A stretch of 64,000 nucleotides of DNA from Demequina globuliformis (GTDB lineage Bacteria; Actinomycetota; Actinomycetes; Actinomycetales; Demequinaceae): positions 851,999 to 915,998 of the forward strand of contig NZ_BBRG01000001.1 in NCBI RefSeq assembly GCF_000975155.1. Reading direction: 5' to 3'. Within the stretch, counting starts at the first letter, position 1. Each line of letters begins with the position of its first letter. Both the position numbers and the translations under genes were made by a program. Below the pieces are notes generated by a model. The model saw only the letters and a list, made by a program, of their open reading frames with translations, did not search any database and was not told the origin of the DNA. This document shows positions 1 through 64,000 of this stretch, piece after piece.

Positions 1-2
1 CG

Positions 3-422
3 CTCGAGGCCTCGGTGCTGATCACCGGAAACCTCGTGGACATTGGCATGCCAGAGATTTGGGCCAAGGCCATTTCCGACGAGCACGCCCGCATTCTGCG
101 CCGTATTGGCGCGCACCACATTGTGTTGCCGGAGTCGGATGCGGGAGTGCGCGTCGCACACTCCGTTGGCGGCCGGATGCTGGACTACATCGAGATCGAT
201 GAGGGCTTCACGATCGTCAAGATGAGCCCGCCCAAGGAGACTCACAACTTCACCCTGCGCGAGTTGAACCTGCGCGACAAGTACGGCATCCAGGTCATTG
301 GCGTCATGAGCCCGGGCGAGGACTTCGAGTACGGCTCAAAGGACACCGTCATTCACGCAGATGACCTCTTGGTGATCGGTGGCGACGGGGACCTCGTGGA
401 GCGGTTCGCTCAGCGCCCATGA
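3..422 (+). CDS. trkA: TrkA-type potassium uptake regulator, C-terminal part (5' truncated by window edge)
   Basis: The visible 139 residues read in frame from the window edge and match the end of a TrkA/KtrA-type regulatory subunit: the end of an NAD-binding (TrkA_N) domain with the family-typical stretch around NLVDIGMPEIWAKAISDEHA, followed by a TrkA_C (RCK_C) domain of about 75 residues ending VIGGDGDLVERF. In the family this cytoplasmic protein binds NAD(H)/ATP and gates a Trk/Ktr potassium channel. The true start lies upstream of the window; the GTG at 15 is internal because the reading frame and homology continue through it to the edge. The stop codon overlaps the ATG of the next gene (ATGA), so the two are probably co-transcribed although their functions differ. 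Confidence 0.88.
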   Translation, partial: LEASVLITGNLVDIGMPEIWAKAISDEHARILRRIGAHHIVLPESDAGVRVAHSVGGRMLDYIEIDEGFTIVKMSPPKETHNFTLRELNLRDKYGIQVIGVMSPGEDFEYGSKDTVIHADDLLVIGGDGDLVERFAQRP

Positions 423-1621
423 ACCTCACGAATCTGAAGGGGTCCATCCGCGCGGCACAGTACGGTGCCGGACCGCGGGCACACGCCTTGATTGAGACGA
501 TGCGGTGGGTACCGAGTGCGCACAGGGCGGCCGATGCTCGCTCACCATGGCAGGGCGTGACGACTCCGCAAGCGACTGCCAGGCTGCTTCTTGCGCCGGC
601 AAACTTCGCGGGGCAAGCGCACGCGTGGGCCACCGCATTGACGAACGCCCATCCTGGAGTGGTCGCCGAGACATGGGCTCACGTCGGCACAACGAGCTTT
701 TCATTTCCTTCGACCCACGTGAGCCCCCGAGAGGTCGCCGGTTTACCACGGCGGTGGCAGCAGGATCTCTTTGATGACGTGTGCCGTCACTTCACGCACG
801 TGATGATGGAGTCCGGTCGCCCGTTGTTCGGACGCCTCCACGGGTTTGACGTACTGGCGGAGGCGGATGCGTTGCGCGAGCGCGGAATTCAAGTGTCGAT
901 GGTGTGGCATGGCACCGACATACGCCGCCCGATCGTGGAGCGTCAAGACAACCCACATTCGCCGTTCTGGGACGCCACCAAGAAGGGCCACGTGCGCGCA
1001 TTGGAGTCAAGAGCACGGCGGCACGGACAGATTGCAGCGGCCTGGGACGGTCCCCAACTCTTCACTACGCCGGATCTGGCCGAACACCTGCCCGGGGGTA
1101 CGTGGGTGCCGGTCGTCGTGCCCCAGTCGCCGTGGCGCGACCTCAGCGGCCCACAATGGGCGGCACCACTGCGAGTACTCCATCTACCATCCAATCCGTG
1201 GATCAAGAACACGGCCAGCTTGCGTACCGCAGCGGCCAACGCATCCGGTGTCTCGTGGAGCTTCCCCGGGCGCATGCCTCCTGCTGAGGTCCCGAGCGCT
1301 GTCGCAGACGCGGATGTTGTTGCCGACCAGTTTGGTTTACATCTATATGGCGTCGCCGCTGTCGAGGCCATGCACGCAGGACGCGCGGTGGTGGGCCTTG
1401 CGGGAGCACCGCTTCAGCAAGCAGTGCTCCGGTTGACGGGAGAGGACCTCCCTGTCGCGGCATGCGCGCCATCAGAGGTCCCCGAACTGATTGAGCATTG
1501 GCAAACGAACCCGGCTATCGCACGGGACCTGGCGGAACGCGGCCGCGAATTCGCGGCCCGTTGGCATACAGGCCCCGAGACTGCGCAGCGCATCGTCGAA
1601 GCACTGAGCCTCGACGCGTAA
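419..1621 (+). CDS. Glycosyltransferase-like protein (GT-B type), paralogue of the gene at 17751-18962
   Basis: A 400-residue protein without a signal peptide. It resembles GT-B glycosyltransferases: an N-terminal half with the phrase APANFAGQAHAWA, a central HGTDIRRP motif, TTPDLAEHLP near residue 215, and a C-terminal donor-site-like half with YGVAAVEAMHAGRAVVG, the usual position of the sugar-nucleotide-binding Glu. It is clearly paralogous to the 17751-18962 protein (APANSAGQ, HGSDVRIP, STPDLLDVVP, YGVAACEAMASGRVVVG), which supports the start and length. The start ATG overlaps the trkA stop. It meets the next gene tail to tail with a 2-bp gap. Donor and acceptor sugars cannot be read from sequence; surface polysaccharide synthesis is inferred from the surrounding glycosyltransferases. 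Confidence 0.78.
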   Translation: MNLTNLKGSIRAAQYGAGPRAHALIETMRWVPSAHRAADARSPWQGVTTPQATARLLLAPANFAGQAHAWATALTNAHPGVVAETWAHVGTTSFSFPSTHVSPREVAGLPRRWQQDLFDDVCRHFTHVMMESGRPLFGRLHGFDVLAEADALRERGIQVSMVWHGTDIRRPIVERQDNPHSPFWDATKKGHVRALESRARRHGQIAAAWDGPQLFTTPDLAEHLPGGTWVPVVVPQSPWRDLSGPQWAAPLRVLHLPSNPWIKNTASLRTAAANASGVSWSFPGRMPPAEVPSAVADADVVADQFGLHLYGVAAVEAMHAGRAVVGLAGAPLQQAVLRLTGEDLPVAACAPSEVPELIEHWQTNPAIARDLAERGREFAARWHTGPETAQRIVEALSLDA

Positions 1622-1623
1622 CG

Positions 1624-3363
1624 CTACTGCGCCCAGTTTGTGAGACTTTCTGCAGCCACGGCTGGGACCTTCAACTGCGCCGCAATGTGCTCGGCGAGTC
1701 CGCGGTTGTCGTCGTCGGCCCACACCACGCAATCAATCGCGCGCCCGTGCAATGCTTCGGAGACATGCGTGACGATGCTCTCCCACCGATCCGGGCTAGC
1801 CAGCATTCGGGCACGCACACGTGCACGCCGGGGCGCGCGGCGCCGCTCCCATCCTCGACCGACGCGTTTGACGAGCCGATGTCCTGCATTCGACACTCGT
1901 TGAGCCGCGGGTAAGGCCGCGCCGGCGCCTTTCAGGGCGCGGGCAGTCATGTCGACGGCCCAGGCGGGCGCCGTGTCTACGAACCACGTTTCCGCTCGGG
2001 CACTGAAGCTGCCACCCAACTGTGGCTGCACATTCACGACCGTGGCACGTGGATCTGTCATCACCGCTTGTGTCATGCCGCCCACGACGACGGCAACCTC
2101 ACTGTCGCGGCCCAAGAGCTCCGGCACGGCATACCGAATAGCGTGCTCGCCCCCGGGAGTAGCGGCGGCAACCAGGATCCTCGATCGCGCCGGTTCCGCA
2201 CGGTGCCAGGTTTCTCCACGCGACACTCGCAACAGTCGTTCGCCAAAAGGTGTGGCGCCGTATAGGTCGACGATGCTCTGACGTGCCGCCACGGGGTCAC
2301 CGGGCACAGCGATGAGAGTCGCCCACGCGTCGACAACCTCGGACGGAGTCGCATCAAGTGGCACCAGTGACGCGCGCCCCGCACCTGCTGCTCCACGTAA
2401 CGTCTCCTCGGGGCCCGCACAGGTGGTTGCGATTACTCTGGCGCCAGCCGCGATCGCCTCCACGACAGTCAGCCCAAAAGTCTCGAACTGCGATAGATGC
2501 ACGAGGGTGCCATGACTGCGCATGAGTTCAGCCACTTCGCGACCGCTGCGTGGCCCCAGGAATGCGACTTGGCCCGTGAGCCCACGCACCCTAACGAACT
2601 CACGCAGCTGGCTCTCCAACAAGCCAGCACCGACCATTGTTAGGGAGAGGTCCAGGCCGGGGAAGCGCGCGCAGGCAAGCGCGAAAGACTCCAGCAAGGT
2701 GAGCACGCCCTTGCGTTCAATGAAGTTGCCGACGAACAACCAGCGGCTATCTGTGCCATCAGAGTGTTTCGTCGGTGTCATACCGGGTCCAGACGGTGAG
2801 AACACGTCTACGTCCACCGGGTTGCCCGCAGTATGGACACGATCGCGGACCTCCGGGAATGCGCGGCGCACCATGCGGGCAGTGTCCTCACCCACGACTA
2901 GGTGAGCCGATGTACGGTTCAGCATCTTTCCGTACACCTCGCGTGCGACCGGATGCGCAAGGAGCGTAGGCAGGTATGTGGCGTGCTCAATGGTGATCAG
3001 TCGCTGGTCGTGCCGCAAAAGCTCCGCGGTCGCGACGCCCGACGGCATCCCTACATGCGCATGAATGACCTCCGCCCCCGCAAGTTCAGCGGCCACATGC
3101 GAACGCAACTCCACCCGGTGGCGCTCTGCCGTGTCCGCCCGCGACAGCATCGGATCGTGGGCCACCGGAACCCGAATTAGCTTTCCCCAGCTATGCGATT
3201 CACGTTGCACGGGGAAGTCCGCGCCGACGGGAACATCAACACAATGGATGACGCACACCTGGTCTGGGTGAAGGCCCATCGACCGAACCCACTCTCGAAC
3301 AAACGTGCCAGAGTAGGGACTGACCTCGCGAGGAAACCATGGCGTCACCACCGCGATCTTCAT
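1624..3363 (-). CDS. GT4-type glycosyltransferase with an extra C-terminal domain
   Basis: The 579-residue product starts MKIAVVTPWFPREVSPYSG, the N-terminal signature of GT4 glycosyltransferases. Residues up to about 370 form the two GT-B lobes: VIHAHVGMPSG and ITIEHATYL in the acceptor lobe, then FVGNFIERKGVLTLLESF and FETFGLTVVEAIAAGARVI in the donor lobe, the latter carrying the EX7E-like nucleotide-sugar site. The final 200 residues begin with a new Rossmann-like strand (RILVAAATPGGEHAIR) and match no domain I recognise. The start at 3363 is chosen over an upstream in-frame start because it overlaps the stop of the preceding gene by 4 bp (ATGA). It is a paralogue of the 4577-6337 protein. 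Role: probably cell-surface glycan assembly at the cytoplasmic face. Confidence 0.85.
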   Translation of the reverse strand: MKIAVVTPWFPREVSPYSGTFVREWVRSMGLHPDQVCVIHCVDVPVGADFPVQRESHSWGKLIRVPVAHDPMLSRADTAERHRVELRSHVAAELAGAEVIHAHVGMPSGVATAELLRHDQRLITIEHATYLPTLLAHPVAREVYGKMLNRTSAHLVVGEDTARMVRRAFPEVRDRVHTAGNPVDVDVFSPSGPGMTPTKHSDGTDSRWLFVGNFIERKGVLTLLESFALACARFPGLDLSLTMVGAGLLESQLREFVRVRGLTGQVAFLGPRSGREVAELMRSHGTLVHLSQFETFGLTVVEAIAAGARVIATTCAGPEETLRGAAGAGRASLVPLDATPSEVVDAWATLIAVPGDPVAARQSIVDLYGATPFGERLLRVSRGETWHRAEPARSRILVAAATPGGEHAIRYAVPELLGRDSEVAVVVGGMTQAVMTDPRATVVNVQPQLGGSFSARAETWFVDTAPAWAVDMTARALKGAGAALPAAQRVSNAGHRLVKRVGRGWERRRAPRRARVRARMLASPDRWESIVTHVSEALHGRAIDCVVWADDDNRGLAEHIAAQLKVPAVAAESLTNWAQ

Positions 3364-4514
3364 GGGGTCGCCTGCAGGAGCTCGCGAATCACAATGGCGA
3401 GCGTGCGACTGCCTTGCAGGTATTGTTCGGCGCCACTGGCCCACGCTGCAGCTCTGTGCGCCGCCTCAGCGTGCCCATCCGGATCCGCGCGCCACGCTTC
3501 GAGCGCCTGCACAGCTTCGGCCACGCCCGACACCACCCGGCCCCCGCCGGACTCTTCGACAAGCCGTGCCTGGACCGGCAGATCGGTAGCGAGCACCGGT
3601 ATTGCATGCGCCATATACTCGTACACCTTCGATGGTGCCGCTTCCCTGAACGCGGGCGTGTCATGCAACATACAAAAGCCCACCCAGGCGCCGTCCGCCA
3701 ATTTCCACGAATCGTCGGGCCGCATACGCCCGTGAATGCGCACCCTGCCGTCCAGCGCGGCGGCCCTGGTGTGGGCCTCCTCAACGTCGTGAGGCGCAAT
3801 GGGACCGATGAGATCGAGCTTCCAGTCCGGGCACAGCTCGAGGACTTCAAGCATGTCAAAGAGCCCGCGGGTACGGCGCAAGTCCCCTACGTACACAGCG
3901 CGGGGTTCATCGTCACGAGGGGTCGCGCCAACGCCATCGGGCACGTTGCGGACGACAACGCGCTCTTCAACATCACGCATCAGGTGCGAATCAGCGACGA
4001 CCGTGAGATCTGCAGTGCGCGCGGCCTTGGCACCCATGCGCGCGAGCACCGTCCCGCCGAGCTTCACCAAACCGCGCGACCAAGGACGGTCGTGCAATAC
4101 GGCCTGATAGTCCTCGTGAACGTCGGCTACGAAAATCCGCGAGCTCTTTCGGGCGACCTGGCTGCAGGCATGTGCGCTCTCGGGGTCCAGCGAGATCAGC
4201 ACTCTACCTTGCGCATCGCGCGCGTAACGCTGCGCAAGCGCGAGCCGCTTCCATAAAGGTGGGCGCGGACTTACAACAGTGCGTGTCGAACCGCCCGGCG
4301 CGTCTGCGGAGTCGCCAAGCGCGAAAACCTCCACCTCCAGGCCAGCTGCTGCAAGAGCAGCGACGTGGCGGTGCAAGCGCGCGTCGGCAATGTCATGTCC
4401 AGACGTGACTATGCTCACGTCGGGGCCTCGCGCCTGGCCCTCGCTCGACGGGTCACCAGTTGCCTGCCGCAGCTTCCTCACCCTCTTCCTTCCTGCTGTG
4501 AAGAGAATACGCAA
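3360..4514 (-). CDS. GT4-type glycosyltransferase
   Basis: A 384-residue GT-B protein. The N-terminal lobe starts at about residue 32 (VSIVTSGHDIADARLHRHV) and includes the typical ADVHEDY segment; the C-terminal lobe has AVYVGDLRRTRGLFDMLEVL and PSKVYEYMAHAIPVLATD, where the Glu lies at the usual donor-binding position. The start codon used here is TTG, since no ATG sits nearby; a start up to 30 codons further in cannot be excluded because the first 30 residues are basic and unconserved-looking. It lies 62 bp downstream of the 4577-6337 gene and overlaps the following gene by 4 bp, so the three are likely one transcript. Confidence 0.82.
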   Translation of the reverse strand: MRILFTAGRKRVRKLRQATGDPSSEGQARGPDVSIVTSGHDIADARLHRHVAALAAAGLEVEVFALGDSADAPGGSTRTVVSPRPPLWKRLALAQRYARDAQGRVLISLDPESAHACSQVARKSSRIFVADVHEDYQAVLHDRPWSRGLVKLGGTVLARMGAKAARTADLTVVADSHLMRDVEERVVVRNVPDGVGATPRDDEPRAVYVGDLRRTRGLFDMLEVLELCPDWKLDLIGPIAPHDVEEAHTRAAALDGRVRIHGRMRPDDSWKLADGAWVGFCMLHDTPAFREAAPSKVYEYMAHAIPVLATDLPVQARLVEESGGGRVVSGVAEAVQALEAWRADPDGHAEAAHRAAAWASGAEQYLQGSRTLAIVIRELLQATP

Positions 4515-4576
4515 TGCTCACGCATGCACGCACGATCTCGTGCACGGCACGGGAAGTGAACGCAGCAAACGGTAAC

Positions 4577-6337
4577 TCACGTGCTACGCGCCAGGTGGTC
4601 GGCAACTAGCTCCGCGACGTCAGCTGCACTTGCATCCACCCTCCGCGCGCGGAAGCCAAACTCCTTCTCAAGCGCTTTCAACAGGGCTCTCGACTGCCCG
4701 TCGCAAATGATCCACGATGAGCCGACCTTGAGCAGTGTGGGTTCGACTCGACAGATTTCTCCGCCAACCGAAGGTGCCACCCGCCAAAATGGGCCCGATA
4801 CACCTGGCGGGTCGGTCCGAAGCGCCTGCTTGCGCTGGCGGGCGGCATCGATTCGTCGACTGAGCGCTCGGCGGACCTTGCGGGCGTACCTGCCACCACG
4901 GCCGTCGAACCTGGCGATCTTCGCGACAAACCATCTGGCGGGCAACGCGAGAAGCAGAAGCGGCCAGATGTACAGAACACGGAGGTAGAGCGCGGCGCCG
5001 GGTGCCGTGCCCACGCCGCTGAGGTCTACTCCACGGGCGCGCGAGTCGAGCACACCCAGTTCCTCCTTTGGCGCGAGGCAAACGACCGGTGCGGCGCCTG
5101 CGCCCACAACGATCGACGCCAAATGCTGCGCGAGCCGCACACCCTGCCTCGTTGTCGCGAGCAGCCCCACAACGGCCGCGTCCCCCGAAGTGGTGAACGG
5201 GTTGAGGCCGTCGGACACGGCGCGGAGCTGGGCGCCAAAAGCTTGAGACCCGTATCTCCGTTGGAGGTGTTGAGCAGCAGAAAATGTCGCGCCAGGAAGC
5301 TGTTCCGCGAACCTCTGCACCAGGTCCATATCTTCGGGGCGCGGTTCAACGTGCAGCAAAAGCGCTTGCCCTCTGTCGAAAGCCTCTGCCAACGTGTCTT
5401 GAGGCCCCCCACACCGAGTGGTGATCACTGCCATGCCACACATTGCAGCCTCCACGACGGTTAGCCCGAAGGTTTCTTTGTGGCTAAGGTGCACGAGCAC
5501 GTCTGAGTGTCGCATGAGCTCACCCAGCTCGCTGGCCGCTCTTGGACCTACGAGTCGAACTTCGTGGCCCCATTGCGAGGCGTCGGCGATGGCACGAATG
5601 TCGCGCGCCGCTGGGCCCTGTCCAACGATGGTGAAGGAGCCCTCTCGCTCCGGGGATCGCGACCGCCACGCTAGATATAGCTCCACTGCACGCGCGACGC
5701 CCTTGGCCTCGGTGATATTTCCCGCATACAGCCAATGGTCGAGGTGTGTCGGCGCTTCAGCACGCGCGCGGAACACCGCTTCGTTGACTGGATTTCCTAC
5801 AGCGACCACCTTTTCACGGAGAGCGGGGAAGGCACCTCGCACCATCCTCGCCTCCCGCTCGCCCGACATCAGATGCATGGAGGTCTCTTCGAGCATTTCA
5901 CCGTATGCCTGCCGCGTGTCATCCCTCTTCAGGAGGGTTGAAAGGTAGGAGGCATGCTCCACTGTCACAACTCGCGCTTTCGGTGGCGGCACCTGCGTGA
6001 CTGCCCACGCCGTGGGCAAGCCGACGTGCGCGTGGACTACGTCCGCCTCCCAATACTCCTGCGGCGCCCGCGAACGCAATGCTTCAGCCTGCGCGCGCGC
6101 AACATCAATGCGCGGAGCGTTCGGCTCAAGCGGGATCGGGATCCGAATCACTGAGCCCCAGGGCTCCTCACGCCGCTCGAGTGCGGTTGCTGTGCCAGGT
6201 GCTACGACGTGGAGGTGGAGAACCGTGACTTGTTCTGGATCGAGGTTCATCGCAAGGGTCCACTCCCGGACAAACACACCTGCAAAGGGAGCATCGGGAG
6301 TCGCGAACCACGGCGCGACAACTACGAGTCGGTGCAT
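4577..6337 (-). CDS. GT4-type glycosyltransferase with C-terminal extension containing a hydrophobic segment
   Basis: A 586-residue paralogue of the 1624-3363 protein. Shared landmarks are VVAPWFATPDAPFAG, VVHAHVGLPTAWAV, TVEHASYLSTLLK, a YAGNITEAKG donor-lobe strand and ETFGLTVVEAAMCGMAVITT. After about residue 380 comes a 200-residue extension that includes a hydrophobic stretch around residue 450 (YLRVLYIWPLLLLALPARW), possibly a membrane anchor, followed by a basic segment. The paralogue's extension lacks this stretch. The gene begins only 21 bp after the anti-sigma factor stop codon on the same strand, so it may be transcribed with the sortase/sigma module upstream. No strong ribosome binding site is seen. 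Confidence 0.83.
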   Translation of the reverse strand: MHRLVVVAPWFATPDAPFAGVFVREWTLAMNLDPEQVTVLHLHVVAPGTATALERREEPWGSVIRIPIPLEPNAPRIDVARAQAEALRSRAPQEYWEADVVHAHVGLPTAWAVTQVPPPKARVVTVEHASYLSTLLKRDDTRQAYGEMLEETSMHLMSGEREARMVRGAFPALREKVVAVGNPVNEAVFRARAEAPTHLDHWLYAGNITEAKGVARAVELYLAWRSRSPEREGSFTIVGQGPAARDIRAIADASQWGHEVRLVGPRAASELGELMRHSDVLVHLSHKETFGLTVVEAAMCGMAVITTRCGGPQDTLAEAFDRGQALLLHVEPRPEDMDLVQRFAEQLPGATFSAAQHLQRRYGSQAFGAQLRAVSDGLNPFTTSGDAAVVGLLATTRQGVRLAQHLASIVVGAGAAPVVCLAPKEELGVLDSRARGVDLSGVGTAPGAALYLRVLYIWPLLLLALPARWFVAKIARFDGRGGRYARKVRRALSRRIDAARQRKQALRTDPPGVSGPFWRVAPSVGGEICRVEPTLLKVGSSWIICDGQSRALLKALEKEFGFRARRVDASAADVAELVADHLARST

Positions 6338-6358
6338 CCGAGAATCGTAGCGGACCGC

Positions 6359-7177
6359 TCAGATGTCGATTTTGCCTCGCGTGATCGAGTCGCCCGAGTG
6401 CGTGGGCACGCCGTCAGTGGGCTCAATCGAGATGTCGACGATGGGGAACATCGTGACATCGAAGCCCTCAGGCAAGGTGAACTCGGTGCGGTCACCAGTG
6501 AGGTGGCCCAAACTGACCATGCCGTCGATGTCCTCGTCAATCAGCCACACCTCGAGGTAGGCATCTGACTGCGGCTCGTAGTCCGTCTCCACCACCAAGA
6601 CCTGCGTGCCGTCGTCACGCACCTGGAGGTCTGCGGTGCCCGCAGAGGACTCCGTCTGGAGCTGCGACAGCGGCGCGCTGGCCACCACATCAGCGTTGCG
6701 GTCGGTTCCCGTGGTCGCCATCGAGACTCCCACCCCACCGATCACGACACCCGCGGCGGCTGCGCCCACAAGCGACCACCACGACGGGCCCGTGCGGCGC
6801 TCGCGGCGGGCCGCGAGCTCGTCAGCGGGGGCAACGGTACGGGCGGCGGCACTCGGTGCCCCAGCGCCGCTGGCCGACGCGGTGTCGCGCGTGGCTTCGC
6901 GCCCGGCGTGACGCCCGGTGTCGCCCGCAGCGCCATCCTGCACCGACGTGTCCACGGCGGCCGCCGGTGCGGTTTGTTGCGCGATGGACTCCCAGACGGA
7001 CGCCGGTGGCGTCTCCAATGTCACGCGCCCGTCGAGCCCGCCCAACGCTCCGGTAATGCGGGTGTACTCCGCGAGCGCCTCTGCGCACACCGCACATTGC
7101 GTGGTGTGTGCGGCATCGGCCTCACTGCCGTCGCCTAGAGCGAGTGCGGCGAGTGCGTCGTCATTAAGATGCGACAT
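6359..7177 (-). CDS. RskA-type anti-sigma factor
   Basis: A 272-residue membrane protein. The N-terminus has an HxxxCxxC zinc-binding anti-sigma motif (HTTQCAVC, residues 25-32) that in the family clamps the cognate ECF sigma factor in the cytoplasm. A variable Ala-rich linker follows, then a single membrane span around residues 133-155 (WWSLVGAAAAGVVIGGVGV) and a C-terminal extracytoplasmic RskA domain of about 110 residues (LEVWLIDEDIDGMVSLGHL). In the SigK/RskA system regulated proteolysis of this part releases sigma. The start overlaps the end of the sigma gene by 14 bp, the standard coupled arrangement. Confidence 0.9.
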   Translation of the reverse strand: MSHLNDDALAALALGDGSEADAAHTTQCAVCAEALAEYTRITGALGGLDGRVTLETPPASVWESIAQQTAPAAAVDTSVQDGAAGDTGRHAGREATRDTASASGAGAPSAAARTVAPADELAARRERRTGPSWWSLVGAAAAGVVIGGVGVSMATTGTDRNADVVASAPLSQLQTESSAGTADLQVRDDGTQVLVVETDYEPQSDAYLEVWLIDEDIDGMVSLGHLTGDRTEFTLPEGFDVTMFPIVDISIEPTDGVPTHSGDSITRGKIDI

Positions 7178-7754
7178 CGGCCACCTCCCATCGGTGACGT
7201 AGTTCCTGAAGGCTTCGGCGCAGGTGGCTCTTCACGGTGCCTAGCGGCATGTCGAGCTTGACTGCGATCTGCTCGTGCGTGGCGCCCTCGTAGTAGGCGA
7301 GCGCCACGATGGTCTTGCGGGGATCGCCCAACGCCTCGACCTCGTAGGCCAAGAGCACCGCGTCTGCACTGTCGCTCGCGACGGGCTCCACCCGTTCCTG
7401 GGCGGCCTCCGCGCGCCGGGTTTCCCGCGCGCGGGCCGCGAGCGCGTCGGCAATACGGCGCTTCGCAATCCCGACTGTCCACCCACGCAGGTCGCCGCGG
7501 TCGGGATCGAATCCCTCCCTGCCATTCCACGCGGACACAAAAGTCTGTTGGGTGACGTCTTCGGCATCGGCCGCAGAGCCCAGTTGACGCACCGCCATCG
7601 TGTAGACCAGGGCGGATACGTCCCGGTACAACTCTTCGAGGGCGCCGTGATCTCCTGCCGCAAAGGCGTGCGCGAGCGCGGCGCCAGTGACGGGCGGGGG
7701 GCCTGCGCTCATCGATGCGTCTCCTGGATACTTGGCAAGAGTGATGACGCTCAC
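7164..7754 (-). CDS. ECF RNA polymerase sigma factor, SigK-like
   Basis: A 196-residue ECF sigma factor with region 2 at residues 28-98 (ALEELYRDVSALVYTMAVRQ, DAEDVTQQTFVSAW) and region 4 at about 130-188 (LAYYEGATHEQIAVKLDMP as the recognition helix-turn-helix). The GTG start at 7754 overlaps the sortase stop codon (GTGA), implying translational coupling; an internal ATG at 7712 is an alternative. It is followed by an overlapping RskA-type anti-sigma gene. In mycobacteria SigK controls secreted antigens; here the obvious candidate targets are the sortase and DUF4397 protein encoded just upstream, but no target promoter was identified. Confidence 0.92.
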   Translation of the reverse strand: MSVITLAKYPGDASMSAGPPPVTGAALAHAFAAGDHGALEELYRDVSALVYTMAVRQLGSAADAEDVTQQTFVSAWNGREGFDPDRGDLRGWTVGIAKRRIADALAARARETRRAEAAQERVEPVASDSADAVLLAYEVEALGDPRKTIVALAYYEGATHEQIAVKLDMPLGTVKSHLRRSLQELRHRWEVADVAS

Positions 7755-8512
7755 GATATGCCATTCGCAGGGATCGCGGTCACGATCACGTTGTCGTCGT
7801 AGTGTCCGCGGCCTGCATCCCAGGCTCCACCGCAGGTGACCAGCACCAGTTGGGCGGGTCCGTCCTGCGCGAACACTCCCTCGAGGTCGACGTCGCGTTT
7901 GTCCGTCTGTTCCACATCGACGACCTCATAGGTGAGCCACTCGCCACTGGCCGATTCGACCTCAATGAGCGCGCCTTCCTCGACCTCGAGGAGCCGGCCG
8001 AACGGGCCCAGCCCCTGCGGAGAATCCACGTGCGCGGCCATCACCGCGTTGCCGGTGCCCTCGGCGGGTGCCGGTCCGTACTGGTACCAGCCAGCCACGC
8101 CAGCGTCCTCAGGAATCTCCATCTCCCCGCCGGGCTCGACCCCGACGGGCGCCACCGGCATGTCGATGTTCAGTTCCGGCACACGCAGGCGCTGCGGCTC
8201 GTCGACGACGACTGCCTCTTGCGCGTCAGGCGCGGAGGACCGGATGGGAACATCAGCGACCACGGGGGAGGATGCTTCCTCTGCGGGGGCCGATGTCGGC
8301 TCGCTCGTCGTCGCAGGCTCGGTGGGCGATGCGCTCACCGTCGGGACGGATTCGTTCTCCCCGGCGGCGCCGGGGGTGCCGCCGGCACCCGAACCGCCGG
8401 CGACACACCCCGACACCACCAGCCCCGTCGTGATCACAAAGCCGAGCGCCCGTCGCCACTTCGAGGGGGCATCGGCCCTCTCCACGGCGCTGCGGGGTGC
8501 GGCGGTGTCCAT
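7751..8512 (-). CDS. Class F-type sortase, predicted lipoprotein
   Basis: A 253-residue secreted transpeptidase. The N-terminus has a basic region, a hydrophobic core and a VSGC lipobox near residue 36, then a long Ser/Thr/Pro/Glu-rich linker. The sortase beta-barrel starts at about residue 108 (RLRVPELNIDMPVAPVG). Catalytic residues are all visible: His in VMAAHVDSP, Cys in LVLVTCGG and Arg in WDAGRGHYDDN. Sortases join cell-wall sorting signals to acceptor amines. The neighbouring DUF4397 protein has a hydrophobic, Arg-ending tail but no LPXTG-like motif. It overlaps the sigma gene at its 3' end. Confidence 0.88.
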   Translation of the reverse strand: MDTAAPRSAVERADAPSKWRRALGFVITTGLVVSGCVAGGSGAGGTPGAAGENESVPTVSASPTEPATTSEPTSAPAEEASSPVVADVPIRSSAPDAQEAVVVDEPQRLRVPELNIDMPVAPVGVEPGGEMEIPEDAGVAGWYQYGPAPAEGTGNAVMAAHVDSPQGLGPFGRLLEVEEGALIEVESASGEWLTYEVVDVEQTDKRDVDLEGVFAQDGPAQLVLVTCGGAWDAGRGHYDDNVIVTAIPANGIS

Positions 8513-8556
8513 AGCGACTCCCTGACTGGGTTGAGCGGTGGCGAGAAATCAGTAGT

Positions 8557-8589
8557 GGGGAGGGCGTGCAGCGACAGCACGCCCTCCCC
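8557..8589 (-). terminator. Strong stem-loop after the DUF4397 gene
   Basis: A perfect 13-bp inverted repeat (arms 8557-8569 and 8577-8589, GGGGAGGGCGTGC and its complement) with a 7-nt loop lies 25 bp downstream of the DUF4397 stop codon and 45 bp upstream of the sortase start. There is no long T-run, so it may attenuate rather than end transcription, setting a higher level for DUF4397 than for the sortase and sigma genes. Confidence 0.75.
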
Positions 8590-8614
8590 TGTCCGGTAGT
8601 ACTGCGACCGGTCT

Positions 8615-9418
8615 TTAGCGGCGGGCGAACCGCAGCGCGAGCCCGGTCAGTCCCAGCATCGCGAGCACTGCTGCGATGGCGGGGACGGGCGAGGAGCCCT
8701 CGTCTGCGAAGCCGTACTGGCCAGCTTCAACGGCGGACGGGGCGGCAGAGTGCACGTCGACGGTCTGGACGGCGAGGTCGAGGGTGTCGTCCTCAGCGGA
8801 GCCCCACGCGTACACGATCGTGTTGACGCCTTCGGCGATCTCGACGTCAGTGGGTCCAAGAACCGGGTCGGTCTCGCCCGTGAGGGATACGGCCGCCTCG
8901 TAGGTACCGGCGGGGACGTCGCCCATGGTCTCGTCAGGGTTGGCGAGGTTCTCGAACAGGACGTCGCCGTCTGCCCAGATGTCGACGGCCGGAGCGGCTG
9001 CGGTGTGGCGGACGGTCAGCCGGCCCTCTCCCGCGGCGGTCTCGGAGATGTCGTTGGTGAAAAGGTTGGCGGTGGCCATGCCGTCGGCGTCGAGGTGAGC
9101 CACGGCGGTGTAGCTCATGTCAGCCTCAAGCGTGAGGTCGATGGGTCCGAGCACCGGCTCCGAGTCGTCCTCGGCGTCAGCTGCGGTGAGCGCGACCGAG
9201 TAGGTGCCGGGCTCAAGGTCCAACGGCCCTGCGAGGTCGCCTGGCTGGAAGTCGTCGATGGTGTTTTCGCCGTTGACGTAGACGTCGACGGGGGTGTCGG
9301 GGATGCCGTGCAGGACGGACAGCTCCGACATGCCGTCCTCGACAGCGAGGGCGGGGGCCGCGAATCCGGCCGCGAGGAGCGTTCCGGCTGCCGCGCCGGC
9401 GATCAGTGACGTGCGCAT
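8615..9418 (-). CDS. Secreted DUF4397-domain protein with C-terminal membrane tail
   Basis: A 267-residue exported protein. Residues 1-25 are a signal peptide ending AAPALA. Two DUF4397 modules follow: residues 30-125 (LSVLHGIPDTPVDVYVNGE) and 130-220 (LTVRHTAAAPAVDIWADGD). A short linker leads to a hydrophobic tail ending RFARR, a likely membrane anchor. DUF4397 is a beta-rich domain of surface proteins with no assigned reaction. The start ATG at 9418 is chosen because it has an AAGGAG ribosome binding site and begins the signal peptide; the frame upstream of it is open but not signal-like. It heads the sortase/sigma/anti-sigma set. Confidence 0.87.
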   Translation of the reverse strand: MRTSLIAGAAAGTLLAAGFAAPALAVEDGMSELSVLHGIPDTPVDVYVNGENTIDDFQPGDLAGPLDLEPGTYSVALTAADAEDDSEPVLGPIDLTLEADMSYTAVAHLDADGMATANLFTNDISETAAGEGRLTVRHTAAAPAVDIWADGDVLFENLANPDETMGDVPAGTYEAAVSLTGETDPVLGPTDVEIAEGVNTIVYAWGSAEDDTLDLAVQTVDVHSAAPSAVEAGQYGFADEGSSPVPAIAAVLAMLGLTGLALRFARR

Positions 9419-9550
9419 GATGCTCTCCTTCGTACATTTGGGTTGGAGGCCGCCGGGGTGCGACCTCTCATCAACCACTTCCGACGCACAGATGCGTTTG
9501 GATGCACATGCATGCAAATTATGCTCACAGCGAACACCCCGCCTCCCTCC

Positions 9551-9609
9551 GCCAAATGGCTCCATTTGGCTGTTTTGCGGGCCTATAACAGGCGTTTTGT
9601 GCCACTTCA
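9551..9609 (+). repeat. Intergenic repeat, copy A (59 bp)
   Basis: Begins with the perfect palindrome GCCAAATGGCTCCATTTGGC and ends GCGTTTTGTGCCACTTCA. Copy B at 10798-10856 is the same element inverted, differing at about 8 of 59 positions; copy C at 32516-32572 is more diverged. The element can fold its first 20 bases into a 9-bp hairpin with a 2-nt loop. It lies in the divergent gap between the DUF4397 and DUF4349 genes. Confidence 0.8.
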
Positions 9610-9618
9610 GAGTCGAGC

Positions 9619-9669
9619 GGGCCGATGCCCGGGCTCGCCCCGCACAGCAGCGAGACCGGGCATCGGCCC
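9619..9669. repeat. Inverted pair of GGGCCGATGC forming a hairpin
   Basis: Arms of 14 bp (9619-9632 and 9656-9669), each containing one copy of the over-represented 10-mer GGGCCGATGC, with a 23-nt loop. It sits just after repeat A in a divergent intergenic region, so it is not placed as a terminator of either flanking gene. Confidence 0.75.
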
Positions 9670-9825
9670 AACTTCGTGGGGCGCGGTGCGCGCTCAGCCG
9701 AGGGGGCCGGGCCGACGCGGCGGTCGGCGGCGGTCGGCGGCGGTCGGCGGCAGTCAACGCCCCTGCTACGTGCCCGATAACGATTCGGCACCCAACCATC
9801 TCACCGGGCCAAGCGTCTCCCTACT

Positions 9826-10800
9826 ATGAGCCTCATGGACACGCAGAACCGGACGGCGCGGCGCCGCAGACTCGCCGCAGGCGCGACCGTCGCCGCGATG
9901 GTGACGGCGTGGGCGCTGGCGGGATGCTCGTCGAGCGACTCGGAGAGCGACAGCGCCGGTGACTACGGCGGCTCGTACGAGGAAGGCGCGGGCTCCGCAG
10001 AGGCCTCAGCCATGGCGCCCGAGATCGCCTACACGGATGAGGACAGCGCGGTGGCGGACGGCGAGTTCACCACCGAACGCTCCGTCATCACCACCGGCGC
10101 CATGTACATGACGGTGGACGACCCCGTCGAAGCGAGCGACACGGCCGTCGCGATCGTCCAGGACGCCGGCGGCCGCATCGACGCCAGGAGCGAGACGGCC
10201 CCCGACGAGTGGAACGGCGGCTCCGCGTTCCTCACCATGCGTATCCCCTCCGATGACCTGACCGATGTCGTGGACCAACTGCGCACACTCGGCACGGTCG
10301 ACGAGTTCACCACGAACGCATACGACGTCAGCACGGAGGTGACGGATCTCGAGGCGCAGATCTCGACCCTGCGCGCGTCTACTGAGCGGATCGAGGGTCT
10401 GCTCGATCAGGCGGAGGATATTGAGGACATCATCGCGCTCGAGTCCGAGTTGGACTCGCGTCGATCTGAGCTTGAGGCGCTCGAGGCCCGCGAACGCGGC
10501 CTCGCGGATCAGGTATCGATGTCAACCGTGGACCTGTCGCTGACGACCGAGCCAATCGTGGAGGTGGACGACGATCCCGACTCGTTCCTCTCCGGCCTCC
10601 AGTCCGGCTGGGAAGGCCTGCTCGGGTTCCTGTCGGGCGCACTCGTCGTCGCCGGCGTCTTGCTCCCGTGGCTGGTCGTCCTGGCCGCGGTAGCGCTGGT
10701 TGTCCTGTGGGTGATGCGTGCGCGCCGCGCCCGCCGCACGGCCCCAGAGCCCGAGGCCACCCAGCCCTCACCCCCGCACACACCCCCGCACACCGACTGA
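9826..10800 (+). CDS. DUF4349-domain lipoprotein
   Basis: A 324-residue membrane protein. An arginine-rich N-terminus and hydrophobic core lead to an ALAGC lipobox near residue 29. The DUF4349 domain spans about residues 80-290: ITTGAMYMTVDDPVEASD, VAIVQDAGGRIDARSE, then a predicted coiled-coil around residues 165-225 (VTDLEAQISTLRASTERIEG, ESELDSRRSELEALEARERG). A hydrophobic segment near residues 262-300 ends in a cluster of Arg residues facing the cytoplasm. The family's function is unknown. The gene is flanked by inverted copies of a 59-bp repeat, and its stop codon lies inside the downstream copy. Confidence 0.85.
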   Translation: MSLMDTQNRTARRRRLAAGATVAAMVTAWALAGCSSSDSESDSAGDYGGSYEEGAGSAEASAMAPEIAYTDEDSAVADGEFTTERSVITTGAMYMTVDDPVEASDTAVAIVQDAGGRIDARSETAPDEWNGGSAFLTMRIPSDDLTDVVDQLRTLGTVDEFTTNAYDVSTEVTDLEAQISTLRASTERIEGLLDQAEDIEDIIALESELDSRRSELEALEARERGLADQVSMSTVDLSLTTEPIVEVDDDPDSFLSGLQSGWEGLLGFLSGALVVAGVLLPWLVVLAAVALVVLWVMRARRARRTAPEPEATQPSPPHTPPHTD

Positions 10801-10856
10801 AGTGGCACAAAACGCCTGTTATACGCCTCTAAAACAATGAAATGGTGCCATTTGGC
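10798..10856 (-). repeat. Intergenic repeat, copy B (59 bp, inverted relative to copy A)
   Basis: Reverse complement of the element at 9551-9609 with about 8 mismatches, concentrated in the middle. The TGA stop codon of the DUF4349 gene is its first three bases on the plus strand. The shared GCCACTTCA end and the GCCAAATGG end define the same limits as copy A. Confidence 0.8.
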
Positions 10857-10902
10857 GCAGGGGGCGGGGCGGGGCGGGGTGAGGCGAGGTGAGGTGGGGC
10901 GA

Positions 10903-13326
10903 CTAGACCGTCACCGAGACCGCGACCGTCGCGCCTTCCGGCGCATACGGCACCACGGTGCCATCGATGCGCTCGCCGTCAACCGTCACGACGGCATCGG
11001 CCCCACCGGAGTTGGTGACCTCCACCACGTAGGTCGCGCCGCGAATAACGCGCGTGACCGTGTACGAGCCGATCTCCGCACCGATGCGCGGGTCCACGAT
11101 CAAGCCGTCGTAGCCAGGACGCACACCCAGCAGATACTGCGACACGGCCACAAAGTTCCACGACGCGGTTCCGGTCAGCCACGAGTTCTTTGCCTCACCG
11201 TGGCGCACCGCGTCCTTGCCGGCGATCATCTGCGCGTAGACGTAGGGCTCCATGCGGTGGACCTCGGACTGGTCCTCGCGGAACGCCGGGGCAATCTGCT
11301 TCCAGTACTCCCAGGCGTGCTCGCTGCGACCCAGCAGGGCCTCGCCAATGATGATCCACGGGTTGTTGTGGCAGAAGATGCCGGCGTTCTCCTTGTAGCC
11401 GGGCGGGTAGCTCGTGACCTCGCCCAACTCCACGTGATACTCGGTGTACGCGGGGTTCAGCAGCACAATGCCGTGCGGGGTGTTGAGTCGTTCGCGCACG
11501 GAGTCCAGCGCAGCCACCGCCTTGCCGTCCTCGACACCGACGCCGCCCATGACTGCCCAGCCCTGCGGCTCGATCCAGATCTGACCCTCGGCCGCCTCAC
11601 GCGTGCCGACCTTGTCGCCAAAGTAGTCGTAGGCGCGCAGGAACCACTGCCCGTCCCAGCCGTGTTCGGCGGTGACCTCGCGCATGCGGGCAACGGCGGA
11701 CTCGGCCCGCTCCGCCTCAGCGGTGTCACCCCGGCGACGCGCCAGCTCGGCGTACTCCGGCCCAATGGCGCAGAACATCGCGGCGATCATGATTGACTCC
11801 GCTGCGCCGCCGGTGCGGTTTCCGGTGGTCTGGAACGACTCGCCCGGCTCCGTGGAGAAGCAGTTAAGGTTCAGGCAGTCGTTCCAGTCGGCGCGGCCGA
11901 TCAGCGGCAGCCCATGCGGTCCGGCCTTCTCAAGCGGGTGACTGAACGAGCGACGCAGGTGCTCCATGAGCGTGTCCGCCTGGGACTCGTCGTTGTCGAA
12001 CGGCACCATTTCATCGAGGATCGACTCGTCGCCGGTCTCCTTGATGTACGCGGCGACGCCCAGGATGAGCCACAGCGGGTCGTCGTTGAAGCCCGAGCCC
12101 AGGGTGTGGTTTCCGCGCTTAGTGAGCGGCTGGTACTGGTGGTAGGCGCTGCCGTCAGGGAACTGGGTGGCGGCGATGTCGAGGATGCGCTCGCGGGCGC
12201 GCTCGGGCACCAGGTGCACGAATCCGAGCAGGTCCTGCGACGAGTCCCGGAATCCCATGCCGCGGCCCATGCCGGTCTCAAAGTAGGACGCCGAGCGCGA
12301 CATGTTGTAGGTCACCATGCACTGGTACTGGTTCCAGATGTTGACTGAGCGGTCCAGTCGCTCCTCCGTTGAGGTCACGGTGTAAGAGCCCAGCAGCCCG
12401 TCCCAGTACTCCTGCAGGCGCGCGAATTCAGCGTCGGCGGCCTCGGAGGTCGCGAAGCGGTCCAGGAGGGCACGGCCACCGGCCTTGTTGACGACGCCGG
12501 GAGCCTCCCACTTGTCGTCGCGGTCGTTCTCGAGGTAGCCGAGCGTGAAGACGTACTGCTTGGATTCGCCGGGCGCGAGGTCTGCCTTGAGGTGGTGCGA
12601 GGCGACGGGGTACCAGCCGGAGGCGATGGAGTCGCCGCTGATGCCGGCGTGAGGAACGGCGGCCTCGTGGAAGCCATTGCCGAATCCTAGGAACGTGTCC
12701 CGATCAGTGTCGAAGCCGTCGACCGGGGCGTTGACGCCGTACACGGCGTAGTGCTCGCGGCGCTCGCGGTACTCGGTGACGTGGTAGATCGCGCTGCCGT
12801 CGACTTCGACCTCGCCGATGGAGAGGTTGCGCTGGTAGTTGGTCTGGTCGTCCTCGGCATTCCACAGGCAGAACTCGACGAAGGAGAACAGCGACACCGA
12901 CTTGGGGGCATCGCTCGTGTTGGTCAGCGTGACGTGGTGGATTTCCGCGTTGGTGTCCACGGGCACAAAGAACAGGGCCGATGCTTCAAGGCCATTGCGC
13001 TGTCCGGTGATCCGGGTGTACCCCAGGCCGTGCCGGGTTTCGAAGTGGTCGAGTTCCGTCTTGTACGGACGGTAGGAGGGGCTCCAGACGTCGCCGCCGT
13101 CGTTGATGGTGAATACGCGGCCGCCGTCGTCGACGGGGGTGTTGTTGTAGCGGTAGCGCGTGAGCCGGCGCAGCTTGGCGTCGCGGTAGAACGCATAGCC
13201 ACCGCCGGTGTGGGATACGAGAGAGAAGAACTCCTGGGTACCGAGGTAGTTGATCCACGGGTACGGCGTGTGCGGGGTCGTGACAACGTATTCGCGCGCC
13301 TCGTCGTCGAAGTGGCCGAACTTCAT
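10903..13326 (-). CDS. GH94 cellobiose phosphorylase-type glycoside phosphorylase
   Basis: An 807-residue cytoplasmic enzyme of family GH94, the size usual for cellobiose phosphorylase. The start [18 protein letters not shown], the [19 protein letters not shown] segment and the central catalytic-acid region [15 protein letters not shown] are typical. The C-terminal barrel and beta-sandwich end with the [12 protein letters not shown] region. The family reaction is phosphorolysis of cellobiose to glucose 1-phosphate and glucose; other GH94 members act on cellodextrin or laminaribiose, so substrate is not fixed. The ATG at 13326 has a GGAAGG ribosome binding site; an upstream in-frame start would add 61 unconserved residues. 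It is a single gene between repeat B and a divergent glycosyltransferase; no transporter lies next to it. Confidence 0.92.
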
Positions 13327-13359
13327 GGAGATACCTTCCGGTGGATGAGAATTAAGGAC

Positions 13360-13410
13360 ATAGTAGCCATGGAATCGAAACGTTGCGACTCCAATTCGTA
13401 ACGATTCGAA
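13360..13410 (-). promoter_or_regulatory. Possible promoter/operator of the GH94 gene
   Basis: Reading the minus strand, a TACTAT -10-like hexamer (13360-13365) stands 34 bp upstream of the start. Further upstream is an AT-richer stretch with related half-sites (CGAATCGTTACGAATT and AACGTTTCGATTC) that could bind a repressor. No -35 box is convincing and no regulator gene is adjacent. Confidence 0.3.
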
Positions 13411-13518
13411 CGCGAGTGAGGTTTCGCCCTGCGCTGGGAGCGCGACCGGCGCTGCCGGCCCGATTGGTTCGCGGTAGTGGGCGCCGCCATTGACAAGACG
13501 GTGGAACAATGAGGAACC

Positions 13519-14841
13519 GTGACCGCTTCAACTCCTCACCTCATCTACATCGCGTGGGGCTTCGCGCCCGCCCGCACCGGCGGGGTTTACCGCGCCGTCG
13601 CAACCGCCAACGCATTTGCAGAAGCGGGCTGGAAGGTGACCGTTGTCGCAGCACCCGCGGAGGCGTACGAACGGTACGTAGGCGTGGACATTTCCATGAG
13701 CAATGCCGTCGACCCCCGCGTCACCGTCGAACGCGTGCCGTTCACCTGGGCTACACAAGAAACCGACGTCCGCGAATTCCCCCGCAGCCGCGCCCTCCTC
13801 GGATCACGCAACTACAACCGCATTCGATCGCGACTGGACCGCCTCACCTTCCCCGAAAACAACTACGGGCAATGGCGCGGCGCCCTCGAAAACGCACTCG
13901 AGCTCATCCACGACCGTGACCCCGCAGACCTGGTCGTCGCCACCGCCAACCCCAACGTCGACTTCCAAGGCGCCTACCACCTGCACAAGAAAGCAGGCGT
14001 GCCCTTCGTGATGGACTACCGCGACGGCTGGCGACTCGACGTGTTCGACGGCGGCTACCTCTTCCCGGAAAAATCACGCGTGGGACGGCTCGAAAAGAAG
14101 TACCTGCAGGCCGCGCATGAGGTGTGGTTCGTCAACGACGCCATCCGGGAGTGGCACCGCAAGGAATACCCCTTCGCCGCAGACAAAATGCAGGTCGTCA
14201 TGAACGGCTGGGACCCCGCGCTCTTCGGAGAACGCAACGTAGCGCTGCCCGTCGCCAACCCTGACGCTCCCCGGTTTGGCTACCTGGGCACCATCACCCC
14301 CAAAGTCCCCCTAGAAGCGCTCATGAAGGGCTGGACACTCGCCAAGGCACAAGACCACATCCCCGCCGCCTCCACCCTGGAAGTGGGCGGATACCTCGGC
14401 TACTTCGCCACCCCACGCGGCGACCTTGCCACCCTGCTTGACGACGCCCGCGATGCCGGCGTCACCTTCATCGGCCAAGTACACAAGGGCCAAGTCGCAG
14501 AGTTCTACGAGCGCCAAGACGCCCTGGTCCTGGCGCTCGGCGAAGGCCGGTACGTCACCTCCGGCAAAGTGTTCGAGTACGTGGCCACAGGAAAACCCAT
14601 CGTGTCCGTTCACGCCCCCACCAACGACTCCTCCAACGTGCTCCGCGACTACCCACTCTGGACTGCGGTACCCGACGTCACACCAGAAGCAATCGCCACC
14701 ACCCTGGGCGACACCGTGAAGCTGCTCCACTCCGCCACCACCGCCGACTACGCCCGCGCCCACGACGCAGGTGAAACCTTGCGCCGCGACGCACAGCTTT
14801 CGCCACGCATCGGCTCTCTCACCGAGGAGGTCACCGCGTGA
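13519..14841 (+). CDS. GT4-type glycosyltransferase
   Basis: A 440-residue GT-B enzyme with the N-terminal start [15 protein letters not shown] typical of GT4 enzymes, a VMDYRDGW segment after residue 160, [11 protein letters not shown] before the hinge, and a donor lobe containing [24 protein letters not shown] and [16 protein letters not shown]. The GTG start follows a GAGGAA ribosome binding site. It overlaps the next gene by 4 bp (GTGA). The acceptor is unknown; the cluster implies an exported or surface glycan. Confidence 0.83.
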
Positions 14842-15281
14842 CCCACGTCGTCATCCTGAGCGCCTTGCAACTGCGCCGCGCCACCGCGCTGTCGCGCTAT
14901 ATCGACCAGTTCACCGAAGCCGGCGCTACGCAGGTATCCGTCATCACCCTTGGACCCCTGTCTCACTGGCGCGACGAGGACCCCACTGCACATGTCCTCG
15001 ACCCCACCATCCAACGACGCCGAGGTGGACGTAATCCCTGGCACAAATCAAAGGTGGCACGGCTCACACTGCGCGGACCGCGCTGGCACATGAACCGCCT
15101 TCTCCGCAAAGACCGCATCGCTCGCGAACTGCTCGCAAGCGCAGACATCGTGTACGTCGACCAGCCCACCGCAGTCCTCGCCGCCTGGCACGCCGCCCGC
15201 GCACAAGGCACTGTCCCCTACGTCACCAGCACCACGCGAGTCCTGCAGATGTTGCAGAGCTCCAGCGCCAACGCCGCGTAG
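14838..15281 (+). CDS. Truncated glycosyltransferase (N-terminal lobe only)
   Basis: A 147-residue product that resembles only the first lobe of a GT4-type glycosyltransferase (VVILSALQLRRATALSRYID, ADIVYVDQPTAVLAAWHAAR, VPYVTSTTRVLQML) and then stops. The donor-binding lobe is missing, and only 35 bp separate the stop codon from the next gene, so no frameshifted remainder exists in between. GTG start overlaps the upstream stop codon, so it is probably still translated by coupling. It is either a decayed gene left by deletion or a lone acceptor-domain subunit; decay seems likelier. Confidence 0.6.
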   Translation: MTHVVILSALQLRRATALSRYIDQFTEAGATQVSVITLGPLSHWRDEDPTAHVLDPTIQRRRGGRNPWHKSKVARLTLRGPRWHMNRLLRKDRIARELLASADIVYVDQPTAVLAAWHAARAQGTVPYVTSTTRVLQMLQSSSANAA

Positions 15282-15316
15282 CCCAACAAGCCCCCCACTA
15301 CGAGAACTGAGCTACT

Positions 15317-17704
15317 GTGGAACACCCGCCCTCACCAAGAGCGCATGTCGTCATGCTCGTCGACAATGAGGTCGTCGTCGATGGCAGAGTGGTACGCGCC
15401 GCTGGCACGGCAACCAAGTTTGGATATGCGTGTAGCGTCGTCGGAATCAACCGTGCACGCGGCGCGGGCCCTGACACCATTGCAGGTGCCGCCATCTGGC
15501 GCTTCCCCGTGTCCTACTCGTTGCACGGGGCCACAGCCAAAGCCCGGAATGCCCGCCTCTCCTCACTCGAGAACCGCGCATCTGTACTCTCAGCACGCGC
15601 CCACCTGAAGGAGATGACGGCACAATCGGCTCGCCGCGGAGCGCCGCTCGCAAAGCTCGCGTCCGGGCTCACTTCAGCACGCGCACGACGCGCACAACGA
15701 CTCGCGGAAGCCGCTCGAGAGAATCCGCTCACGCCTTGGCAACACCGTAGCCAGACGATTGTGCGAAAACTCGCGTATCTCCGCCCTGGGTGGATGCTGC
15801 CGCAGACGGGGCATCTGACTCAGGACTACGCTGACGCCCTGGTCGACCAGGTGGTTGCACTCAAGCCAGACATCATCCATATTCACGATGCCTTCATGCT
15901 GCCCACGGCGTTGAAAGCTCGAGACTCCCTGCGGGCGCAAGGGTCGGCACCCCGCCTTGTGTACGACGCGCACGAGTTTTGGCGGCCTCGTCGCGACGCC
16001 GCAATCAGCATGATCGGTGCGCGCGACGCTGAGGCAAAACTGGCACGTCATACCGACGCCGTTATCGCCGTGAACAAGGAGATCTCCGCAGGTCTCCACG
16101 ACAGCACGGAGCGGCTGACACTAGTGGTGCCCAACGGCCCCTCCAGCACATCGATTCCCGCCCCCGGTCGAGAAGATATCCGCACGGAGGCGGGTCTCGG
16201 CCCAAACGTCCCACTGCTGGTCTACTCCGGTCACGTCGGGGAAAAGCGCGGTGTCGAGACGGCGATCGAGGCCCTGACCCACCTCCCCGATGCGCACCTC
16301 GTGCTCGTATCAGCGCCTTCGCGAACCCGCGCTCGAGAACTCAGCGAACGCATTGCGGCGCTCGCTCTGAAAGACAGAGTTCACTTCCACGCCTACGTGC
16401 CCGCTGCCTCGGTAACCTGGTACCTCCGGACTGCAGACATAGGACTCCACACGCTCTTGCGCGGACCCAACCATGACAACGCGATCCCGACCAAGATCGC
16501 CGAATACGCCACAGCTGGGATTCCGCTCGCTGTGAGCGACTGCCCAGCGCAGGCCGAGTTCGTCACAGACCACGGCATCGGTGAGGTATTCACCGCTGGA
16601 GATCCGGAGTCACTCGCGCAGGCAGTGTCAACGATCCTCGCGAGCTCAGACGCTTCACGCTACAAGGCGTCGCCGGAACTACAGCGTTCCATCAGTTGGG
16701 AGAGCCATGAGCAGAACCTCGTCGACGCGTATCAGAATGTACTCGAACACCAGGCCGCGCCACCTCAGGGCGCTCGTACGGCTGTCGCGACCATCAGCAC
16801 ACAGGAGGCCACGCTCGACTGGGCCGGGTCGGGATTCTCAGTCCGAACCCCGGCACGCAAGCCACAGGATACCGTGAGCGCACTCCGGCTCTATAGCGAT
16901 CTGATCCAGAGCTCGGACACGCTAGTCCAGGCCGGAGTGAACGTCCTGGACGCGCTCGAGCCGGACGCACTCAAAGCGCTCCAGCTGATCGCCGTCAACC
17001 GCGAACGAACCTTGCTGATGGCCCGTGCCGGAGACCTCCTGAGCCCCAATACGCTCACGAGTATCGAAGAACACGCAGACGTTCACCACTGGTCCACCAA
17101 ACGCCGTCGTGAGTGGTCTGAACGGTCAGACCGCCTGACTGCCGTGATCAACGGCCACCGGATTGTGCCACTGGTCCGGGACCCAGAACTGGTAGATCAC
17201 GTGGCACAGAGTGCCTGGCTGCCGCTACCCGCGGCCCAAGAAAAGTTCGATTCTGGAGCCCCGCTACGGGCTGATGGTGAAACGCTCCGGGTCTACATCG
17301 CCGCTGACCACCTGGCACCCATCTGGCGTGAGAGCCTTGAGGCGCTCACCAGCCAAGCTGCACAGCACGCTGCCTTCACGCTGGTCGAGGATGTTTCCGT
17401 CGCTCACGCTGTCGTGGGGGACTGCGCCAACGGCACCTATCGCCAAACTGAGGTTGATGCGATGGCACGCGGTCAGATTGTCATAGGCCACCTCAGGAAC
17501 GAAACCCGGGCAGCGCTGCCCGGCGACGTTCCACTGATAGAGACACGTATGGCAACACTCACCGAAGACATCGACCGCATCGCGCGAGAAGTCTGGATAT
17601 CGACTGTAGAGCGACAGCGCGCGAGCCATCAGTACGCTCTCAACTGGCACAGCGCCGAGGCTGTTCAGGCACTACTCCGTGACGTGCTCACCGCTCACCA
17701 CTAG
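15317..17704 (+). CDS. Two-domain glycosyltransferase: GT4 unit fused to a second GT-B-like unit
   Basis: A 795-residue protein. Residues 10-480 are a GT4 enzyme: HVVMLVDNEVVVDGRVVRAA, IIHIHDAFMLPTALKAR, LVYDAHEFWRP, LLVYSGHVGEKRGVETAI and PTKIAEYATAGIPLAVSD. Residues about 500-795 resemble the C-terminal part of the 17751-18962 protein: LVRDPELVDHVAQSAWLP parallels VSTPDLLDVVPESAWLP, and QTEVDAMARGQIVIGHL parallels VAACEAMASGRVVVGNV. The closest two-gene equivalent (18959-20500 plus 17751-18962) lies immediately downstream on the opposite strand. The GTG start at 15317 lacks a strong ribosome binding site. The second unit looks degenerate in its acceptor half. Confidence 0.75.
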   Translation: MEHPPSPRAHVVMLVDNEVVVDGRVVRAAGTATKFGYACSVVGINRARGAGPDTIAGAAIWRFPVSYSLHGATAKARNARLSSLENRASVLSARAHLKEMTAQSARRGAPLAKLASGLTSARARRAQRLAEAARENPLTPWQHRSQTIVRKLAYLRPGWMLPQTGHLTQDYADALVDQVVALKPDIIHIHDAFMLPTALKARDSLRAQGSAPRLVYDAHEFWRPRRDAAISMIGARDAEAKLARHTDAVIAVNKEISAGLHDSTERLTLVVPNGPSSTSIPAPGREDIRTEAGLGPNVPLLVYSGHVGEKRGVETAIEALTHLPDAHLVLVSAPSRTRARELSERIAALALKDRVHFHAYVPAASVTWYLRTADIGLHTLLRGPNHDNAIPTKIAEYATAGIPLAVSDCPAQAEFVTDHGIGEVFTAGDPESLAQAVSTILASSDASRYKASPELQRSISWESHEQNLVDAYQNVLEHQAAPPQGARTAVATISTQEATLDWAGSGFSVRTPARKPQDTVSALRLYSDLIQSSDTLVQAGVNVLDALEPDALKALQLIAVNRERTLLMARAGDLLSPNTLTSIEEHADVHHWSTKRRREWSERSDRLTAVINGHRIVPLVRDPELVDHVAQSAWLPLPAAQEKFDSGAPLRADGETLRVYIAADHLAPIWRESLEALTSQAAQHAAFTLVEDVSVAHAVVGDCANGTYRQTEVDAMARGQIVIGHLRNETRAALPGDVPLIETRMATLTEDIDRIAREVWISTVERQRASHQYALNWHSAEAVQALLRDVLTAHH

Positions 17705-17750
17705 GGCCGTCCACTGGACTCACAGCATTGCGCAGCCTAGTCGCGCAGCG

Positions 17751-18962
17751 CTAGAGGCGTGGCCGTAGAAAGTTGTCCGCAATGGCCGCGGCAGCAAGCT
17801 CCCCGTTATGCACCGCACGGACAAAGTCCCGCCCGGCGCGGCTGCGTGCGGCCCGGGCATCGGGGTCCTGCTCCACAAGTTCCTCGAGCACTTCGCGGAG
17901 CGTCGGCAACGTCGCCTGCACGATAGGAACATCGAACCCAGTTGTCGTTCGCACATGGTCACGAACGGAAGGCAGGACATTGCCCACTACAACCCGCCCC
18001 GATGCCATCGCTTCGCACGCCGCAACACCGTAGGACCCGACGCCGAACTGGTCGATGATGACGTCAAACCCGGCGACAACCGATGGCATGTCTCCCGGCG
18101 CGACCCCGGACACTCGCTCATAGTCGATCGCCCGCAAAGCAACAAGCGGTGCAATCGCCTCCTCTACTGCGTCGCTTCTCTTCAGCATCGAGCTGCTCGA
18201 AACGTGCCCCACACGGAGTCGGGCGCGCGGTTCGACTTCTTCCTGTGGAGACGAGAACCACTCCGCCCCAGGCACCACTGGGAGCCACGCAGACTCCGGA
18301 ACGACGTCGAGCAAGTCCGGCGTTGAAACGAAGCGGGGCCCCTCGAAGGATTGAAGGGCTCCCAAGGTCGCTCGCGCCTTTCGCTCAAGCGCGATCGTGA
18401 GAGGCACCTCTGGGTCGCGAAATGGCGAGAACTCATGACGTTCCGCATGGACGGACGGGATGCGGACGTCGGATCCGTGTGCGACAAACGCAGGTGCCAC
18501 TCCACGTTGCCGGAGTCGCTCGATCTGGGTCCACGGCGATTCGCCCCGCGCGACCCCTAACGGCTGACGACCAGACTCCCACATCCCATGCGAGAAGGCC
18601 GCAACTAGCCGATCCTCGAAAGCAACAGCCCAGTCGCTCGAGTGAGCTGTCACTTCGGGTGGTACCCCAAGCCCCACGGGGTAGGAGGTCGCAGACGGAA
18701 CTCGAAACGCATAGTTCCATGCCCGGGCGTCGCCGATGTGAGCCGTGACAGCGTCCGCCCAACGGTATCCCTGACCGGCGGAGTTTGCTGGCGCGATAAC
18801 CAGGCCCAGGTCCTCAGGCCCCTTCTTGGGGACCGTGAGGTAGTCCCTCAACGAACGGTCAGAACGCCACCGGTCGAGCCGACGCTTGCCACGACGAAGG
18901 TCGTTGCGTACCCGCGGCGAGAGATACCGGGAACTACCTGCTACGCGACTCCGAATGCTCAC
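17751..18962 (-). CDS. Glycosyltransferase-like protein, paralogue of the gene at 419-1621
   Basis: A 403-residue protein matching the 419-1621 product along its length: APANSAGQGYRWADAV, FVAHGSDVRIP, STPDLLDVVPESAWLP and YGVAACEAMASGRVVVG. Start: GTG at 18962 overlaps the TGA of the upstream gene (GTGA) and gives a length equal to the paralogue; a much longer upstream open frame exists but lies inside the upstream gene. Translational coupling with the GT4 gene at 18959-20500 suggests the two proteins work as a pair, a view supported by the fused 15317-17704 protein. Confidence 0.8.
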   Translation of the reverse strand: MSIRSRVAGSSRYLSPRVRNDLRRGKRRLDRWRSDRSLRDYLTVPKKGPEDLGLVIAPANSAGQGYRWADAVTAHIGDARAWNYAFRVPSATSYPVGLGVPPEVTAHSSDWAVAFEDRLVAAFSHGMWESGRQPLGVARGESPWTQIERLRQRGVAPAFVAHGSDVRIPSVHAERHEFSPFRDPEVPLTIALERKARATLGALQSFEGPRFVSTPDLLDVVPESAWLPVVPGAEWFSSPQEEVEPRARLRVGHVSSSSMLKRSDAVEEAIAPLVALRAIDYERVSGVAPGDMPSVVAGFDVIIDQFGVGSYGVAACEAMASGRVVVGNVLPSVRDHVRTTTGFDVPIVQATLPTLREVLEELVEQDPDARAARSRAGRDFVRAVHNGELAAAAIADNFLRPRL

Positions 18963-20500
18963 AGGGAAACTCTCCCGGAAAGCGCCGTGGATAGCCGCTG
19001 CTCGTACATGCGCTGGACCTCGACATCTGGACCGAAGAGTTTGCGGCGGTCCCGCGCAGAGATTGACCCCTGACGAACAAGCAATGACGAGTGCGCCCGC
19101 AAGGCCGTCCGTCCAAGCGTTCGCCGGACGACCGAGCGTGACCGCGGGGCCACGCCTGAGGGGCTTCCTGCCACCCTTTGGAGAACAGTCAACAATGCGC
19201 GTCGCTGAAACTCCCACGAGCGCTGCTGTCGCAAGTCCGAGGTGATGCGCCCCTTCAACTCCTCGAGGTTGCGGACGACATCGCTGAGGGCGCTGGATGC
19301 GCTACCCACATCTCCAGCAGCGAAGACGGCGCCGATGCGGTTGCTACGCACGAACTCGGCCTGCGCCTCACAGTCACTCACCAGGAGCGCAAGGCCGGCC
19401 ACTACGTACTCCGAGATCTTGGTGGCCAACGCCGAGTCATGACTTGCCGACCGTGCGAACGGCGCCACACCAATATCTGCCGTGCTTAGATACCACGGCA
19501 CGCTCTCCGGATTCACAAATGGCATGAGATGGAAGCGGTCTTCCATACCCAACTCGTGAGCTAAGTCTCGGAGCGACTCCACGTACGGAGAAACCGGACC
19601 GCACACGAGCGCAAGATGCAGGTCGGGTTGGGTGGCTGCTGCGCGGATTGCTACATCCACTCCGCGGGAAGGAGCAACGGCACCGCTGTAGACCATCAGG
19701 GGGACGTCCGGATCAAGCTCACACTCCTCGCGCAATGTTGCGCGCCCCTCCTGGGGACGATGGTTCGCTACCGCACCGTTTTCGACCACCACTACGGGCT
19801 CGGTAAGCCCCCACCGTCGCGCGAGCCACGTAGCCAGAGTTGAAGACACGGTAATAACCGCGTCAGCAGTCGGAATCCACTGGTCCTCCAGATTCATCTG
19901 ACCTTGACGACGCGCCTCGGACACGCTCTCGACGCCGGGCCACCATTCATGAACATCCGCAATGAGCGGTACTTTGCGTCCACGCTTCTCAAGCAACCGC
20001 TGTGCGACACCTGCCGCCAGAAGCAGCGGCGAATCATGAACGTAGATGAGATCCGGCTTGAGGTCGATGATCGTGCTGCAGAACCTCGCAGTGAACTGGG
20101 GCAGATCGCCGTACGACTTGGAGCCTGCCAACGCGAGTTCGCGGCCATGCTTGCTGGGTATCGAGTGCAACGCCATTCCACCAGCGGCAGCCAAGTGCGA
20201 GTCAAGGCGCCGCGACAGCTTCTCGGTGACCCTCTGTCGTGAAGAGCCTGGTCGTGGCTCCGATGAGACAAAGCTACGGGCGGACGTAAGGGCCCTTCCA
20301 CGCCACGTCACAGGACGCCCTACTCGCACCGGGACTCGAAGGGTGAGCACGCCGTTGAGGACCGCTCCAAACGGTCGGGCCCGTGTCGCAGCCCCCACAA
20401 CTGTGACGCGATAGCCTGCGTCTTGAGCCGCCCGGGCGACCTTCTGGACTCGCGAGTCGAGATCGACGGTGTTGGGGACCACCATCACCAGGTGAGTCAT
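18959..20500 (-). CDS. GT4-type glycosyltransferase
   Basis: A 513-residue GT-B enzyme: N-terminal HLVMVVPNTVDLDSRVQKVA, IYVHDSPLLLAAGVAQRLL, LIADVHEWWPG; C-terminal LMVYSGAVAPSRGVDVAI and ATKISEYVVAGLALLVSDC, the donor-site helix. About 110 basic residues follow the catalytic core and end in VEVQRMYEQRLSTAL. It overlaps the next gene (17751-18962) by 4 bp and follows wecB by 60 bp on the same strand, so wecB and the two glycosyltransferases probably form one operon. Confidence 0.82.
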   Translation of the reverse strand: MTHLVMVVPNTVDLDSRVQKVARAAQDAGYRVTVVGAATRARPFGAVLNGVLTLRVPVRVGRPVTWRGRALTSARSFVSSEPRPGSSRQRVTEKLSRRLDSHLAAAGGMALHSIPSKHGRELALAGSKSYGDLPQFTARFCSTIIDLKPDLIYVHDSPLLLAAGVAQRLLEKRGRKVPLIADVHEWWPGVESVSEARRQGQMNLEDQWIPTADAVITVSSTLATWLARRWGLTEPVVVVENGAVANHRPQEGRATLREECELDPDVPLMVYSGAVAPSRGVDVAIRAAATQPDLHLALVCGPVSPYVESLRDLAHELGMEDRFHLMPFVNPESVPWYLSTADIGVAPFARSASHDSALATKISEYVVAGLALLVSDCEAQAEFVRSNRIGAVFAAGDVGSASSALSDVVRNLEELKGRITSDLRQQRSWEFQRRALLTVLQRVAGSPSGVAPRSRSVVRRTLGRTALRAHSSLLVRQGSISARDRRKLFGPDVEVQRMYEQRLSTALSGRVSL

Positions 20501-20560
20501 TGTTCAAACTCTCCTAGACGACTGCTGGTCGAAGTACGCGACATCTCGAGAATGCCACGG

Positions 20561-21604
20561 TCACACTCCCTGAAGTGCGGCCGCCACGGCTTCGGCCGCG
20601 CGCCCGTCGCCGTAGGGAGCCTTGCGTGCAGCAGTCGGACGGTCGCGCTTGAGCGCCTCTGCAAGATCGGCCGGATCCGCCACCAGGACATTCCAGCCGT
20701 CGTGCAGCGTCTCCACCCACTCCGTCTCCGTACGCAACGTGGTGCAAGGGCGGTCAAGCAGGTAGGCCTCCTTCTGGAGACCACCAGAATCCGTCACCAC
20801 ACCCGCGGAACCCAGCACCGAGGCAACCATCTCTGCATACGGCACAGGGCTATGAAGCTCGATGGAACCCTGCGCAAGTTCAATGCCGAACTGCTCAGCC
20901 TTGGCGCGAAGGCGCGGGTGGGCCAGCAGTCGCACGGGCAGCGGCGCAGAAGCCAGCGCATCGATGATCGCGCGCAAACGGTCCGGATCGTCAGTGTTTT
21001 CTGCCCGATGAATCGTTGACAGTAGGTAAGGCGTCTCACTGGTGCCGCCGCCTGCGGCAAGGACTGCGTCGCGGACCGTGAAGCACACGTCCACCATGAC
21101 GTCTCCCACGACTCGGGTGATCGCGGCAAGGCCCTCGTTCGCAAGATGGCCCTGTGCTACCTCCGTGGGAGCGAGCAAGAGGTCCGCGCAATGATCCGTC
21201 ATGACACGGTTGTGCTCCTCAGGCATGCGCTTGTTGAAACTGCGCAACCCTGCCTCGAGGTGAGCGACCGGGAGATGGATCTTCACCGCGGCAAGTGCGG
21301 CTGCAAGCGTCGAGTTCGTGTCTCCGTACACCAACACCCAGTCCGGGTTGTGCTCCAAGAACACGGGCTCGAGCGCCGCCAGCATTGCGCCCGTCTGAGC
21401 GCCGTGAGACCCGGATCCCACGCCCAGGTGAACGTCAGGGGCCGGGATAGACAGCCCGTCAAAGAACACGTCCGACATGTCCGCGTCATAGTGCTGACCG
21501 GTGTGGACAATGACGTGATCAACCCCTGCGGCGGAAAGCGCCTGAGCGACCGGTGCGAGCTTGACGAACTGGGGGCGGGCGCCCACGACGCTGATGACCT
21601 TCAT
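20561..21604 (-). CDS. wecB: UDP-N-acetylglucosamine 2-epimerase (non-hydrolysing)
   Basis: A 347-residue cytoplasmic enzyme that converts UDP-GlcNAc to UDP-ManNAc, a precursor of teichoic-acid linkage units, teichuronic acids and capsules. Family marks are plain: VVGARPQFVKLAPV at the start, HTGQHYDADMSDVFFDGL, VYGDTNSTLAAALAA, VAHLEAGLRSFNKRMPEEHN, and VVTDSGGLQKEAYLL with the UDP-binding region. Length is slightly under the family's usual 360-380. It is the first gene of the wecB-GT-GT run, which suggests that ManNAc or a derived uronate is a component of the local polysaccharide. Confidence 0.93.
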   Translation of the reverse strand: MKVISVVGARPQFVKLAPVAQALSAAGVDHVIVHTGQHYDADMSDVFFDGLSIPAPDVHLGVGSGSHGAQTGAMLAALEPVFLEHNPDWVLVYGDTNSTLAAALAAVKIHLPVAHLEAGLRSFNKRMPEEHNRVMTDHCADLLLAPTEVAQGHLANEGLAAITRVVGDVMVDVCFTVRDAVLAAGGGTSETPYLLSTIHRAENTDDPDRLRAIIDALASAPLPVRLLAHPRLRAKAEQFGIELAQGSIELHSPVPYAEMVASVLGSAGVVTDSGGLQKEAYLLDRPCTTLRTETEWVETLHDGWNVLVADPADLAEALKRDRPTAARKAPYGDGRAAEAVAAALQGV

Positions 21605-21723
21605 GGGGCACTACTGTAGAGCGTGCATCCGGAGCACAGTGTCCGCACAACTCAGCATGCGCATCGGCCCTATCCTCCGCGTCAAGCTGTCAGTCGCGAG
21701 AGCCGCCCGGCTAGGATGCGAAC

Positions 21724-22299
21724 ATGCTGCTCTCCGACCGCGACATCCGTGCAGAGATCAACGACGGCCGCGTGGCCCTCGACCCGTACGAAGAAGACAT
21801 GATCCAGCCGTCCTCGATCGACGTGCGCCTGGACAAGTTTTTCCGCGTGTTCGACAACCACAAGTACGCGGCCATCGATCCGGCCGCGGAGCAGCCGCAG
21901 CTCACGCGCCTGGTCGAGGTCGAGGGTGACGGACCTTTTGTGCTTCACCCGGGCGAGTTCGTCCTGGGCTCCACTTTCGAATCCGTGTCCCTGCCGGATG
22001 ACATCGCAGCGCGCCTGGAGGGAAAATCCAGCCTGGGCCGCCTGGGGCTGCTCACCCACTCCACGGCAGGCTTCATCGACCCCGGATTCACCGGCAACGT
22101 CACCCTCGAGTTGTCCAACATGGCGACGCTGCCCATCAACTTGTGGCCAGGCATGAAGATTGGTCAGTTGTGCTTCTTCCGCCTATCCTCCCCCGCTGAG
22201 CACCCGTACGGCTCAGACAAGTACGGCTCGCGCTATCGCGGCCAGCGTGGGCCGACTGCTTCGAAGAGCTTCCTGAACTTCCACCGCACGGACGTCTAA
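21724..22299 (+). CDS. dcd: dCTP deaminase (actinobacterial, possibly dUMP-forming)
   Basis: A 191-residue trimeric enzyme of the dCTP deaminase/dUTPase family. It deaminates dCTP to dUTP, and in some actinobacterial and archaeal members continues to dUMP, feeding thymidylate synthesis. Motifs: [38 protein letters not shown] (catalytic Ser/Arg region), [18 protein letters not shown] containing the catalytic Glu, and the C-terminal [15 protein letters not shown] that closes the active site. ATG start at 21724. It is a single gene divergent from wecB; the 119-bp gap contains one copy of the GGGCCGATGC 10-mer. Confidence 0.95.
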
Positions 22300-22384
22300 C
22301 TCCCACGCGGGAGGCGCAGCCCCGCTCCGTCCGCGCAAGCGTGAGCGCCACGATCTGCACCCGCAGGGGCGGCACTGCGCCTAC

Positions 22385-22945
22385 TCAGGCCGTCACCATG
22401 GCAACGGCCGCAGCGCGCGCACGCTCCACGGGCGCGGCATCGCCTGACACCTTCGCGGCGATGAGCGCACCGTCATAGAGCATCGCAATGGTCCGCGCCA
22501 GCTCGCCATCCCCGGTCGCTACCGCGAGGTACCGCACCACGTCCTCGGTGTGCTCCTGCACGACCTCCATCGCCGCAGCATTGCCAGGGACCTCGACGGC
22601 AGCCTTGGCAAACGGGCACCCGTGGAAGTCGCCGCGTTGAATATCGCCCACCACCGCGTCAAAGAGCGCGGCCACGCGCTGCGACGCCGCTGAGACCTCG
22701 CCGGGCTCGGCACTCAGGCCCGCGCGAGACGCTTCGAGGCGCTCGCGCAGGTACGCCACGACCAGAAGGTCTTTGCTGGCGAAGTGGTTGTAGAGCGTGG
22801 CTTTGGTGACGCCTGCGCGCGCAGCGACAGCCTCGACGCCTGTGGTGTTGATGCCACCGCAATAAAACAGTTCGCCTGCGGCTGCGAGCAATCGCTCGCG
22901 GGCATGGCCGCGTGGCGCGGGTGCCTCAGAGCCGTCACGTGCCAT
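22385..22945 (-). CDS. TetR-family transcriptional regulator
   Basis: A 186-residue regulator. The N-terminal DNA-binding domain (residues 13-60) has RERLLAAAGELFYCGGINTT and the helix-turn-helix VEAVAARAGVTKATLYNHFA. The C-terminal ligand domain resembles TetR_C_16-like regulators of small-molecule responses (GDIQRGDFHGCPFAKAAVEV). Start at 22945 rather than 22981, because the upstream start would place translation across the operator. It is divergent from a DsrE-like gene, with two palindromic ACCG-type sites between them, so it probably represses both genes. Ligand unknown. Confidence 0.88.
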   Translation of the reverse strand: MARDGSEAPAPRGHARERLLAAAGELFYCGGINTTGVEAVAARAGVTKATLYNHFASKDLLVVAYLRERLEASRAGLSAEPGEVSAASQRVAALFDAVVGDIQRGDFHGCPFAKAAVEVPGNAAAMEVVQEHTEDVVRYLAVATGDGELARTIAMLYDGALIAAKVSGDAAPVERARAAAVAMVTA

Positions 22946-22953
22946 GACTTGAC

Positions 22954-22997
22954 TATACCGATCGGTCAACTTAGGCTTCAACTATACCGACCGGTAT
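22954..22997. promoter_or_regulatory. Paired TetR-type operators
   Basis: Two similar palindromes lie between the divergent TetR and DsrE-like genes: TATACCGATCGGT (22954-22966) and ATACCGACCGGTAT (22984-22997), about 30 bp centre to centre. Both share the ACCGN2CGGT core, a common form for self-regulating TetR repressors. Confidence 0.7.
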
Positions 22998-23021
22998 GTA
23001 TATCTACGAAAGGATCTCACT

Positions 23022-23378
23022 GTGAGTGACAACAAGATCGCCGTCGTCATCTACGAGCCCGCCTCCGGCGACCTCTCCCGCGTGTTCCGCGGCCTCAAGG
23101 TCGCCTCTGAGTTCAAGTCCGCTGGGGACGACGTCGTCGTGGTGTTCGACGGTTCGGGCGTCGAGTCGCTCGGCGCACTCAGCGAGGCCGACCACAAGCT
23201 CCACCCGCTGCTCGAGTCGCTGCGCGACAACGTGCACGGCGCCTGCGCCTACTGCGCCAACGGCCACGGCGTGAAGGACCAGATCGAGGCCGCCGGGTAC
23301 GCGCTCAAGGGCGACGCCGACGGCGAAGTGTCCATCCGCAACCTGGTCACCGACGGCCGCCAGATCCTCAACTACTAA
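23022..23378 (+). CDS. DsrE-like small protein
   Basis: A 118-residue cytoplasmic protein with the DsrE/DsrF-like fold pattern: an N-terminal strand IAVVIYEPASGDLSRVFRGL, VVVVFDGSGVESL, and a Cys-containing segment ACAYCANGHGVKDQIEAAG. DsrE-family proteins take part in sulfur relay or redox reactions, but small stand-alone members are mostly uncharacterised. GTG start at 23022 follows a GAAAGGA ribosome binding site. It is the obvious target of the divergent TetR gene. Confidence 0.78.
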   Translation: MSDNKIAVVIYEPASGDLSRVFRGLKVASEFKSAGDDVVVVFDGSGVESLGALSEADHKLHPLLESLRDNVHGACAYCANGHGVKDQIEAAGYALKGDADGEVSIRNLVTDGRQILNY

Positions 23379-23497
23379 CGACGCGCGCGTGCAGCCGTGG
23401 CGCCACCACATCGCGCCGCGGCTGCGCAGTCGCGTACCTCCCTGAGCTCACCGGCGTCGTTCCCCTCCCCACGCCCGCGCTATGCTGACCGGACACG

Positions 23498-23606
23498 ACA
23501 GGGGAGCGCTTCCCGATTGCCAGTGGCATCGAGAGTAAGAGCGCTGAGAGTGCGGAACCGCCGCAGACCCTCGAACCTGATCCGGGTGATACCGGCGTAG
23601 GGAGTC
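23498..23606 (+). ncRNA. TPP riboswitch (thi box)
   Basis: The leader contains the conserved elements in order: GGGGAGC at 23501, GCTGAGAG at 23543-23550, ACCCTCGAACCTGATCCGGG around 23567-23586, and GGCGTAGGGAG ending at 23604. It lies 40 bp before thiB. Between them CCTCC (23618-23622) could pair with the ribosome binding site GGAGG (23634-23638), a possible translation-off hairpin when thiamine pyrophosphate is bound. This sets regulation of thiBPQ. Confidence 0.95.
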
Positions 23607-23645
23607 GAGTCTCGTCCCCTCCTGATGCATGTGGGAGGAACCACT

Positions 23646-24752
23646 ATGCGCTTCACGCGCACCACGGCCGTCACAACGGCCGCCATCGCCACCCTGACCC
23701 TCGCGGCCTGCTCAAGCGACGCGGAAGGGGACGCGACTTCTGCCACCCCAGCCGCGACATCGGCCAGCACCTCGCCCACCGCGACCGCCGCAACCGATCT
23801 CGCCGGCCAGAGCGTCACGGTCGTGACGCACGACTCCTTCAATGTCCCCGACAACGTGCTCGCCGCCTTCGAAGAGGAGACGGGCCTGACGGTCGAGTTC
23901 GCCGCCCCAGGAGACGCCGGCAGCCTGGTCAACCAGCTCATCCTCACCAAGGACGCACCGCTAGGCGACGTCGTGTACGGCGTCGACAACACGTTCGCGT
24001 CGCGCGCGCTCGATGAAGGCATCTTCGCGGACTACACCTCTGAGGTTCCTGCGGCAGCGGACGCAGCGGCGTACGCGGTGCCCGGGTCGCAGGCGCTGAC
24101 CGCGATCGACTACTCCGACGTCTGCCTCAACTACGATCTGGCGACCTTCGAAGGCGACCTTGAGGTCCCACAGGGTCTCAGCGATCTAACGGACCCGGCG
24201 TATCAGGGGATGCTCTCCGTCACGAACCCCGCGACGTCCTCACCTGGACTCGCGTTCGTGCTCGCCACGGTCGCGGAGTTCGGCGATGACTGGGAGCAGT
24301 TCTGGACCGACCTGGCTGCCAACGATGTGCGCGTCACGTCGTCGTGGTCGGAGACCTACTACACGGACTTCGCGGCCCCCAACTACGGCGGCGACTATCC
24401 GCTCGTGTTGTCCTACGCTTCATCCCCGCCGTACGAGCTGATTGACGGTGAGCCCACCACGGCGGCACTGCTGGACACCTGCTTCCGCCAGGTCGAGTAC
24501 GCGGGCGTACTCAACGGCGCGGCGAACCCTGAGGCGGCGCAGGCGGTCGTGGACTGGATGCTGTCGGACGACTTCCAGGCTGCTTTGCCGGAGAACATGT
24601 ACGTCTACCCGGTCTCGGAGCAGATCGAGGTGCCAGCGGAGTGGGCAGAGTATGCGCCGCTTGCCGAGGAGCCGCACTCGTTGAGCCCGGAGGACATCTC
24701 CGCTGGTCGCGACGAGTGGATTGAGACCTGGAACGCGATCGTTCTGGGCTAA
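23646..24752 (+). CDS. thiB: Thiamine ABC transporter, substrate-binding lipoprotein
   Basis: A 368-residue periplasmic-type binding protein. Signal peptide with LTLAAC lipobox at about residue 20, a Ser/Thr/Ala linker, then the ThiB/TbpA fold: VTVVTHDSFNVPDNVLAAFE, LVNQLILTKDAPLGDVVYGV, and the region QALTAIDYSDVCLNYDL. It captures thiamine (or its phosphates) for the ThiP/ThiQ importer. ATG at 23646 follows GGGAGGAA; an upstream ATG at 23625 lies within the leader and would add residues before the signal peptide. Controlled by the TPP riboswitch directly upstream. Confidence 0.93.
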   Translation: MRFTRTTAVTTAAIATLTLAACSSDAEGDATSATPAATSASTSPTATAATDLAGQSVTVVTHDSFNVPDNVLAAFEEETGLTVEFAAPGDAGSLVNQLILTKDAPLGDVVYGVDNTFASRALDEGIFADYTSEVPAAADAAAYAVPGSQALTAIDYSDVCLNYDLATFEGDLEVPQGLSDLTDPAYQGMLSVTNPATSSPGLAFVLATVAEFGDDWEQFWTDLAANDVRVTSSWSETYYTDFAAPNYGGDYPLVLSYASSPPYELIDGEPTTAALLDTCFRQVEYAGVLNGAANPEAAQAVVDWMLSDDFQAALPENMYVYPVSEQIEVPAEWAEYAPLAEEPHSLSPEDISAGRDEWIETWNAIVLG

Positions 24753-24781
24753 CACCTCCACCACTCACGCCGAGGATCGCC

Positions 24782-26422
24782 ATGCACCCGCGCCGCCATC
24801 GCCGCCACCTTGTGTGGTGGGCGGTGGCGGCGCTGCCGCTGGGGTTCCTCGGCATTTTCTTTGTGTGGCCGCTCCTTACGGTGCTGGCACGCGGCCTGTG
24901 GGACGGGGGCTTCGACTGGGCTGGCACATGGGCGGTGGTCGTTGACCCCCGGACGGCCGATGCCCTGGTCACCACCGCTGGTTTGGCCACCTTGGGAACG
25001 CTGGGATCCCTCGCACTGGGGATTCCAGCGGCGTACGTTCTGTACCGGCTTCGTTGGCGAGGGCAGGTCACGGTGCGCGCGATCGCGGCCGTGCCCTTCG
25101 TGTTGCCCACGATTGTGGTGGCGACGGCTTTCACGGCGCTGCTAGGGCGGTCGGGTCCACTCGCGTTCCTGGGATGGGATCAAACAGTGTGGGCCATTGG
25201 CCTCGCGATGGTGTTCTACAACACGTCCGTCGTGATGCGCATTGTGGGGGGAAGTTGGGCGGGCTTAGATCCGCGCAGGGCCGATGCCGCACGGACGTTG
25301 GGCGCCAACCGGCGCCAGGCGTGGTGGCACGTGACGGTCCCGGCGTTGGCACCCGCGGTCGCCTCCGCGGCATCGGTGGTGTTTCTGTTCTGCGCCACTT
25401 CGTTTGGCGTGGTGTTGGTCATGGGCGGCACGCGCATCAACACCTTGGAAACAGAGATCTGGTTGCAGGTCAACCAGTTTCTCGACATACGTGCGGCTGC
25501 CGTGTTGTCGATCCTTCAGTTGGTTTTCGTCGCCGGCATCCTCGCGGCATCCGCGTGGGCGCGGCGGCGGCGCGAGCGGGTGTTGGGCACCCGCACGGTC
25601 GATGGCACCAGGCCCGCAACGCGCTCTGACGTCAAGGTCGTTGTGCCGGTGCTCGTCGCCCTGGGGTTGCTCTTGGCCGCGCCGCTGTGGGCGCTGCTGT
25701 CGCGCTCGCTCAAGGTCGGCGATGGCTATGGTTTCGACCACTACGTCGCACTCTTCACCGACCCGCCGCGCTCGGTGTTGCCCGTGAGCGTCTGGCAGGC
25801 GACGCTCAACTCGCTCACCACCGCGGTGATTGCTGCGTCCGTTGCGACGGGGCTGGGGCTCATCGTCGCGTCGCTCCTCGCGCGACGGGGTCGCAAGGCA
25901 GCGGTGCTCGACGCAATCGTGATGCTGCCGCTGGGCGTCAGCGCAGTGATTGTGGGTCTAGGCATGCTGTTGACCCTGAACCGCACAGTGCTCGGGGTAG
26001 ATCTGCGCGGGTCATGGTGGCTGGTCCCGATGGCCCAAGCGGTGGTGGCGCTGCCCCTCGTCGTCCGCACCCTGGTGCCGCCTGCCCGCGCTATCGATCC
26101 ACGCATGCGCGCAGCCGCTGGCGCCCTAGGGGCCAGTCCCGGGCGGGTGTGGACACGTGTGGAGTGGCCGCTGTTACGGCGCCCGTTCGGGCTAGCACTC
26201 GGCTTCGCGTTCGCGATTTCCATGGGTGAGTTTGGTGCCACGTCCTTTGTTGCCCGCCCCGACCGCCCCACGTTGCCGACGGCGATTTATCGCCTGCTGG
26301 GCAGGCCAGGGGCGGAGAACCTCGGCATGGCGTTCGCAGCCGCTGTGCTTCTGGCGGCGTTGACCGCATCCGTGATGATGGTGTCCGAACGTATGCGGAC
26401 CACTGTGGGAGGAGACCTATGA
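24782..26422 (+). CDS. thiP: Thiamine ABC transporter permease
   Basis: A 546-residue integral membrane protein with two fused permease domains and about 12 membrane spans, as is usual for ThiP. Each half carries an ABC-permease EAA-like loop: DPRRADAARTLGANRRQAWW in the first and DPRMRAAAGALGASPGRVW in the second, the sites that contact ThiQ. It forms the membrane channel for thiamine. It begins 29 bp after thiB and overlaps thiQ by 4 bp (ATGA). Confidence 0.92.
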   Translation: MHPRRHRRHLVWWAVAALPLGFLGIFFVWPLLTVLARGLWDGGFDWAGTWAVVVDPRTADALVTTAGLATLGTLGSLALGIPAAYVLYRLRWRGQVTVRAIAAVPFVLPTIVVATAFTALLGRSGPLAFLGWDQTVWAIGLAMVFYNTSVVMRIVGGSWAGLDPRRADAARTLGANRRQAWWHVTVPALAPAVASAASVVFLFCATSFGVVLVMGGTRINTLETEIWLQVNQFLDIRAAAVLSILQLVFVAGILAASAWARRRRERVLGTRTVDGTRPATRSDVKVVVPVLVALGLLLAAPLWALLSRSLKVGDGYGFDHYVALFTDPPRSVLPVSVWQATLNSLTTAVIAASVATGLGLIVASLLARRGRKAAVLDAIVMLPLGVSAVIVGLGMLLTLNRTVLGVDLRGSWWLVPMAQAVVALPLVVRTLVPPARAIDPRMRAAAGALGASPGRVWTRVEWPLLRRPFGLALGFAFAISMGEFGATSFVARPDRPTLPTAIYRLLGRPGAENLGMAFAAAVLLAALTASVMMVSERMRTTVGGDL

Positions 26423-27069
26423 CCGGCCTTCGCGTCGACAATGTGGTGGTGCGCTATGGCGGTGCTCACCCGGTGACCGCCGTTGATGGGGTGTCGCTCA
26501 CTGTCGCTCCTGGCGAGACGGTTGCGCTCCTGGGCCCGTCTGGGTGCGGCAAGTCATCCCTGCTTGGCGCGGTGGTCGGTATTGTCGACGTCGACGCTGG
26601 CCAGGTGGTGTGGGACGACGAGGATGTGACGGACGTGGAAGTCCACCGGCGCGGATTTGGCCTGGTGTTTCAGGACGGCCAGTTGTTCCCTCACCGCTCG
26701 GTGGCGCGCAACATCTCGTTCGGCCTAGAGATGCAACGGCTGCCAGCCACCGACAAGCGGGCGCGTGTACTCGAGCTGCTCGAGCTCGTGGGTCTGGACG
26801 GGCTAGGGGATCGGCCCGTGACGGATCTGTCGGGCGGTCAGCGTCAACGCGTGGCACTGGCACGTTCGCTCGCTCCCCAGCCGCGCTTGCTCGCACTTGA
26901 CGAGCCACTGTCCGCCCTCGACGCTGACCTCCGCGGCCGGCTTGCCATCGAAGTTCGGGACATCCTCGCTGCCGCGGGCACGGCCGCACTTGTGGTCACT
27001 CACGATCCGGCTGAGGCCGAGGTCATGGCAACCCGTGTGCTGCGCATGCGCGACGGCCGACTGGCCTGA
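26419..27069 (+). CDS. thiQ: Thiamine ABC transporter ATP-binding protein
   Basis: A 216-residue ABC ATPase, near the short length common for ThiQ. Motifs: Walker A GPSGCGKSS (about residues 40-48), Q-loop FQDGQLFPHRSV, signature LSGGQRQRVALARSL, Walker B LLALDEPLSALD and the switch His in VVTHDPAEAE. It energises uptake through ThiP. Last gene of the thi operon; no obvious terminator follows before the convergent gene at 27116. Confidence 0.92.
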   Translation: MTGLRVDNVVVRYGGAHPVTAVDGVSLTVAPGETVALLGPSGCGKSSLLGAVVGIVDVDAGQVVWDDEDVTDVEVHRRGFGLVFQDGQLFPHRSVARNISFGLEMQRLPATDKRARVLELLELVGLDGLGDRPVTDLSGGQRQRVALARSLAPQPRLLALDEPLSALDADLRGRLAIEVRDILAAAGTAALVVTHDPAEAEVMATRVLRMRDGRLA

Positions 27070-27115
27070 AGCATCGGCCCGAGCGCCGTTGCTTCTCACC
27101 CGGGCAACGCGCTCG

Positions 27116-28624
27116 CTAGCCCTCTTCGCCCTCCGTGGGGTCGGGGGCTGAAGTCCGGCTTCCGGCGCCTGCGGCAGCGGATAGTGGACGCGCTTCAGCG
27201 TCATCATCGATCTTGGGCGCAATCAGGCCGCTACGCGTGGGGCCGTTCTTCCGGGATTGTTGCTGTGCAGCTGCGGGCGCACCGCCGCCGACCATGCCGG
27301 TACGACCTCCCGCGCCGGCGCCGGTGCTAGCAGCACCTCCGGCACCTGAACCGTTCACGCCGCCGCTACCCATGGCGCCGGCCCGTCCTGCGGCGCCGGC
27401 GTTCACACCGGTGCCACCTGCTCCCGTGCCCCCGCTCGCCACGCCACGCAAACCAGCACCGCTGCGGCCAGTGCCGCCTCCTGCCTGGCCACCAGCTCCC
27501 TGCCCGCCGGGGGCAACGTTGCCGAGCAAGCCTCGTCCAGCGTTCGCGGAGCCACCGACACCCGCGCCGGAACCGCTACCAAACCCGGACCCAGCTGTGC
27601 CGGCACGCATTGCGGCTGCGCCGCCCATGGCTCCGGCGCCCATGAGGCCCGAGGTAAGACCGCTGGACGCTCCACCGCCGTTGTACGAACCGCCGTTGTA
27701 TCCTGCGCCGCCGGACGCGGAGCCGCCCCCGTACGCGCCACCGCCGTAGCTAGGTGTGGTTCCCGGCGACTGTGAGTCCACCGAGTAGTCGGAGTCGCTT
27801 CCGTCCCATGTGCCCGGCGTGTAGTCGCCGCCGCCCGACTGGCTCGGCTGATAGTCCGAGGGGTCAAAGGCGCCCGAGTCCACCGGCTGGCCGCTGGCCG
27901 GGACGTAACCGGCCCCACTCGAACCGGCCGGAACAAAGCCCGCGGAATCGTATTGAACACCCTGGTAATCGCGTGGCTTCAGCGGCGAGACTCCACCGCC
28001 ACCGGTGTAGCCGCCCGTGCCATCACCGCCGCCTCCGTTGGTGTGCCAGTCATCATCCCGCCTATCGTCGTCGTCCAGCTCGTCTGGATCATCACCTCTG
28101 AACAGGTCCGGAAGAGCCCGGCGTAGTGCCTCTGCCTCCTGGCGAAGGTCTGCTTCAAGGTCGTTGAGAGCGTTGCGCGCAGCATTTTGCTTGGACTGGC
28201 CGAGCACGCTGGAGATCCCGGAGAGAGCGCCCGAGATCGTGAACGCAGGCATAGAGGGTTCGACGCGCACCCACTCCTGACCCTGCTGCGCGGCCCACGC
28301 GACCCGGTCCTGCATCCAGTCCGGGACAATGTCGGAAGGCAGGGAGTCGTATGCGGCAAGCGCGCGGTCGACGGCGTGGTTGGCGCGGTCGATGATCGTC
28401 TCCATCTCTGTGACAGCCGCCTCCACGCCTCGCATCTTTTTGCTCAACGCGTTGAAACTCTCTCCCGCAGCTTGGGCGGCTTCGCCTTCCCACCCCTCGG
28501 GCGCGCGCAGCGATCTGAGCGTGTCTGCCAACACACTGAAACTGGAACGCACCTGCCCAAACTTGGGCGCCTCGAACCGGCCCCCGTCCACGATCGCCCG
28601 CAAGCGTTCTACGTCACTGGCCAT
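27116..28624 (-). CDS. WXG-motif helical protein with long Gly-rich C-terminus (type VII secretion-like)
   Basis: A 502-residue protein. The first 100 residues are helical and carry a WXG motif (APEGWEGEAAQAAGESFNAL) in the hairpin position used by WXG100/ESX proteins, followed by a second helical stretch to residue 190 (NAARNALNDLEADLRQEAEA). From residue 200 it is low complexity: acidic, then Gly/Ser/Tyr-rich and then Gly/Ala/Thr-rich. This N-domain plus disordered tail recalls PPE-like type VII substrates, but I recognise no named family. Start at 28624 has a better-spaced GGGGGG ribosome binding site than the ATG two codons earlier. It follows two mycosin-like genes. Confidence 0.7.
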   Translation of the reverse strand: MASDVERLRAIVDGGRFEAPKFGQVRSSFSVLADTLRSLRAPEGWEGEAAQAAGESFNALSKKMRGVEAAVTEMETIIDRANHAVDRALAAYDSLPSDIVPDWMQDRVAWAAQQGQEWVRVEPSMPAFTISGALSGISSVLGQSKQNAARNALNDLEADLRQEAEALRRALPDLFRGDDPDELDDDDRRDDDWHTNGGGGDGTGGYTGGGGVSPLKPRDYQGVQYDSAGFVPAGSSGAGYVPASGQPVDSGAFDPSDYQPSQSGGGDYTPGTWDGSDSDYSVDSQSPGTTPSYGGGAYGGGSASGGAGYNGGSYNGGGASSGLTSGLMGAGAMGGAAAMRAGTAGSGFGSGSGAGVGGSANAGRGLLGNVAPGGQGAGGQAGGGTGRSGAGLRGVASGGTGAGGTGVNAGAAGRAGAMGSGGVNGSGAGGAASTGAGAGGRTGMVGGGAPAAAQQQSRKNGPTRSGLIAPKIDDDAEARPLSAAAGAGSRTSAPDPTEGEEG

Positions 28625-28637
28625 GACCATTCCCCCC

Positions 28638-29966
28638 CTAGTTCTCTGCCCGGCGGCGGCTCGCCACCACTACGGCCACAATAATGATGGCAAGCGCCAC
28701 CAGCACACCCAACGCGATCCACACCACCGTGTTGGTGTTGCCACTATCGGTAGGTGCAGGCTCTGTAGTCGGCTCCGCGGTCGGTGCCGCAGGCGACGGG
28801 GACGCCTCACTAGAGGCCTCCCCACTTGGCTCCGGATCCGCCGTCGCGGCCGTCTCACCAAAGATCTCCTCGACCGTCGGCGACTGGTCGTCGCCGTCAA
28901 GAATGAAGGGGTTCACATCGTCATACTTGGTCGCATCATCACCCAGCAGCGAGATCGTGTCTACGACGCCGTAACCGACCTCACCGGTAGGGTCAAACAC
29001 CGGTTCATGCGGAGCATCCACCCCAGTGTTATGAATCAGCAACTGCAACACCTGATTCGGCGTCGCCTCCGGATTAGCCTGCAACGCCAACGCCACATTG
29101 CCCGCCGTGATCGGCGTCGCAAACGAGGTGCCATTGCCCAGCTCGGGAGCCTCCCACGACGCACCACCACCAAGAGTCAAACCCACCCCCGGCGCCACCA
29201 CATCCAACCACTCATTCGTATTGTGGACCGTCACCAGGTCCTCGGCACCATCAAAGGCCTCGCGGCTTGGAGTCTGACCATCCTCACCCACAGAACCCAC
29301 ACCCACCACACCGTTTCCAGTCATAAAGCCGACGCCAACATCGAGATCGTCATTAGGCACCCCAGCAGTGATAATCACGTTTTCACGCATCGCCCGCGCA
29401 AGTTGATCCGCAAACTCACCCGTCGACAACAGTTCGCCGCCTCCCACAGAGATTGTCACGATGTCCGCGTCAGCATCGAGCGCGGCCTTCAACGACGCGC
29501 CGACATCGAGCCGGTACTCCGAGGGATTTGAGCCGCACTTGTCCTCGGCGAAGTCTCCCCAGCTGTAGAACGTGATCTCCGCGCCCGGAGCAATGCCCTT
29601 GGGTCCTTGATCCCCGTTACCCACCAGGAAGCCAGTGACGTTCGTGCCATGGTCGTCCACGTCACCACCACTAATGGCCGCCGGAACCGACTCCCCGCCT
29701 TCCTGCTGCGGAACACAGAAACTCGGCTCATGCACCGTGACGTTCGCATCCGCCAAGAACGGCGCATCCGGATCAATCACCGAGTCGATCACCGCGATCT
29801 TCACTCCCGAACCATCAATACCCTGCTCATGAAAACTCGCCACGTCATAGTTATCGAAATACCAATACCCATCCTCGGTATTAGCAACCCCCACACCAGC
29901 AGCCACAACAGTCACCGCCAACGCTGACACCACCACAGCCGAACCCCGCGACACCCAACCAGACAT
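28638..29966 (-). CDS. Mycosin-like subtilase (type VII secretion-associated serine protease), copy 2
   Basis: A 442-residue membrane-anchored S8 protease. N-terminal signal/anchor (SRGSAVVVSALAVTVVAAGV), then the catalytic triad: Asp in VKIAVIDSVIDPD, His in DDHGTNVTGF and Ser in GNGTSFATPITAG. A Pro/Glu/Thr/Ser-rich stalk and a C-terminal membrane helix (TVVWIALGVLVALAIIIVAV) followed by Arg residues complete the mycosin layout. Mycosins process or stabilise ESX secretion systems outside the membrane. The third of three consecutive ATG codons is best spaced from GGGAG. It is a tandem duplicate of the gene at 29977-31350. Confidence 0.85.
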   Translation of the reverse strand: MSGWVSRGSAVVVSALAVTVVAAGVGVANTEDGYWYFDNYDVASFHEQGIDGSGVKIAVIDSVIDPDAPFLADANVTVHEPSFCVPQQEGGESVPAAISGGDVDDHGTNVTGFLVGNGDQGPKGIAPGAEITFYSWGDFAEDKCGSNPSEYRLDVGASLKAALDADADIVTISVGGGELLSTGEFADQLARAMRENVIITAGVPNDDLDVGVGFMTGNGVVGVGSVGEDGQTPSREAFDGAEDLVTVHNTNEWLDVVAPGVGLTLGGGASWEAPELGNGTSFATPITAGNVALALQANPEATPNQVLQLLIHNTGVDAPHEPVFDPTGEVGYGVVDTISLLGDDATKYDDVNPFILDGDDQSPTVEEIFGETAATADPEPSGEASSEASPSPAAPTAEPTTEPAPTDSGNTNTVVWIALGVLVALAIIIVAVVVASRRRAEN

Positions 29967-29976
29967 CATCATCTCC

Positions 29977-31350
29977 CTACCTCACCACACCCTGTCGGCC
30001 ACTACGCCGACGCGCCCCCACCACGACCACAGGCACCACCACCGCCACTACAACCACCACACCCACCGCAATCCACACCACCGTCATGGTGTTGCCACTA
30101 TCGGTAGGTGCAGGCTCTGTAGTCGGCTCCGCGGTGGGCGCCGCAGGCGACGGGAACGCCTCCCTAGAGGCCTCCACACTTGGCTCCGGATCCCCCGTCG
30201 CAGCCGTCTCACCAAAGATCTCTTCGACCGTCGGCGATTGGTCATCGCCATCAAGAATGAACGGATTCACATCCTCATACTTCGTCGCATCATCACCCAG
30301 CAGCGAGATCGTGTCCACCACGCCGTAGCCGACCTCACCCGTAGGGTCAAACACCGGCTCGTGCGGAGCATCCACACCAGTGTTATGAATCAACAACTGC
30401 AACACCTGATTCGGCGTCGCCTCCGGATTAGCCTGCAACGCCAACGCCACATTCCCCGCCGTAATCGGCGTGGCATACGAGGTGCCATTGCGCGGCTCAG
30501 GAGCTTCCCACGACGCGCCACCACCAACAGTCAAACCCACCCCCGGCGCCACCACATCCAACCACTCATTCGTATTGTGGACCGTCACCAGCTCCTCACC
30601 ATCGAGGACCTCCGACGTCGGGACCTGGCCGTCCGCACCCACAGACCCCACGCCCACCACACCATTGGCGCTTGTGGCGTCACCACCGAGCTCCGAGTCG
30701 TCATTAGGCGCAGCAGAGGTAATAATCACACCCTCACGCATCGCACGCGCGATTGGGTCGCGGAGTTGGCTCCTTTCCGCAAAGGAGCCAGTAACCGAGA
30801 GAGTCACAATGTCCGGATCGTCGGCAAGTGCGGCCTCAAGCGCACCCGCAGCATCGGCCCGATATCCCATGCCTTCACTACCCCGTGCCGTGCAATTGAG
30901 ATCGTCCTCATCTCCCAGGTTGTCGCCCCAACTGTAAAACGTGATCTCCGCCCGCGGAGCAATGCCCTTGGGGCCCCGATCCCCGTTACCCACCAGGAAG
31001 CCCGTGACATTCGTACCGTGGGCATGCACGCTGGCCGCACCGCCCGTGATGGTCGCCGGAACCGGCTCTCCACCTTCCTCATCCGGAACACAAAAACTCG
31101 GCTCGTGAACCGTGATGTTCGCGTCCGCCAAGAACGGCGCATCCGGATCAATCACCGTGTCGATCACCGCGATCTTCACACCCGAACCATCAATGCCCTG
31201 CTCATGAAAACTGGCCACGTCGTAGTTATCGAAGTACCAATACCCATCGTCGGTATCAGCAGCCCCCACACCAGCAGCAACAACCGTCACCGCCAACGCC
31301 GACACCACCACAGCCGAACCCCGCGACAGCCACGGTGGAAGAGCCTGCAC
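29977..31350 (-). CDS. Mycosin-like subtilase, copy 1
   Basis: A 457-residue protein with the same layout as its neighbour: signal/anchor, Asp in VKIAVIDTVIDPD, His in HAHGTNVTGF, Ser in RNGTSYATPITAG, Thr/Pro/Glu-rich stalk and C-terminal helix (TVVWIAVGVVVVVAVVVPV) ending in Arg-rich residues. The two genes are nearly identical at the DNA level over their last ~150 codons, while the segment between the His and Ser regions has diverged (a Cys-containing NCTARGSEGMGYR insert versus KCGSNPSEYRLD). GTG start. It lies 5 bp after the 31356-31838 gene. Confidence 0.85.
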   Translation of the reverse strand: MQALPPWLSRGSAVVVSALAVTVVAAGVGAADTDDGYWYFDNYDVASFHEQGIDGSGVKIAVIDTVIDPDAPFLADANITVHEPSFCVPDEEGGEPVPATITGGAASVHAHGTNVTGFLVGNGDRGPKGIAPRAEITFYSWGDNLGDEDDLNCTARGSEGMGYRADAAGALEAALADDPDIVTLSVTGSFAERSQLRDPIARAMREGVIITSAAPNDDSELGGDATSANGVVGVGSVGADGQVPTSEVLDGEELVTVHNTNEWLDVVAPGVGLTVGGGASWEAPEPRNGTSYATPITAGNVALALQANPEATPNQVLQLLIHNTGVDAPHEPVFDPTGEVGYGVVDTISLLGDDATKYEDVNPFILDGDDQSPTVEEIFGETAATGDPEPSVEASREAFPSPAAPTAEPTTEPAPTDSGNTMTVVWIAVGVVVVVAVVVPVVVVGARRRSGRQGVVR

Positions 31351-31355
31351 CTCGG

Positions 31356-31838
31356 TTACGCCTTGCCGCCGCGCACCGCGCGGACCTGAGACGTGTCGGT
31401 GTCGCCTCCGCGCACGCCGCGCGTGTCCACGGTGGAACTGTGAGTCTGGTTGTACTTCGGCTGCCCACCCGATTTCTTTGCGTCGGCGGCGGCATCTCCG
31501 CGCGCATCGTCGAGGATGCGTTCAGCACGCTCAAGAGTGACCTGCGCCTCGTCGTCCTCGGCAGTGAGGTCCCTAATCGCTGCTCGAACCGCCTTGTCCA
31601 GTCGCAGCAGCTCGTCACGAGCCGCGCGGACCTGGTCCGAGACAGTTTCAGCGGCGGCGTCCAGAGGGTCCTTAAACACGCGTGCGACGGCGTCATTGTT
31701 CGGGCCATTGGTTCGCCGCACGTCGGATGGGTCGGGAAACTCGTTTAGCTCCCTGAGCAACTTTTGGATCTGCTGCAAAACTGCATCGACATCGATCCTG
31801 ACCTGCTTCACCACGAGGCCAACCCCCACCTTCGCCAC
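31356..31838 (-). CDS. Small helical protein heading the type VII-like gene set
   Basis: A 160-residue, mostly alpha-helical protein (VDAVLQQIQKLLRELNEF, DELLRLDKAVRAAIRDL, TLERAERILDDARGDAA) with a Gly/Arg-rich tail. Its size, helix content and place before two mycosins and a WXG-motif protein suggest an ESX-type secreted or chaperone partner, but the WXG turn itself is missing. I recognise no family. It is probably the first gene of the minus-strand operon; the gap 31839-31998 upstream contains one GGGCCGATGC 10-mer. Confidence 0.6.
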   Translation of the reverse strand: MAKVGVGLVVKQVRIDVDAVLQQIQKLLRELNEFPDPSDVRRTNGPNNDAVARVFKDPLDAAAETVSDQVRAARDELLRLDKAVRAAIRDLTAEDDEAQVTLERAERILDDARGDAAADAKKSGGQPKYNQTHSSTVDTRGVRGGDTDTSQVRAVRGGKA

Positions 31839-31998
31839 ACGCTTATGTGCACTGCGGGGCCACAGGGTGCGGTGTGCGATTCACCACGAGGCCCCCATCT
31901 CGCATCGGCCCCACCCCAAGCGGAGTGAAGCACGCGCGACGAGTCTATAGTCAACCCCGTACAAGCACCACTGGCAATCGAGGCTGCGCCTCACGACC

Positions 31999-32463
31999 TC
32001 AGCAGTCGCAGGCGATGACCCCGTGCGCACCGATGGAAGCCGTCAGAGGATCTGGGGCGCGGGTCGCGTCGACAGCGGCACTCGCGCCTTGTGTATCGAC
32101 AGCGATCGCGTCAACCGGCATACCCTCGCGTGCCCAGTACTCAAAGCCGCCGATCATCTCCTTCACCGCGTAACCCAACTCAGAGATGATGAGGCCCGCG
32201 CGGGTGGCGCCGTTGCAGCCAGGACCCCAGCAGTAGACGACGAACTGCGTGTCCGCGGGATACTCCGGGATCCTCACCGGCATGTCCGGCTTGGGAATGT
32301 GCACGGCCCCACGGGCATGACCCTGAATCCACGCATGCTCGTCGCGAGTGTCAACGAAAACGAAGTCCTCACTGCCGTCGGCAAGCGCGGAGGCAACGTC
32401 GGAGGGGTCGGTCTCGAACGCGAGCTTGGCGCGGAAGTGGCGCGCGGCGTCAGAAGTGGTCAT
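31999..32463 (-). CDS. Rhodanese-like domain protein
   Basis: A 154-residue single-domain rhodanese. Marks are FVFVDTRDEHAWIQGHARGAVHIP and the active-site loop VVYCWGPGCNGATRA, where the first Cys is the sulfur-accepting residue. Such proteins transfer sulfane sulfur or bind phosphate esters. A second start two codons upstream exists; neither has a clear ribosome binding site. The C-terminus ends in CDC. No functional link with the type VII-like genes downstream is evident. Confidence 0.85.
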   Translation of the reverse strand: MTTSDAARHFRAKLAFETDPSDVASALADGSEDFVFVDTRDEHAWIQGHARGAVHIPKPDMPVRIPEYPADTQFVVYCWGPGCNGATRAGLIISELGYAVKEMIGGFEYWAREGMPVDAIAVDTQGASAAVDATRAPDPLTASIGAHGVIACDC

Positions 32464-32515
32464 GAGCACAAAGTAGGACTCGGGGGCCAGCAGGCGCTAG
32501 ACCCACCGTCACGCG

Positions 32516-32572
32516 AAGTGGCTCCAATTCGTTGTCTAGCAGTGCCATAACAACCACATGGCTCCATTTGGC
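32516..32572 (-). repeat. Intergenic repeat, copy C (57 bp, diverged)
   Basis: Read on the minus strand it begins GCCAAATGGAGCCATGTGG and ends GGAGCCACTTC, the same two ends as copies A and B at 9551 and 10798, with a more diverged centre. It lies between the rhodanese start and the dnaK promoter. Confidence 0.6.
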
Positions 32573-32600
32573 GGGAAGGGGCGGAGTCGCGATCCACAGG

Positions 32601-32623
32601 AGTTGAGCGAAGTTCACTCAACT
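32601..32623. promoter_or_regulatory. HAIR operator 1 (HspR site)
   Basis: AGTTGAG, nine bases, CTCAACT: a perfect inverted repeat close to the HspR-associated inverted repeat consensus CTTGAGT-N7-ACTCAAG. It lies just upstream of the dnaK -35 box. Confidence 0.88.
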
Positions 32624-32637
32624 TTCACCGATTCGAC

Positions 32638-32665
32638 TTGACACCGTGAGCCCAGCGTGGATACT
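32638..32665 (+). promoter_or_regulatory. dnaK promoter (SigA-type)
   Basis: TTGACA (32638-32643), 16-bp spacer, GATACT (32660-32665). It lies between the two HAIR sites, and the second overlaps its -10 box and start region, so HspR bound there would block RNA polymerase. Leaves a leader of about 80 bases before the dnaK ATG. Confidence 0.8.
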
Positions 32666-32685
32666 TGAGCGTAGGCGGCTCAACT
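32663..32685. promoter_or_regulatory. HAIR operator 2 (HspR site)
   Basis: ACTTGAGC, seven bases, GCTCAACT: a one-mismatch inverted repeat matching the HAIR consensus. Overlaps the -10 box of the dnaK promoter. Confidence 0.88.
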
Positions 32686-32751
32686 CTGGACGAGCCGGCA
32701 GCAACGCAGGGCGAGGGTCACCAACCCCGCCACCAACTCAAGGAGGAACGC

Positions 32752-34611
<1,860 letters not shown>

Positions 34612-34620
34612 CAACCCGAC

Positions 34621-34652
34621 AGCCGCGGGTCAGGTCACCCTGGCCCGCGGCT
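34621..34652 (+). terminator. Intercistronic stem-loop between dnaK and grpE
   Basis: Arms 34621-34634 and 34639-34652 (AGCCGCGGGTCAGG against CCTGGCCCGCGGCT, one mismatch) with a 4-nt loop directly after the dnaK stop codon. No T-run follows, so partial attenuation or protection of the dnaK message from 3' decay is likelier than full termination. Confidence 0.65.
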
Positions 34653-34676
34653 TCGGCCGCTCACGGAAGGCAGGCC

Positions 34677-35267
34677 ATGACTGAGACGAACCCCACGCCC
34701 GAGCCCGAGGACCACAACGAGGCATCCCAGGGCGACCCCACCCCCGCTGACGACCGCGACGCGCTCGCTGAGGCGGAAGCCATCTTGAACGAAGAAGCCG
34801 CGCGCGCCGAGAGCGAGCAGGCCGACCCGAGCGACCCTGTCGCCCAGGCAGAGCAGAAGGCTGCCGAGCACCTCGCAGATCTCCAGCGCCTTCAGGCCGA
34901 GTATGTCAACTACCGCAAGCGTGTGGACCGCGACCGTGCCGCGGCAGGCGAGCAGGCGACCATCAAGCTCATCGAGTCTTTGATCCCCGTGCTCGACGAC
35001 GTCTCGAAGGCGCGCGAACATGGCGACCTTGAGGACGGCCCGTTCGCGTCGATCGCCACCAAGCTCGAAGAGGCGCTCGGCCGCATGGGATGGAGCAGCT
35101 TTGGCGCCGAGGGCGAAGAGTTCGACCCTCAGCTGCACGAGGCCCTCACGTCCCAGCCGTCGACTGATGTCGAGGTCCCGACCGTCCAGATCGTCGCTCA
35201 GCCAGGACACCGCGTGGGCGACCGCGTCGTGCGCGCCGCGCGCGTCATCGTGGCTCAGCCCGAGTAA
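34677..35267 (+). CDS. grpE: Nucleotide exchange factor GrpE
   Basis: A 196-residue GrpE: an acidic disordered N-terminus, a long dimerising helix (residues 50-95, KAAEHLADLQRLQAEYVNYR) and the C-terminal beta-domain ending VGDRVVRAARVIVAQPE. It releases ADP from DnaK. ATG at 34677 follows GGAAGG. Lies 65 bp after dnaK and 41 bp before dnaJ. Confidence 0.96.
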   Translation: MTETNPTPEPEDHNEASQGDPTPADDRDALAEAEAILNEEAARAESEQADPSDPVAQAEQKAAEHLADLQRLQAEYVNYRKRVDRDRAAAGEQATIKLIESLIPVLDDVSKAREHGDLEDGPFASIATKLEEALGRMGWSSFGAEGEEFDPQLHEALTSQPSTDVEVPTVQIVAQPGHRVGDRVVRAARVIVAQPE

Positions 35268-35308
35268 CGCATACCACCCACTCACGCCGCAACTGAAGGG
35301 AGGCGCTG

Positions 35309-36274
35309 ATGTCGAGCCAGGACTGGTTCACCAAGGACTTCTACGCAACGCTAGGCGTCTCCAAGGACGCCTCGGACGAGGAGATCAAGAAGGCGTACCG
35401 CCGCAAGGCCCGTGATCTCCACCCCGACCGCAATCCCGGTGACGCTGCAGCGGAGCAACGCTTCAAAGAGGCCGGCGAAGCCTACGGCGTGCTGTCCGAC
35501 AAGGAACAGCGCCAGCAGTACGACGCCATCCGCACCATGGGCGGCGGGGGGCCGCGCTTCCAGTCAGGCGGCCCCGGCGGGGCTGGCTTCGAAGACGCGT
35601 TCTCGAACATGTTTGGTGGCGGCGCCCGCGGTGCCGGCCCTGGCGCTGGGCAGCAATACCGTGCCCAGGGCTTCGAGGACATGCTCGCGAACATGTTTGG
35701 CGGCGGCGGGTTCTCCCGCGGACCCCAGAAGGGAACGGATGTCGCCGCGACAACGGAAGTGAGTTTCCGCCAGGCGGCGCAGGGCGACACCGTGTCGCTG
35801 CGCACCTCCACGGGAACCATCAACGCCCGCCTGCCGGTTGGCGTCAGCGATGGCCAAAAGATTCGGCTCGCAGGCAAGGGCAGGCCGGGCACCAACGGCG
35901 GACCCGCAGGGGACCTACTGCTCACCGTAAGGGTCGCCAAGCACCCCGTGTTCGCCATGGATGGCAAGAACCTGCGCATGACCCTGCCCATCAGCATCGA
36001 CGAGGCCGCCCTGGGTGCTCACGTCGAGGTCCCCACACTCGAGGGCGACCGCGTCAAGGTCAAAATCGCGGCGGGCACCACGTCAGGCACGGTCCTGCGC
36101 GTCAAGGGCCGGGGCCTACAGACTAAGGCCGGCACGGGCGACCTTCTCGTGACAGTGCAGGTCGACGTGCCCAGCAAACTCAGCCGCAAGGCGAAAGAAG
36201 CGCTGCAGGCGTTCGCGCTCGCCGCGGCAAAGCACGACCCGCGCGCCCACCTCTACAACGACGCCGCGAAGTAG
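35309..36274 (+). CDS. dnaJ: J-domain chaperone DnaJ, type lacking the zinc finger
   Basis: A 321-residue Hsp40. J-domain at residues 9-75 with the HPD motif (DLHPDRNPGD); Gly/Phe-rich region 75-140 containing two similar FEDxxxNMFGGG units; substrate-binding C-terminal domains from 145 (GTDVAATTEVSFRQAAQGDT). The CxxCxGxG zinc finger of classical DnaJ is absent, so this is a CbpA-like type II protein, common in the actinobacterial dnaK operon. It delivers substrates to DnaK and stimulates its ATPase. Confidence 0.94.
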   Translation: MSSQDWFTKDFYATLGVSKDASDEEIKKAYRRKARDLHPDRNPGDAAAEQRFKEAGEAYGVLSDKEQRQQYDAIRTMGGGGPRFQSGGPGGAGFEDAFSNMFGGGARGAGPGAGQQYRAQGFEDMLANMFGGGGFSRGPQKGTDVAATTEVSFRQAAQGDTVSLRTSTGTINARLPVGVSDGQKIRLAGKGRPGTNGGPAGDLLLTVRVAKHPVFAMDGKNLRMTLPISIDEAALGAHVEVPTLEGDRVKVKIAAGTTSGTVLRVKGRGLQTKAGTGDLLVTVQVDVPSKLSRKAKEALQAFALAAAKHDPRAHLYNDAAK

Positions 36275-36305
36275 CCGTACGGTCGCAAGGAAAAGGAGGA
36301 CCGCG

Positions 36306-36740
36306 ATGCAACAGCCAGATGTCGACGAGCCGGTCTTCCTGATCTCTGCCGCCGCGGAACTCGCGGGCATGCACGCCCAAACTCTGCGTCAATACGACCG
36401 TCTTGGACTGGTGGTACCCCGGCGCCGGGCCGGCGGCGGGCGGCGCTACTCCCTGCGCGACGTGGCGGTGCTGCGCGAAATCCAGCGGATGAGCCAAGAC
36501 GAAGGCATCAACCTCGCAGGCATCAAGCGCATCCTCGCGCTCCAGAACAAGGTGGACCGCCTGTCCGCAGAGGTCGAGAAGTTGCGCCCGCGCGCGGACA
36601 CCGGTTCGCGCGTGTTTACTTCCGGTCCCACCGGGCACGTGGTGATCGTCGAACGCGGCCGGCGCGTCAGCCGCAACGAGGGACGATCCTTGGTCCTGTG
36701 GCGGGATTCCTCCAGTTGGGACGCGCCCGGCTCCTCGTAG
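36306..36740 (+). CDS. hspR: Heat-shock repressor HspR (MerR family)
   Basis: A 144-residue MerR-type regulator. The N-terminal winged helix (residues 8-75) carries VFLISAAAELAGMHAQTLRQ and RRYSLRDVAVLREIQRMSQD; a coiled coil follows (LQNKVDRLSAEVEKL). HspR binds HAIR sites, two of which flank the dnaK promoter, and in actinobacteria uses DnaK as co-repressor. AAGGAGG ribosome binding site. Last gene of the operon, closing the feedback loop. Confidence 0.95.
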   Translation: MQQPDVDEPVFLISAAAELAGMHAQTLRQYDRLGLVVPRRRAGGGRRYSLRDVAVLREIQRMSQDEGINLAGIKRILALQNKVDRLSAEVEKLRPRADTGSRVFTSGPTGHVVIVERGRRVSRNEGRSLVLWRDSSSWDAPGSS

Positions 36741-36764
36741 CGGGCCGCCACGTCCGCCCGTGGT

Positions 36765-36803
36765 GCGGGCCGATGCTGTGGTGACCCGGGCATCGGCCCG
36801 CAG
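36765..36803. repeat. Inverted pair of GGGCCGATGC after hspR
   Basis: TGCGGGCCGATGC (36765-36777) and its complement (36791-36803) with a 13-nt loop, 24 bp after the hspR stop. Each arm contains the over-represented 10-mer. May help end the heat-shock transcript. Confidence 0.75.
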
Positions 36804-36838
36804 GACCGGCGGGGCATCAGCGCCTCAGACAGCAACAG

Positions 36839-36875
36839 GGGTCTGGCACCGCCCTCAGCTCGGTGCCAGACCCCG
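36839..36875. terminator. Bidirectional terminator between hspR and the convergent gene
   Basis: A perfect 14-bp inverted repeat (GGGGTCTGGCACCG, 36839-36852, and its complement 36862-36875) with a 9-nt loop in the convergent gap. Stable enough to act on both strands. Confidence 0.85.
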
Positions 36876-36895
36876 TGTCTCCCGGAACGCCGGGA

Positions 36896-37657
36896 CTACC
36901 GCTGCAGCGACTCCACGAGCGCGCTTGCGTAGTGATGGGTCGCGGGGAGCGTTTCAATCCACACCCGCGGGGGCTGGCGCATGAGGTTGTCTACCCGCAT
37001 GGCCACCGCTCGTTCGGCGACGTGATCGCGAAGGGCCGCGATTCCCGCACCGAGTTGGTCATCGCGCCGGATCAGCACGGCGTACAGCCCTTCACCTAGA
37101 CGGGCCATCGGGTGGCCAGCGCCGTAGGCACCCCGGAGCGCCTCGCCAATCGCGGCGTTACGGGCCATCCGCTGCCATGGGTCGGAGTCGTCCACAGACA
37201 CGTCGACCACCACCAGCGCGTGCGTGCGGGAGACGTCGGTCTCACACCGCTCGGCGTTGCCATAAACCTCCGCGAGGCGCTGCACTAGGTACTCGGGGGT
37301 ACCCAGTCCGGACTCGGGGTCCGTCATGGTGGGTACCGATGCGAGATCGGGAGCGCCCTCCGTCCATCCCTGGCACAGCGCTCGGATGGAGCGAATCGGG
37401 GTGGTTTCAAAGCCGGCCGCGCGGAACAACAACGACATGTCGTCGATCGCCTCGGTGATACCGACGCCTGCAGTCGAGCGAGCCTGACCCAAGCGATACG
37501 CCGCGGGCGCGGTATCGAGACGGGCCTCCAGCGCCTCCACGAGCGCCTCCGCAGCAGGCGTGTACCAGTCACCGGGGCGCAGCCATACCTGCTGCACGCT
37601 CGCCGACTCCCACTCGCGCAGTAGCGCGGCGGTCGGCGTCCCGGTGGTCTCGGTCAT
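36896..37657 (-). CDS. Degenerate GGDEF-like domain protein
   Basis: A 253-residue soluble protein. Residues about 105-215 follow the diguanylate cyclase pattern: DPESGLGTPEYLVQRLAEVY parallels the DPLTGLxNR start, HALVVVDVS parallels the second strand, and MARLGEGLYAVLI stands where ARxGGDEFAVLL should be. Since the GGDEF loop reads GEGLY, catalysis is unlikely. The N-terminal 100 residues have no clear sensor domain. Possibly a c-di-GMP-independent regulator. Faces hspR tail to tail. Confidence 0.6.
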   Translation of the reverse strand: MTETTGTPTAALLREWESASVQQVWLRPGDWYTPAAEALVEALEARLDTAPAAYRLGQARSTAGVGITEAIDDMSLLFRAAGFETTPIRSIRALCQGWTEGAPDLASVPTMTDPESGLGTPEYLVQRLAEVYGNAERCETDVSRTHALVVVDVSVDDSDPWQRMARNAAIGEALRGAYGAGHPMARLGEGLYAVLIRRDDQLGAGIAALRDHVAERAVAMRVDNLMRQPPRVWIETLPATHHYASALVESLQR

Positions 37658-37829
37658 ACCCCATGAGAGGGCCCACCAATCCGGCTATGACGCGGATTCT
37701 CGAGAAATTTCTGGATGTCCAGTACGCGGCAAGTGTGAGGAATTCCCCTGGTCACCTTCTTGCTTTCCCCGGCACACACGGGGACCATGGTGGACAACGT
37801 ATGTCCAGAAGGCGGGAGGCCGGGGCAAC

Positions 37830-40800
37830 ATGAGTCCCGAGGGAATCGCAATGTGGACGGAAACGTCCAGCGATCCAGAGCTCATAGCCGGAGTGCGCGC
37901 AGGCGACCCGGCTGCCTTTGGCGTGCTTTACGAACGACACGTGGACGCCGCCCGCAAGGTCGCTCACCAATACACGAACAGCCACTCCGATGTCGACGAC
38001 GTGGTGTCGGAATCCTTCTCCCGCGTCCTGCGGGCACTGCAGCAAGGCGATGGCCCCGACCTCGCCTTCCGCGCCTACCTGTTCACCATTGTTCGGCGCA
38101 CCGGCATGGACATCATCAACAAGGGCATCCGCACCAAGCCTCGCGATGACATGTCGCCCTACGAATCCGCCATGGGGTATGAGGCACCGTCGGACGAGCC
38201 AGCCATGGCGGGCTTCGAGCACTCCATGGTGTCGGATGCGTTCACCTCTTTGCCCGAACGTTGGCAAGCGGTGCTGTGGTACACCGAGGTCGAGAAGAAG
38301 TCACCCAAGGACATTGCCCCGCTCCTGGGACTCAGCGCCAACGGTGTTGCTGCCCTCGCCTACCGCGCCCGAGAGGCACTCCGCCAGGCCTACCTGCAGC
38401 AGCACCTCGCTACGTCCGAGGACGTCAGCTGCATGGAGGCCAATTCGCAGTTGGGCGCCTATGTGCGTGGCGGCCTTGCCAAGCGCGAACACACCAAGAT
38501 CGACACCCACGTCCGCGACTGCCCCCGATGCACCGCGCTCGTCGTGGAGCTTCAAGACGTCAACCGCGGCATGCGGGCGATCATCGCCCCGCTCGTGCTC
38601 GGAACCCTGGGCCTGGGCGCTCTCGAGGGTGGACTGCCCATTGGCGGCGCGTTCGGCCCGCATGCGGCAGCAGGTGGCGCTGGCGGTGCCGGCGGTGCAG
38701 GCGCTGCAGGTGCCGGCGGTGCGGGGGCTGGCGGGGCCAGCGCGGGCATTCTCGGAACGTTTGGCGCGGCCGGGGCACTGGGCACGCTTGCTCACTTCGC
38801 GGTGCCCGCGACCGCGGTGGTGGGGGCGGCGGCGCTGGTACTGGGTGGCATCACGTTGTTCGCGAACGACCCCGTGGGGGATGGGGCCGATGCCGGCCGT
38901 GCCACGGAGCGCGTAGGCGACGTCACGCAGGGGTACGGAAAGAACCCCGGCCCCGGCGTTGCTGACGGGACCGAGACGGCGCCAGGCGAGAGCGCCGTCA
39001 GCGGTGTCAACCCGGACGCCACGACTGAGGATTCCGCCAACAGCTCGTCCGAGGACTTCGCCGGCGCCATCGGCACCGGCCGGGGCAGCAGCGACAGCCG
39101 CGCGAACGAACGAGTATGGGCTGCGAGCGACCGCGCTGCGGCCGACGCTGCGGCACGCGACCGTGCCGCGTCCGGCGACAGTGAGTCCGGTAGCGATGCG
39201 TCCGGTGGCACCGCGTCCGGAGGCGTAGGCAGTGGCACGGGTAACGGGTCCGCGTCCAATGGCGGCGGCTCCTCCACGGGCGGCTCGGGCTCATCCACAG
39301 GCAACGGCGGCTCATCGACAGGCGGTTCGACTGGCAGCGGTGGAAGCGGCGGCACTGGTGGCAGCGGAAGCACCGGTGGCAGCGGCGGTGCCGGTGCCGG
39401 CAGCGGAGCCGGCGGTTCCACCGATTCCGGCGGGAGCACTGACCCCGTTGATCCCCCCAGTCCAATCGATCCGACGGACCCTGTCGACCCCACCGATCCT
39501 GTCGACCCTACGGATCCGGTCGATCCCACGGACCCCGACCCGGACAGCACCGTCGACCCAACCGAGCCGATCCCTCCCCCGGCAGGTTCCCTCCGCATCG
39601 GCCGGTCGAGCCTGCAGTTCCTCGAAATTTCGCGCACCGACCCCGCCGTCGACATGAGCGTCAGCAACGCGGCGGCCGTCGGCATTGACGACGTCACGGC
39701 GACCATCACCTTGCCAGAGGGCCTCACGTTCGCCATGCCCGGCTCCACCGGCGGCGCACAAGCAAGTGGAGCGGTCGCGCTGGAGCGCTACGTCGCCGCC
39801 ACCACTGACACCACCTTTGCGGTCGGGGACTGGGACTGTGGCCTGTCCGCAGATTCCGCGGTCCTGTCGTGCGAACTCGTCCAGCTGGGCGCCGGGACGG
39901 ACACCACGTTGGACCTCGGAATCTCCATCGATGCTGACGAACTAGCGGCGGACGCGGCCACGGTCTTTGATGTGAGCGCCGGCGCCCTCAGCGACACCTA
40001 CTCCTTGCCCACCGGCCTGCGTGAGACCGATGACGATCTCGAGGACGGCTTCGAGGACCAGGGCGGTTTGGGCGTGGCGCAGTTTGGTGCGCCCGTGCTG
40101 GGATGCGACGTGTCTGCCACTCGCTGCCAGTCGGTGATGGGAACGCACGCCAACCCCAACGGGGTCCTATCCCTGAGCGGCACGAACAACAACGACCACA
40201 CCATGGTGGAGCTGCGTGACGAGGACGGCCAACGCAACGGCGGCACCACGACCGTGACGCTTCCGGAGGGGGCGGTGGTCACGCACGCGTCGCTCGAATG
40301 GTCGGCCAACCGCTCCACCCCGACCGAGTCGTGGCGCAGCCCAGATGTGTGGTCAGGTGACCTCACCGCCGCGTCGCTACGCACTCCCGGCGGCGAGTTC
40401 CAATCCGTGGCTGGCGTTGACCTCGAAGTATTCACGCGCGACAAGCGCGAGTACTACCTGGCGCGCGCAGACGTGACACATCTGGTTCAAGCTGGGGGCG
40501 AGGGCGAATACTCTCTCGAGGACATCGCGACGTCCGCCACCCGGTTCGACACTGACCGCACCTACTACGGCGGCTTCACCCTGACCGTGGTCTACGAGGA
40601 CCCCGCCCTACCGGCCGCGACGTCAGTCAAGCTGCTGGAGGGACCGCACTGGGTGTCCAGTTCCGCACCCGCGACGCGAGCCTTCGACACTGAGGCCGAC
40701 GCTACGGTCACGTTGTCGTGGACGGCGTTCGAGACGGACCTCGGCAACTCGGGCGACTACGCGGCGGTGGACGGAACGAAGGTCCGCCCGCAACGCGGCA

Positions 40801-40991
40801 ACACGCTCGGCTCAGCGACCAACGCCGGCGACTCGTGGGCAAACGGCTCAGTATTCGCGAACACCTTGGGAACCGACGCGAAGGGCTTCGCCCCCGTCGA
40901 CGTCGACGCAGGACGCCACCAGATCACCGTGGCGACCAGCGGGGACAACTTCTTTGTGGGAACGTTCGCGGTGACGATCGCCCACGACTGA
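37830..40991 (+). CDS. ECF sigma factor fused to zinc-finger anti-sigma, membrane segment and large extracytoplasmic region
   Basis: A 1053-residue protein. Residues 10-190 are an ECF sigma factor: region 2 (DPAAFGVLYERHVDAARKVA, DVDDVVSESFSRVLRAL) and region 4 (VEKKSPKDIAPLLGLSANGV). A zinc-finger of anti-sigma type follows at about 215-240 (HTKIDTHVRDCPRC). Hydrophobic stretches lie near 249-270 and 310-343. The rest is predicted outside: Gly/Ser-rich linker (about 450-533), DPTDPV repeats (547-569), a DUF11-like beta domain (about 604-720) and a final domain of about 285 residues. It resembles actinobacterial ECF groups with long C-terminal extensions. Start at 37830 has GGGAGG upstream; ATG at 37851 is an alternative. 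Confidence 0.85.
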   Translation: MSPEGIAMWTETSSDPELIAGVRAGDPAAFGVLYERHVDAARKVAHQYTNSHSDVDDVVSESFSRVLRALQQGDGPDLAFRAYLFTIVRRTGMDIINKGIRTKPRDDMSPYESAMGYEAPSDEPAMAGFEHSMVSDAFTSLPERWQAVLWYTEVEKKSPKDIAPLLGLSANGVAALAYRAREALRQAYLQQHLATSEDVSCMEANSQLGAYVRGGLAKREHTKIDTHVRDCPRCTALVVELQDVNRGMRAIIAPLVLGTLGLGALEGGLPIGGAFGPHAAAGGAGGAGGAGAAGAGGAGAGGASAGILGTFGAAGALGTLAHFAVPATAVVGAAALVLGGITLFANDPVGDGADAGRATERVGDVTQGYGKNPGPGVADGTETAPGESAVSGVNPDATTEDSANSSSEDFAGAIGTGRGSSDSRANERVWAASDRAAADAAARDRAASGDSESGSDASGGTASGGVGSGTGNGSASNGGGSSTGGSGSSTGNGGSSTGGSTGSGGSGGTGGSGSTGGSGGAGAGSGAGGSTDSGGSTDPVDPPSPIDPTDPVDPTDPVDPTDPVDPTDPDPDSTVDPTEPIPPPAGSLRIGRSSLQFLEISRTDPAVDMSVSNAAAVGIDDVTATITLPEGLTFAMPGSTGGAQASGAVALERYVAATTDTTFAVGDWDCGLSADSAVLSCELVQLGAGTDTTLDLGISIDADELAADAATVFDVSAGALSDTYSLPTGLRETDDDLEDGFEDQGGLGVAQFGAPVLGCDVSATRCQSVMGTHANPNGVLSLSGTNNNDHTMVELRDEDGQRNGGTTTVTLPEGAVVTHASLEWSANRSTPTESWRSPDVWSGDLTAASLRTPGGEFQSVAGVDLEVFTRDKREYYLARADVTHLVQAGGEGEYSLEDIATSATRFDTDRTYYGGFTLTVVYEDPALPAATSVKLLEGPHWVSSSAPATRAFDTEADATVTLSWTAFETDLGNSGDYAAVDGTKVRPQRGNTLGSATNAGDSWANGSVFANTLGTDAKGFAPVDVDAGRHQITVATSGDNFFVGTFAVTIAHD
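39468..39536 (+). repeat. 18-bp coding tandem repeat (DPTDPV)
   Basis: Nearly four units of 18 bp, each encoding Asp-Pro-Thr-Asp-Pro-Val, within the extracytoplasmic stalk of the fused sigma factor. Synonymous differences between units (GATCCG, GACCCC, GACCCT) show that the protein repeat is kept. Confidence 0.85.
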
Positions 40992-40993
40992 CG

Positions 40994-41599
40994 CTACGCG
41001 CGCGGCTGAGGGCTCCACACCAGATCGAGTTGGCGCGCTGTCGCCTCCGCCAATGCGCGGTCCGCCAACCGCTCCACCACATGAAGCGCCATGTGCATGC
41101 CGGAGGTCAGGCCGCCGCTGGTCACCACGTCTCCCGCGTCGACCCATCGCACACCCTCAATCGCAGCCCGCACCCGTTCGTTGGCCAGCGCAGATACGTC
41201 CTCCCAGTGGGTGGTGGCATCGAGTCCCTCAAGCAAGCCCGCGCGGGCAAGCAGGAATGCGCCCGTGCACACTGAGGTGCGCAGCTTCGATTGCGCGGCG
41301 ATCTGCGCCACCGCTTCAATGAGTTCGTCATCGGCCATGGCCTTGTCGATGTCGATGGTGCCGGGGATGACGACAACGTCGAGGCCGTTTGCCGCCTGAG
41401 CGTCACCCAGGCCGGTGAGCGTCATCCCGCCGAACGCGGTGACATCACGAGCCCCGGGGCTGAGCATCTCGACCTCAAACAGCGCTGGCTCACCTGCTCG
41501 CTCGCGCAGTCGCGAAGCGGTCAAGAAGACCTCATACGGCCCTCCCGCATCGATCACGTCGAAGCCGTCGAAGACCACAATCCCCATGCGCATCGTCAT
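40994..41599 (-). CDS. DJ-1/PfpI-family protein
   Basis: A 201-residue class I glutamine-amidotransferase-like protein. The nucleophile elbow is TSVCTGAFLLARAGLLEG, followed by ATTHWE, the arrangement seen in isonitrile-hydratase-like and AraC-coupled PfpI proteins; an acidic residue at GGPYEVFLTA fits the third active-site position. No DNA-binding domain is attached. Function could be hydration of a small molecule or glyoxalase-like chemistry. It meets the fused sigma gene tail to tail with a 2-bp gap. Confidence 0.85.
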   Translation of the reverse strand: MTMRMGIVVFDGFDVIDAGGPYEVFLTASRLRERAGEPALFEVEMLSPGARDVTAFGGMTLTGLGDAQAANGLDVVVIPGTIDIDKAMADDELIEAVAQIAAQSKLRTSVCTGAFLLARAGLLEGLDATTHWEDVSALANERVRAAIEGVRWVDAGDVVTSGGLTSGMHMALHVVERLADRALAEATARQLDLVWSPQPRA

Positions 41600-41629
41600 G
41601 CCGCGATGCTACCGGGCGCGACTGTCCCC

Positions 41630-42901
41630 CTAGGAGATCACGGCAGAGGTGGTGCGCGGCCAGACCGCAAAGCGCAGCGAGGCCGCGCCGATTGCCAGCG
41701 CTCCGATCATCACGATCGCCATAGACAGCGCGGACATGCCGAGCACGCCAATGAGGGGTGTGGCCGCTCCCGCCACGATGTTGTTACCGGCGCCAATGAG
41801 GGATGCGGCCGTGCCAGCTTGCGCACCGTGCCCGTTGAGCGCCATCACCTGGACAGCGGGCATCACGAGCCCGAGCGGCGGAACAATGAACAGCAGGGGC
41901 ACCACCACGCCGATGAGGCCCACGTCCAGCAGCGCGCATACGGCGAGCGCGATCGCGCCCGCGCTCATCATGGCCACGCCCACCGCTGCGACTGTGCGTG
42001 GGGCCCATATGCGCATGAGCCGTCCACCCACTTGGGTGCCCACGATTTGTCCAGCAGCGTTGATGCCGAAGATCAGGCCAAACTGCTGCGCGCTCACGCC
42101 GTACTGGTCCTGGAGCACAAAGGAGGAGGATGAGAGGTAGGCGAACAGAGCCGTGAAGCCCATCGCGCCTACGACCGCGATTCCCACGAAGGCGCCGTCC
42201 GTGAGCAGCGTGCGGTAGCGGCGAGCGACATCGCTCATGCGCTGCTTTCCGCGCAGGTGCTTGGGGCGCGTCTCGTGGAGGGCAAACTTGGAAATCGCGA
42301 GCATCAGCACGCCGTAGCACGCGAGCACCACGAAGATCTCGCGCCAGTCCACCACCCGCAGCAGCTGGGAGCCGATCACTGGCGCGATCACGGGCGCGAC
42401 GCCCGTCACGAGGGCCATGTTCGCGAGCATCCGAATCAACGCTTGCCCGTGGAACATGTCGCGCACCATTGCCATGGCCACGACCGCGCCACCCGCGGCA
42501 CCGATTCCCTGGAAGACACGCGCCACCATCACCCACTCCACGGTGGGGGCGACGACGATCGCGAGCGATGCGACGATGTGCACGGCAGTCGCGATGAGGA
42601 GGGGCTTTTTGCGACCCACCGCATCGGAGAGCGGACCAACGATGAGCTGGCCCAGGCCAAAGCCGATCATCGTCGCCGTCAGCGTCATCTGAATGGCGGC
42701 GTCCGAGGCCTGAAGGTCTGCGGCGACCGTCGGGAACGCAGGCAGGTAGAGGTCGACGGTGAAGGGCCCCAGCGCGATCAGGGAGCCCAGGATAAGCACG
42801 TACGCCAGGCGGCGCCGACCCGTGATGCCAATGGGCTCAGGGTGAGGCGCGAACGAGGCTGGGGCGTCCTGTGTGGGGGCGTCCTGCGTGGGGGCAGACA
42901 A
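41630..42901 (-). CDS. Bcr/CflA-type multidrug efflux transporter (MFS)
   Basis: A 423-residue transporter with about 12 membrane spans. DLYLPAFPTVAADLQASDAA in helix 1-2, LIVGPLSDAVGRKKPLLIAT (motif A of MFS) and GIGAAGGAVVAMAMVRDMF match Bcr/CflA exporters, proton-driven drug/H+ antiporters of the inner membrane. TTG appears to be the start codon. The N-terminus has a repeated APTQDAPTQDAP stretch. The nrdB terminator lies upstream. Confidence 0.88.
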   Translation of the reverse strand: MSAPTQDAPTQDAPASFAPHPEPIGITGRRRLAYVLILGSLIALGPFTVDLYLPAFPTVAADLQASDAAIQMTLTATMIGFGLGQLIVGPLSDAVGRKKPLLIATAVHIVASLAIVVAPTVEWVMVARVFQGIGAAGGAVVAMAMVRDMFHGQALIRMLANMALVTGVAPVIAPVIGSQLLRVVDWREIFVVLACYGVLMLAISKFALHETRPKHLRGKQRMSDVARRYRTLLTDGAFVGIAVVGAMGFTALFAYLSSSSFVLQDQYGVSAQQFGLIFGINAAGQIVGTQVGGRLMRIWAPRTVAAVGVAMMSAGAIALAVCALLDVGLIGVVVPLLFIVPPLGLVMPAVQVMALNGHGAQAGTAASLIGAGNNIVAGAATPLIGVLGMSALSMAIVMIGALAIGAASLRFAVWPRTTSAVIS

Positions 42902-43114
42902 AAGTGCACACTCTTTCGAGGAGGAGGGGCGTCATTGGCGTGGGGCGCGGGCCTGGCGCTGCGCGCGTGGCGCTCAGCGGCGGGGACACTCAGGTCAACG
43001 CTCGGGTACCCCCAGTGTAATCCCGACCGATTGGTAAAAGTAACCTTGACTCTGGCTTGCCTCGATGATGAAGCGCCACGCGATGAAGCGCAGCGACGGC
43101 GCAGTGCGCGGACG

Positions 43115-43152
43115 CACAGAGGGACCCCGGCGTGCGCCGGGGTCCCTCTGTG
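43115..43152 (-). terminator. Rho-independent-type terminator after nrdB
   Basis: An almost uninterrupted 17-bp stem (from CACAGAGGGACCCCGGC at 43115) with a 4-nt loop, starting 19 bp after the nrdB stop codon. This is the strongest hairpin in the window. Confidence 0.9.
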
Positions 43153-43170
43153 ATCGTTGGCGCGGGGCGC

Positions 43171-44157
43171 CTACTTCTTGGTGGCCTGCGCGTTGACCTC
43201 GTATGAGGTGTTGGTGGCCTCGAAGAAGTTCACCAACTGCAAGGTGTCGTTGGCGGTCGCCATCCACTTTGCGGGGTTGGAGACGTTGTAGTGAGCCTCG
43301 AAGCCCAGCTCCTCGAGACGACGGTCCGCGAGGTACTTGACGTACTGGTTCACGTACTCGGCGTTGAGGCCCAGGATGCCCTTAGGCAGCAGGTCGTGGT
43401 TGTAACGCTCTTCCATTTCCACGGCGCCCAGGATCATCTGGCGAATCTCCTCCGCGAACTCGGGGTCCTGGAGGTCCTCGTTCTCTTCAAGCACCGTGAG
43501 AATGAGGTTGATGCCGAACTGCAGGTGGAGCGACTCGTCGCGAATCACCCAGTCCATGAGTGAGCCGAAGTTGCGCAGCAGGTTTCGCTGACGGAACGAC
43601 AGCGCGACCATGAAGCCGGAGTAGAACCAGATGCCTTCGAGGATGACGTTGTAGGCAACCAGGTTGCGGACAAAGTCCTTCTTGCCCTCGGTGGTGGAGA
43701 TGTCGAGGGTCTCTTCCGTCATGCGGCGGATGAACTTGACCTCGAACTCTTCCTTGGCCGCCATGGACGGCACGGTGACGTGCGACTCGTACGCGGCATC
43801 GCGATCCAGCGGGAACGTCTCGAGGACGTACTCGAAGGACATGCAGTGGTTGGCCTCTTCCCACATCTGCTTCGCGAGGTACAGGTGGCACTCGGGAGCG
43901 TTGATGTAGGGATACACGCCAAAGGCCAGGGCCTTGTTGACGAGCAACTCGTTGGGGTTGAAGTAAGACATCAGGAAGGTGACGGCGTGCTTTTCCTCGT
44001 CCGTCATTTTCTTGAAGTCCGCCAGGTCCTCACCGAGCTGAATCTCGTTGGGGAACCACGTGTTGGCGACAGCCTGGTTGTAGAGGTCGTACGCCCAGGG
44101 GTACGTGATGGGCTTGAGGAGCAGTCCGTCCTGGATGCCGGTACCGAGAATTGCCAT
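43171..44157 (-). CDS. nrdB: Ribonucleotide reductase beta subunit, predicted class Ic
   Basis: A 328-residue ferritin-like R2 protein that makes the radical for NrdA. Metal ligands by spacing from E. coli NrdB: Glu70 (NPNELL), Glu101 and His104 (WEEANHCMSF), Glu174 (ILEGIW), Glu208 and His211 (RDESLHLQ). The residue where the radical Tyr122 of E. coli falls (E-x2-H-x3-Y) is Phe108, and the first ligand is Glu rather than Asp. Both are marks of the Chlamydia-type class Ic enzyme that uses a Mn/Fe centre. It lies 33 bp after nrdA on the same strand and ends at a strong terminator. Confidence 0.93.
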   Translation of the reverse strand: MAILGTGIQDGLLLKPITYPWAYDLYNQAVANTWFPNEIQLGEDLADFKKMTDEEKHAVTFLMSYFNPNELLVNKALAFGVYPYINAPECHLYLAKQMWEEANHCMSFEYVLETFPLDRDAAYESHVTVPSMAAKEEFEVKFIRRMTEETLDISTTEGKKDFVRNLVAYNVILEGIWFYSGFMVALSFRQRNLLRNFGSLMDWVIRDESLHLQFGINLILTVLEENEDLQDPEFAEEIRQMILGAVEMEERYNHDLLPKGILGLNAEYVNQYVKYLADRRLEELGFEAHYNVSNPAKWMATANDTLQLVNFFEATNTSYEVNAQATKK

Positions 44158-44190
44158 TGCTAGATCTCTTCCTTCGCTTCGACGTGCCTG

Positions 44191-47130
44191 CTACTGGCAG
44201 GACTCACACTGGAGGGCTTCCATCGGGTCCACGGGGCAGGCGACGCCGTCCACCATCTCCGTGTCACCGATGACGCCCGTGGCCTGCGCCAGGTTCAACA
44301 CCGGCGCTCCTGTGGGGACAGACTGCGCCTCAAGGGCGTCAGCCGTGGGCTCGGGCTGAGTCTCCGGCAGAGACGTCGGCGGAACCTGGGGCTGCTCGGC
44401 CGGCGCGCTGGCAAGGTCCTGCGCGCCCTCCGAAGGCTGGACTGCACTGGCGGTCGGCACTGCAGATGCGGTCGCCGTGGCCTGCGCTGCGGGTGCAGCG
44501 ACAGCGCCGAAGCCCTTGCGAGCGGGCGCGGCGGCGGGAGCGGCCGCCTGCGCAGCAGGAGCCTCCACCGCGGATTCCGCGACGGGCGCGGACTCGGCAG
44601 TAGCCACCGGGGCGGCGGCCTTCGCAGCGCCAAAGCCCTTGCGGGCGCCGAAGCCACGGCGCGAGGGTCCACCGGTGGCTCCGCCAGAGGCGGCACCGGA
44701 GGCCTTGTTGAGCTTCTCCGTCTTGTTCACGCGTACCGTCGACTGCTCGGCCGTGTGGCGGGGCTTCATGTGCAGGTAGTACGTGGTCTTCACGCCGCGC
44801 TCCCACGCTGCCGTGTAGAGGTCCATCATGTTGTCCACGTCGCGGTCGGCGAGGTAGATGTTGCGGCTGATGGCCTGGTCGATCCACTTCTGCGCACGTG
44901 CCGCCACCTCAATGAAGGAGTACGGCGAGAGCTGGAAGGACGTCTTGTAGACCTCCTGCAGGTGGGCAGGGACGTCCTCCAACTGCGACAGGTCGCCCTG
45001 TGCCTCGAGGAGCTGGTCGCGGGTGTCTTCCCACAGGCCCAGTTCCTGCAGGTCGCGGACCAGGTTGCGGTTGACCTCGAGGAACTTACCCGAGGAGGTG
45101 GCACGCGAGAAGATCTGCGAGAACTGCGGGTCGAACCCGGGAGTCGTGCCGGCGACGAGGCCGATCGACGCGGTCGGCGCCACGGCCATCAGCGTGGCAT
45201 TGCGGATGCCGCCCTTGACCTTGGCGCGCAGCATGTCCCAGTCCTGACGCGTGGTGCGGTTGACCTGGATCTTCACGCCGCGGTCTTCCTCGGTCGTGGC
45301 GATGGTGTCGAACGGCACCTTGCCCTGCGACCAGCCGGAGCCCTCGAAGTTCGAGTAGGAGCCGCGCTCACGAGCGAGGTCAGCGGAGGCGTCGATCGCG
45401 TGGAAGGACACGAACTCCATGATCTCGTCGATGAGGTCGTAGGACTCCTCCGACTCGTACGCGAGGCCCAGACGCTCGGTGAGGTCCGTGAAGCCCATGA
45501 CTCCCAGGCCCACCGCGCGGTTCTCACGGTTGGCGAACTCGGACTCGGGCACCGAGGACAGCGTGATGTCCACCAGGTTGTCGAGCTGACGCACGGCGAG
45601 GCGTACCGACTTCTCCATGCGGTCCCAGTCCAGCTTGCCGTCGACCAGGTGCGTCGACAAGTTGACCGACGCGAGGTTGCACACCGCGATGTTTTCGCGG
45701 TCCTGCGGCAGGCAGATCTCGGTGCACAGGTTGGACAGGTGGATGGTGCCGGTGTTGGTGTTCAGGGCACGGTTGTTGATCGTGTCCTTCCAGGTCAACC
45801 AGGGGTGCGACGTGGTCTGCAGCATGATGAGGATCGACTTGTACTGCTCGCGAGCCTTCATCTTCTTGAAGGAGCGCATCTTGCCTGCCTCAGCGAGGGC
45901 AACGTACTCCGCGTAGCGGGCGGAGAACTCCGAGCCGGTCAGCTCGACCAGGTCAGGGGCCTCAGCGGGGTCGAACAGGTACCAGTCCGCGTTGGCCTGT
46001 ACGCGCTTCATGAACTCATCGGAGATCCACACTGCGGTGTTGGCGGTACGGGTACGACGGTAGGGGTCACCGGAGTTCTGACGCAGGTCGAGGAACTGCG
46101 CGAAGTCCATGTGCCAGTTCTCCATGTAGAAGCACAGGGCGCCGAACTTCTTGCCACCGCGCGACACGGCGCGAAGCGTCGAGTCGATGGTGTGCATGAA
46201 CGGGATGGGGCCGGTCGAGGTCGTGTTGTTCGACTTGATCGGCGAACCCTCGGAACGCAACTTGGTGACGGACAGGCCAATACCGCCGGTGCCCTTCGTC
46301 AGCCACATGACGTCGCGCACGGACTTGGCAATGTGCTCGATGTCGTCTTCCATCTGCATGACGAAGCAGTTGGACAGCTGCGGGTACGAGGTACCTGCGT
46401 TGACGAGCGTCGATCCAGCGGGGAGGTAGTCCAGGCGCGAGATCTTCTCGTAGAAGCTGATCGCGGCCTCGGTGGGGTTCGCCTCGTTGAGCGACAGGCC
46501 CATCGACACGCGCATCCAGAAGTACTGCGGGACCTCAAGTGACTTACCGTGGCGGTCGGTGATCATGTAGCGGTTGCGCATGGTCACGGTGCCGATGTAC
46601 TTCAGCAGGTCATCCCGCTCGTGGTCCAGCGCTGCGGCCAGGGCGTCGAGGTCAAAGAGGGTCTCGAGGCGCTTGTCGAGGAGTCCTTCCTCGACTGCGT
46701 CGCGGACGTAGCCCGGGAAGCGGGCCTGGTGCAGGAGTGCGAGCTCGAGGTTGGTCTCGTACCCGCCGAGGACGCGCTTGTAAATCACCTTGCGCAGCAG
46801 ACGTGCCGCGATGACATCGAAGTCGGGGTCGTCCTTCACGTTCTGGATCGCGACGCCAATCGCCGCCTCATCCAGCTGCTCCGTGGTGATGCCGTCAAAG
46901 AGCGTGATGGCAAGTTCGGACGCGACCTGCGTGACCTTCGAGATCTGGTCGTCGAGGCCTTCCGCGGCGCGCTCGATCGCCATGTTGATGCGGTCAGCGT
47001 TGTACGGCTCACGGGTGCCGTCGCGCTTGGTGACGTGGATGCCGGTGCGGGCCGGGTTTGCCTCAGCGGCTGCCTCAGCGACTGCGTCGCCGTTGACGCT
47101 GTCCTGGGCGGTGTTTTCGGTGATCGTCAC
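44191..47130 (-). CDS. nrdA: Ribonucleotide reductase alpha subunit with ATP-cone and long disordered tail
   Basis: A 979-residue class I R1. The ATP-cone (activity site) spans residues 30-120 (IHVTKRDGTREPYNADRI). Catalytic core: redox Cys in LSNCFVMQ, the radical Cys in LSNLCTEICLP with neighbouring Asn and Glu, second redox Cys in IAVCNLASVNL, and the tyrosine pair of the radical path in TTYYLHMKPRHTAEQ. After residue 820 a tail of about 150 Ala/Pro-rich residues with repeated RKGFGA units leads to the C-terminal CESC redox pair. GTG at 47130 follows GAGGGGAG. The tail is longer than is usual for NrdA. Confidence 0.95.
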   Translation of the reverse strand: MTITENTAQDSVNGDAVAEAAAEANPARTGIHVTKRDGTREPYNADRINMAIERAAEGLDDQISKVTQVASELAITLFDGITTEQLDEAAIGVAIQNVKDDPDFDVIAARLLRKVIYKRVLGGYETNLELALLHQARFPGYVRDAVEEGLLDKRLETLFDLDALAAALDHERDDLLKYIGTVTMRNRYMITDRHGKSLEVPQYFWMRVSMGLSLNEANPTEAAISFYEKISRLDYLPAGSTLVNAGTSYPQLSNCFVMQMEDDIEHIAKSVRDVMWLTKGTGGIGLSVTKLRSEGSPIKSNNTTSTGPIPFMHTIDSTLRAVSRGGKKFGALCFYMENWHMDFAQFLDLRQNSGDPYRRTRTANTAVWISDEFMKRVQANADWYLFDPAEAPDLVELTGSEFSARYAEYVALAEAGKMRSFKKMKAREQYKSILIMLQTTSHPWLTWKDTINNRALNTNTGTIHLSNLCTEICLPQDRENIAVCNLASVNLSTHLVDGKLDWDRMEKSVRLAVRQLDNLVDITLSSVPESEFANRENRAVGLGVMGFTDLTERLGLAYESEESYDLIDEIMEFVSFHAIDASADLARERGSYSNFEGSGWSQGKVPFDTIATTEEDRGVKIQVNRTTRQDWDMLRAKVKGGIRNATLMAVAPTASIGLVAGTTPGFDPQFSQIFSRATSSGKFLEVNRNLVRDLQELGLWEDTRDQLLEAQGDLSQLEDVPAHLQEVYKTSFQLSPYSFIEVAARAQKWIDQAISRNIYLADRDVDNMMDLYTAAWERGVKTTYYLHMKPRHTAEQSTVRVNKTEKLNKASGAASGGATGGPSRRGFGARKGFGAAKAAAPVATAESAPVAESAVEAPAAQAAAPAAAPARKGFGAVAAPAAQATATASAVPTASAVQPSEGAQDLASAPAEQPQVPPTSLPETQPEPTADALEAQSVPTGAPVLNLAQATGVIGDTEMVDGVACPVDPMEALQCESCQ

Positions 47131-47283
47131 GATTCTCCCCTCGCGAGTGAGCGATGCTGGTGGCCCCATGAAGGGCCGTGATACACGGACTTGAAAGTGG
47201 CGCTGGGGCCTGTGCGACGAGGCCCTTGTAGGGCGGCTGTCACGAGCGCGAAGCGTGCTTTGACTCTAACGCGAATTACACCG

Positions 47284-47340
47284 GTGTGCAACAAGATATG
47301 GGGGTCAAAACCGCTAACCATCCCTAGATGTTGTGGTTGT
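47284..47340 (-). promoter_or_regulatory. Possible NrdR boxes upstream of nrdA
   Basis: Two half-conserved sites, ACAAGATATGG (47291-47301) and TAGATGTTGTGG (47325-47336), resemble parts of the NrdR consensus (ACA..ATAT..TGT type) and are about three helical turns apart, the spacing usual for NrdR pairs. Neither is a full palindrome, so this is tentative. Confidence 0.35.
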
Positions 47341-47480
47341 GTGGACAAACTTGTGTAAATCCTGTGGACAGCGCGGCGTGTCGTCCACACCCCCATACGA
47401 GATCTGGGGACACTGGGATTTCGGCCGCGTTGATTCACGCCCTCAGGCTCTCACCAGGGTCTGACACGCGCGCCAAAGAC

Positions 47481-47516
47481 ACCTCACCGTCAGCGCGATC
47501 CGACGGCGAGTGAGGT
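47481..47516 (-). terminator. Terminator-like stem after upp
   Basis: ACCTCAC and GTGAGGT arms with an inner CGTC/GACG stem and a bulge, 8 bp beyond the upp stop codon; on the minus strand the stem is followed by GTCTTT. It separates upp from nrdA. Confidence 0.55.
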
Positions 47517-47523
47517 ACGTGAA

Positions 47524-48165
47524 TTAGATGTCGACGATCCCGTAGAGTCGGTCGCCCGCGTCGCCCAGCCCTGGCACGATGTAGCCCTGCTCGTTGAGCT
47601 TCTCGTCCACTTGCGCCACGACTACCTTGACGTCAGCGCGGTCGCCCACGGCCTCGCGCACGTTCTCGATTCCCTCGGGCGCAGCAAGCAGGCACACGCA
47701 GGTCACATCGGTCGCACCGCGTTCCAGCACGTAGTCGATCGCCATGATGAGGGAGCCGCCAGTGGCGAGCATCGGGTCAATGAGGAACACCTGACGGCCC
47801 GTGAGGTCCTCGGGGAGCCGGTTCGCATACGTGATGATCTCGAGGGTTTCCTCGTTGCGCTTCATCCCAAGGAAGCCGACCTCGGCGCTCGGAATCAGCC
47901 GCTGCATCCCATCGAGCATGCCCAGTCCAGCGCGCAGAATCGGCACAATGATGGGCGCAGGGTCAGCGATCTTGGTGCCCACGGTCGAGGTGAGAGGGGT
48001 CTCCACGTCGCAGTCAACCACGCGCACTTCACGGGTGGCTTCGTAGGCCAGCAGCGTCACCAACTCGTCCACAAGCAGGCGGAACGTAGGAGAGTGTGTC
48101 TCCCTGTTGCGCAAGACAGTGACCTTGTGGCGGATGAGTGGATGATCGGCGACGTGCAACTCCAT
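47524..48165 (-). CDS. upp: Uracil phosphoribosyltransferase
   Basis: A 213-residue salvage enzyme that makes UMP from uracil and PRPP. Motifs: [20 protein letters not shown] at the N-terminus, [14 protein letters not shown], the PRPP loop [19 protein letters not shown], and the uracil-binding end [18 protein letters not shown] at 48165; the frame upstream is open but unconserved. Intergenic upstream DNA carries one GGGCCGATGC 10-mer at 48198. Confidence 0.97.
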
Positions 48166-48238
48166 GGCTCCACGGTACTCGGTACGGTGCCCGGGGCGGG
48201 CCGATGCCGCGGCTGGCACCCGTACACCGCGGCGCAGG

Positions 48239-49201
48239 CTAGCCCTTCACAGCACCGCCCAGCCCCGCTCCGCGCAAGAACATCCGCTGGAAGACCAGGA
48301 ACAGCACCACGGGGATGATCGTGGAGATCGCGAGCGCGGCGAGGAACACATCTAGCTCGATGAATTTCTGTAGCGCCGGCAGTCGCACCGACAGTGGCTG
48401 CATCGCGGGGTCGGGCAACACCAACAGCGGCCACAGGAAGTCCTTCCACGCCCCAATGATGGCGAAGATCGAGACGACTCCGAGGATGGGTTTAGACATG
48501 GGCAGCACCACGGACCAGAACATCCGGAACGGACCCGCGCCATCCATGCGTGCCGCCTCGAACACCTCGCGCGGGAGCGAATCAAAGAATCGCATGACGA
48601 GCAAGACGTTAAAGGCGTTGGCCCCCGCGGGTAGCCACACCGCCCAGAACGTGTTGATCATGCTGGTACCGACCAGAGGCGGGTTCAGGATCGTCAAGTA
48701 CAACGGCACCAACAACACCACGGCGGGAACAAAGAGCGTGGCCATCACCAGGCCGATCACCACTTTGCGATACGCAGGTCGCAGGACGGACAAGGCGTAG
48801 CCACCCGTCGTGGCCACGACGATGGACACGAGCCATACGCCGAATGCCAGCGCCACAGTATTAAAGAAGTAGCGATCAATCTCCACCCGCGTCCACGCCG
48901 TGACCAGGTTCTCAAGATCGATCCCGTTGGGCCACAACGACAGCGGCTCGCGCAGAGTGTCCTGCGTCGGAGTGACCGCGGCCTTCCCCAGCCACAGCAA
49001 GGGACCCAAGCCCACCAGGAACAAGCTGGCGAGCAAAAGCCCATGCGAGATCCGCATGGACCACCGCACGCGCGGACGTCGCCAATCCGCCTGCGACACA
49101 ATGCCGCGGTCGTTGGCCCCTGCGGCCTTCTGGTTCTTGTCGGGTCCGGTGCGCAGCATGCGCGCTTTGAGCGCGCCGCCGTTGCTGGCGTTGTATGTCA
49201 T
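48239..49201 (-). CDS. Carbohydrate ABC transporter permease (MalG-like)
   Basis: A 320-residue permease with six predicted membrane spans after a basic N-terminus. The conserved cytoplasmic loop [20 protein letters not shown] contacts the ATPase. Together with the permease at 49198 and the binding protein it forms an oligosaccharide importer; no ATPase gene is in the operon, so a shared MsmK-type ATPase elsewhere is probable. Start at 49201 overlaps the upstream permease stop (ATGA) and follows GGAG. Confidence 0.92.
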
Positions 49202-50259
49202 GAGGTGCTCCACGATCGAGTGATGCGGAAGTAGATGGCAGAGAACACGGCGAGCACTCCCGCGAGCATCAGACTCAGCGCTGTCGCGGCGCCATAGTCA
49301 CCGCCCAGCGAGTTCTCGAAGGCGTAGCGGTAGATCAGCAGCAACACCGTCAACGTGGAATTGGCGGGCCCACCGTTGGTGAACAGATACGGCTCCAGGA
49401 ACACTTGCGCGGTGCCAATGATCTGCAGAATGAACGTCACGAGCAGGATGCCGCGCAACTGCGGCATGGTGACGTGCCAGACCTTGCGCCAGATGCCGGC
49501 TCCGTCGACCTCCGCAGCGTCGTACAGCTCCGTGGGAACGCCAATCACGGCGGCCAGGTAAATGATGATCGTGCCGCCCGCGGCCGCCCACGTGGCGTAG
49601 AGGACCAGTGATGGCATGGCGGAATCAGCAGACTGTAGCCACGGCTGAGGGTCAATGCCGACCCACCCGAGCACGGTGTTGAACACACCGGTGGGGGAAG
49701 CGTCGTAAAAGAACTTCCATAGCAGGACGGACACCACCGGCGGGATCACGACCGGCAGATAGGCGAGCGCGCTATAGAGGCCCTTTGCCTTGCGCACTTC
49801 ACTCATCAACACCGCTGCCGCCAGCGGCACCGGGTAGCCCAATACCAAGGCGAGCGCAGCGAAGTACAACGTGTTCAGCACCGCCGTTCCCAGCAATGGG
49901 TCAGACAGCACTTGCTGGAAGTTCTCCAGCCCCACGAAGGTGGGCTCGTCGACGAGGTTGGTGTTCTGGACGCTCATGATCGCGGAACGCACAATGGGCC
50001 ACCACGAGAACAGGCCAAAACTGAGCAGCAGTGGCATCAAGAAGATCAACGTCGACAGGCCTCCGGAGGAGGCCCAGCGCCCGGGGGCGTTCAGCCATGC
50101 CACCCAGGCGCGGCGAGGGGCCGATGCCGTGGCGAGGCCACGCTCGGCCGGCACCTGGGGTGCCAACCCAGCTGGCGCATCGGCCCCATGCGCGCTGTCC
50201 GTGCCCTCATGACCGCTGGGAATCGGGTCCCGCTCAGTCGTCGTCGAGGAGGTGCTCAT
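49198..50259 (-). CDS. Carbohydrate ABC transporter permease (MalF-like)
   Basis: A 353-residue permease with a cytoplasmic N-terminus of about 60 residues and six membrane spans (STLIFLMPLLLSFGLFSWWP begins the first). Conserved loop YDAAEVDGAGIWRKVWHVTM. Pairs with the MalG-like protein to form the channel. The disordered N-terminus contains two opposing copies of the GGGCCGATGC 10-mer in its DNA. Confidence 0.92.
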   Translation of the reverse strand: MSTSSTTTERDPIPSGHEGTDSAHGADAPAGLAPQVPAERGLATASAPRRAWVAWLNAPGRWASSGGLSTLIFLMPLLLSFGLFSWWPIVRSAIMSVQNTNLVDEPTFVGLENFQQVLSDPLLGTAVLNTLYFAALALVLGYPVPLAAAVLMSEVRKAKGLYSALAYLPVVIPPVVSVLLWKFFYDASPTGVFNTVLGWVGIDPQPWLQSADSAMPSLVLYATWAAAGGTIIIYLAAVIGVPTELYDAAEVDGAGIWRKVWHVTMPQLRGILLVTFILQIIGTAQVFLEPYLFTNGGPANSTLTVLLLIYRYAFENSLGGDYGAATALSLMLAGVLAVFSAIYFRITRSWSTS

Positions 50260-50277
50260 CCTTAGTCCTTCCGGCGA

Positions 50278-50309
50278 GGTGTGGGGGCAGCCGAGGCCGC
50301 CCCCACACC
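50278..50309 (-). terminator. Intercistronic hairpin between binding protein and permease genes
   Basis: Arms 50278-50288 and 50299-50309 (GGTGTGGGGGC and complement) with a 10-nt loop directly after the binding-protein stop codon. Typical of sugar ABC operons, where it lifts binding-protein message above permease message by attenuation or 3' protection. Confidence 0.75.
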
Positions 50310-50316
50310 CAAGGGG

Positions 50317-51717
50317 TTACTCGGCGCTGGCGTAAATGCCCTCAGCCTGCGTCTGGGCATCCGCGAGCAGAGCGTCGATGTCCGCGGCCTCGTCAGTCAG
50401 TACGGACTGGACCACAGAGTCGAGCATCGCGTAGACCTCTTGAGTCGCCGTCTTAGGCTCACCCACGAGTTGCTGGTCGAAGATCGCGTCGGTGTACGGC
50501 GCCATCTGCTCCACCGGAACGTTGATGTAGTCAGCGATCCACTCGCGCGACTGGTCGTAGAGCTCGCGGTCAAACACCGGAAGCTCTGGCGCTCCCACCG
50601 GCTGGTCGAGCGAGGCCGCCACCTCTGCGTTGGCCTTGGCCTGCTCCTCATCGGCCAACTTGGCCATGTAGTAGAAGTCGATCCATGCCACCGATGCCGC
50701 CTGCGTAGCCTCGTCGGCCTTGGGGTTAACCACCGCAAGGGTGCCGCCGCCAAGGACCCCGGGGTCCTCACCTTCCAGCGGCAACACCGTGAGCCCGTAG
50801 TCGTCGGGGACCATGGCGTTCTGGGTCACCAGGTTCCCGTAGTTGCCGCCACCCGAGACGTACATGCCGATGCGTCCGGCAGCGAAGTCCTGGTTAATGG
50901 TTCCCCAGTCGTACAGGAAGTTCGCTCCCATGGAATCGTCTTCCCAGCGCAGGTCCTGCAGATACTCGAGCGCCTCCTTCACGGCGGGGTCGTCCAGCGT
51001 GGGCATCGTCGTGTCGGCAGACTCGGTGCGCCCGCCCATGGCGTACGCGAGGGTGGTGAGGATCCAGCCGCCCGTGTTGGACGACGTCATCTGGGCGTAG
51101 CCCGCCTCTCCGGTGGCCTCCGCGATGGTGTCCGCGTACTCGCGGACCTCGTCCCACGAGGTGGGCGGGCTGTCCGGGTCCAGACCAGCCTCTTCAAACA
51201 GCGTCCGGTTGTAGTGCAGGCCCTGGCCATAGGCGGCGATCGGGATTGCCCACATGTTGCCGTCGGCGTCCTGGCCGGCCTGCGCCACGTTGGGGTTGAA
51301 CTGGTCGGCGTAGGGCAGCTCGTTGACCAGCTCGTGAATGTCCGCGATCTGCTCGCGTTCAATCAGGCCGCGGCCATCGGTGTACGGCACGGTGAAGACG
51401 TCGGGAAGTGTGCCTCCAGCGAGTTCGGCGGCAAAGGTGGTGCCCGTCCAGGTGTACTCCTGAGCCTCGATGGTGACATCGGGGCGGTCAGCCTCGAACT
51501 GGTCAACCCGCTCGTCAAACGCATCGCGTGCCTCGGGCTCGAGTCCCGCGTCGATGGCGACCTTGACGGTGACGGGTCCAGCGGGTGCTGCCTCCGCCGA
51601 TCCGCTGTCGCTCGTGGTGCTCGCGGGCTCCTCCGAGGTGGAGCATCCCGCCAATACAAGGGCGCTGGAGGCGATCAGTGCGCCCGCCATGCCAGCCCTG
51701 CGGCCCAGTGACTTCAT
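50317..51717 (-). CDS. Carbohydrate ABC transporter substrate-binding lipoprotein
   Basis: A 466-residue extracellular binding protein of the MalE-like family. Signal peptide with VLAGC lipobox (about residue 24), linker rich in Ser/Glu/Ala, then VTVKVAIDAGLEPEARDAF and further MalE-like features such as WAIPIAAYGQGLHYN and RIGMYVSGGGNYG. ATG at 51717 is chosen over an ATG six codons upstream because GGAAAGGAA is correctly spaced from it. It lies 33 bp after the GH13 gene, which suggests that alpha-glucosides are the imported sugars. Confidence 0.9.
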   Translation of the reverse strand: MKSLGRRAGMAGALIASSALVLAGCSTSEEPASTTSDSGSAEAAPAGPVTVKVAIDAGLEPEARDAFDERVDQFEADRPDVTIEAQEYTWTGTTFAAELAGGTLPDVFTVPYTDGRGLIEREQIADIHELVNELPYADQFNPNVAQAGQDADGNMWAIPIAAYGQGLHYNRTLFEEAGLDPDSPPTSWDEVREYADTIAEATGEAGYAQMTSSNTGGWILTTLAYAMGGRTESADTTMPTLDDPAVKEALEYLQDLRWEDDSMGANFLYDWGTINQDFAAGRIGMYVSGGGNYGNLVTQNAMVPDDYGLTVLPLEGEDPGVLGGGTLAVVNPKADEATQAASVAWIDFYYMAKLADEEQAKANAEVAASLDQPVGAPELPVFDRELYDQSREWIADYINVPVEQMAPYTDAIFDQQLVGEPKTATQEVYAMLDSVVQSVLTDEAADIDALLADAQTQAEGIYASAE

Positions 51718-51750
51718 TGTCGTGTTCCTTTCCATAAGGGGGTCGCGCCG

Positions 51751-53538
51751 TCAGGCGCTGGTGTGGGGATCTGGTTCAACGTCGAGCCAGACAGTGCAAT
51801 CTGGGGGCAGCTCGGTGCCGTCCAGGGGTCCGCTCGCGAGCAGCACGCTCGCATTGCCTGGCAGCGCCACGTTGCGCTCGCCCAGGTTGGTGATGGAGGC
51901 GAAGGTGGCGCCGCGGCGAAAGGCAATCGCGTCCGGCCCAGCATCAAGCCACGTCAGGGCGCCGGTGCGCATGTCTTCACGCTCGCGGCGCAGGCTCAGA
52001 GCCTCCCGGTAGAGCTGCAGCATGGAGTGGGGGTCTGCCTCTTGGCGAGCCACGCTGAGGTGCGACCACTGCGCAGGCTGGGGCAGCCACGGCTGTGCGG
52101 ATGGCTGCGCGGAGAATCCCAAGGACGCTCCGTGTTCCGACCACGGCAAGGGGACGCGGCATCCATCGCGACCCGGATCTACGCCACCTGAACGGAAGTG
52201 CATGGGGTCCTCGATGAAGCTCCGGTCCAGCTCCACCTCCGGCAGGCCCAGTTCATCGCCCTGATAGATGTAGAGGGAGCCGGGCAGGGCGGCGGTGAGC
52301 AGGGCCGCCGCGCGTGCTCGACGGGTGCCCAACTCCAGGTCGGTCGAGGTTCCGAAGCGCTTGCGGTCAAACGCAAAGCCCGTGTCTTCACGGCCGTAGC
52401 GCGTGACCGGGCGCGTAATGTCGTGGTTGGACAGCACCCAGGTGGCGGGGGCGCCGACGGGCCGATGCTCCGTCAGGGTGCGCTCGATGGAGGCACGCAG
52501 AACCTGGGCTTCCCACGGCTGGGTCATGAACTCGAAGTTGAAGGCCGTGTGCATCTCATCCGGCCGCAAGTACCGGGCGAAGCGGGCAGCATCAGCGAGC
52601 CAGACTTCCCCCACGAGGATCCGCGGCTCGTCATACTCGTCCGCGACGCCACGCCACGCACGGTAGATGTCGTGGATCTCGTCGCGGTCCAAGTGAGGGT
52701 GCTCCCCTGGTGCAGGATCGTGAGGCAGCGGCGGGAACGAGGGGTCCTTCACCGGCAGCGCTGCAGAGTCGATCCGGACTCCCGCTACGCCTCGATCAAA
52801 CCAAAAGCGAAGCACGTCTTCATGCTCGTGGCGCACGTCCGGGTGGTTCCAGTTCAGGTCAGGCTGTTCCGGGGTGAACAGGTGGAGGTACCACTGGCCT
52901 GGGGTGCCATCCGCGTTGGTGGTGCGCGTCCAGGTGGGGCCTTGGAAACTCGACACCCAGTCGGTGGGCATCTGGTCGCCACCCTCGCCCAGCCCGTCGC
53001 GGAACCAGAAGCGTTCGCGCGCAGGGCTGCCCGGTTCGCTGGCGAGGGCCTCTTGGAACCACGGGTGCTCATGGGAGATGTGGTTGGGGACCACATCGAT
53101 GATGGTGCGGATCCCGAGTTCCCTCGCCTCGGCAATGAGTTCCTCGGCCTGGCGCAGGTCCCCGAACATCGGATGGATGTCGCGGTAGTCGGCCACGTCG
53201 TAGCCAGCGTCCGCCAGTGGGCTGGGGTACCAGGGGTTGAACCACAGGGCGTCGACGCCCAACTGAGCGAGGTATGGCAAGCGCTCGCGCACGCCGGCAA
53301 GGTCGCCGGTGCCATCTCCGGATCCGTCCGCGAAAGATCTCACGTAGACCTGATAGATCACGGCCGTGCGCCACCAATCGTGCGCCAGCGCCGGGTCCTC
53401 CGCGGCACGTAAGGGGTTGCCGTCATCACTGGCTACGATGCCGGCCGTCGCGCCGTGCGACGGCGCAGCGTTGGCGGCTCGGTCGGCGGCGGCCGCGGGC
53501 GATTCGCGCCCGGTGAGGGAAAGGACCTCGCTGTCCAC
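51751..53538 (-). CDS. GH13 alpha-glucosidase (oligo-alpha-glucosidase type)
   Basis: A 595-residue enzyme. After about 50 poorly conserved residues the GH13 barrel begins with DWWRTAVIYQVYVRSFADG. Conserved regions: DVVPNHISHEHPWF (region I), GVRIDSAALPV with the Asp nucleophile (II), ILVGEVWLAD with the acid/base Glu (III) and VLSNHDITRPVTRYG with the transition-state Asp (IV). It cleaves alpha-glucosides such as maltose, isomaltose or trehalose-like sugars inside the cell. GTG at 53538 follows AAAGGAG; an ATG 20 codons upstream lacks a ribosome binding site. First gene of the uptake operon. Confidence 0.93.
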   Translation of the reverse strand: MDSEVLSLTGRESPAAAADRAANAAPSHGATAGIVASDDGNPLRAAEDPALAHDWWRTAVIYQVYVRSFADGSGDGTGDLAGVRERLPYLAQLGVDALWFNPWYPSPLADAGYDVADYRDIHPMFGDLRQAEELIAEARELGIRTIIDVVPNHISHEHPWFQEALASEPGSPARERFWFRDGLGEGGDQMPTDWVSSFQGPTWTRTTNADGTPGQWYLHLFTPEQPDLNWNHPDVRHEHEDVLRFWFDRGVAGVRIDSAALPVKDPSFPPLPHDPAPGEHPHLDRDEIHDIYRAWRGVADEYDEPRILVGEVWLADAARFARYLRPDEMHTAFNFEFMTQPWEAQVLRASIERTLTEHRPVGAPATWVLSNHDITRPVTRYGREDTGFAFDRKRFGTSTDLELGTRRARAAALLTAALPGSLYIYQGDELGLPEVELDRSFIEDPMHFRSGGVDPGRDGCRVPLPWSEHGASLGFSAQPSAQPWLPQPAQWSHLSVARQEADPHSMLQLYREALSLRREREDMRTGALTWLDAGPDAIAFRRGATFASITNLGERNVALPGNASVLLASGPLDGTELPPDCTVWLDVEPDPHTSA

Positions 53539-53554
53539 ACTCACTCCTTTGTCG

Positions 53555-53645
53555 TCTTGACTCGAAAGTTCGATTGACTGCGACTGTAACTTCAGCATCG
53601 CACGTACGCAAGTAATCGACAGACTATTGCAATATTACGATTCCG
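53555..53645 (-). promoter_or_regulatory. Upstream region of the alpha-glucoside operon with LacI-type half-sites
   Basis: Contains TCGAAAGTTCGA (a 5-bp-arm palindrome near 53570), GTACGCAAG, TTGCAATA and CCGCAACG. The GCAA/TTGC half-sites recur in the promoter of the neighbouring LacI gene, so they may be its operators. No clear -10/-35 pair was picked out. Confidence 0.35.
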
Positions 53646-53833
53646 CAACGGCCCTTCAACGAGCGGCCAAGGTGCACCAGAGCCGAGGCGTGCAGACATG
53701 CACCCGCGTGGCCGGGCGGCAGCAAGGGAGCCTGCGGAACGCCTTGGGGCCGGCAGAGACCGCTGCCGAGCGCACACGAAGGGTGCGGGGGCGCCGGGGC
53801 GAGGCCGACGCCGGGAGGGGTGGCGTACGGGTC

Positions 53834-54847
53834 TTAGTCCGCGACGGGAGCGGGGCCAGTGGAGCCGCGCAAGACAAGCTCGGGCTCGAACAGCAACTCA
53901 TCCCCAGGCGCGTCAGTGCCGTGAATCTGACCCAGCAGGAGGTCAATGACCGCCCTGCCCATCGCATCAATGGGCTGGCGTACCGTGGTGAGCGGCGGCT
54001 CAGTAAAGCTCATGAGCGCGGAATCGTCGAAGCCGACGACAGATACGTCGCGCGGAACAGCGAGATCCAGGCGGCGCGCGGCGCGGATCGCGCCGAGCGC
54101 GAGCGGGTCCGAGGCGCACACAAGCGCCGTGGCCCCCGCGTTGATCAGGCGCGATGCCCCGGCCTGGCCAGACTCGATGGAGTACAGGCCGTTCACCACT
54201 AGGCGGTCGTCCAAGGGCGAACCCAGGCCCGCCAAGGCGCGCCGCGCACCTTCGCGCTTGCGCACCGATGGCTGGTGCGCCGCTGGGCCCAGGAGCAAGC
54301 CGATTTTCCGGTGGCCCAACTGGTGCAGATGCTGGACCGCCTGCTCTGCAGCCGAAGCATCGTCAGTCGAGACGGTCGCAAACTCAACCCCCGCGACAGG
54401 GGCACTCACGAGCACGGTGGGAAGCTTGACGCGCCGCAGCCGTTCGTAGTGCTCGTGCGGAGCGCCACCTTCGGTGTAGCTGCCACCCAGGAAGATCACG
54501 CCGCTTACCTGCTGCGCAAGTAGCAGGTCCACGTAGTCGCTCTCGGTGATGCCGCCCGCGTTTTGGGTGCACAGCAGGGGCGTATAGCCGTTTTGCGCGA
54601 GAGCGCCGCCAATGATGTCCGCGAGCGCCGGGAAAATAGGGTTCTGCAGTTCCGGAAGGACCAGGCCAACCAGTCGGGCACGCTCACCACGCAGCTTGGT
54701 TGGCCGCTCGTACCCCATGATGTCAAGCGCGGTCAGCACCGCCTCACGAGTGGCGTTGGAGACACCCGGCTTTCCGTTCAGGACGCGGCTGACGGTGGCT
54801 TCACTCACACCCACCTTGGCCGCGACTTCCGCGAGACGCTTCGACAT
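53834..54847 (-). CDS. LacI-family transcriptional regulator
   Basis: A 337-residue repressor. The helix-turn-helix and hinge are RLAEVAAKVGVSEATVSRVL and NGKPGVSNATREAVLTAL; the rest is a periplasmic-binding-protein-type sugar-sensing domain (LVGLVLPELQNPIFPALADI, DVSVVGFDDSALMSFTEPPL). It lies upstream of and in the same direction as the GH13/ABC operon, so it probably represses it and itself and is released by an alpha-glucoside or derivative. Confidence 0.94.
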   Translation of the reverse strand: MSKRLAEVAAKVGVSEATVSRVLNGKPGVSNATREAVLTALDIMGYERPTKLRGERARLVGLVLPELQNPIFPALADIIGGALAQNGYTPLLCTQNAGGITESDYVDLLLAQQVSGVIFLGGSYTEGGAPHEHYERLRRVKLPTVLVSAPVAGVEFATVSTDDASAAEQAVQHLHQLGHRKIGLLLGPAAHQPSVRKREGARRALAGLGSPLDDRLVVNGLYSIESGQAGASRLINAGATALVCASDPLALGAIRAARRLDLAVPRDVSVVGFDDSALMSFTEPPLTTVRQPIDAMGRAVIDLLLGQIHGTDAPGDELLFEPELVLRGSTGPAPVAD

Positions 54848-54860
54848 AGCCTCAGACTAT

Positions 54861-54891
54861 GCAAGAACTTGCGCAATCACGCAACTCTTGC
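54861..54891. promoter_or_regulatory. Candidate LacI operator at the lacI-type gene's own promoter
   Basis: GCAAGAACTTGC (perfect 5-bp arms), overlapping TTGCGCAA, and then GCAACTCTTGC. Overlapping GCAA/TTGC palindromes 14 bp upstream of the start suggest self-repression. Confidence 0.6.
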
Positions 54892-54992
54892 GCTCGTTAC
54901 CGCAGGCACTGCCCCGCCCCCGGAGAGCGCGGGGGTCCGCATCACAGGTCCGATGCCGGGGTGCGGGTGCGAGCCCCGGGTAGCCTGGCGAG

Positions 54993-55451
54993 GTGGAAAA
55001 GTACGTGGGGCCCATGCACGCCGCGCTCGAGCTCGCGCGCGCGGCCGGCAATGCCGGGGATGTGCCGGTGGGCGCCGTCGTTCTTAACCCCCACGGCGTC
55101 GTCATCGGTGAGGGACGCAACCGGCGAGAGGTGGATGGCGACCCCACGGCGCACGCCGAGGTGCTCGCGATGCGAGCCGCCGCACAGGCCCGCGGCCGCT
55201 GGCGCCTTGAGGACTGCACTCTCGTGGTGACGCTCGAGCCGTGCCTCATGTGCGCTGGCGCGATCCTCGCGGCCCGTATCCCCCGCATCGTCATCGGCGC
55301 CTGGGACGCGAAGGCCGGCGCCACCGGATCCCAATGGGACGTGGTCCGCGACGCCCGCATCGGCTCCAAAGTGGAAGTTATCTCTGGCGTGCTCGAGCAC
55401 GAGTGCGGCCGGGTGCTTACCGATTTCTTCGAGGCGCGGCGCGGCGAATGA
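54993..55451 (+). CDS. tadA: tRNA-specific adenosine deaminase
   Basis: A 152-residue zinc deaminase that converts the wobble adenosine of tRNA-Arg(ACG) to inosine. Zinc site and catalytic Glu: HAEVLAMRAAA, and the second zinc ligands in LEPCLMCAGAIL. The C-terminus (SGVLEHECGRVLTDFFEARR) fits TadA. GTG start at 54993. Overlaps the next gene by 4 bp. Confidence 0.95.
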   Translation: MEKYVGPMHAALELARAAGNAGDVPVGAVVLNPHGVVIGEGRNRREVDGDPTAHAEVLAMRAAAQARGRWRLEDCTLVVTLEPCLMCAGAILAARIPRIVIGAWDAKAGATGSQWDVVRDARIGSKVEVISGVLEHECGRVLTDFFEARRGE

Positions 55452-56572
55452 CCGAGCCGTCCCCTCGCCGCCGAGACATCTGGCGTTCGGGCGCGCGCCG
55501 GGCGGTCACGTCACTGGGCACCATCTCACCGGCGGCGGACCCGCGCTGGCCCATCGCTCTTCAGGCAGCCATCACGCTGATGATTCCGCTGTTTGTCGGC
55601 ATCGCCGTGGACCGCATCGACCTAGGCCTGCTGGCCTGCGTGGGCGCGTTTACGGTGCCGTACTTTTCCGCCCTGCCACGCCTCGAGCGGCTGCGGCTGC
55701 GGCCCATCGCCGGCCTGGTCCTCACCGCGTCCGCGGCGCTAGGCGCGTTGCTGGGACCCCACCCGGTAGCGGCAGCCGTGGGCCTCGCAGCCCTGGCCAC
55801 AGCCGTCGGCCTGGCGGTTCACGGCTACCGTCTGGGCCCACCCGGCCCCCTCTTCCCCGTCATCGTGTACGGCATGTCTGCGCACGCCACGGGCAAAGGC
55901 GTGCCTCCTGAGACCGTCATTGCCTGCGTCGCCGCTGGGTGCGCGCTCGCCGTCGTGGTGAGCATTGCACCCCTGGTGCGCCGCCGCCACTGGCTAGTGA
56001 CGCCCCGTCCGCTGTCGGTATTGCTCGCACGTCCCGTCTGGGACGCAGGCGCCAAGGAACTCGCAATGCGCACCGCCATTGTCGCGGTGACCTGCACGGC
56101 CCTGAGCGCGCTCTACGTTGATCCCGAGCGCGCATACTGGACCGTCGCCGCGGGCGTCGTGGTGGTGGGAGTGGTGCCAGGACGAGGGCCCGCCGTGAGC
56201 CGCGGTCTGCACCGCATGGTCGGCACCATCGCAGGAGTGGGCATCTACGTAGCCATCACGCGCCCAGAGGTCCCCATCATCCTGCTCGCCCTCATCTTGG
56301 GAGCCCTGCAGTTCGTCACCGAGGTGGCAATTACCCGCCACTACGCGATCGCGACCGCTGCCGTCACCCCCCTGTCGCTCATCCTGGTCAGCTCAGCGGA
56401 GGGCAACCTGGGCGCACTGGACTTGGTGGGCGAACGTACCCTCGACACGGTCGTGGGCGCGGGGATCGCAGTCGCCACCGCTCTGCTCCACCGACCGGCA
56501 GCACCCGACCCCGAGCACCGCTTCGCTCCCCCGCACGCGACCCCGCCCGCGGCGCCGTCGAGTGCCGATTAG
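55448..56572 (+). CDS. FUSC-type integral membrane protein
   Basis: A 374-residue membrane protein with two repeated hydrophobic bundles, each of five to six spans (residues about 40-175 and 210-345), separated by a basic loop, the layout of FUSC/aromatic-acid-exporter proteins. The second bundle has LYVDPERAYWTVAAGVVVVG and RGLHRMVGTIAGVGIY, the conserved FUSC core. Substrate unknown; aromatic-acid or other organic-anion export is possible. ATG at 55448 overlaps the tadA stop. Confidence 0.8.
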   Translation: MTEPSPRRRDIWRSGARRAVTSLGTISPAADPRWPIALQAAITLMIPLFVGIAVDRIDLGLLACVGAFTVPYFSALPRLERLRLRPIAGLVLTASAALGALLGPHPVAAAVGLAALATAVGLAVHGYRLGPPGPLFPVIVYGMSAHATGKGVPPETVIACVAAGCALAVVVSIAPLVRRRHWLVTPRPLSVLLARPVWDAGAKELAMRTAIVAVTCTALSALYVDPERAYWTVAAGVVVVGVVPGRGPAVSRGLHRMVGTIAGVGIYVAITRPEVPIILLALILGALQFVTEVAITRHYAIATAAVTPLSLILVSSAEGNLGALDLVGERTLDTVVGAGIAVATALLHRPAAPDPEHRFAPPHATPPAAPSSAD

Positions 56573-56605
56573 GTCTGCGGTCCCCGAGCAGGTATTCTCT
56601 TTCGC

Positions 56606-56696
56606 GGTGACGTGTCCGAGCGGCCGAAGGTGCAGCACTCGAAATGCTGTGTACGGTAACCCCGTACCGTGGGTTCAAATCCCACCGTCACCGCCA
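56606..56696 (+). tRNA. tRNA-Ser(CGA)
   Basis: Seven-base acceptor stem GGTGACG/CGTCACC, D-arm region CCGAGCGG, anticodon stem CAGCA/TGCTG with loop CTCGAAA (anticodon CGA at 56640-56642), a long variable arm (TACGG..CCGTA) as expected for serine, T-arm GGGTTCAAATCCC, discriminator G and encoded CCA (56694-56696). Confidence 0.97.
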
Positions 56697-56701
56697 TTGA
56701 G

Positions 56702-56744
56702 AAGGACCTGTTTTCCCTGGTAAATACCGGGAGAGCAGGTCCTT
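56702..56744 (+). terminator. Terminator after tRNA-Ser
   Basis: AAGGACCTG (56702-56710) pairs with CAGGTCCTT (56736-56744), followed by TTCGTTTCG, only 6 bp after the tRNA end. Confidence 0.75.
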
Positions 56745-56984
56745 TTCGTTTCGCTCGGGTAACTTCCCGGCAACGCCGAAACGCCGACATCGGTCGCTAG
56801 CGCCGCCCACCCGGCTGGGGCCGAGCAAGCCTCGCGACGCGCAGTCACACTGTGCAAGGGGACTTCCGCTGTCGCGCCGGCAGATTGCGCGCGGCACGTT
56901 GCGTCGGGTTCGGCCACATACGGTCGCATAGGCCCGCACAACCATCTGTCCTGCTAAGAGTGACCGTGCGGTGATTTTGCAGGC

Positions 56985-57239
56985 GTGATGGCCAGTGTCG
57001 GTGGTAGGTTGAACATCAGCTCTAGGGGGGCTTTGATTGGGTCACTACAGGGGTATACCGAGAACTTTTCTCTGTTCTGGGATGATGACGGCTCGCGGTA
57101 CTTGCGCCTTCTTCGCGCTCGCATTGATGGCCTTTCCATCATCGAGACGTTTCTCGCGGTTCAGAGCCAGATCAACTCCGTTTTGCAAGCGGAGGGCAGT
57201 CGGGAGTTCCGACTCCATTGTGATCGAGTCAGTCAGTAG
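56985..57239 (+). CDS. Possible small or partial hypothetical gene
   Basis: An 84-codon open frame whose translation has a natural residue mix (GYTENFSLFWDDDGSRYLRL, IDGLSIIETFLAVQSQINSV). Start uncertain; it may begin at a TTG near 57033 after AGGGGGG. Base composition is lower in GC and codon use is less biased than in neighbours. A 90-codon frame on the opposite strand overlaps it and cannot be excluded. I recognise no family. Confidence 0.35.
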   Translation: MMASVGGRLNISSRGALIGSLQGYTENFSLFWDDDGSRYLRLLRARIDGLSIIETFLAVQSQINSVLQAEGSREFRLHCDRVSQ

Positions 57240-57373
57240 AACCTTCATCGCTTCGATCTGGGTCGAGCCCAAGTTTTTGGCCTCAACGGAGCCATCCGTG
57301 TTCGAGCGCCATTTCAATGAGGCACGTCAATCCGCGCTTGGTCCGCGTCTGCTCGCATTCAGAGGTGCCGCCC

Positions 57374-57946
57374 GTGTCTGACGAACGCATCGAGGTCGAG
57401 TTCCAGGCACGTGAGCCCGATGCGACCACGATGAGCCAGCAATCCGCCCGGACATACGCAGATGTGCCGCGCAAGCACTGGTACGTCAGATTCCTCTTGA
57501 GGCGAGGGCGTTCGCGCGGAACAATTCTGGTCGCGATTATTCCTGGATTGTTGCTCGTCACGGCCACTACTGTCCCCGTCCTGGATGCGTTTTCTTGGGC
57601 CCTAGTGAGGTCGGAAGACGGAAGCGGAGTCCCGCTCAAGCGGCTACTCATCGTCGCGGGAATAGGACTGGCGTTGGGCTTCGCCTACGCGTGGTCGCTA
57701 TCGATCTTCGCCCGCCGCGAGGCACGCGCGGAGGTGCCTTGGGGAGGGATCTGGGTGATCGTCGGATTCTTCAGTACCGCGTTCTGGCTCATCACGCTCA
57801 GTTTCTTCAGTATCAGCCTTCCCGGCACACTGATCTTCTGTCTTCTGCTCGCGTGGGCAGGCCGCTCCGCCGCGAATGCCCTAACTTGGCCAAGGTGGCG
57901 AGCCGCAGCGCTCGAGAGTCCATCGACTTCCCCTACTGCCGCGTGA
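57374..57946 (+). CDS. Hypothetical membrane protein
   Basis: A 190-residue protein with a hydrophilic, charged N-terminus of about 50 residues, then hydrophobic segments near residues 55-75 (GTILVAIIPGLLLVTATTVP), 90-112 (LLIVAGIGLALGFAYAWSL), 125-145 and 147-162. GTG at 57374 follows AGAGG; the open frame extends upstream to 57317. No family recognised. Located among other small genes with relaxed codon use downstream of tRNA-Ser. Confidence 0.55.
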   Translation: MSDERIEVEFQAREPDATTMSQQSARTYADVPRKHWYVRFLLRRGRSRGTILVAIIPGLLLVTATTVPVLDAFSWALVRSEDGSGVPLKRLLIVAGIGLALGFAYAWSLSIFARREARAEVPWGGIWVIVGFFSTAFWLITLSFFSISLPGTLIFCLLLAWAGRSAANALTWPRWRAAALESPSTSPTAA

Positions 57947-58330
57947 GAGACCACCAAGCTTGCCGCCTCGCTCGCTTCGCTGGTCCACGCCAGCGCTCAG
58001 CGTCCGCTACGCGGTGACATGACTGCCGCCACTAAGCGCGGCATCGGCCCCTACGTAAAATGTGCAAGGGGGCGCCCCGGCGGGGCGTCACGTACGAGTA
58101 CCGACTACCACTGGCGGCGAGGCGGCGGCTGCCGGTCCCAGCGGGCGCTGCCGAATACACGGCCCTGCCGCGGCGATGCCGCGACGCTCGCGGAAAGGAC
58201 GAAGGACTGTGCCATTGGCCCACGCAAACTACTGGGCGGCTGAGTGTGCGCTACGTTTGCATCGCGGCAGCCGCCACGGTCTGCTGATGGTAACGACCGC
58301 CACGGTCGACTTCCTGAGGGGGAAACCAAT
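57947..58330. other. Gene-poor stretch
   Basis: No convincing coding frame. It contains one GCATCGGCCC 10-mer (58041-58050) and a small GC hairpin (CGCCCC/GGGGCG, 58073-58087). Confidence 0.5.
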
Positions 58331-58675
58331 ATGACTACGCCTAACCCTGCGCTCGCACACAGCGCCATCGATGCCAAGGCGCTCCGGACGCGAAGTGCCA
58401 CGTCGTTGGTCTGGGGCATCCTGCTATTGATCATGGGCCAGTCCATGATGACGATCGCTTCGCTCATGCCTAGCGAACTCGGCTACGACGGTCCTGAGAT
58501 GAGCGGGGGCGCGGTCTTCTTCCTCGGGGCCGGCATCATCGCCTCCCTGCTCGGCCTGATCATCACCCTGAGCATGCTGCACCGCTTCCTTACGCGCGAC
58601 GACCGTCGCGCTGCGGTGGAGTTCGTTGACCCGCCCCAACCCGCGAAGCCGACCGACCCCGCTCTGCAACAGTAG
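58331..58675 (+). CDS. Small two-span membrane protein
   Basis: A 114-residue protein with two hydrophobic segments (SLVWGILLLIMGQSMMTIAS and AVFFLGAGIIASLLGLIITL) and a Pro-rich C-terminus. ATG at 58331 follows GAGGGGG. No family recognised; the N-terminal 25 residues and C-terminal 30 residues are predicted cytoplasmic or disordered. Confidence 0.6.
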   Translation: MTTPNPALAHSAIDAKALRTRSATSLVWGILLLIMGQSMMTIASLMPSELGYDGPEMSGGAVFFLGAGIIASLLGLIITLSMLHRFLTRDDRRAAVEFVDPPQPAKPTDPALQQ

Positions 58676-58739
58676 AGCGCTCCCGGCGGTTGGCGTCTAA
58701 GTACAGGCGCGACGTGCGTGCGGTAGAGAGGCAGTCCTG

Positions 58740-58931
58740 ATGCACTGTCGTCGCGCGACAGCCGCATGCATCATCGTCTTCCTGGCGGTGACTGCGTGGA
58801 CGATTGGGACTGCTGACGGCCGCTGGGATGCACCTGTCTCCACATTGGTAGTCGGACTGCCGATCCTGGCTGTGGTTCTTGGGGCGTTATGGCTCGTCCA
58901 ACGTTCGCGCATGGCTCGACGTCCTCGTTGA
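58740..58931 (+). CDS. Very small membrane protein
   Basis: A 63-residue open frame with two hydrophobic segments (ACIIVFLAVTAWTIG and TLVVGLPILAVVLGALWLV) and a basic end (RSRMARRPR), which gives a sensible two-span topology. GAGAGG lies 12 bp before the ATG. An overlapping opposite-strand frame is less plausible. Family unknown. Confidence 0.45.
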   Translation: MHCRRATAACIIVFLAVTAWTIGTADGRWDAPVSTLVVGLPILAVVLGALWLVQRSRMARRPR

Positions 58932-59052
58932 GTTCGACCGGCTAGCGCCGGTTCCACCATCTCCTCGTGGGGTGCGAGAACCGGACCACCGATTCCCAGA
59001 TCCGCGCACGAGCACCCGCGGCCAACCGAGCAGCAACCAGCTTAGCGCCGCG

Positions 59053-60480
59053 CTAAGGCAGCATGCGGGTCGATGCCTTCGTCACGACGCGCTCTTTCCA
59101 ACGGGAGTGTGGCGGGTGCACCGCACGCGTCGAGTCGACTCCGCGCGTCTTGTGAAGCACTGAGCGTTCGTGACTGAAGGTACGAATGCTCTGTTCACCC
59201 CGATACGCCCCCATCCCGCTGTTACCGACGCCACCAAACGGCAGGTGTGGAACGGACAACTGCGCCACTGCCGTGTTGAACGTGAGGCCGCCCGACTGGG
59301 TGCGTGCGGACAGCGCCTTCTTTACTCGGCGCCGCCGCGTGTAGGCGTACAGCGCCAACGGATGCGGGCGCTCGTTGATGACGTCAATGGCTGCATCGAG
59401 GTCATCCACCACCACGATGGGCAAGATGGGGCCAAAGATCTCCTCCTGCATGATCGCGTCCTCCCTCGACACGCCTACCAACACAGTCGGCGCCACATAC
59501 CGAGAGTCGATGTCGACGTCACCACCCGTCACGAGTTCACCAGCACCCAGGAGCCCCGCGAGTCGTTCGGCATGGCGCTCGTTGACGATCCGTCCGTAGT
59601 CGGGGGAAAGGCGAGGCTCGGCCCCGTAGAACTCCTCGATCGCCGCGGTGAGCTCGCGCGCCAACTCGCCGGCGACGCGGCGCGTCGTCAGCACGTAGTC
59701 CGGCGCCACACACGTCTGCCCGCAGTTGGTGAACTTGCCCCATGCGATGCTTCGCGCAGCGCTCTTGATCGACACTGAATCGTCAATCCAGAGCGGCGAT
59801 TTCCCGCCGAGTTCAAGCGTGACCGGAGTGAGGTGCTTCGCCGCGGCCTCCATCACGATGGAACCCACCTTGCTGTTCCCCGTGTAGAGGATGCGCCCCC
59901 ACGGCTCCTCCAACAGCCGGGTGGTCTCGTCAACGCCGCCCTCGACAACGCGGACTGCGGTGGGATCGAGGTACTGCGGCACCAACTCAGCGAGCAGTCG
60001 AGAACTCGCTGGCGCGAGTTCACTGGGCTTGAGGACGGCCGTGTTGCCGGCCGCGATCGCGCCGGCCAAAGGCACCAGAACCAGGTTGATGGGGTAGTTC
60101 CACGGACCAATGATGAGGACCGGCCCAAGCGGCTGCCGTTGGATCGACGCCCGCGACGTTCCGATCAATGGGCTGGTGCGGCGCCGGCGCTCCTTGGTCC
60201 ACCGCCGCAGTTTGCGCCGCAGCAAACGCGCCTCCTGCACCACGGCCGTGACCTCAGTGAGGTGCGCCTCCGTGGCGTTCTTGCCGAGGTCGCTCAGCAG
60301 CGCGTCGTGTACCCGGTCGGCATGCTCGGTCAGCATGCGCTCCAGGCCGCGAAGTTGCGCACGCCGCCACGACAATGGCGATGTCCGGCGACTCTCGAAG
60401 GTGGCACGCGTGGCCGCAATGGCGTCAGCGATGTCCCCCTCGCTCGTCGTGGGGGACTGGCGTGCAGTTGCCTGCGTCAC
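59053..60480 (-). CDS. NAD(P)-dependent aldehyde dehydrogenase
   Basis: A 475-residue enzyme of the class 3/coniferyl-aldehyde-dehydrogenase-like branch, lacking the long N-terminus of classical ALDH. Motifs: NAD-binding IIGPWNYPINLVLVPLAGAI, VLKPSELAPASSRLL, Glu in TLELGGKSPLWIDD, catalytic Cys in FTNCGQTCVAPDYVL, and GGVGNSGMGAYRGEQS near the end. Oxidises an aldehyde to the acid. GTG at 60480 follows GAAGGAG. No adjacent pathway gene fixes the substrate. Confidence 0.92.
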   Translation of the reverse strand: MTQATARQSPTTSEGDIADAIAATRATFESRRTSPLSWRRAQLRGLERMLTEHADRVHDALLSDLGKNATEAHLTEVTAVVQEARLLRRKLRRWTKERRRRTSPLIGTSRASIQRQPLGPVLIIGPWNYPINLVLVPLAGAIAAGNTAVLKPSELAPASSRLLAELVPQYLDPTAVRVVEGGVDETTRLLEEPWGRILYTGNSKVGSIVMEAAAKHLTPVTLELGGKSPLWIDDSVSIKSAARSIAWGKFTNCGQTCVAPDYVLTTRRVAGELARELTAAIEEFYGAEPRLSPDYGRIVNERHAERLAGLLGAGELVTGGDVDIDSRYVAPTVLVGVSREDAIMQEEIFGPILPIVVVDDLDAAIDVINERPHPLALYAYTRRRRVKKALSARTQSGGLTFNTAVAQLSVPHLPFGGVGNSGMGAYRGEQSIRTFSHERSVLHKTRGVDSTRAVHPPHSRWKERVVTKASTRMLP

Positions 60481-60770
60481 GTTTACTCCTTCGCTCTTGT
60501 TAGGCGCCTTCCGGCGACCGCGAACGGTCGTCGGCACGCCTCCGTGGCCGTCCTCGTCAACGCGGGACGCCCCTCATCACATCCCCGCGCCCCTTTGGCC
60601 TCCCGCCGCTGGGCGCGGACGAGCCCGTCACTCGCTAGCGGCTCGGTGCCGGTGCCGCGCGGAGCCGTTGCGCCACCAGGAGTCCGTGAAACGTGACGTT
60701 TAGCGGCGGTATCCCACGCGCACATCGGCCGTTCTCACTATGGTGAAACCACAGCCGATGAGAGGAAGCC

Positions 60771-61283
60771 ATGGCCATCCCCCCAGCACCAGAGGGCTTT
60801 GCCCGGTTCGTCATGAAGAGCAAGTTTGGCGCGGGGCGTGACTTCCGCGTCTTGGCTCCCGACACTGAGGCGGAGCTGTACTACGTGGACGGGCACATCG
60901 GGACTCGTCCAACGGCCGAGGTCCTCGACCCCCAAAAAAACGCCCTGTACTCCGTGCGTGGCAAGCTCTTCGGGATCCCGAAGCGTCTGGACATCACGGA
61001 CGCGGCCGGCGAGCAGGTCGCGCACCTCCACTCGCCCGCGTTCAACTTTGTGAAAGACAAGATCGAGATCACCATGGCGTCCGGCGAGGAGCTGCTCCTC
61101 AAGGGCAACATCATCGAGAAGGACTACAAGGTTCACGACGCCCAGGGAGCGATGCGCATGCAGATCACCCAAAAGTGGGTGACCATCCGCGACAGCTACA
61201 CCGTGGACGTCGACTCCACGGTCGCTCCCGCTCTCGCCTTTGCGCTGGTGTGGGCCATCGACCGTTGGGTGGAGCGCGACTGA
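60771..61283 (+). CDS. LURP-one-related (DUF567) protein
   Basis: A 170-residue protein with the tubby/scramblase-like beta-barrel of the LURP-one family: FVMKSKFGAGRDFRVL, LYSVRGKLFGIPKRLDITDA, LKGNIIEKDYKV and a final hydrophobic helix PALAFALVWAIDRW. Role in bacteria unknown; a membrane-linked regulatory function is likely from plant and mammalian relatives. AGGAAG lies before ATG 60771. Confidence 0.8.
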   Translation: MAIPPAPEGFARFVMKSKFGAGRDFRVLAPDTEAELYYVDGHIGTRPTAEVLDPQKNALYSVRGKLFGIPKRLDITDAAGEQVAHLHSPAFNFVKDKIEITMASGEELLLKGNIIEKDYKVHDAQGAMRMQITQKWVTIRDSYTVDVDSTVAPALAFALVWAIDRWVERD

Positions 61284-61301
61284 CCCGCTAACCGCTAGTC
61301 G

Positions 61302-62165
61302 CTAGTCGCGAGGGGCGAACGCGTCCGCGCGGTCGCGGACGTACTGCGCCATGGTTGTCGCGGGCTGTCCGGTCAACGCACGCACGCGGCGGTTGGGGAA
61401 GGCGGAGACGTTCATCCTGACCACACGGTGGATCATCTTCTGCACGGCGATGTAATCCTCGGGCAGGCCTTGCTTGCGTAGGCCATCCAGAAACTCGGCC
61501 TCCGAGGGGCGCCGGTAGGTGATGGGGCGGCCCAACTCCTCCGACATGATCTGTGCCACCTTCTTGTACGTCAGCGACTGCTCTCCACTCAGCGTGTAGG
61601 CCTTGCGGACGTGGCCCGGCTCGGTGAGGACCGCGGCAGCCACGCGCCCAATGTCGCGCGCGTCGATGAACGCCGTGCGTGAGCGTCCCGCCGGGACAAA
61701 CAGCTCCCCGCGCTCGCGGATCGCGCTCACGTACGCGGTCTCGAGGTTCTGCATAAAGAAGTTGGGGCGCAACATCGTGTACGGCGCTTTGACCTGACGC
61801 AGGTAGGCCTCGACGGCGTGGTGAGGAGTGCTCCTGTTGCCCTGCACGCCCTGGAGGGACAGGAACACGATCTGCTCCATGCCGCGCCGCATAGCGGCGT
61901 CGATCACGGGGAACAGGAACGTCTCGACGTCCGCGATGGCCGGTGGACGCATCAAGAACAGCGCGGTGCATCCGTCGAGCGCCGCATCAATGTCCCCTGC
62001 TGGCGCACCGAACTCGAACGGGCGGGACTGTGCGCCCGCCGGCAGCGCTTCCGCGTCCGCCTCGGAGCGCACCCCTGCCACGACATCGGCGCCACGCTCA
62101 AGGAGCCCGTTCACCGTGGGCAGCCCGACGGTGCCGGTTGCCCCTGTCACAAACACTGCGCTCAT
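61302..62165 (-). CDS. NmrA-type NAD(P)-binding reductase
   Basis: A 287-residue Rossmann protein with the NmrA/SDR start FVTGATGTVGLPTVNGLLER, FLSLQGVQGN and a TMLRPNFFMQNL segment as in NAD(P)H:quinone oxidoreductase-like proteins. No classical SDR YxxxK site is seen. Overlaps the MarR gene by 4 bp, so probably regulated by it. Confidence 0.85.
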   Translation of the reverse strand: MSAVFVTGATGTVGLPTVNGLLERGADVVAGVRSEADAEALPAGAQSRPFEFGAPAGDIDAALDGCTALFLMRPPAIADVETFLFPVIDAAMRRGMEQIVFLSLQGVQGNRSTPHHAVEAYLRQVKAPYTMLRPNFFMQNLETAYVSAIRERGELFVPAGRSRTAFIDARDIGRVAAAVLTEPGHVRKAYTLSGEQSLTYKKVAQIMSEELGRPITYRRPSEAEFLDGLRKQGLPEDYIAVQKMIHRVVRMNVSAFPNRRVRALTGQPATTMAQYVRDRADAFAPRD

Positions 62166-62602
62166 CGCACCACTCCTGTTGTTCGCGTGAGCGTCGCGGC
62201 CAAAGCCGCGAGCTCCTCATCAGACACTGCCACAAAGTGCGGCGCCACAGCTTTCACGGCATTGGCCTCGAAAGCGGTGACGATCTCCCGGGCCGAGCCC
62301 GTCAACCGGACCACCTTGGATCGCGCGTCGCTGGGGTGCGGGACCTGCTCGACCAGCCCACGCTGAACGAGCGGATCGACCGCTTGTGTCACGGCGCCGC
62401 GGGTGACTCCCAGATGCTCCGCGAGTGCGCTGGGCGTCATGTCCTGAGCGCCGTGAGCGAGAGCGAACAGCACCTCCATGTGCGACCGGCTGAGCTCCTG
62501 GTCCGCGAACGGAGGGCGCGGCAAGCTCGCCAGCACCCGCTGCCACTGCACCATCGCCTCCAACACGGTGGCGATGGAGGTCGAGCGGCTCACGTCACGC
62601 AC
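62162..62602 (-). CDS. MarR-family transcriptional regulator
   Basis: A 146-residue winged-helix regulator: SRSHMEVLFALAHGAQDMTP, the recognition helix region LAEHLGVTRGAVTQAVDPLV and wing VPHPSDARSKVVRLT. It sits between two NmrA-type genes, overlapping both (8 and 4 bp), so all three are co-transcribed. A perfect MarR-type palindrome lies upstream of the first gene. Confidence 0.9.
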   Translation of the reverse strand: MRDVSRSTSIATVLEAMVQWQRVLASLPRPPFADQELSRSHMEVLFALAHGAQDMTPSALAEHLGVTRGAVTQAVDPLVQRGLVEQVPHPSDARSKVVRLTGSAREIVTAFEANAVKAVAPHFVAVSDEELAALAATLTRTTGVVR

Positions 62603-63224
62603 TCACGAACGGCATCTGGTGAACGAAGGTGCGGTCATCGATTTGCGTCACGATGAAGTCCGCGAGGTCCTCACGGCTGATCTTCATCCCGGTCCCGACG
62701 CCCACCCAGCCTGCGCGGTAGCTTCCCTGGCGGGGGTCCTCCGTGAGACGCGGGCCGCGCACGACCGTCCAATCCAGGTGGGACTTCTCAAGAATCTCGA
62801 GGTGCCCCTCGGCGTCAGCGAGCACGTGCCCTGCCATGAGCTTGAGCGCGCCGCGCATGAGCCGGTCGGGGAAGGCGGGCTGATCCTGAGGCGCGCGCAA
62901 CCCGCCGCCTGACAGCGTCACCAGCCGCGTGGCGCCCGAGTCCTGCATCGCAGCCACGATGTTCGCCGTGCCGTCAGTCTGCAAGGTGCGCGGCGATCCC
63001 TTGACCTGGCCGAACAAACTCAGCACAGCGTCGGCCCCCTCCACCGTGTCAGCAACGGCGGCCGGATCGAGGACGTCACCCTGGATGACGACCAGGCGGT
63101 CGTGCTCGGGCAGGGCCGACGCGCGGCGTGCGAGGGCGCGGACGGTGTCGCCGCGGTCGAGGAGACGGGTCAGAACGCGCGAACCGGTCTTGCCGGTGGC
63201 GCCAAAGAGTGCAACGGTAGCCAT
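62595..63224 (-). CDS. NmrA-type NAD(P)-binding oxidoreductase
   Basis: A 209-residue Rossmann protein of the NAD(P)-binding/atypical SDR5 group: VALFGATGKTGSRVLTRLLD, VVIQGDVLDPAAVADTVEGA, TRLVTLSGGGLRAP and LDWTVVRGPRLTEDPR. Likely a flavin or quinone reductase or NADPH sensor. First gene of the MarR operon. Confidence 0.87.
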   Translation of the reverse strand: MATVALFGATGKTGSRVLTRLLDRGDTVRALARRASALPEHDRLVVIQGDVLDPAAVADTVEGADAVLSLFGQVKGSPRTLQTDGTANIVAAMQDSGATRLVTLSGGGLRAPQDQPAFPDRLMRGALKLMAGHVLADAEGHLEILEKSHLDWTVVRGPRLTEDPRQGSYRAGWVGVGTGMKISREDLADFIVTQIDDRTFVHQMPFVSA

Positions 63225-63232
63225 GCGACTTA

Positions 63233-63247
63233 GTTTAGACGCTAAAC
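63233..63247. promoter_or_regulatory. MarR-type operator
   Basis: GTTTAGACGCTAAAC: perfect 6-bp arms and a 3-bp centre, 8 bp upstream of the first gene of the NmrA-MarR-NmrA operon, matching the common MarR form TTTAG-N3-CTAAA. Confidence 0.8.
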
Positions 63248-63270
63248 AACCTGCCGGCTACCACCGGGCC

Positions 63271-63978
63271 TTACTCCTCGTCGCCGCCTTCGCCATCTCC
63301 CGAGGGCTCAGGCGACGGGCTGGCGGTGGCAAGCGGGTTCTCCGGTAGCACGCCTGGCGCAAGCTGAGGCTGGATGAGGTCTGCGGGCAGGCACTCCGCC
63401 TGAGCGCTCAGCTGAAGGTCGGGGTCCAGTTCAGGCGACAGCGCCTCGCGCAGACCCGGGTCCTCGCCATACTCGTCGCCCAAAATGAGGTCCAGAGTGA
63501 TGTCATCGCGATTGTCGAGCGTGAGCTCCACATCGTCGAACTGAACCGAGAGGGTATAAGCCTGGTGAACGCCGGCGGAGCCAAAGAGGATCTCCACGCC
63601 TCCCGTGAACTCGCGATTCCAGTTCTGAGTCCCCGTCACCAGGAAGCCGCGCGATTCCAGCGCGGTAGCCGTCGTTCCAGCGAGCCCAGCCACGTCGGTG
63701 GCATTGCTCACGCGCAACACCACTTCCTCAGCCGGCAGCGGTGTGGCCCCGGCTGGCGGGCAGACCAGCGTCGTATCCGCCTCGAACGCCCCGGCCGGCG
63801 TGTGAATAGCGGCGTTGAATGGCCCCTGCGCATCCCCGCGGAAGATCGCGAGCGCCGCGATGGTGAGCGCCGTCAACACAATGATCGCGATTCCAAAGAC
63901 CAGGAGCTGGCGCTCCCTCCTCCGACGACGCGTCACCGAACCGCGCGGCGTCGCGTCGGGGTGCTGGGCGTCTGTCAC
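63271..63978 (-). CDS. LytR C-terminal-domain membrane protein
   Basis: A 235-residue protein with a basic N-terminus, one membrane span (QLLVFGIAIIVLTALTIAALA), and an extracytoplasmic LytR_C domain at about residues 85-175 (VVLRVSNATDVAGLAGTTAT, GVEILFGSAGVHQAYTL). The LCP catalytic domain is not present. Ends in a Ser/Pro/Glu-rich tail. Role: probably cell-wall associated. GTG start 22 bp from the window end. Confidence 0.87.
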   Translation of the reverse strand: MTDAQHPDATPRGSVTRRRRRERQLLVFGIAIIVLTALTIAALAIFRGDAQGPFNAAIHTPAGAFEADTTLVCPPAGATPLPAEEVVLRVSNATDVAGLAGTTATALESRGFLVTGTQNWNREFTGGVEILFGSAGVHQAYTLSVQFDDVELTLDNRDDITLDLILGDEYGEDPGLREALSPELDPDLQLSAQAECLPADLIQPQLAPGVLPENPLATASPSPEPSGDGEGGDEE

Positions 63979-64000
63979 AGGTCCTACCTCTAGGCAGTGG

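Follow-up and report, generated by a model that had tools for sequence, protein, structure and literature searches.

The Demequina species studied here appears to synthesise its deoxyribonucleotides aerobically with a ribonucleotide reductase in which phenylalanine replaces the radical tyrosine. The protein concerned is the NrdB encoded within the window, by which we mean the whole stretch of 64,000 nucleotides that was analysed. As read from its sequence it is very probably a class Ic-type R2, serving as radical generator in the one aerobic ribonucleotide reductase that was found in the genome, and a Mn(IV)/Fe(III) cofactor operating without a tyrosyl radical is the best inference for its active centre. 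Class Ic has been known since 2004, going by the reference list of the review PMC4390871. The main interest here lies in the breadth of the class Ic signature outside Chlamydia, and in whether it arose more than once.

The nrdAB genes and the metal site of NrdB

The nrdB gene (43171..44157) lies on the minus strand, running from an ATG start at 44157 down to 43171. It encodes the R2 subunit of a class I ribonucleotide reductase, a protein of 328 amino acids in family PF00268 with the class Ic residue signature. The set of six metal ligands is complete. The first is Glu70 (codon 43948..43950), which corresponds to Glu89 of the Chlamydia trachomatis class Ic enzyme and to Asp84 of E. coli, and which is aspartate in classes Ia and Ib. 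The remaining five are Glu101 (43855..43857), His104 (43846..43848), Glu174 (43636..43638), Glu208 (43534..43536) and His211 (43525..43527), equivalent to Chlamydia Glu120, His123, Glu193, Glu227 and His230 respectively. The position of the radical tyrosine (Tyr122 in E. coli) is occupied by Phe108 (43834..43836), the counterpart of Chlamydia Phe127. All these codons are on the minus strand. The initial annotation had claimed that Glu70 and Phe108 occur together; the seven residues it named were all found at their positions in the translated protein, and the spacings of 31, 3, 7, 34 and 3 residues that it gave are borne out.

Aligned with 1syy by phmmer, NrdB is ungapped across query residues 50 to 322, so the ligands are in register and there is no tyrosine at the radical position. 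The 73 residues separating Glu101 and Glu174 equal the distance between Chlamydia Glu120 and Glu193, and are 16 fewer than between E. coli Glu115 and Glu204 in the usual numbering. The best PDB matches of the protein, by sequence and by fold, are structures of the Chlamydia trachomatis class Ic R2, in agreement with the class suggested at the outset from residues. The radical-relay residues Trp34, Asp207 and Tyr319 are intact. Tyr319 (43201..43203, minus strand) is the C-terminal radical-transfer tyrosine and corresponds to Chlamydia Tyr338; it is invariant in both NrdB alignments, and falls within the low-confidence tail of the predicted model.

The partner gene nrdA (44191..47169, minus strand) ends 33 bases before nrdB. 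It encodes an R1 catalytic subunit of 992 amino acids comprising one ATP cone (PF03477), the all-alpha domain (PF00317) and the barrel (PF02867), with a C-terminal CxxC motif. NrdA scores 1496 bits against NF005101 (cut-off 988), and its best PDB match is 5im3. The sequence features of a class Ic R2 were found in the one locus, namely phenylalanine at the radical position, glutamate as first ligand, the other five ligands, the radical-transfer residues and an adjoining nrdA.

Other classes of R2 were considered in turn. Class Ia proteins have the tyrosine and usually aspartate, and are ruled out by Phe108 and Glu70. A class Ib NrdF is ruled out by Phe108, by the lack of NrdI in the genome and by a score of 86 bits against TIGR04171 (cut-off 355). 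In class Ie the metal-binding glutamates have been lost, and the presence of all six ligands rules out that class.

It is exceedingly improbable that NrdB has no part in ribonucleotide reduction and belongs instead to the R2-like ligand-binding oxidases (R2lox) or to some other group of ferritin-like oxidases. R2lox also uses a Mn/Fe centre, and five NCBIfam R2lox models do match the protein, but all score below their cut-offs (best 77.5 bits), while the NrdB model NF007186 gives 400 bits against a cut-off of 237. The adjacent nrdA, the invariance of Tyr319 and the finding of no further R2 in the genome likewise argue for a reductase subunit.

Two similar short repeats (47286..47337, minus strand) lie upstream of nrdA, 130–165 bases before its start codon, their cores at 47333 and 47301 being 32 bases apart. 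They resemble NrdR boxes and are a candidate regulatory site. Upstream regions were sought at 34 loci, two of which (L013 and L021) gave no nrdA. At least one repeat is present in all 26 Demequina-type regions (that of the window included) and both in 11 of these, spaced 31 or 32 bases; among six regions outside the Demequina group at least one occurs in four and both in none. The repeats were noticed by eye and the loose pattern was modelled on the sequence of the window itself, and its conservation is thus no independent test of NrdR. A strict NrdR-box consensus has no match in the window with up to three mismatches, and no Rfam family reaches threshold near nrdA. The genome has one nrdR gene.

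Elsewhere in the window a TPP riboswitch is located at 23490-23620 (plus strand, 65.4 bits). In the product of an open frame of 1143 codons (37560-40991, plus strand), a putative zinc finger (zf-HC2) accompanies sigma-70 regions 2 and 4, and a long stretch rich in Gly, Ser, Asp and Pro comes after these.

Occurrence in the genome, the genus and beyond

The genome searched comprises 2.62 Mb in eight contigs. It contains one R2 gene (the nrdB of the window), one R1/NrdJ-type barrel and one NrdD; neither a second R2 nor a separate NrdJ-type barrel was found in it. With a single R2 and a single such barrel, NrdAB is the only aerobic reductase found. Searches of the genome also gave no NrdI and, for the Nramp family alone, no Mn importer. 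NrdI usually sits near NrdF, and since NrdF is missing too the lack of NrdI says little by itself.

A class Ia R2 deprived of nothing but its tyrosine would be inactive, so that NrdB might be seen as a degraded or non-catalytic protein with the aerobic work done by another enzyme. This is very unlikely. No other R2 or NrdJ-type barrel was found that could take over, the nrdB frame is open without stops, the same residues are kept in related loci, and the Ic type is the sole R2 in most of the genus (counts below). A functional class Ic-type enzyme remains the preferred reading.

The nearest named relatives of the locus are those of D. sediminicola (98%) and D. flava (97%). The Ic-type gene is present in 32 of 37 genomes of the genus, the window's own included; 23 have the Ic type only, nine have it together with class Ib, and five have class Ib only. 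NrdI occurs in all 14 genomes with class Ib and in none of the others. Types were assigned partly from the residues and for the remainder from PF00268 scores, which leave a gap between those of 317 bits and above and those of 257 bits and below. Within one genus, then, NrdF with NrdI (class Ib) and an Ic-type R2 either substitute for each other or occur side by side.

Among relatives in genome contigs 563 were confirmed, and the best 80 were kept, a selection that favours near kin. Glu70, Phe108 and Trp203 are present in all 80 of these loci, so the Glu70/Phe108 pair is not a chance occurrence. By label, these best 80 comprise 30 Microbacteriaceae, 26 Demequinaceae, eight Cellulomonadaceae, 12 other Actinomycetota, three Saccharibacteria and one metagenome-assembled genome (MAG) of Acidobacteria. 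The initial annotation had presented a class Ic signature in an actinobacterium; the signature is real, but it is no rarity there, being shared by near relatives.

The signature is not general in the order. Outside the genus, 15 of 22 same-order genomes have an R2 of any kind, and only one (G058) has the window type, with 84% identity. Another (G043) has Glu/Phe with tyrosine at position 203, and a third (G052) has an Asp/Tyr R2. Those of the other same-order R2s that were read as NrdF have Asp/Tyr; for the second R2 of G042 (L121) the alignment is too weak for typing. An even sampling of the phylum (198 genomes) gave matches with E values of 1e-20 or below in 24, among them the window's own genome, whose R2 is the only one of the window type in the sample. 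Next come the R2s of three genomes that belong to a single family (f59), with 45% identity.

The same R2 type occurs at 33 loci in predicted viral contigs (L160-L192), with 65-82% identity. Glu70 and Phe108 are present in all 32 that cover both positions, and Trp203 in all 29 that cover it. A neighbouring nrdA is seen in three of the 33 contigs, many of the stretches being cut short; one contig (L170) also carries dCMP deaminase and endolysin-like genes.

Three contigs of Saccharibacteria MAGs (L071, L079 and L080, G+C 45-49%) encode an Ic-type NrdB with 86-87% identity that is nested inside the actinobacterial clade, which suggests transfer from actinobacteria. In L079 an nrdA lies upstream of nrdB, broken by a run of unread bases. 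The NrdB of the MAG labelled Acidobacteria (L053, G+C 70%) groups with Amnibacterium, and this contig may be wrongly labelled or a contaminant.

Origin of the Glu/Phe state and a possible activation path

In a panel of 40 R2 rows, 22 have glutamate as first ligand, with phenylalanine (20) or leucine (two) at the radical position, and the 18 with aspartate all have tyrosine. Seven redundant rows were removed before the first tree. Rows with very long branches were dropped, L148 and L159 from all three sets, and L158 with three NrdF rows from the 36-row set; the deep branches are long and were flagged by the program. In the 36-row tree the window clade (seven rows, support 100/98) is placed away from that of Chlamydia. 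Its members are from Demequina, Microbacteriaceae, Cellulomonadaceae, Saccharibacteria and phages.

Several groupings were compared by AU tests; the p values are uncorrected, and the trait that defines the groups had already been inspected. A single clade of window and Chlamydia rows is rejected in the 36-row set (p 0.00058), and also on removal of the trait columns (p 1.3e-5). Adding the three f59 rows to that clade gives p 0.166 (36-row set, not rejected). A clade of window and f59 rows is absent from the 36-row tree, yet is not rejected (p 0.474). Uniting all Glu rows is not rejected with 36 rows and no class Ib rows (p 0.234), nor in a set enlarged by class Ib rows and L158 (p 0.105), and is weakly rejected in another alignment with columns 70, 108 and 203 removed (p 0.027). 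In the set with class Ib rows and L158, the Glu rows minus the two Glu/Leu rows give p 0.029. The three trees require two, three or four changes between Glu and Asp.

The lineage of Demequina and its near relatives looks separate from that of Chlamydia. In the review PMC4390871, NrdBs lacking the radical tyrosine are said to form a tight cluster, and their origin is tied to immune-derived nitric oxide. Our trees lean against such a single cluster, although two of the three tests of it do not reject it. The text of PMC2795772 contains no occurrence of class Ic, actinobacteria, Tropheryma or phenylalanine.

The residue at position 203 may bear on activation of the enzyme. Trp203 (43549..43551, minus strand) occupies the position of Chlamydia Tyr222 and is tryptophan in every clade member read. 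Within the 40-row panel it is tryptophan in the seven window-clade rows and tyrosine in the other 15 Glu rows. Of the 18 Asp/Tyr rows, 11 have tryptophan as well, which is thus not bound to the Glu/Phe state. Activation of the Chlamydia enzyme needs Tyr222 to carry the extra electron. Tryptophan can likewise carry an electron, and its substitution for Tyr222 is likely to be conservative.

In the mechanism we propose, the NrdB site would take up one Mn and one Fe with no flavodoxin helper, and reaction with O2 or H2O2 would generate Mn(IV)/Fe(IV). One-electron reduction through surface residues, with Trp203 perhaps replacing Chlamydia Tyr222 in the path, would then give Mn(IV)/Fe(III). This centre would reversibly oxidise the active-site cysteine of NrdA over a Trp-Tyr relay, so starting nucleotide reduction. 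That the class Ic state arose more than once, the window clade doing so independently and receiving its activating electron via Trp203, is a tentative proposal that we regard as possible rather than probable. If true, it would contradict the tight-cluster view printed in PMC4390871.

It is also conceivable, though unlikely, that this tyrosine-free R2 was reached independently of Chlamydia and works with another centre, for example Fe(III)/Fe(IV) or two high-valent Mn ions. The failure of the window clade to join that of Chlamydia in both AU tests and the difference between Trp203 and Tyr222 speak for it, as does the NrdB of Leeuwenhoekiella blandensis, presumably a class Id protein. That NrdB has a Mn(III)Mn(IV) pair, suggested in PMC5794259 to be a new cofactor. 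The Mn(IV)/Fe(III) assignment that we prefer is carried over by identity of residues, not by close kinship, as Demequina NrdB appears to lie outside the Chlamydia clade. Kinship forms no part of the biochemical definition of class Ic, which asks for a Mn(IV)/Fe(III) cofactor, no tyrosyl radical and activity with Mn plus Fe. Counting against the assignment are the identity of only about 35% to characterised class Ic R2, the replacement of Chlamydia Tyr222 and the lack of an Nramp-type Mn importer in the genome.

If the assignment is right, aerobic DNA-precursor synthesis would depend on a tyrosine-free reductase in numerous members of no fewer than three families of actinobacteria (Demequinaceae, Microbacteriaceae and Cellulomonadaceae), which have it in common with some Saccharibacteria and predicted viruses. 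The published suggestion for why class Ic exists is escape from host nitric oxide. Many of the carriers have names pointing to free-living species, so this would not be the whole story. The Demequina genomes with class Ib, class Ic or both provide a natural set in which the enzymes can be compared in close relatives.

Comparison with known R2 proteins

The fold of the Chlamydia trachomatis class Ic NrdB (1syy, 4d8f, 4d8g, 4m1h and 4m1i, with the F127Y mutant as 2ani) is common to Demequina NrdB. The two proteins have in common the six ligands, including the first glutamate, and phenylalanine at the radical position, and the Chlamydia relay W51/D226/Y338 has its equivalents in Demequina. They differ in that Chlamydia Tyr222, Thr124 and Leu128 are replaced by Trp203, Cys105 and Glu109. 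Their identity is only about 35%, and their clades look separate.

The same two signature residues already exist in a solved structure outside Chlamydia. This is 6y2n, which we take to be the R2 of the actinobacterium Saccharopolyspora erythraea. It has glutamate and phenylalanine like Demequina NrdB, but tyrosine at position 203 where the window clade has tryptophan, and it clusters with Phyllobacterium and two same-phylum rows outside that clade.

R2 proteins of the kind found in Nonomuraea and Georgenia are 34-38% identical to Demequina NrdB and share the tryptophan at 203. Unlike it they have aspartate as first ligand and tyrosine at the radical site, and are therefore class Ia-like. The class Ib NrdF proteins of other Demequina genomes belong to the same family (PF00268) and do the same job, but are 23-28% identical, with aspartate, tyrosine and, at position 203, leucine in the rows read.
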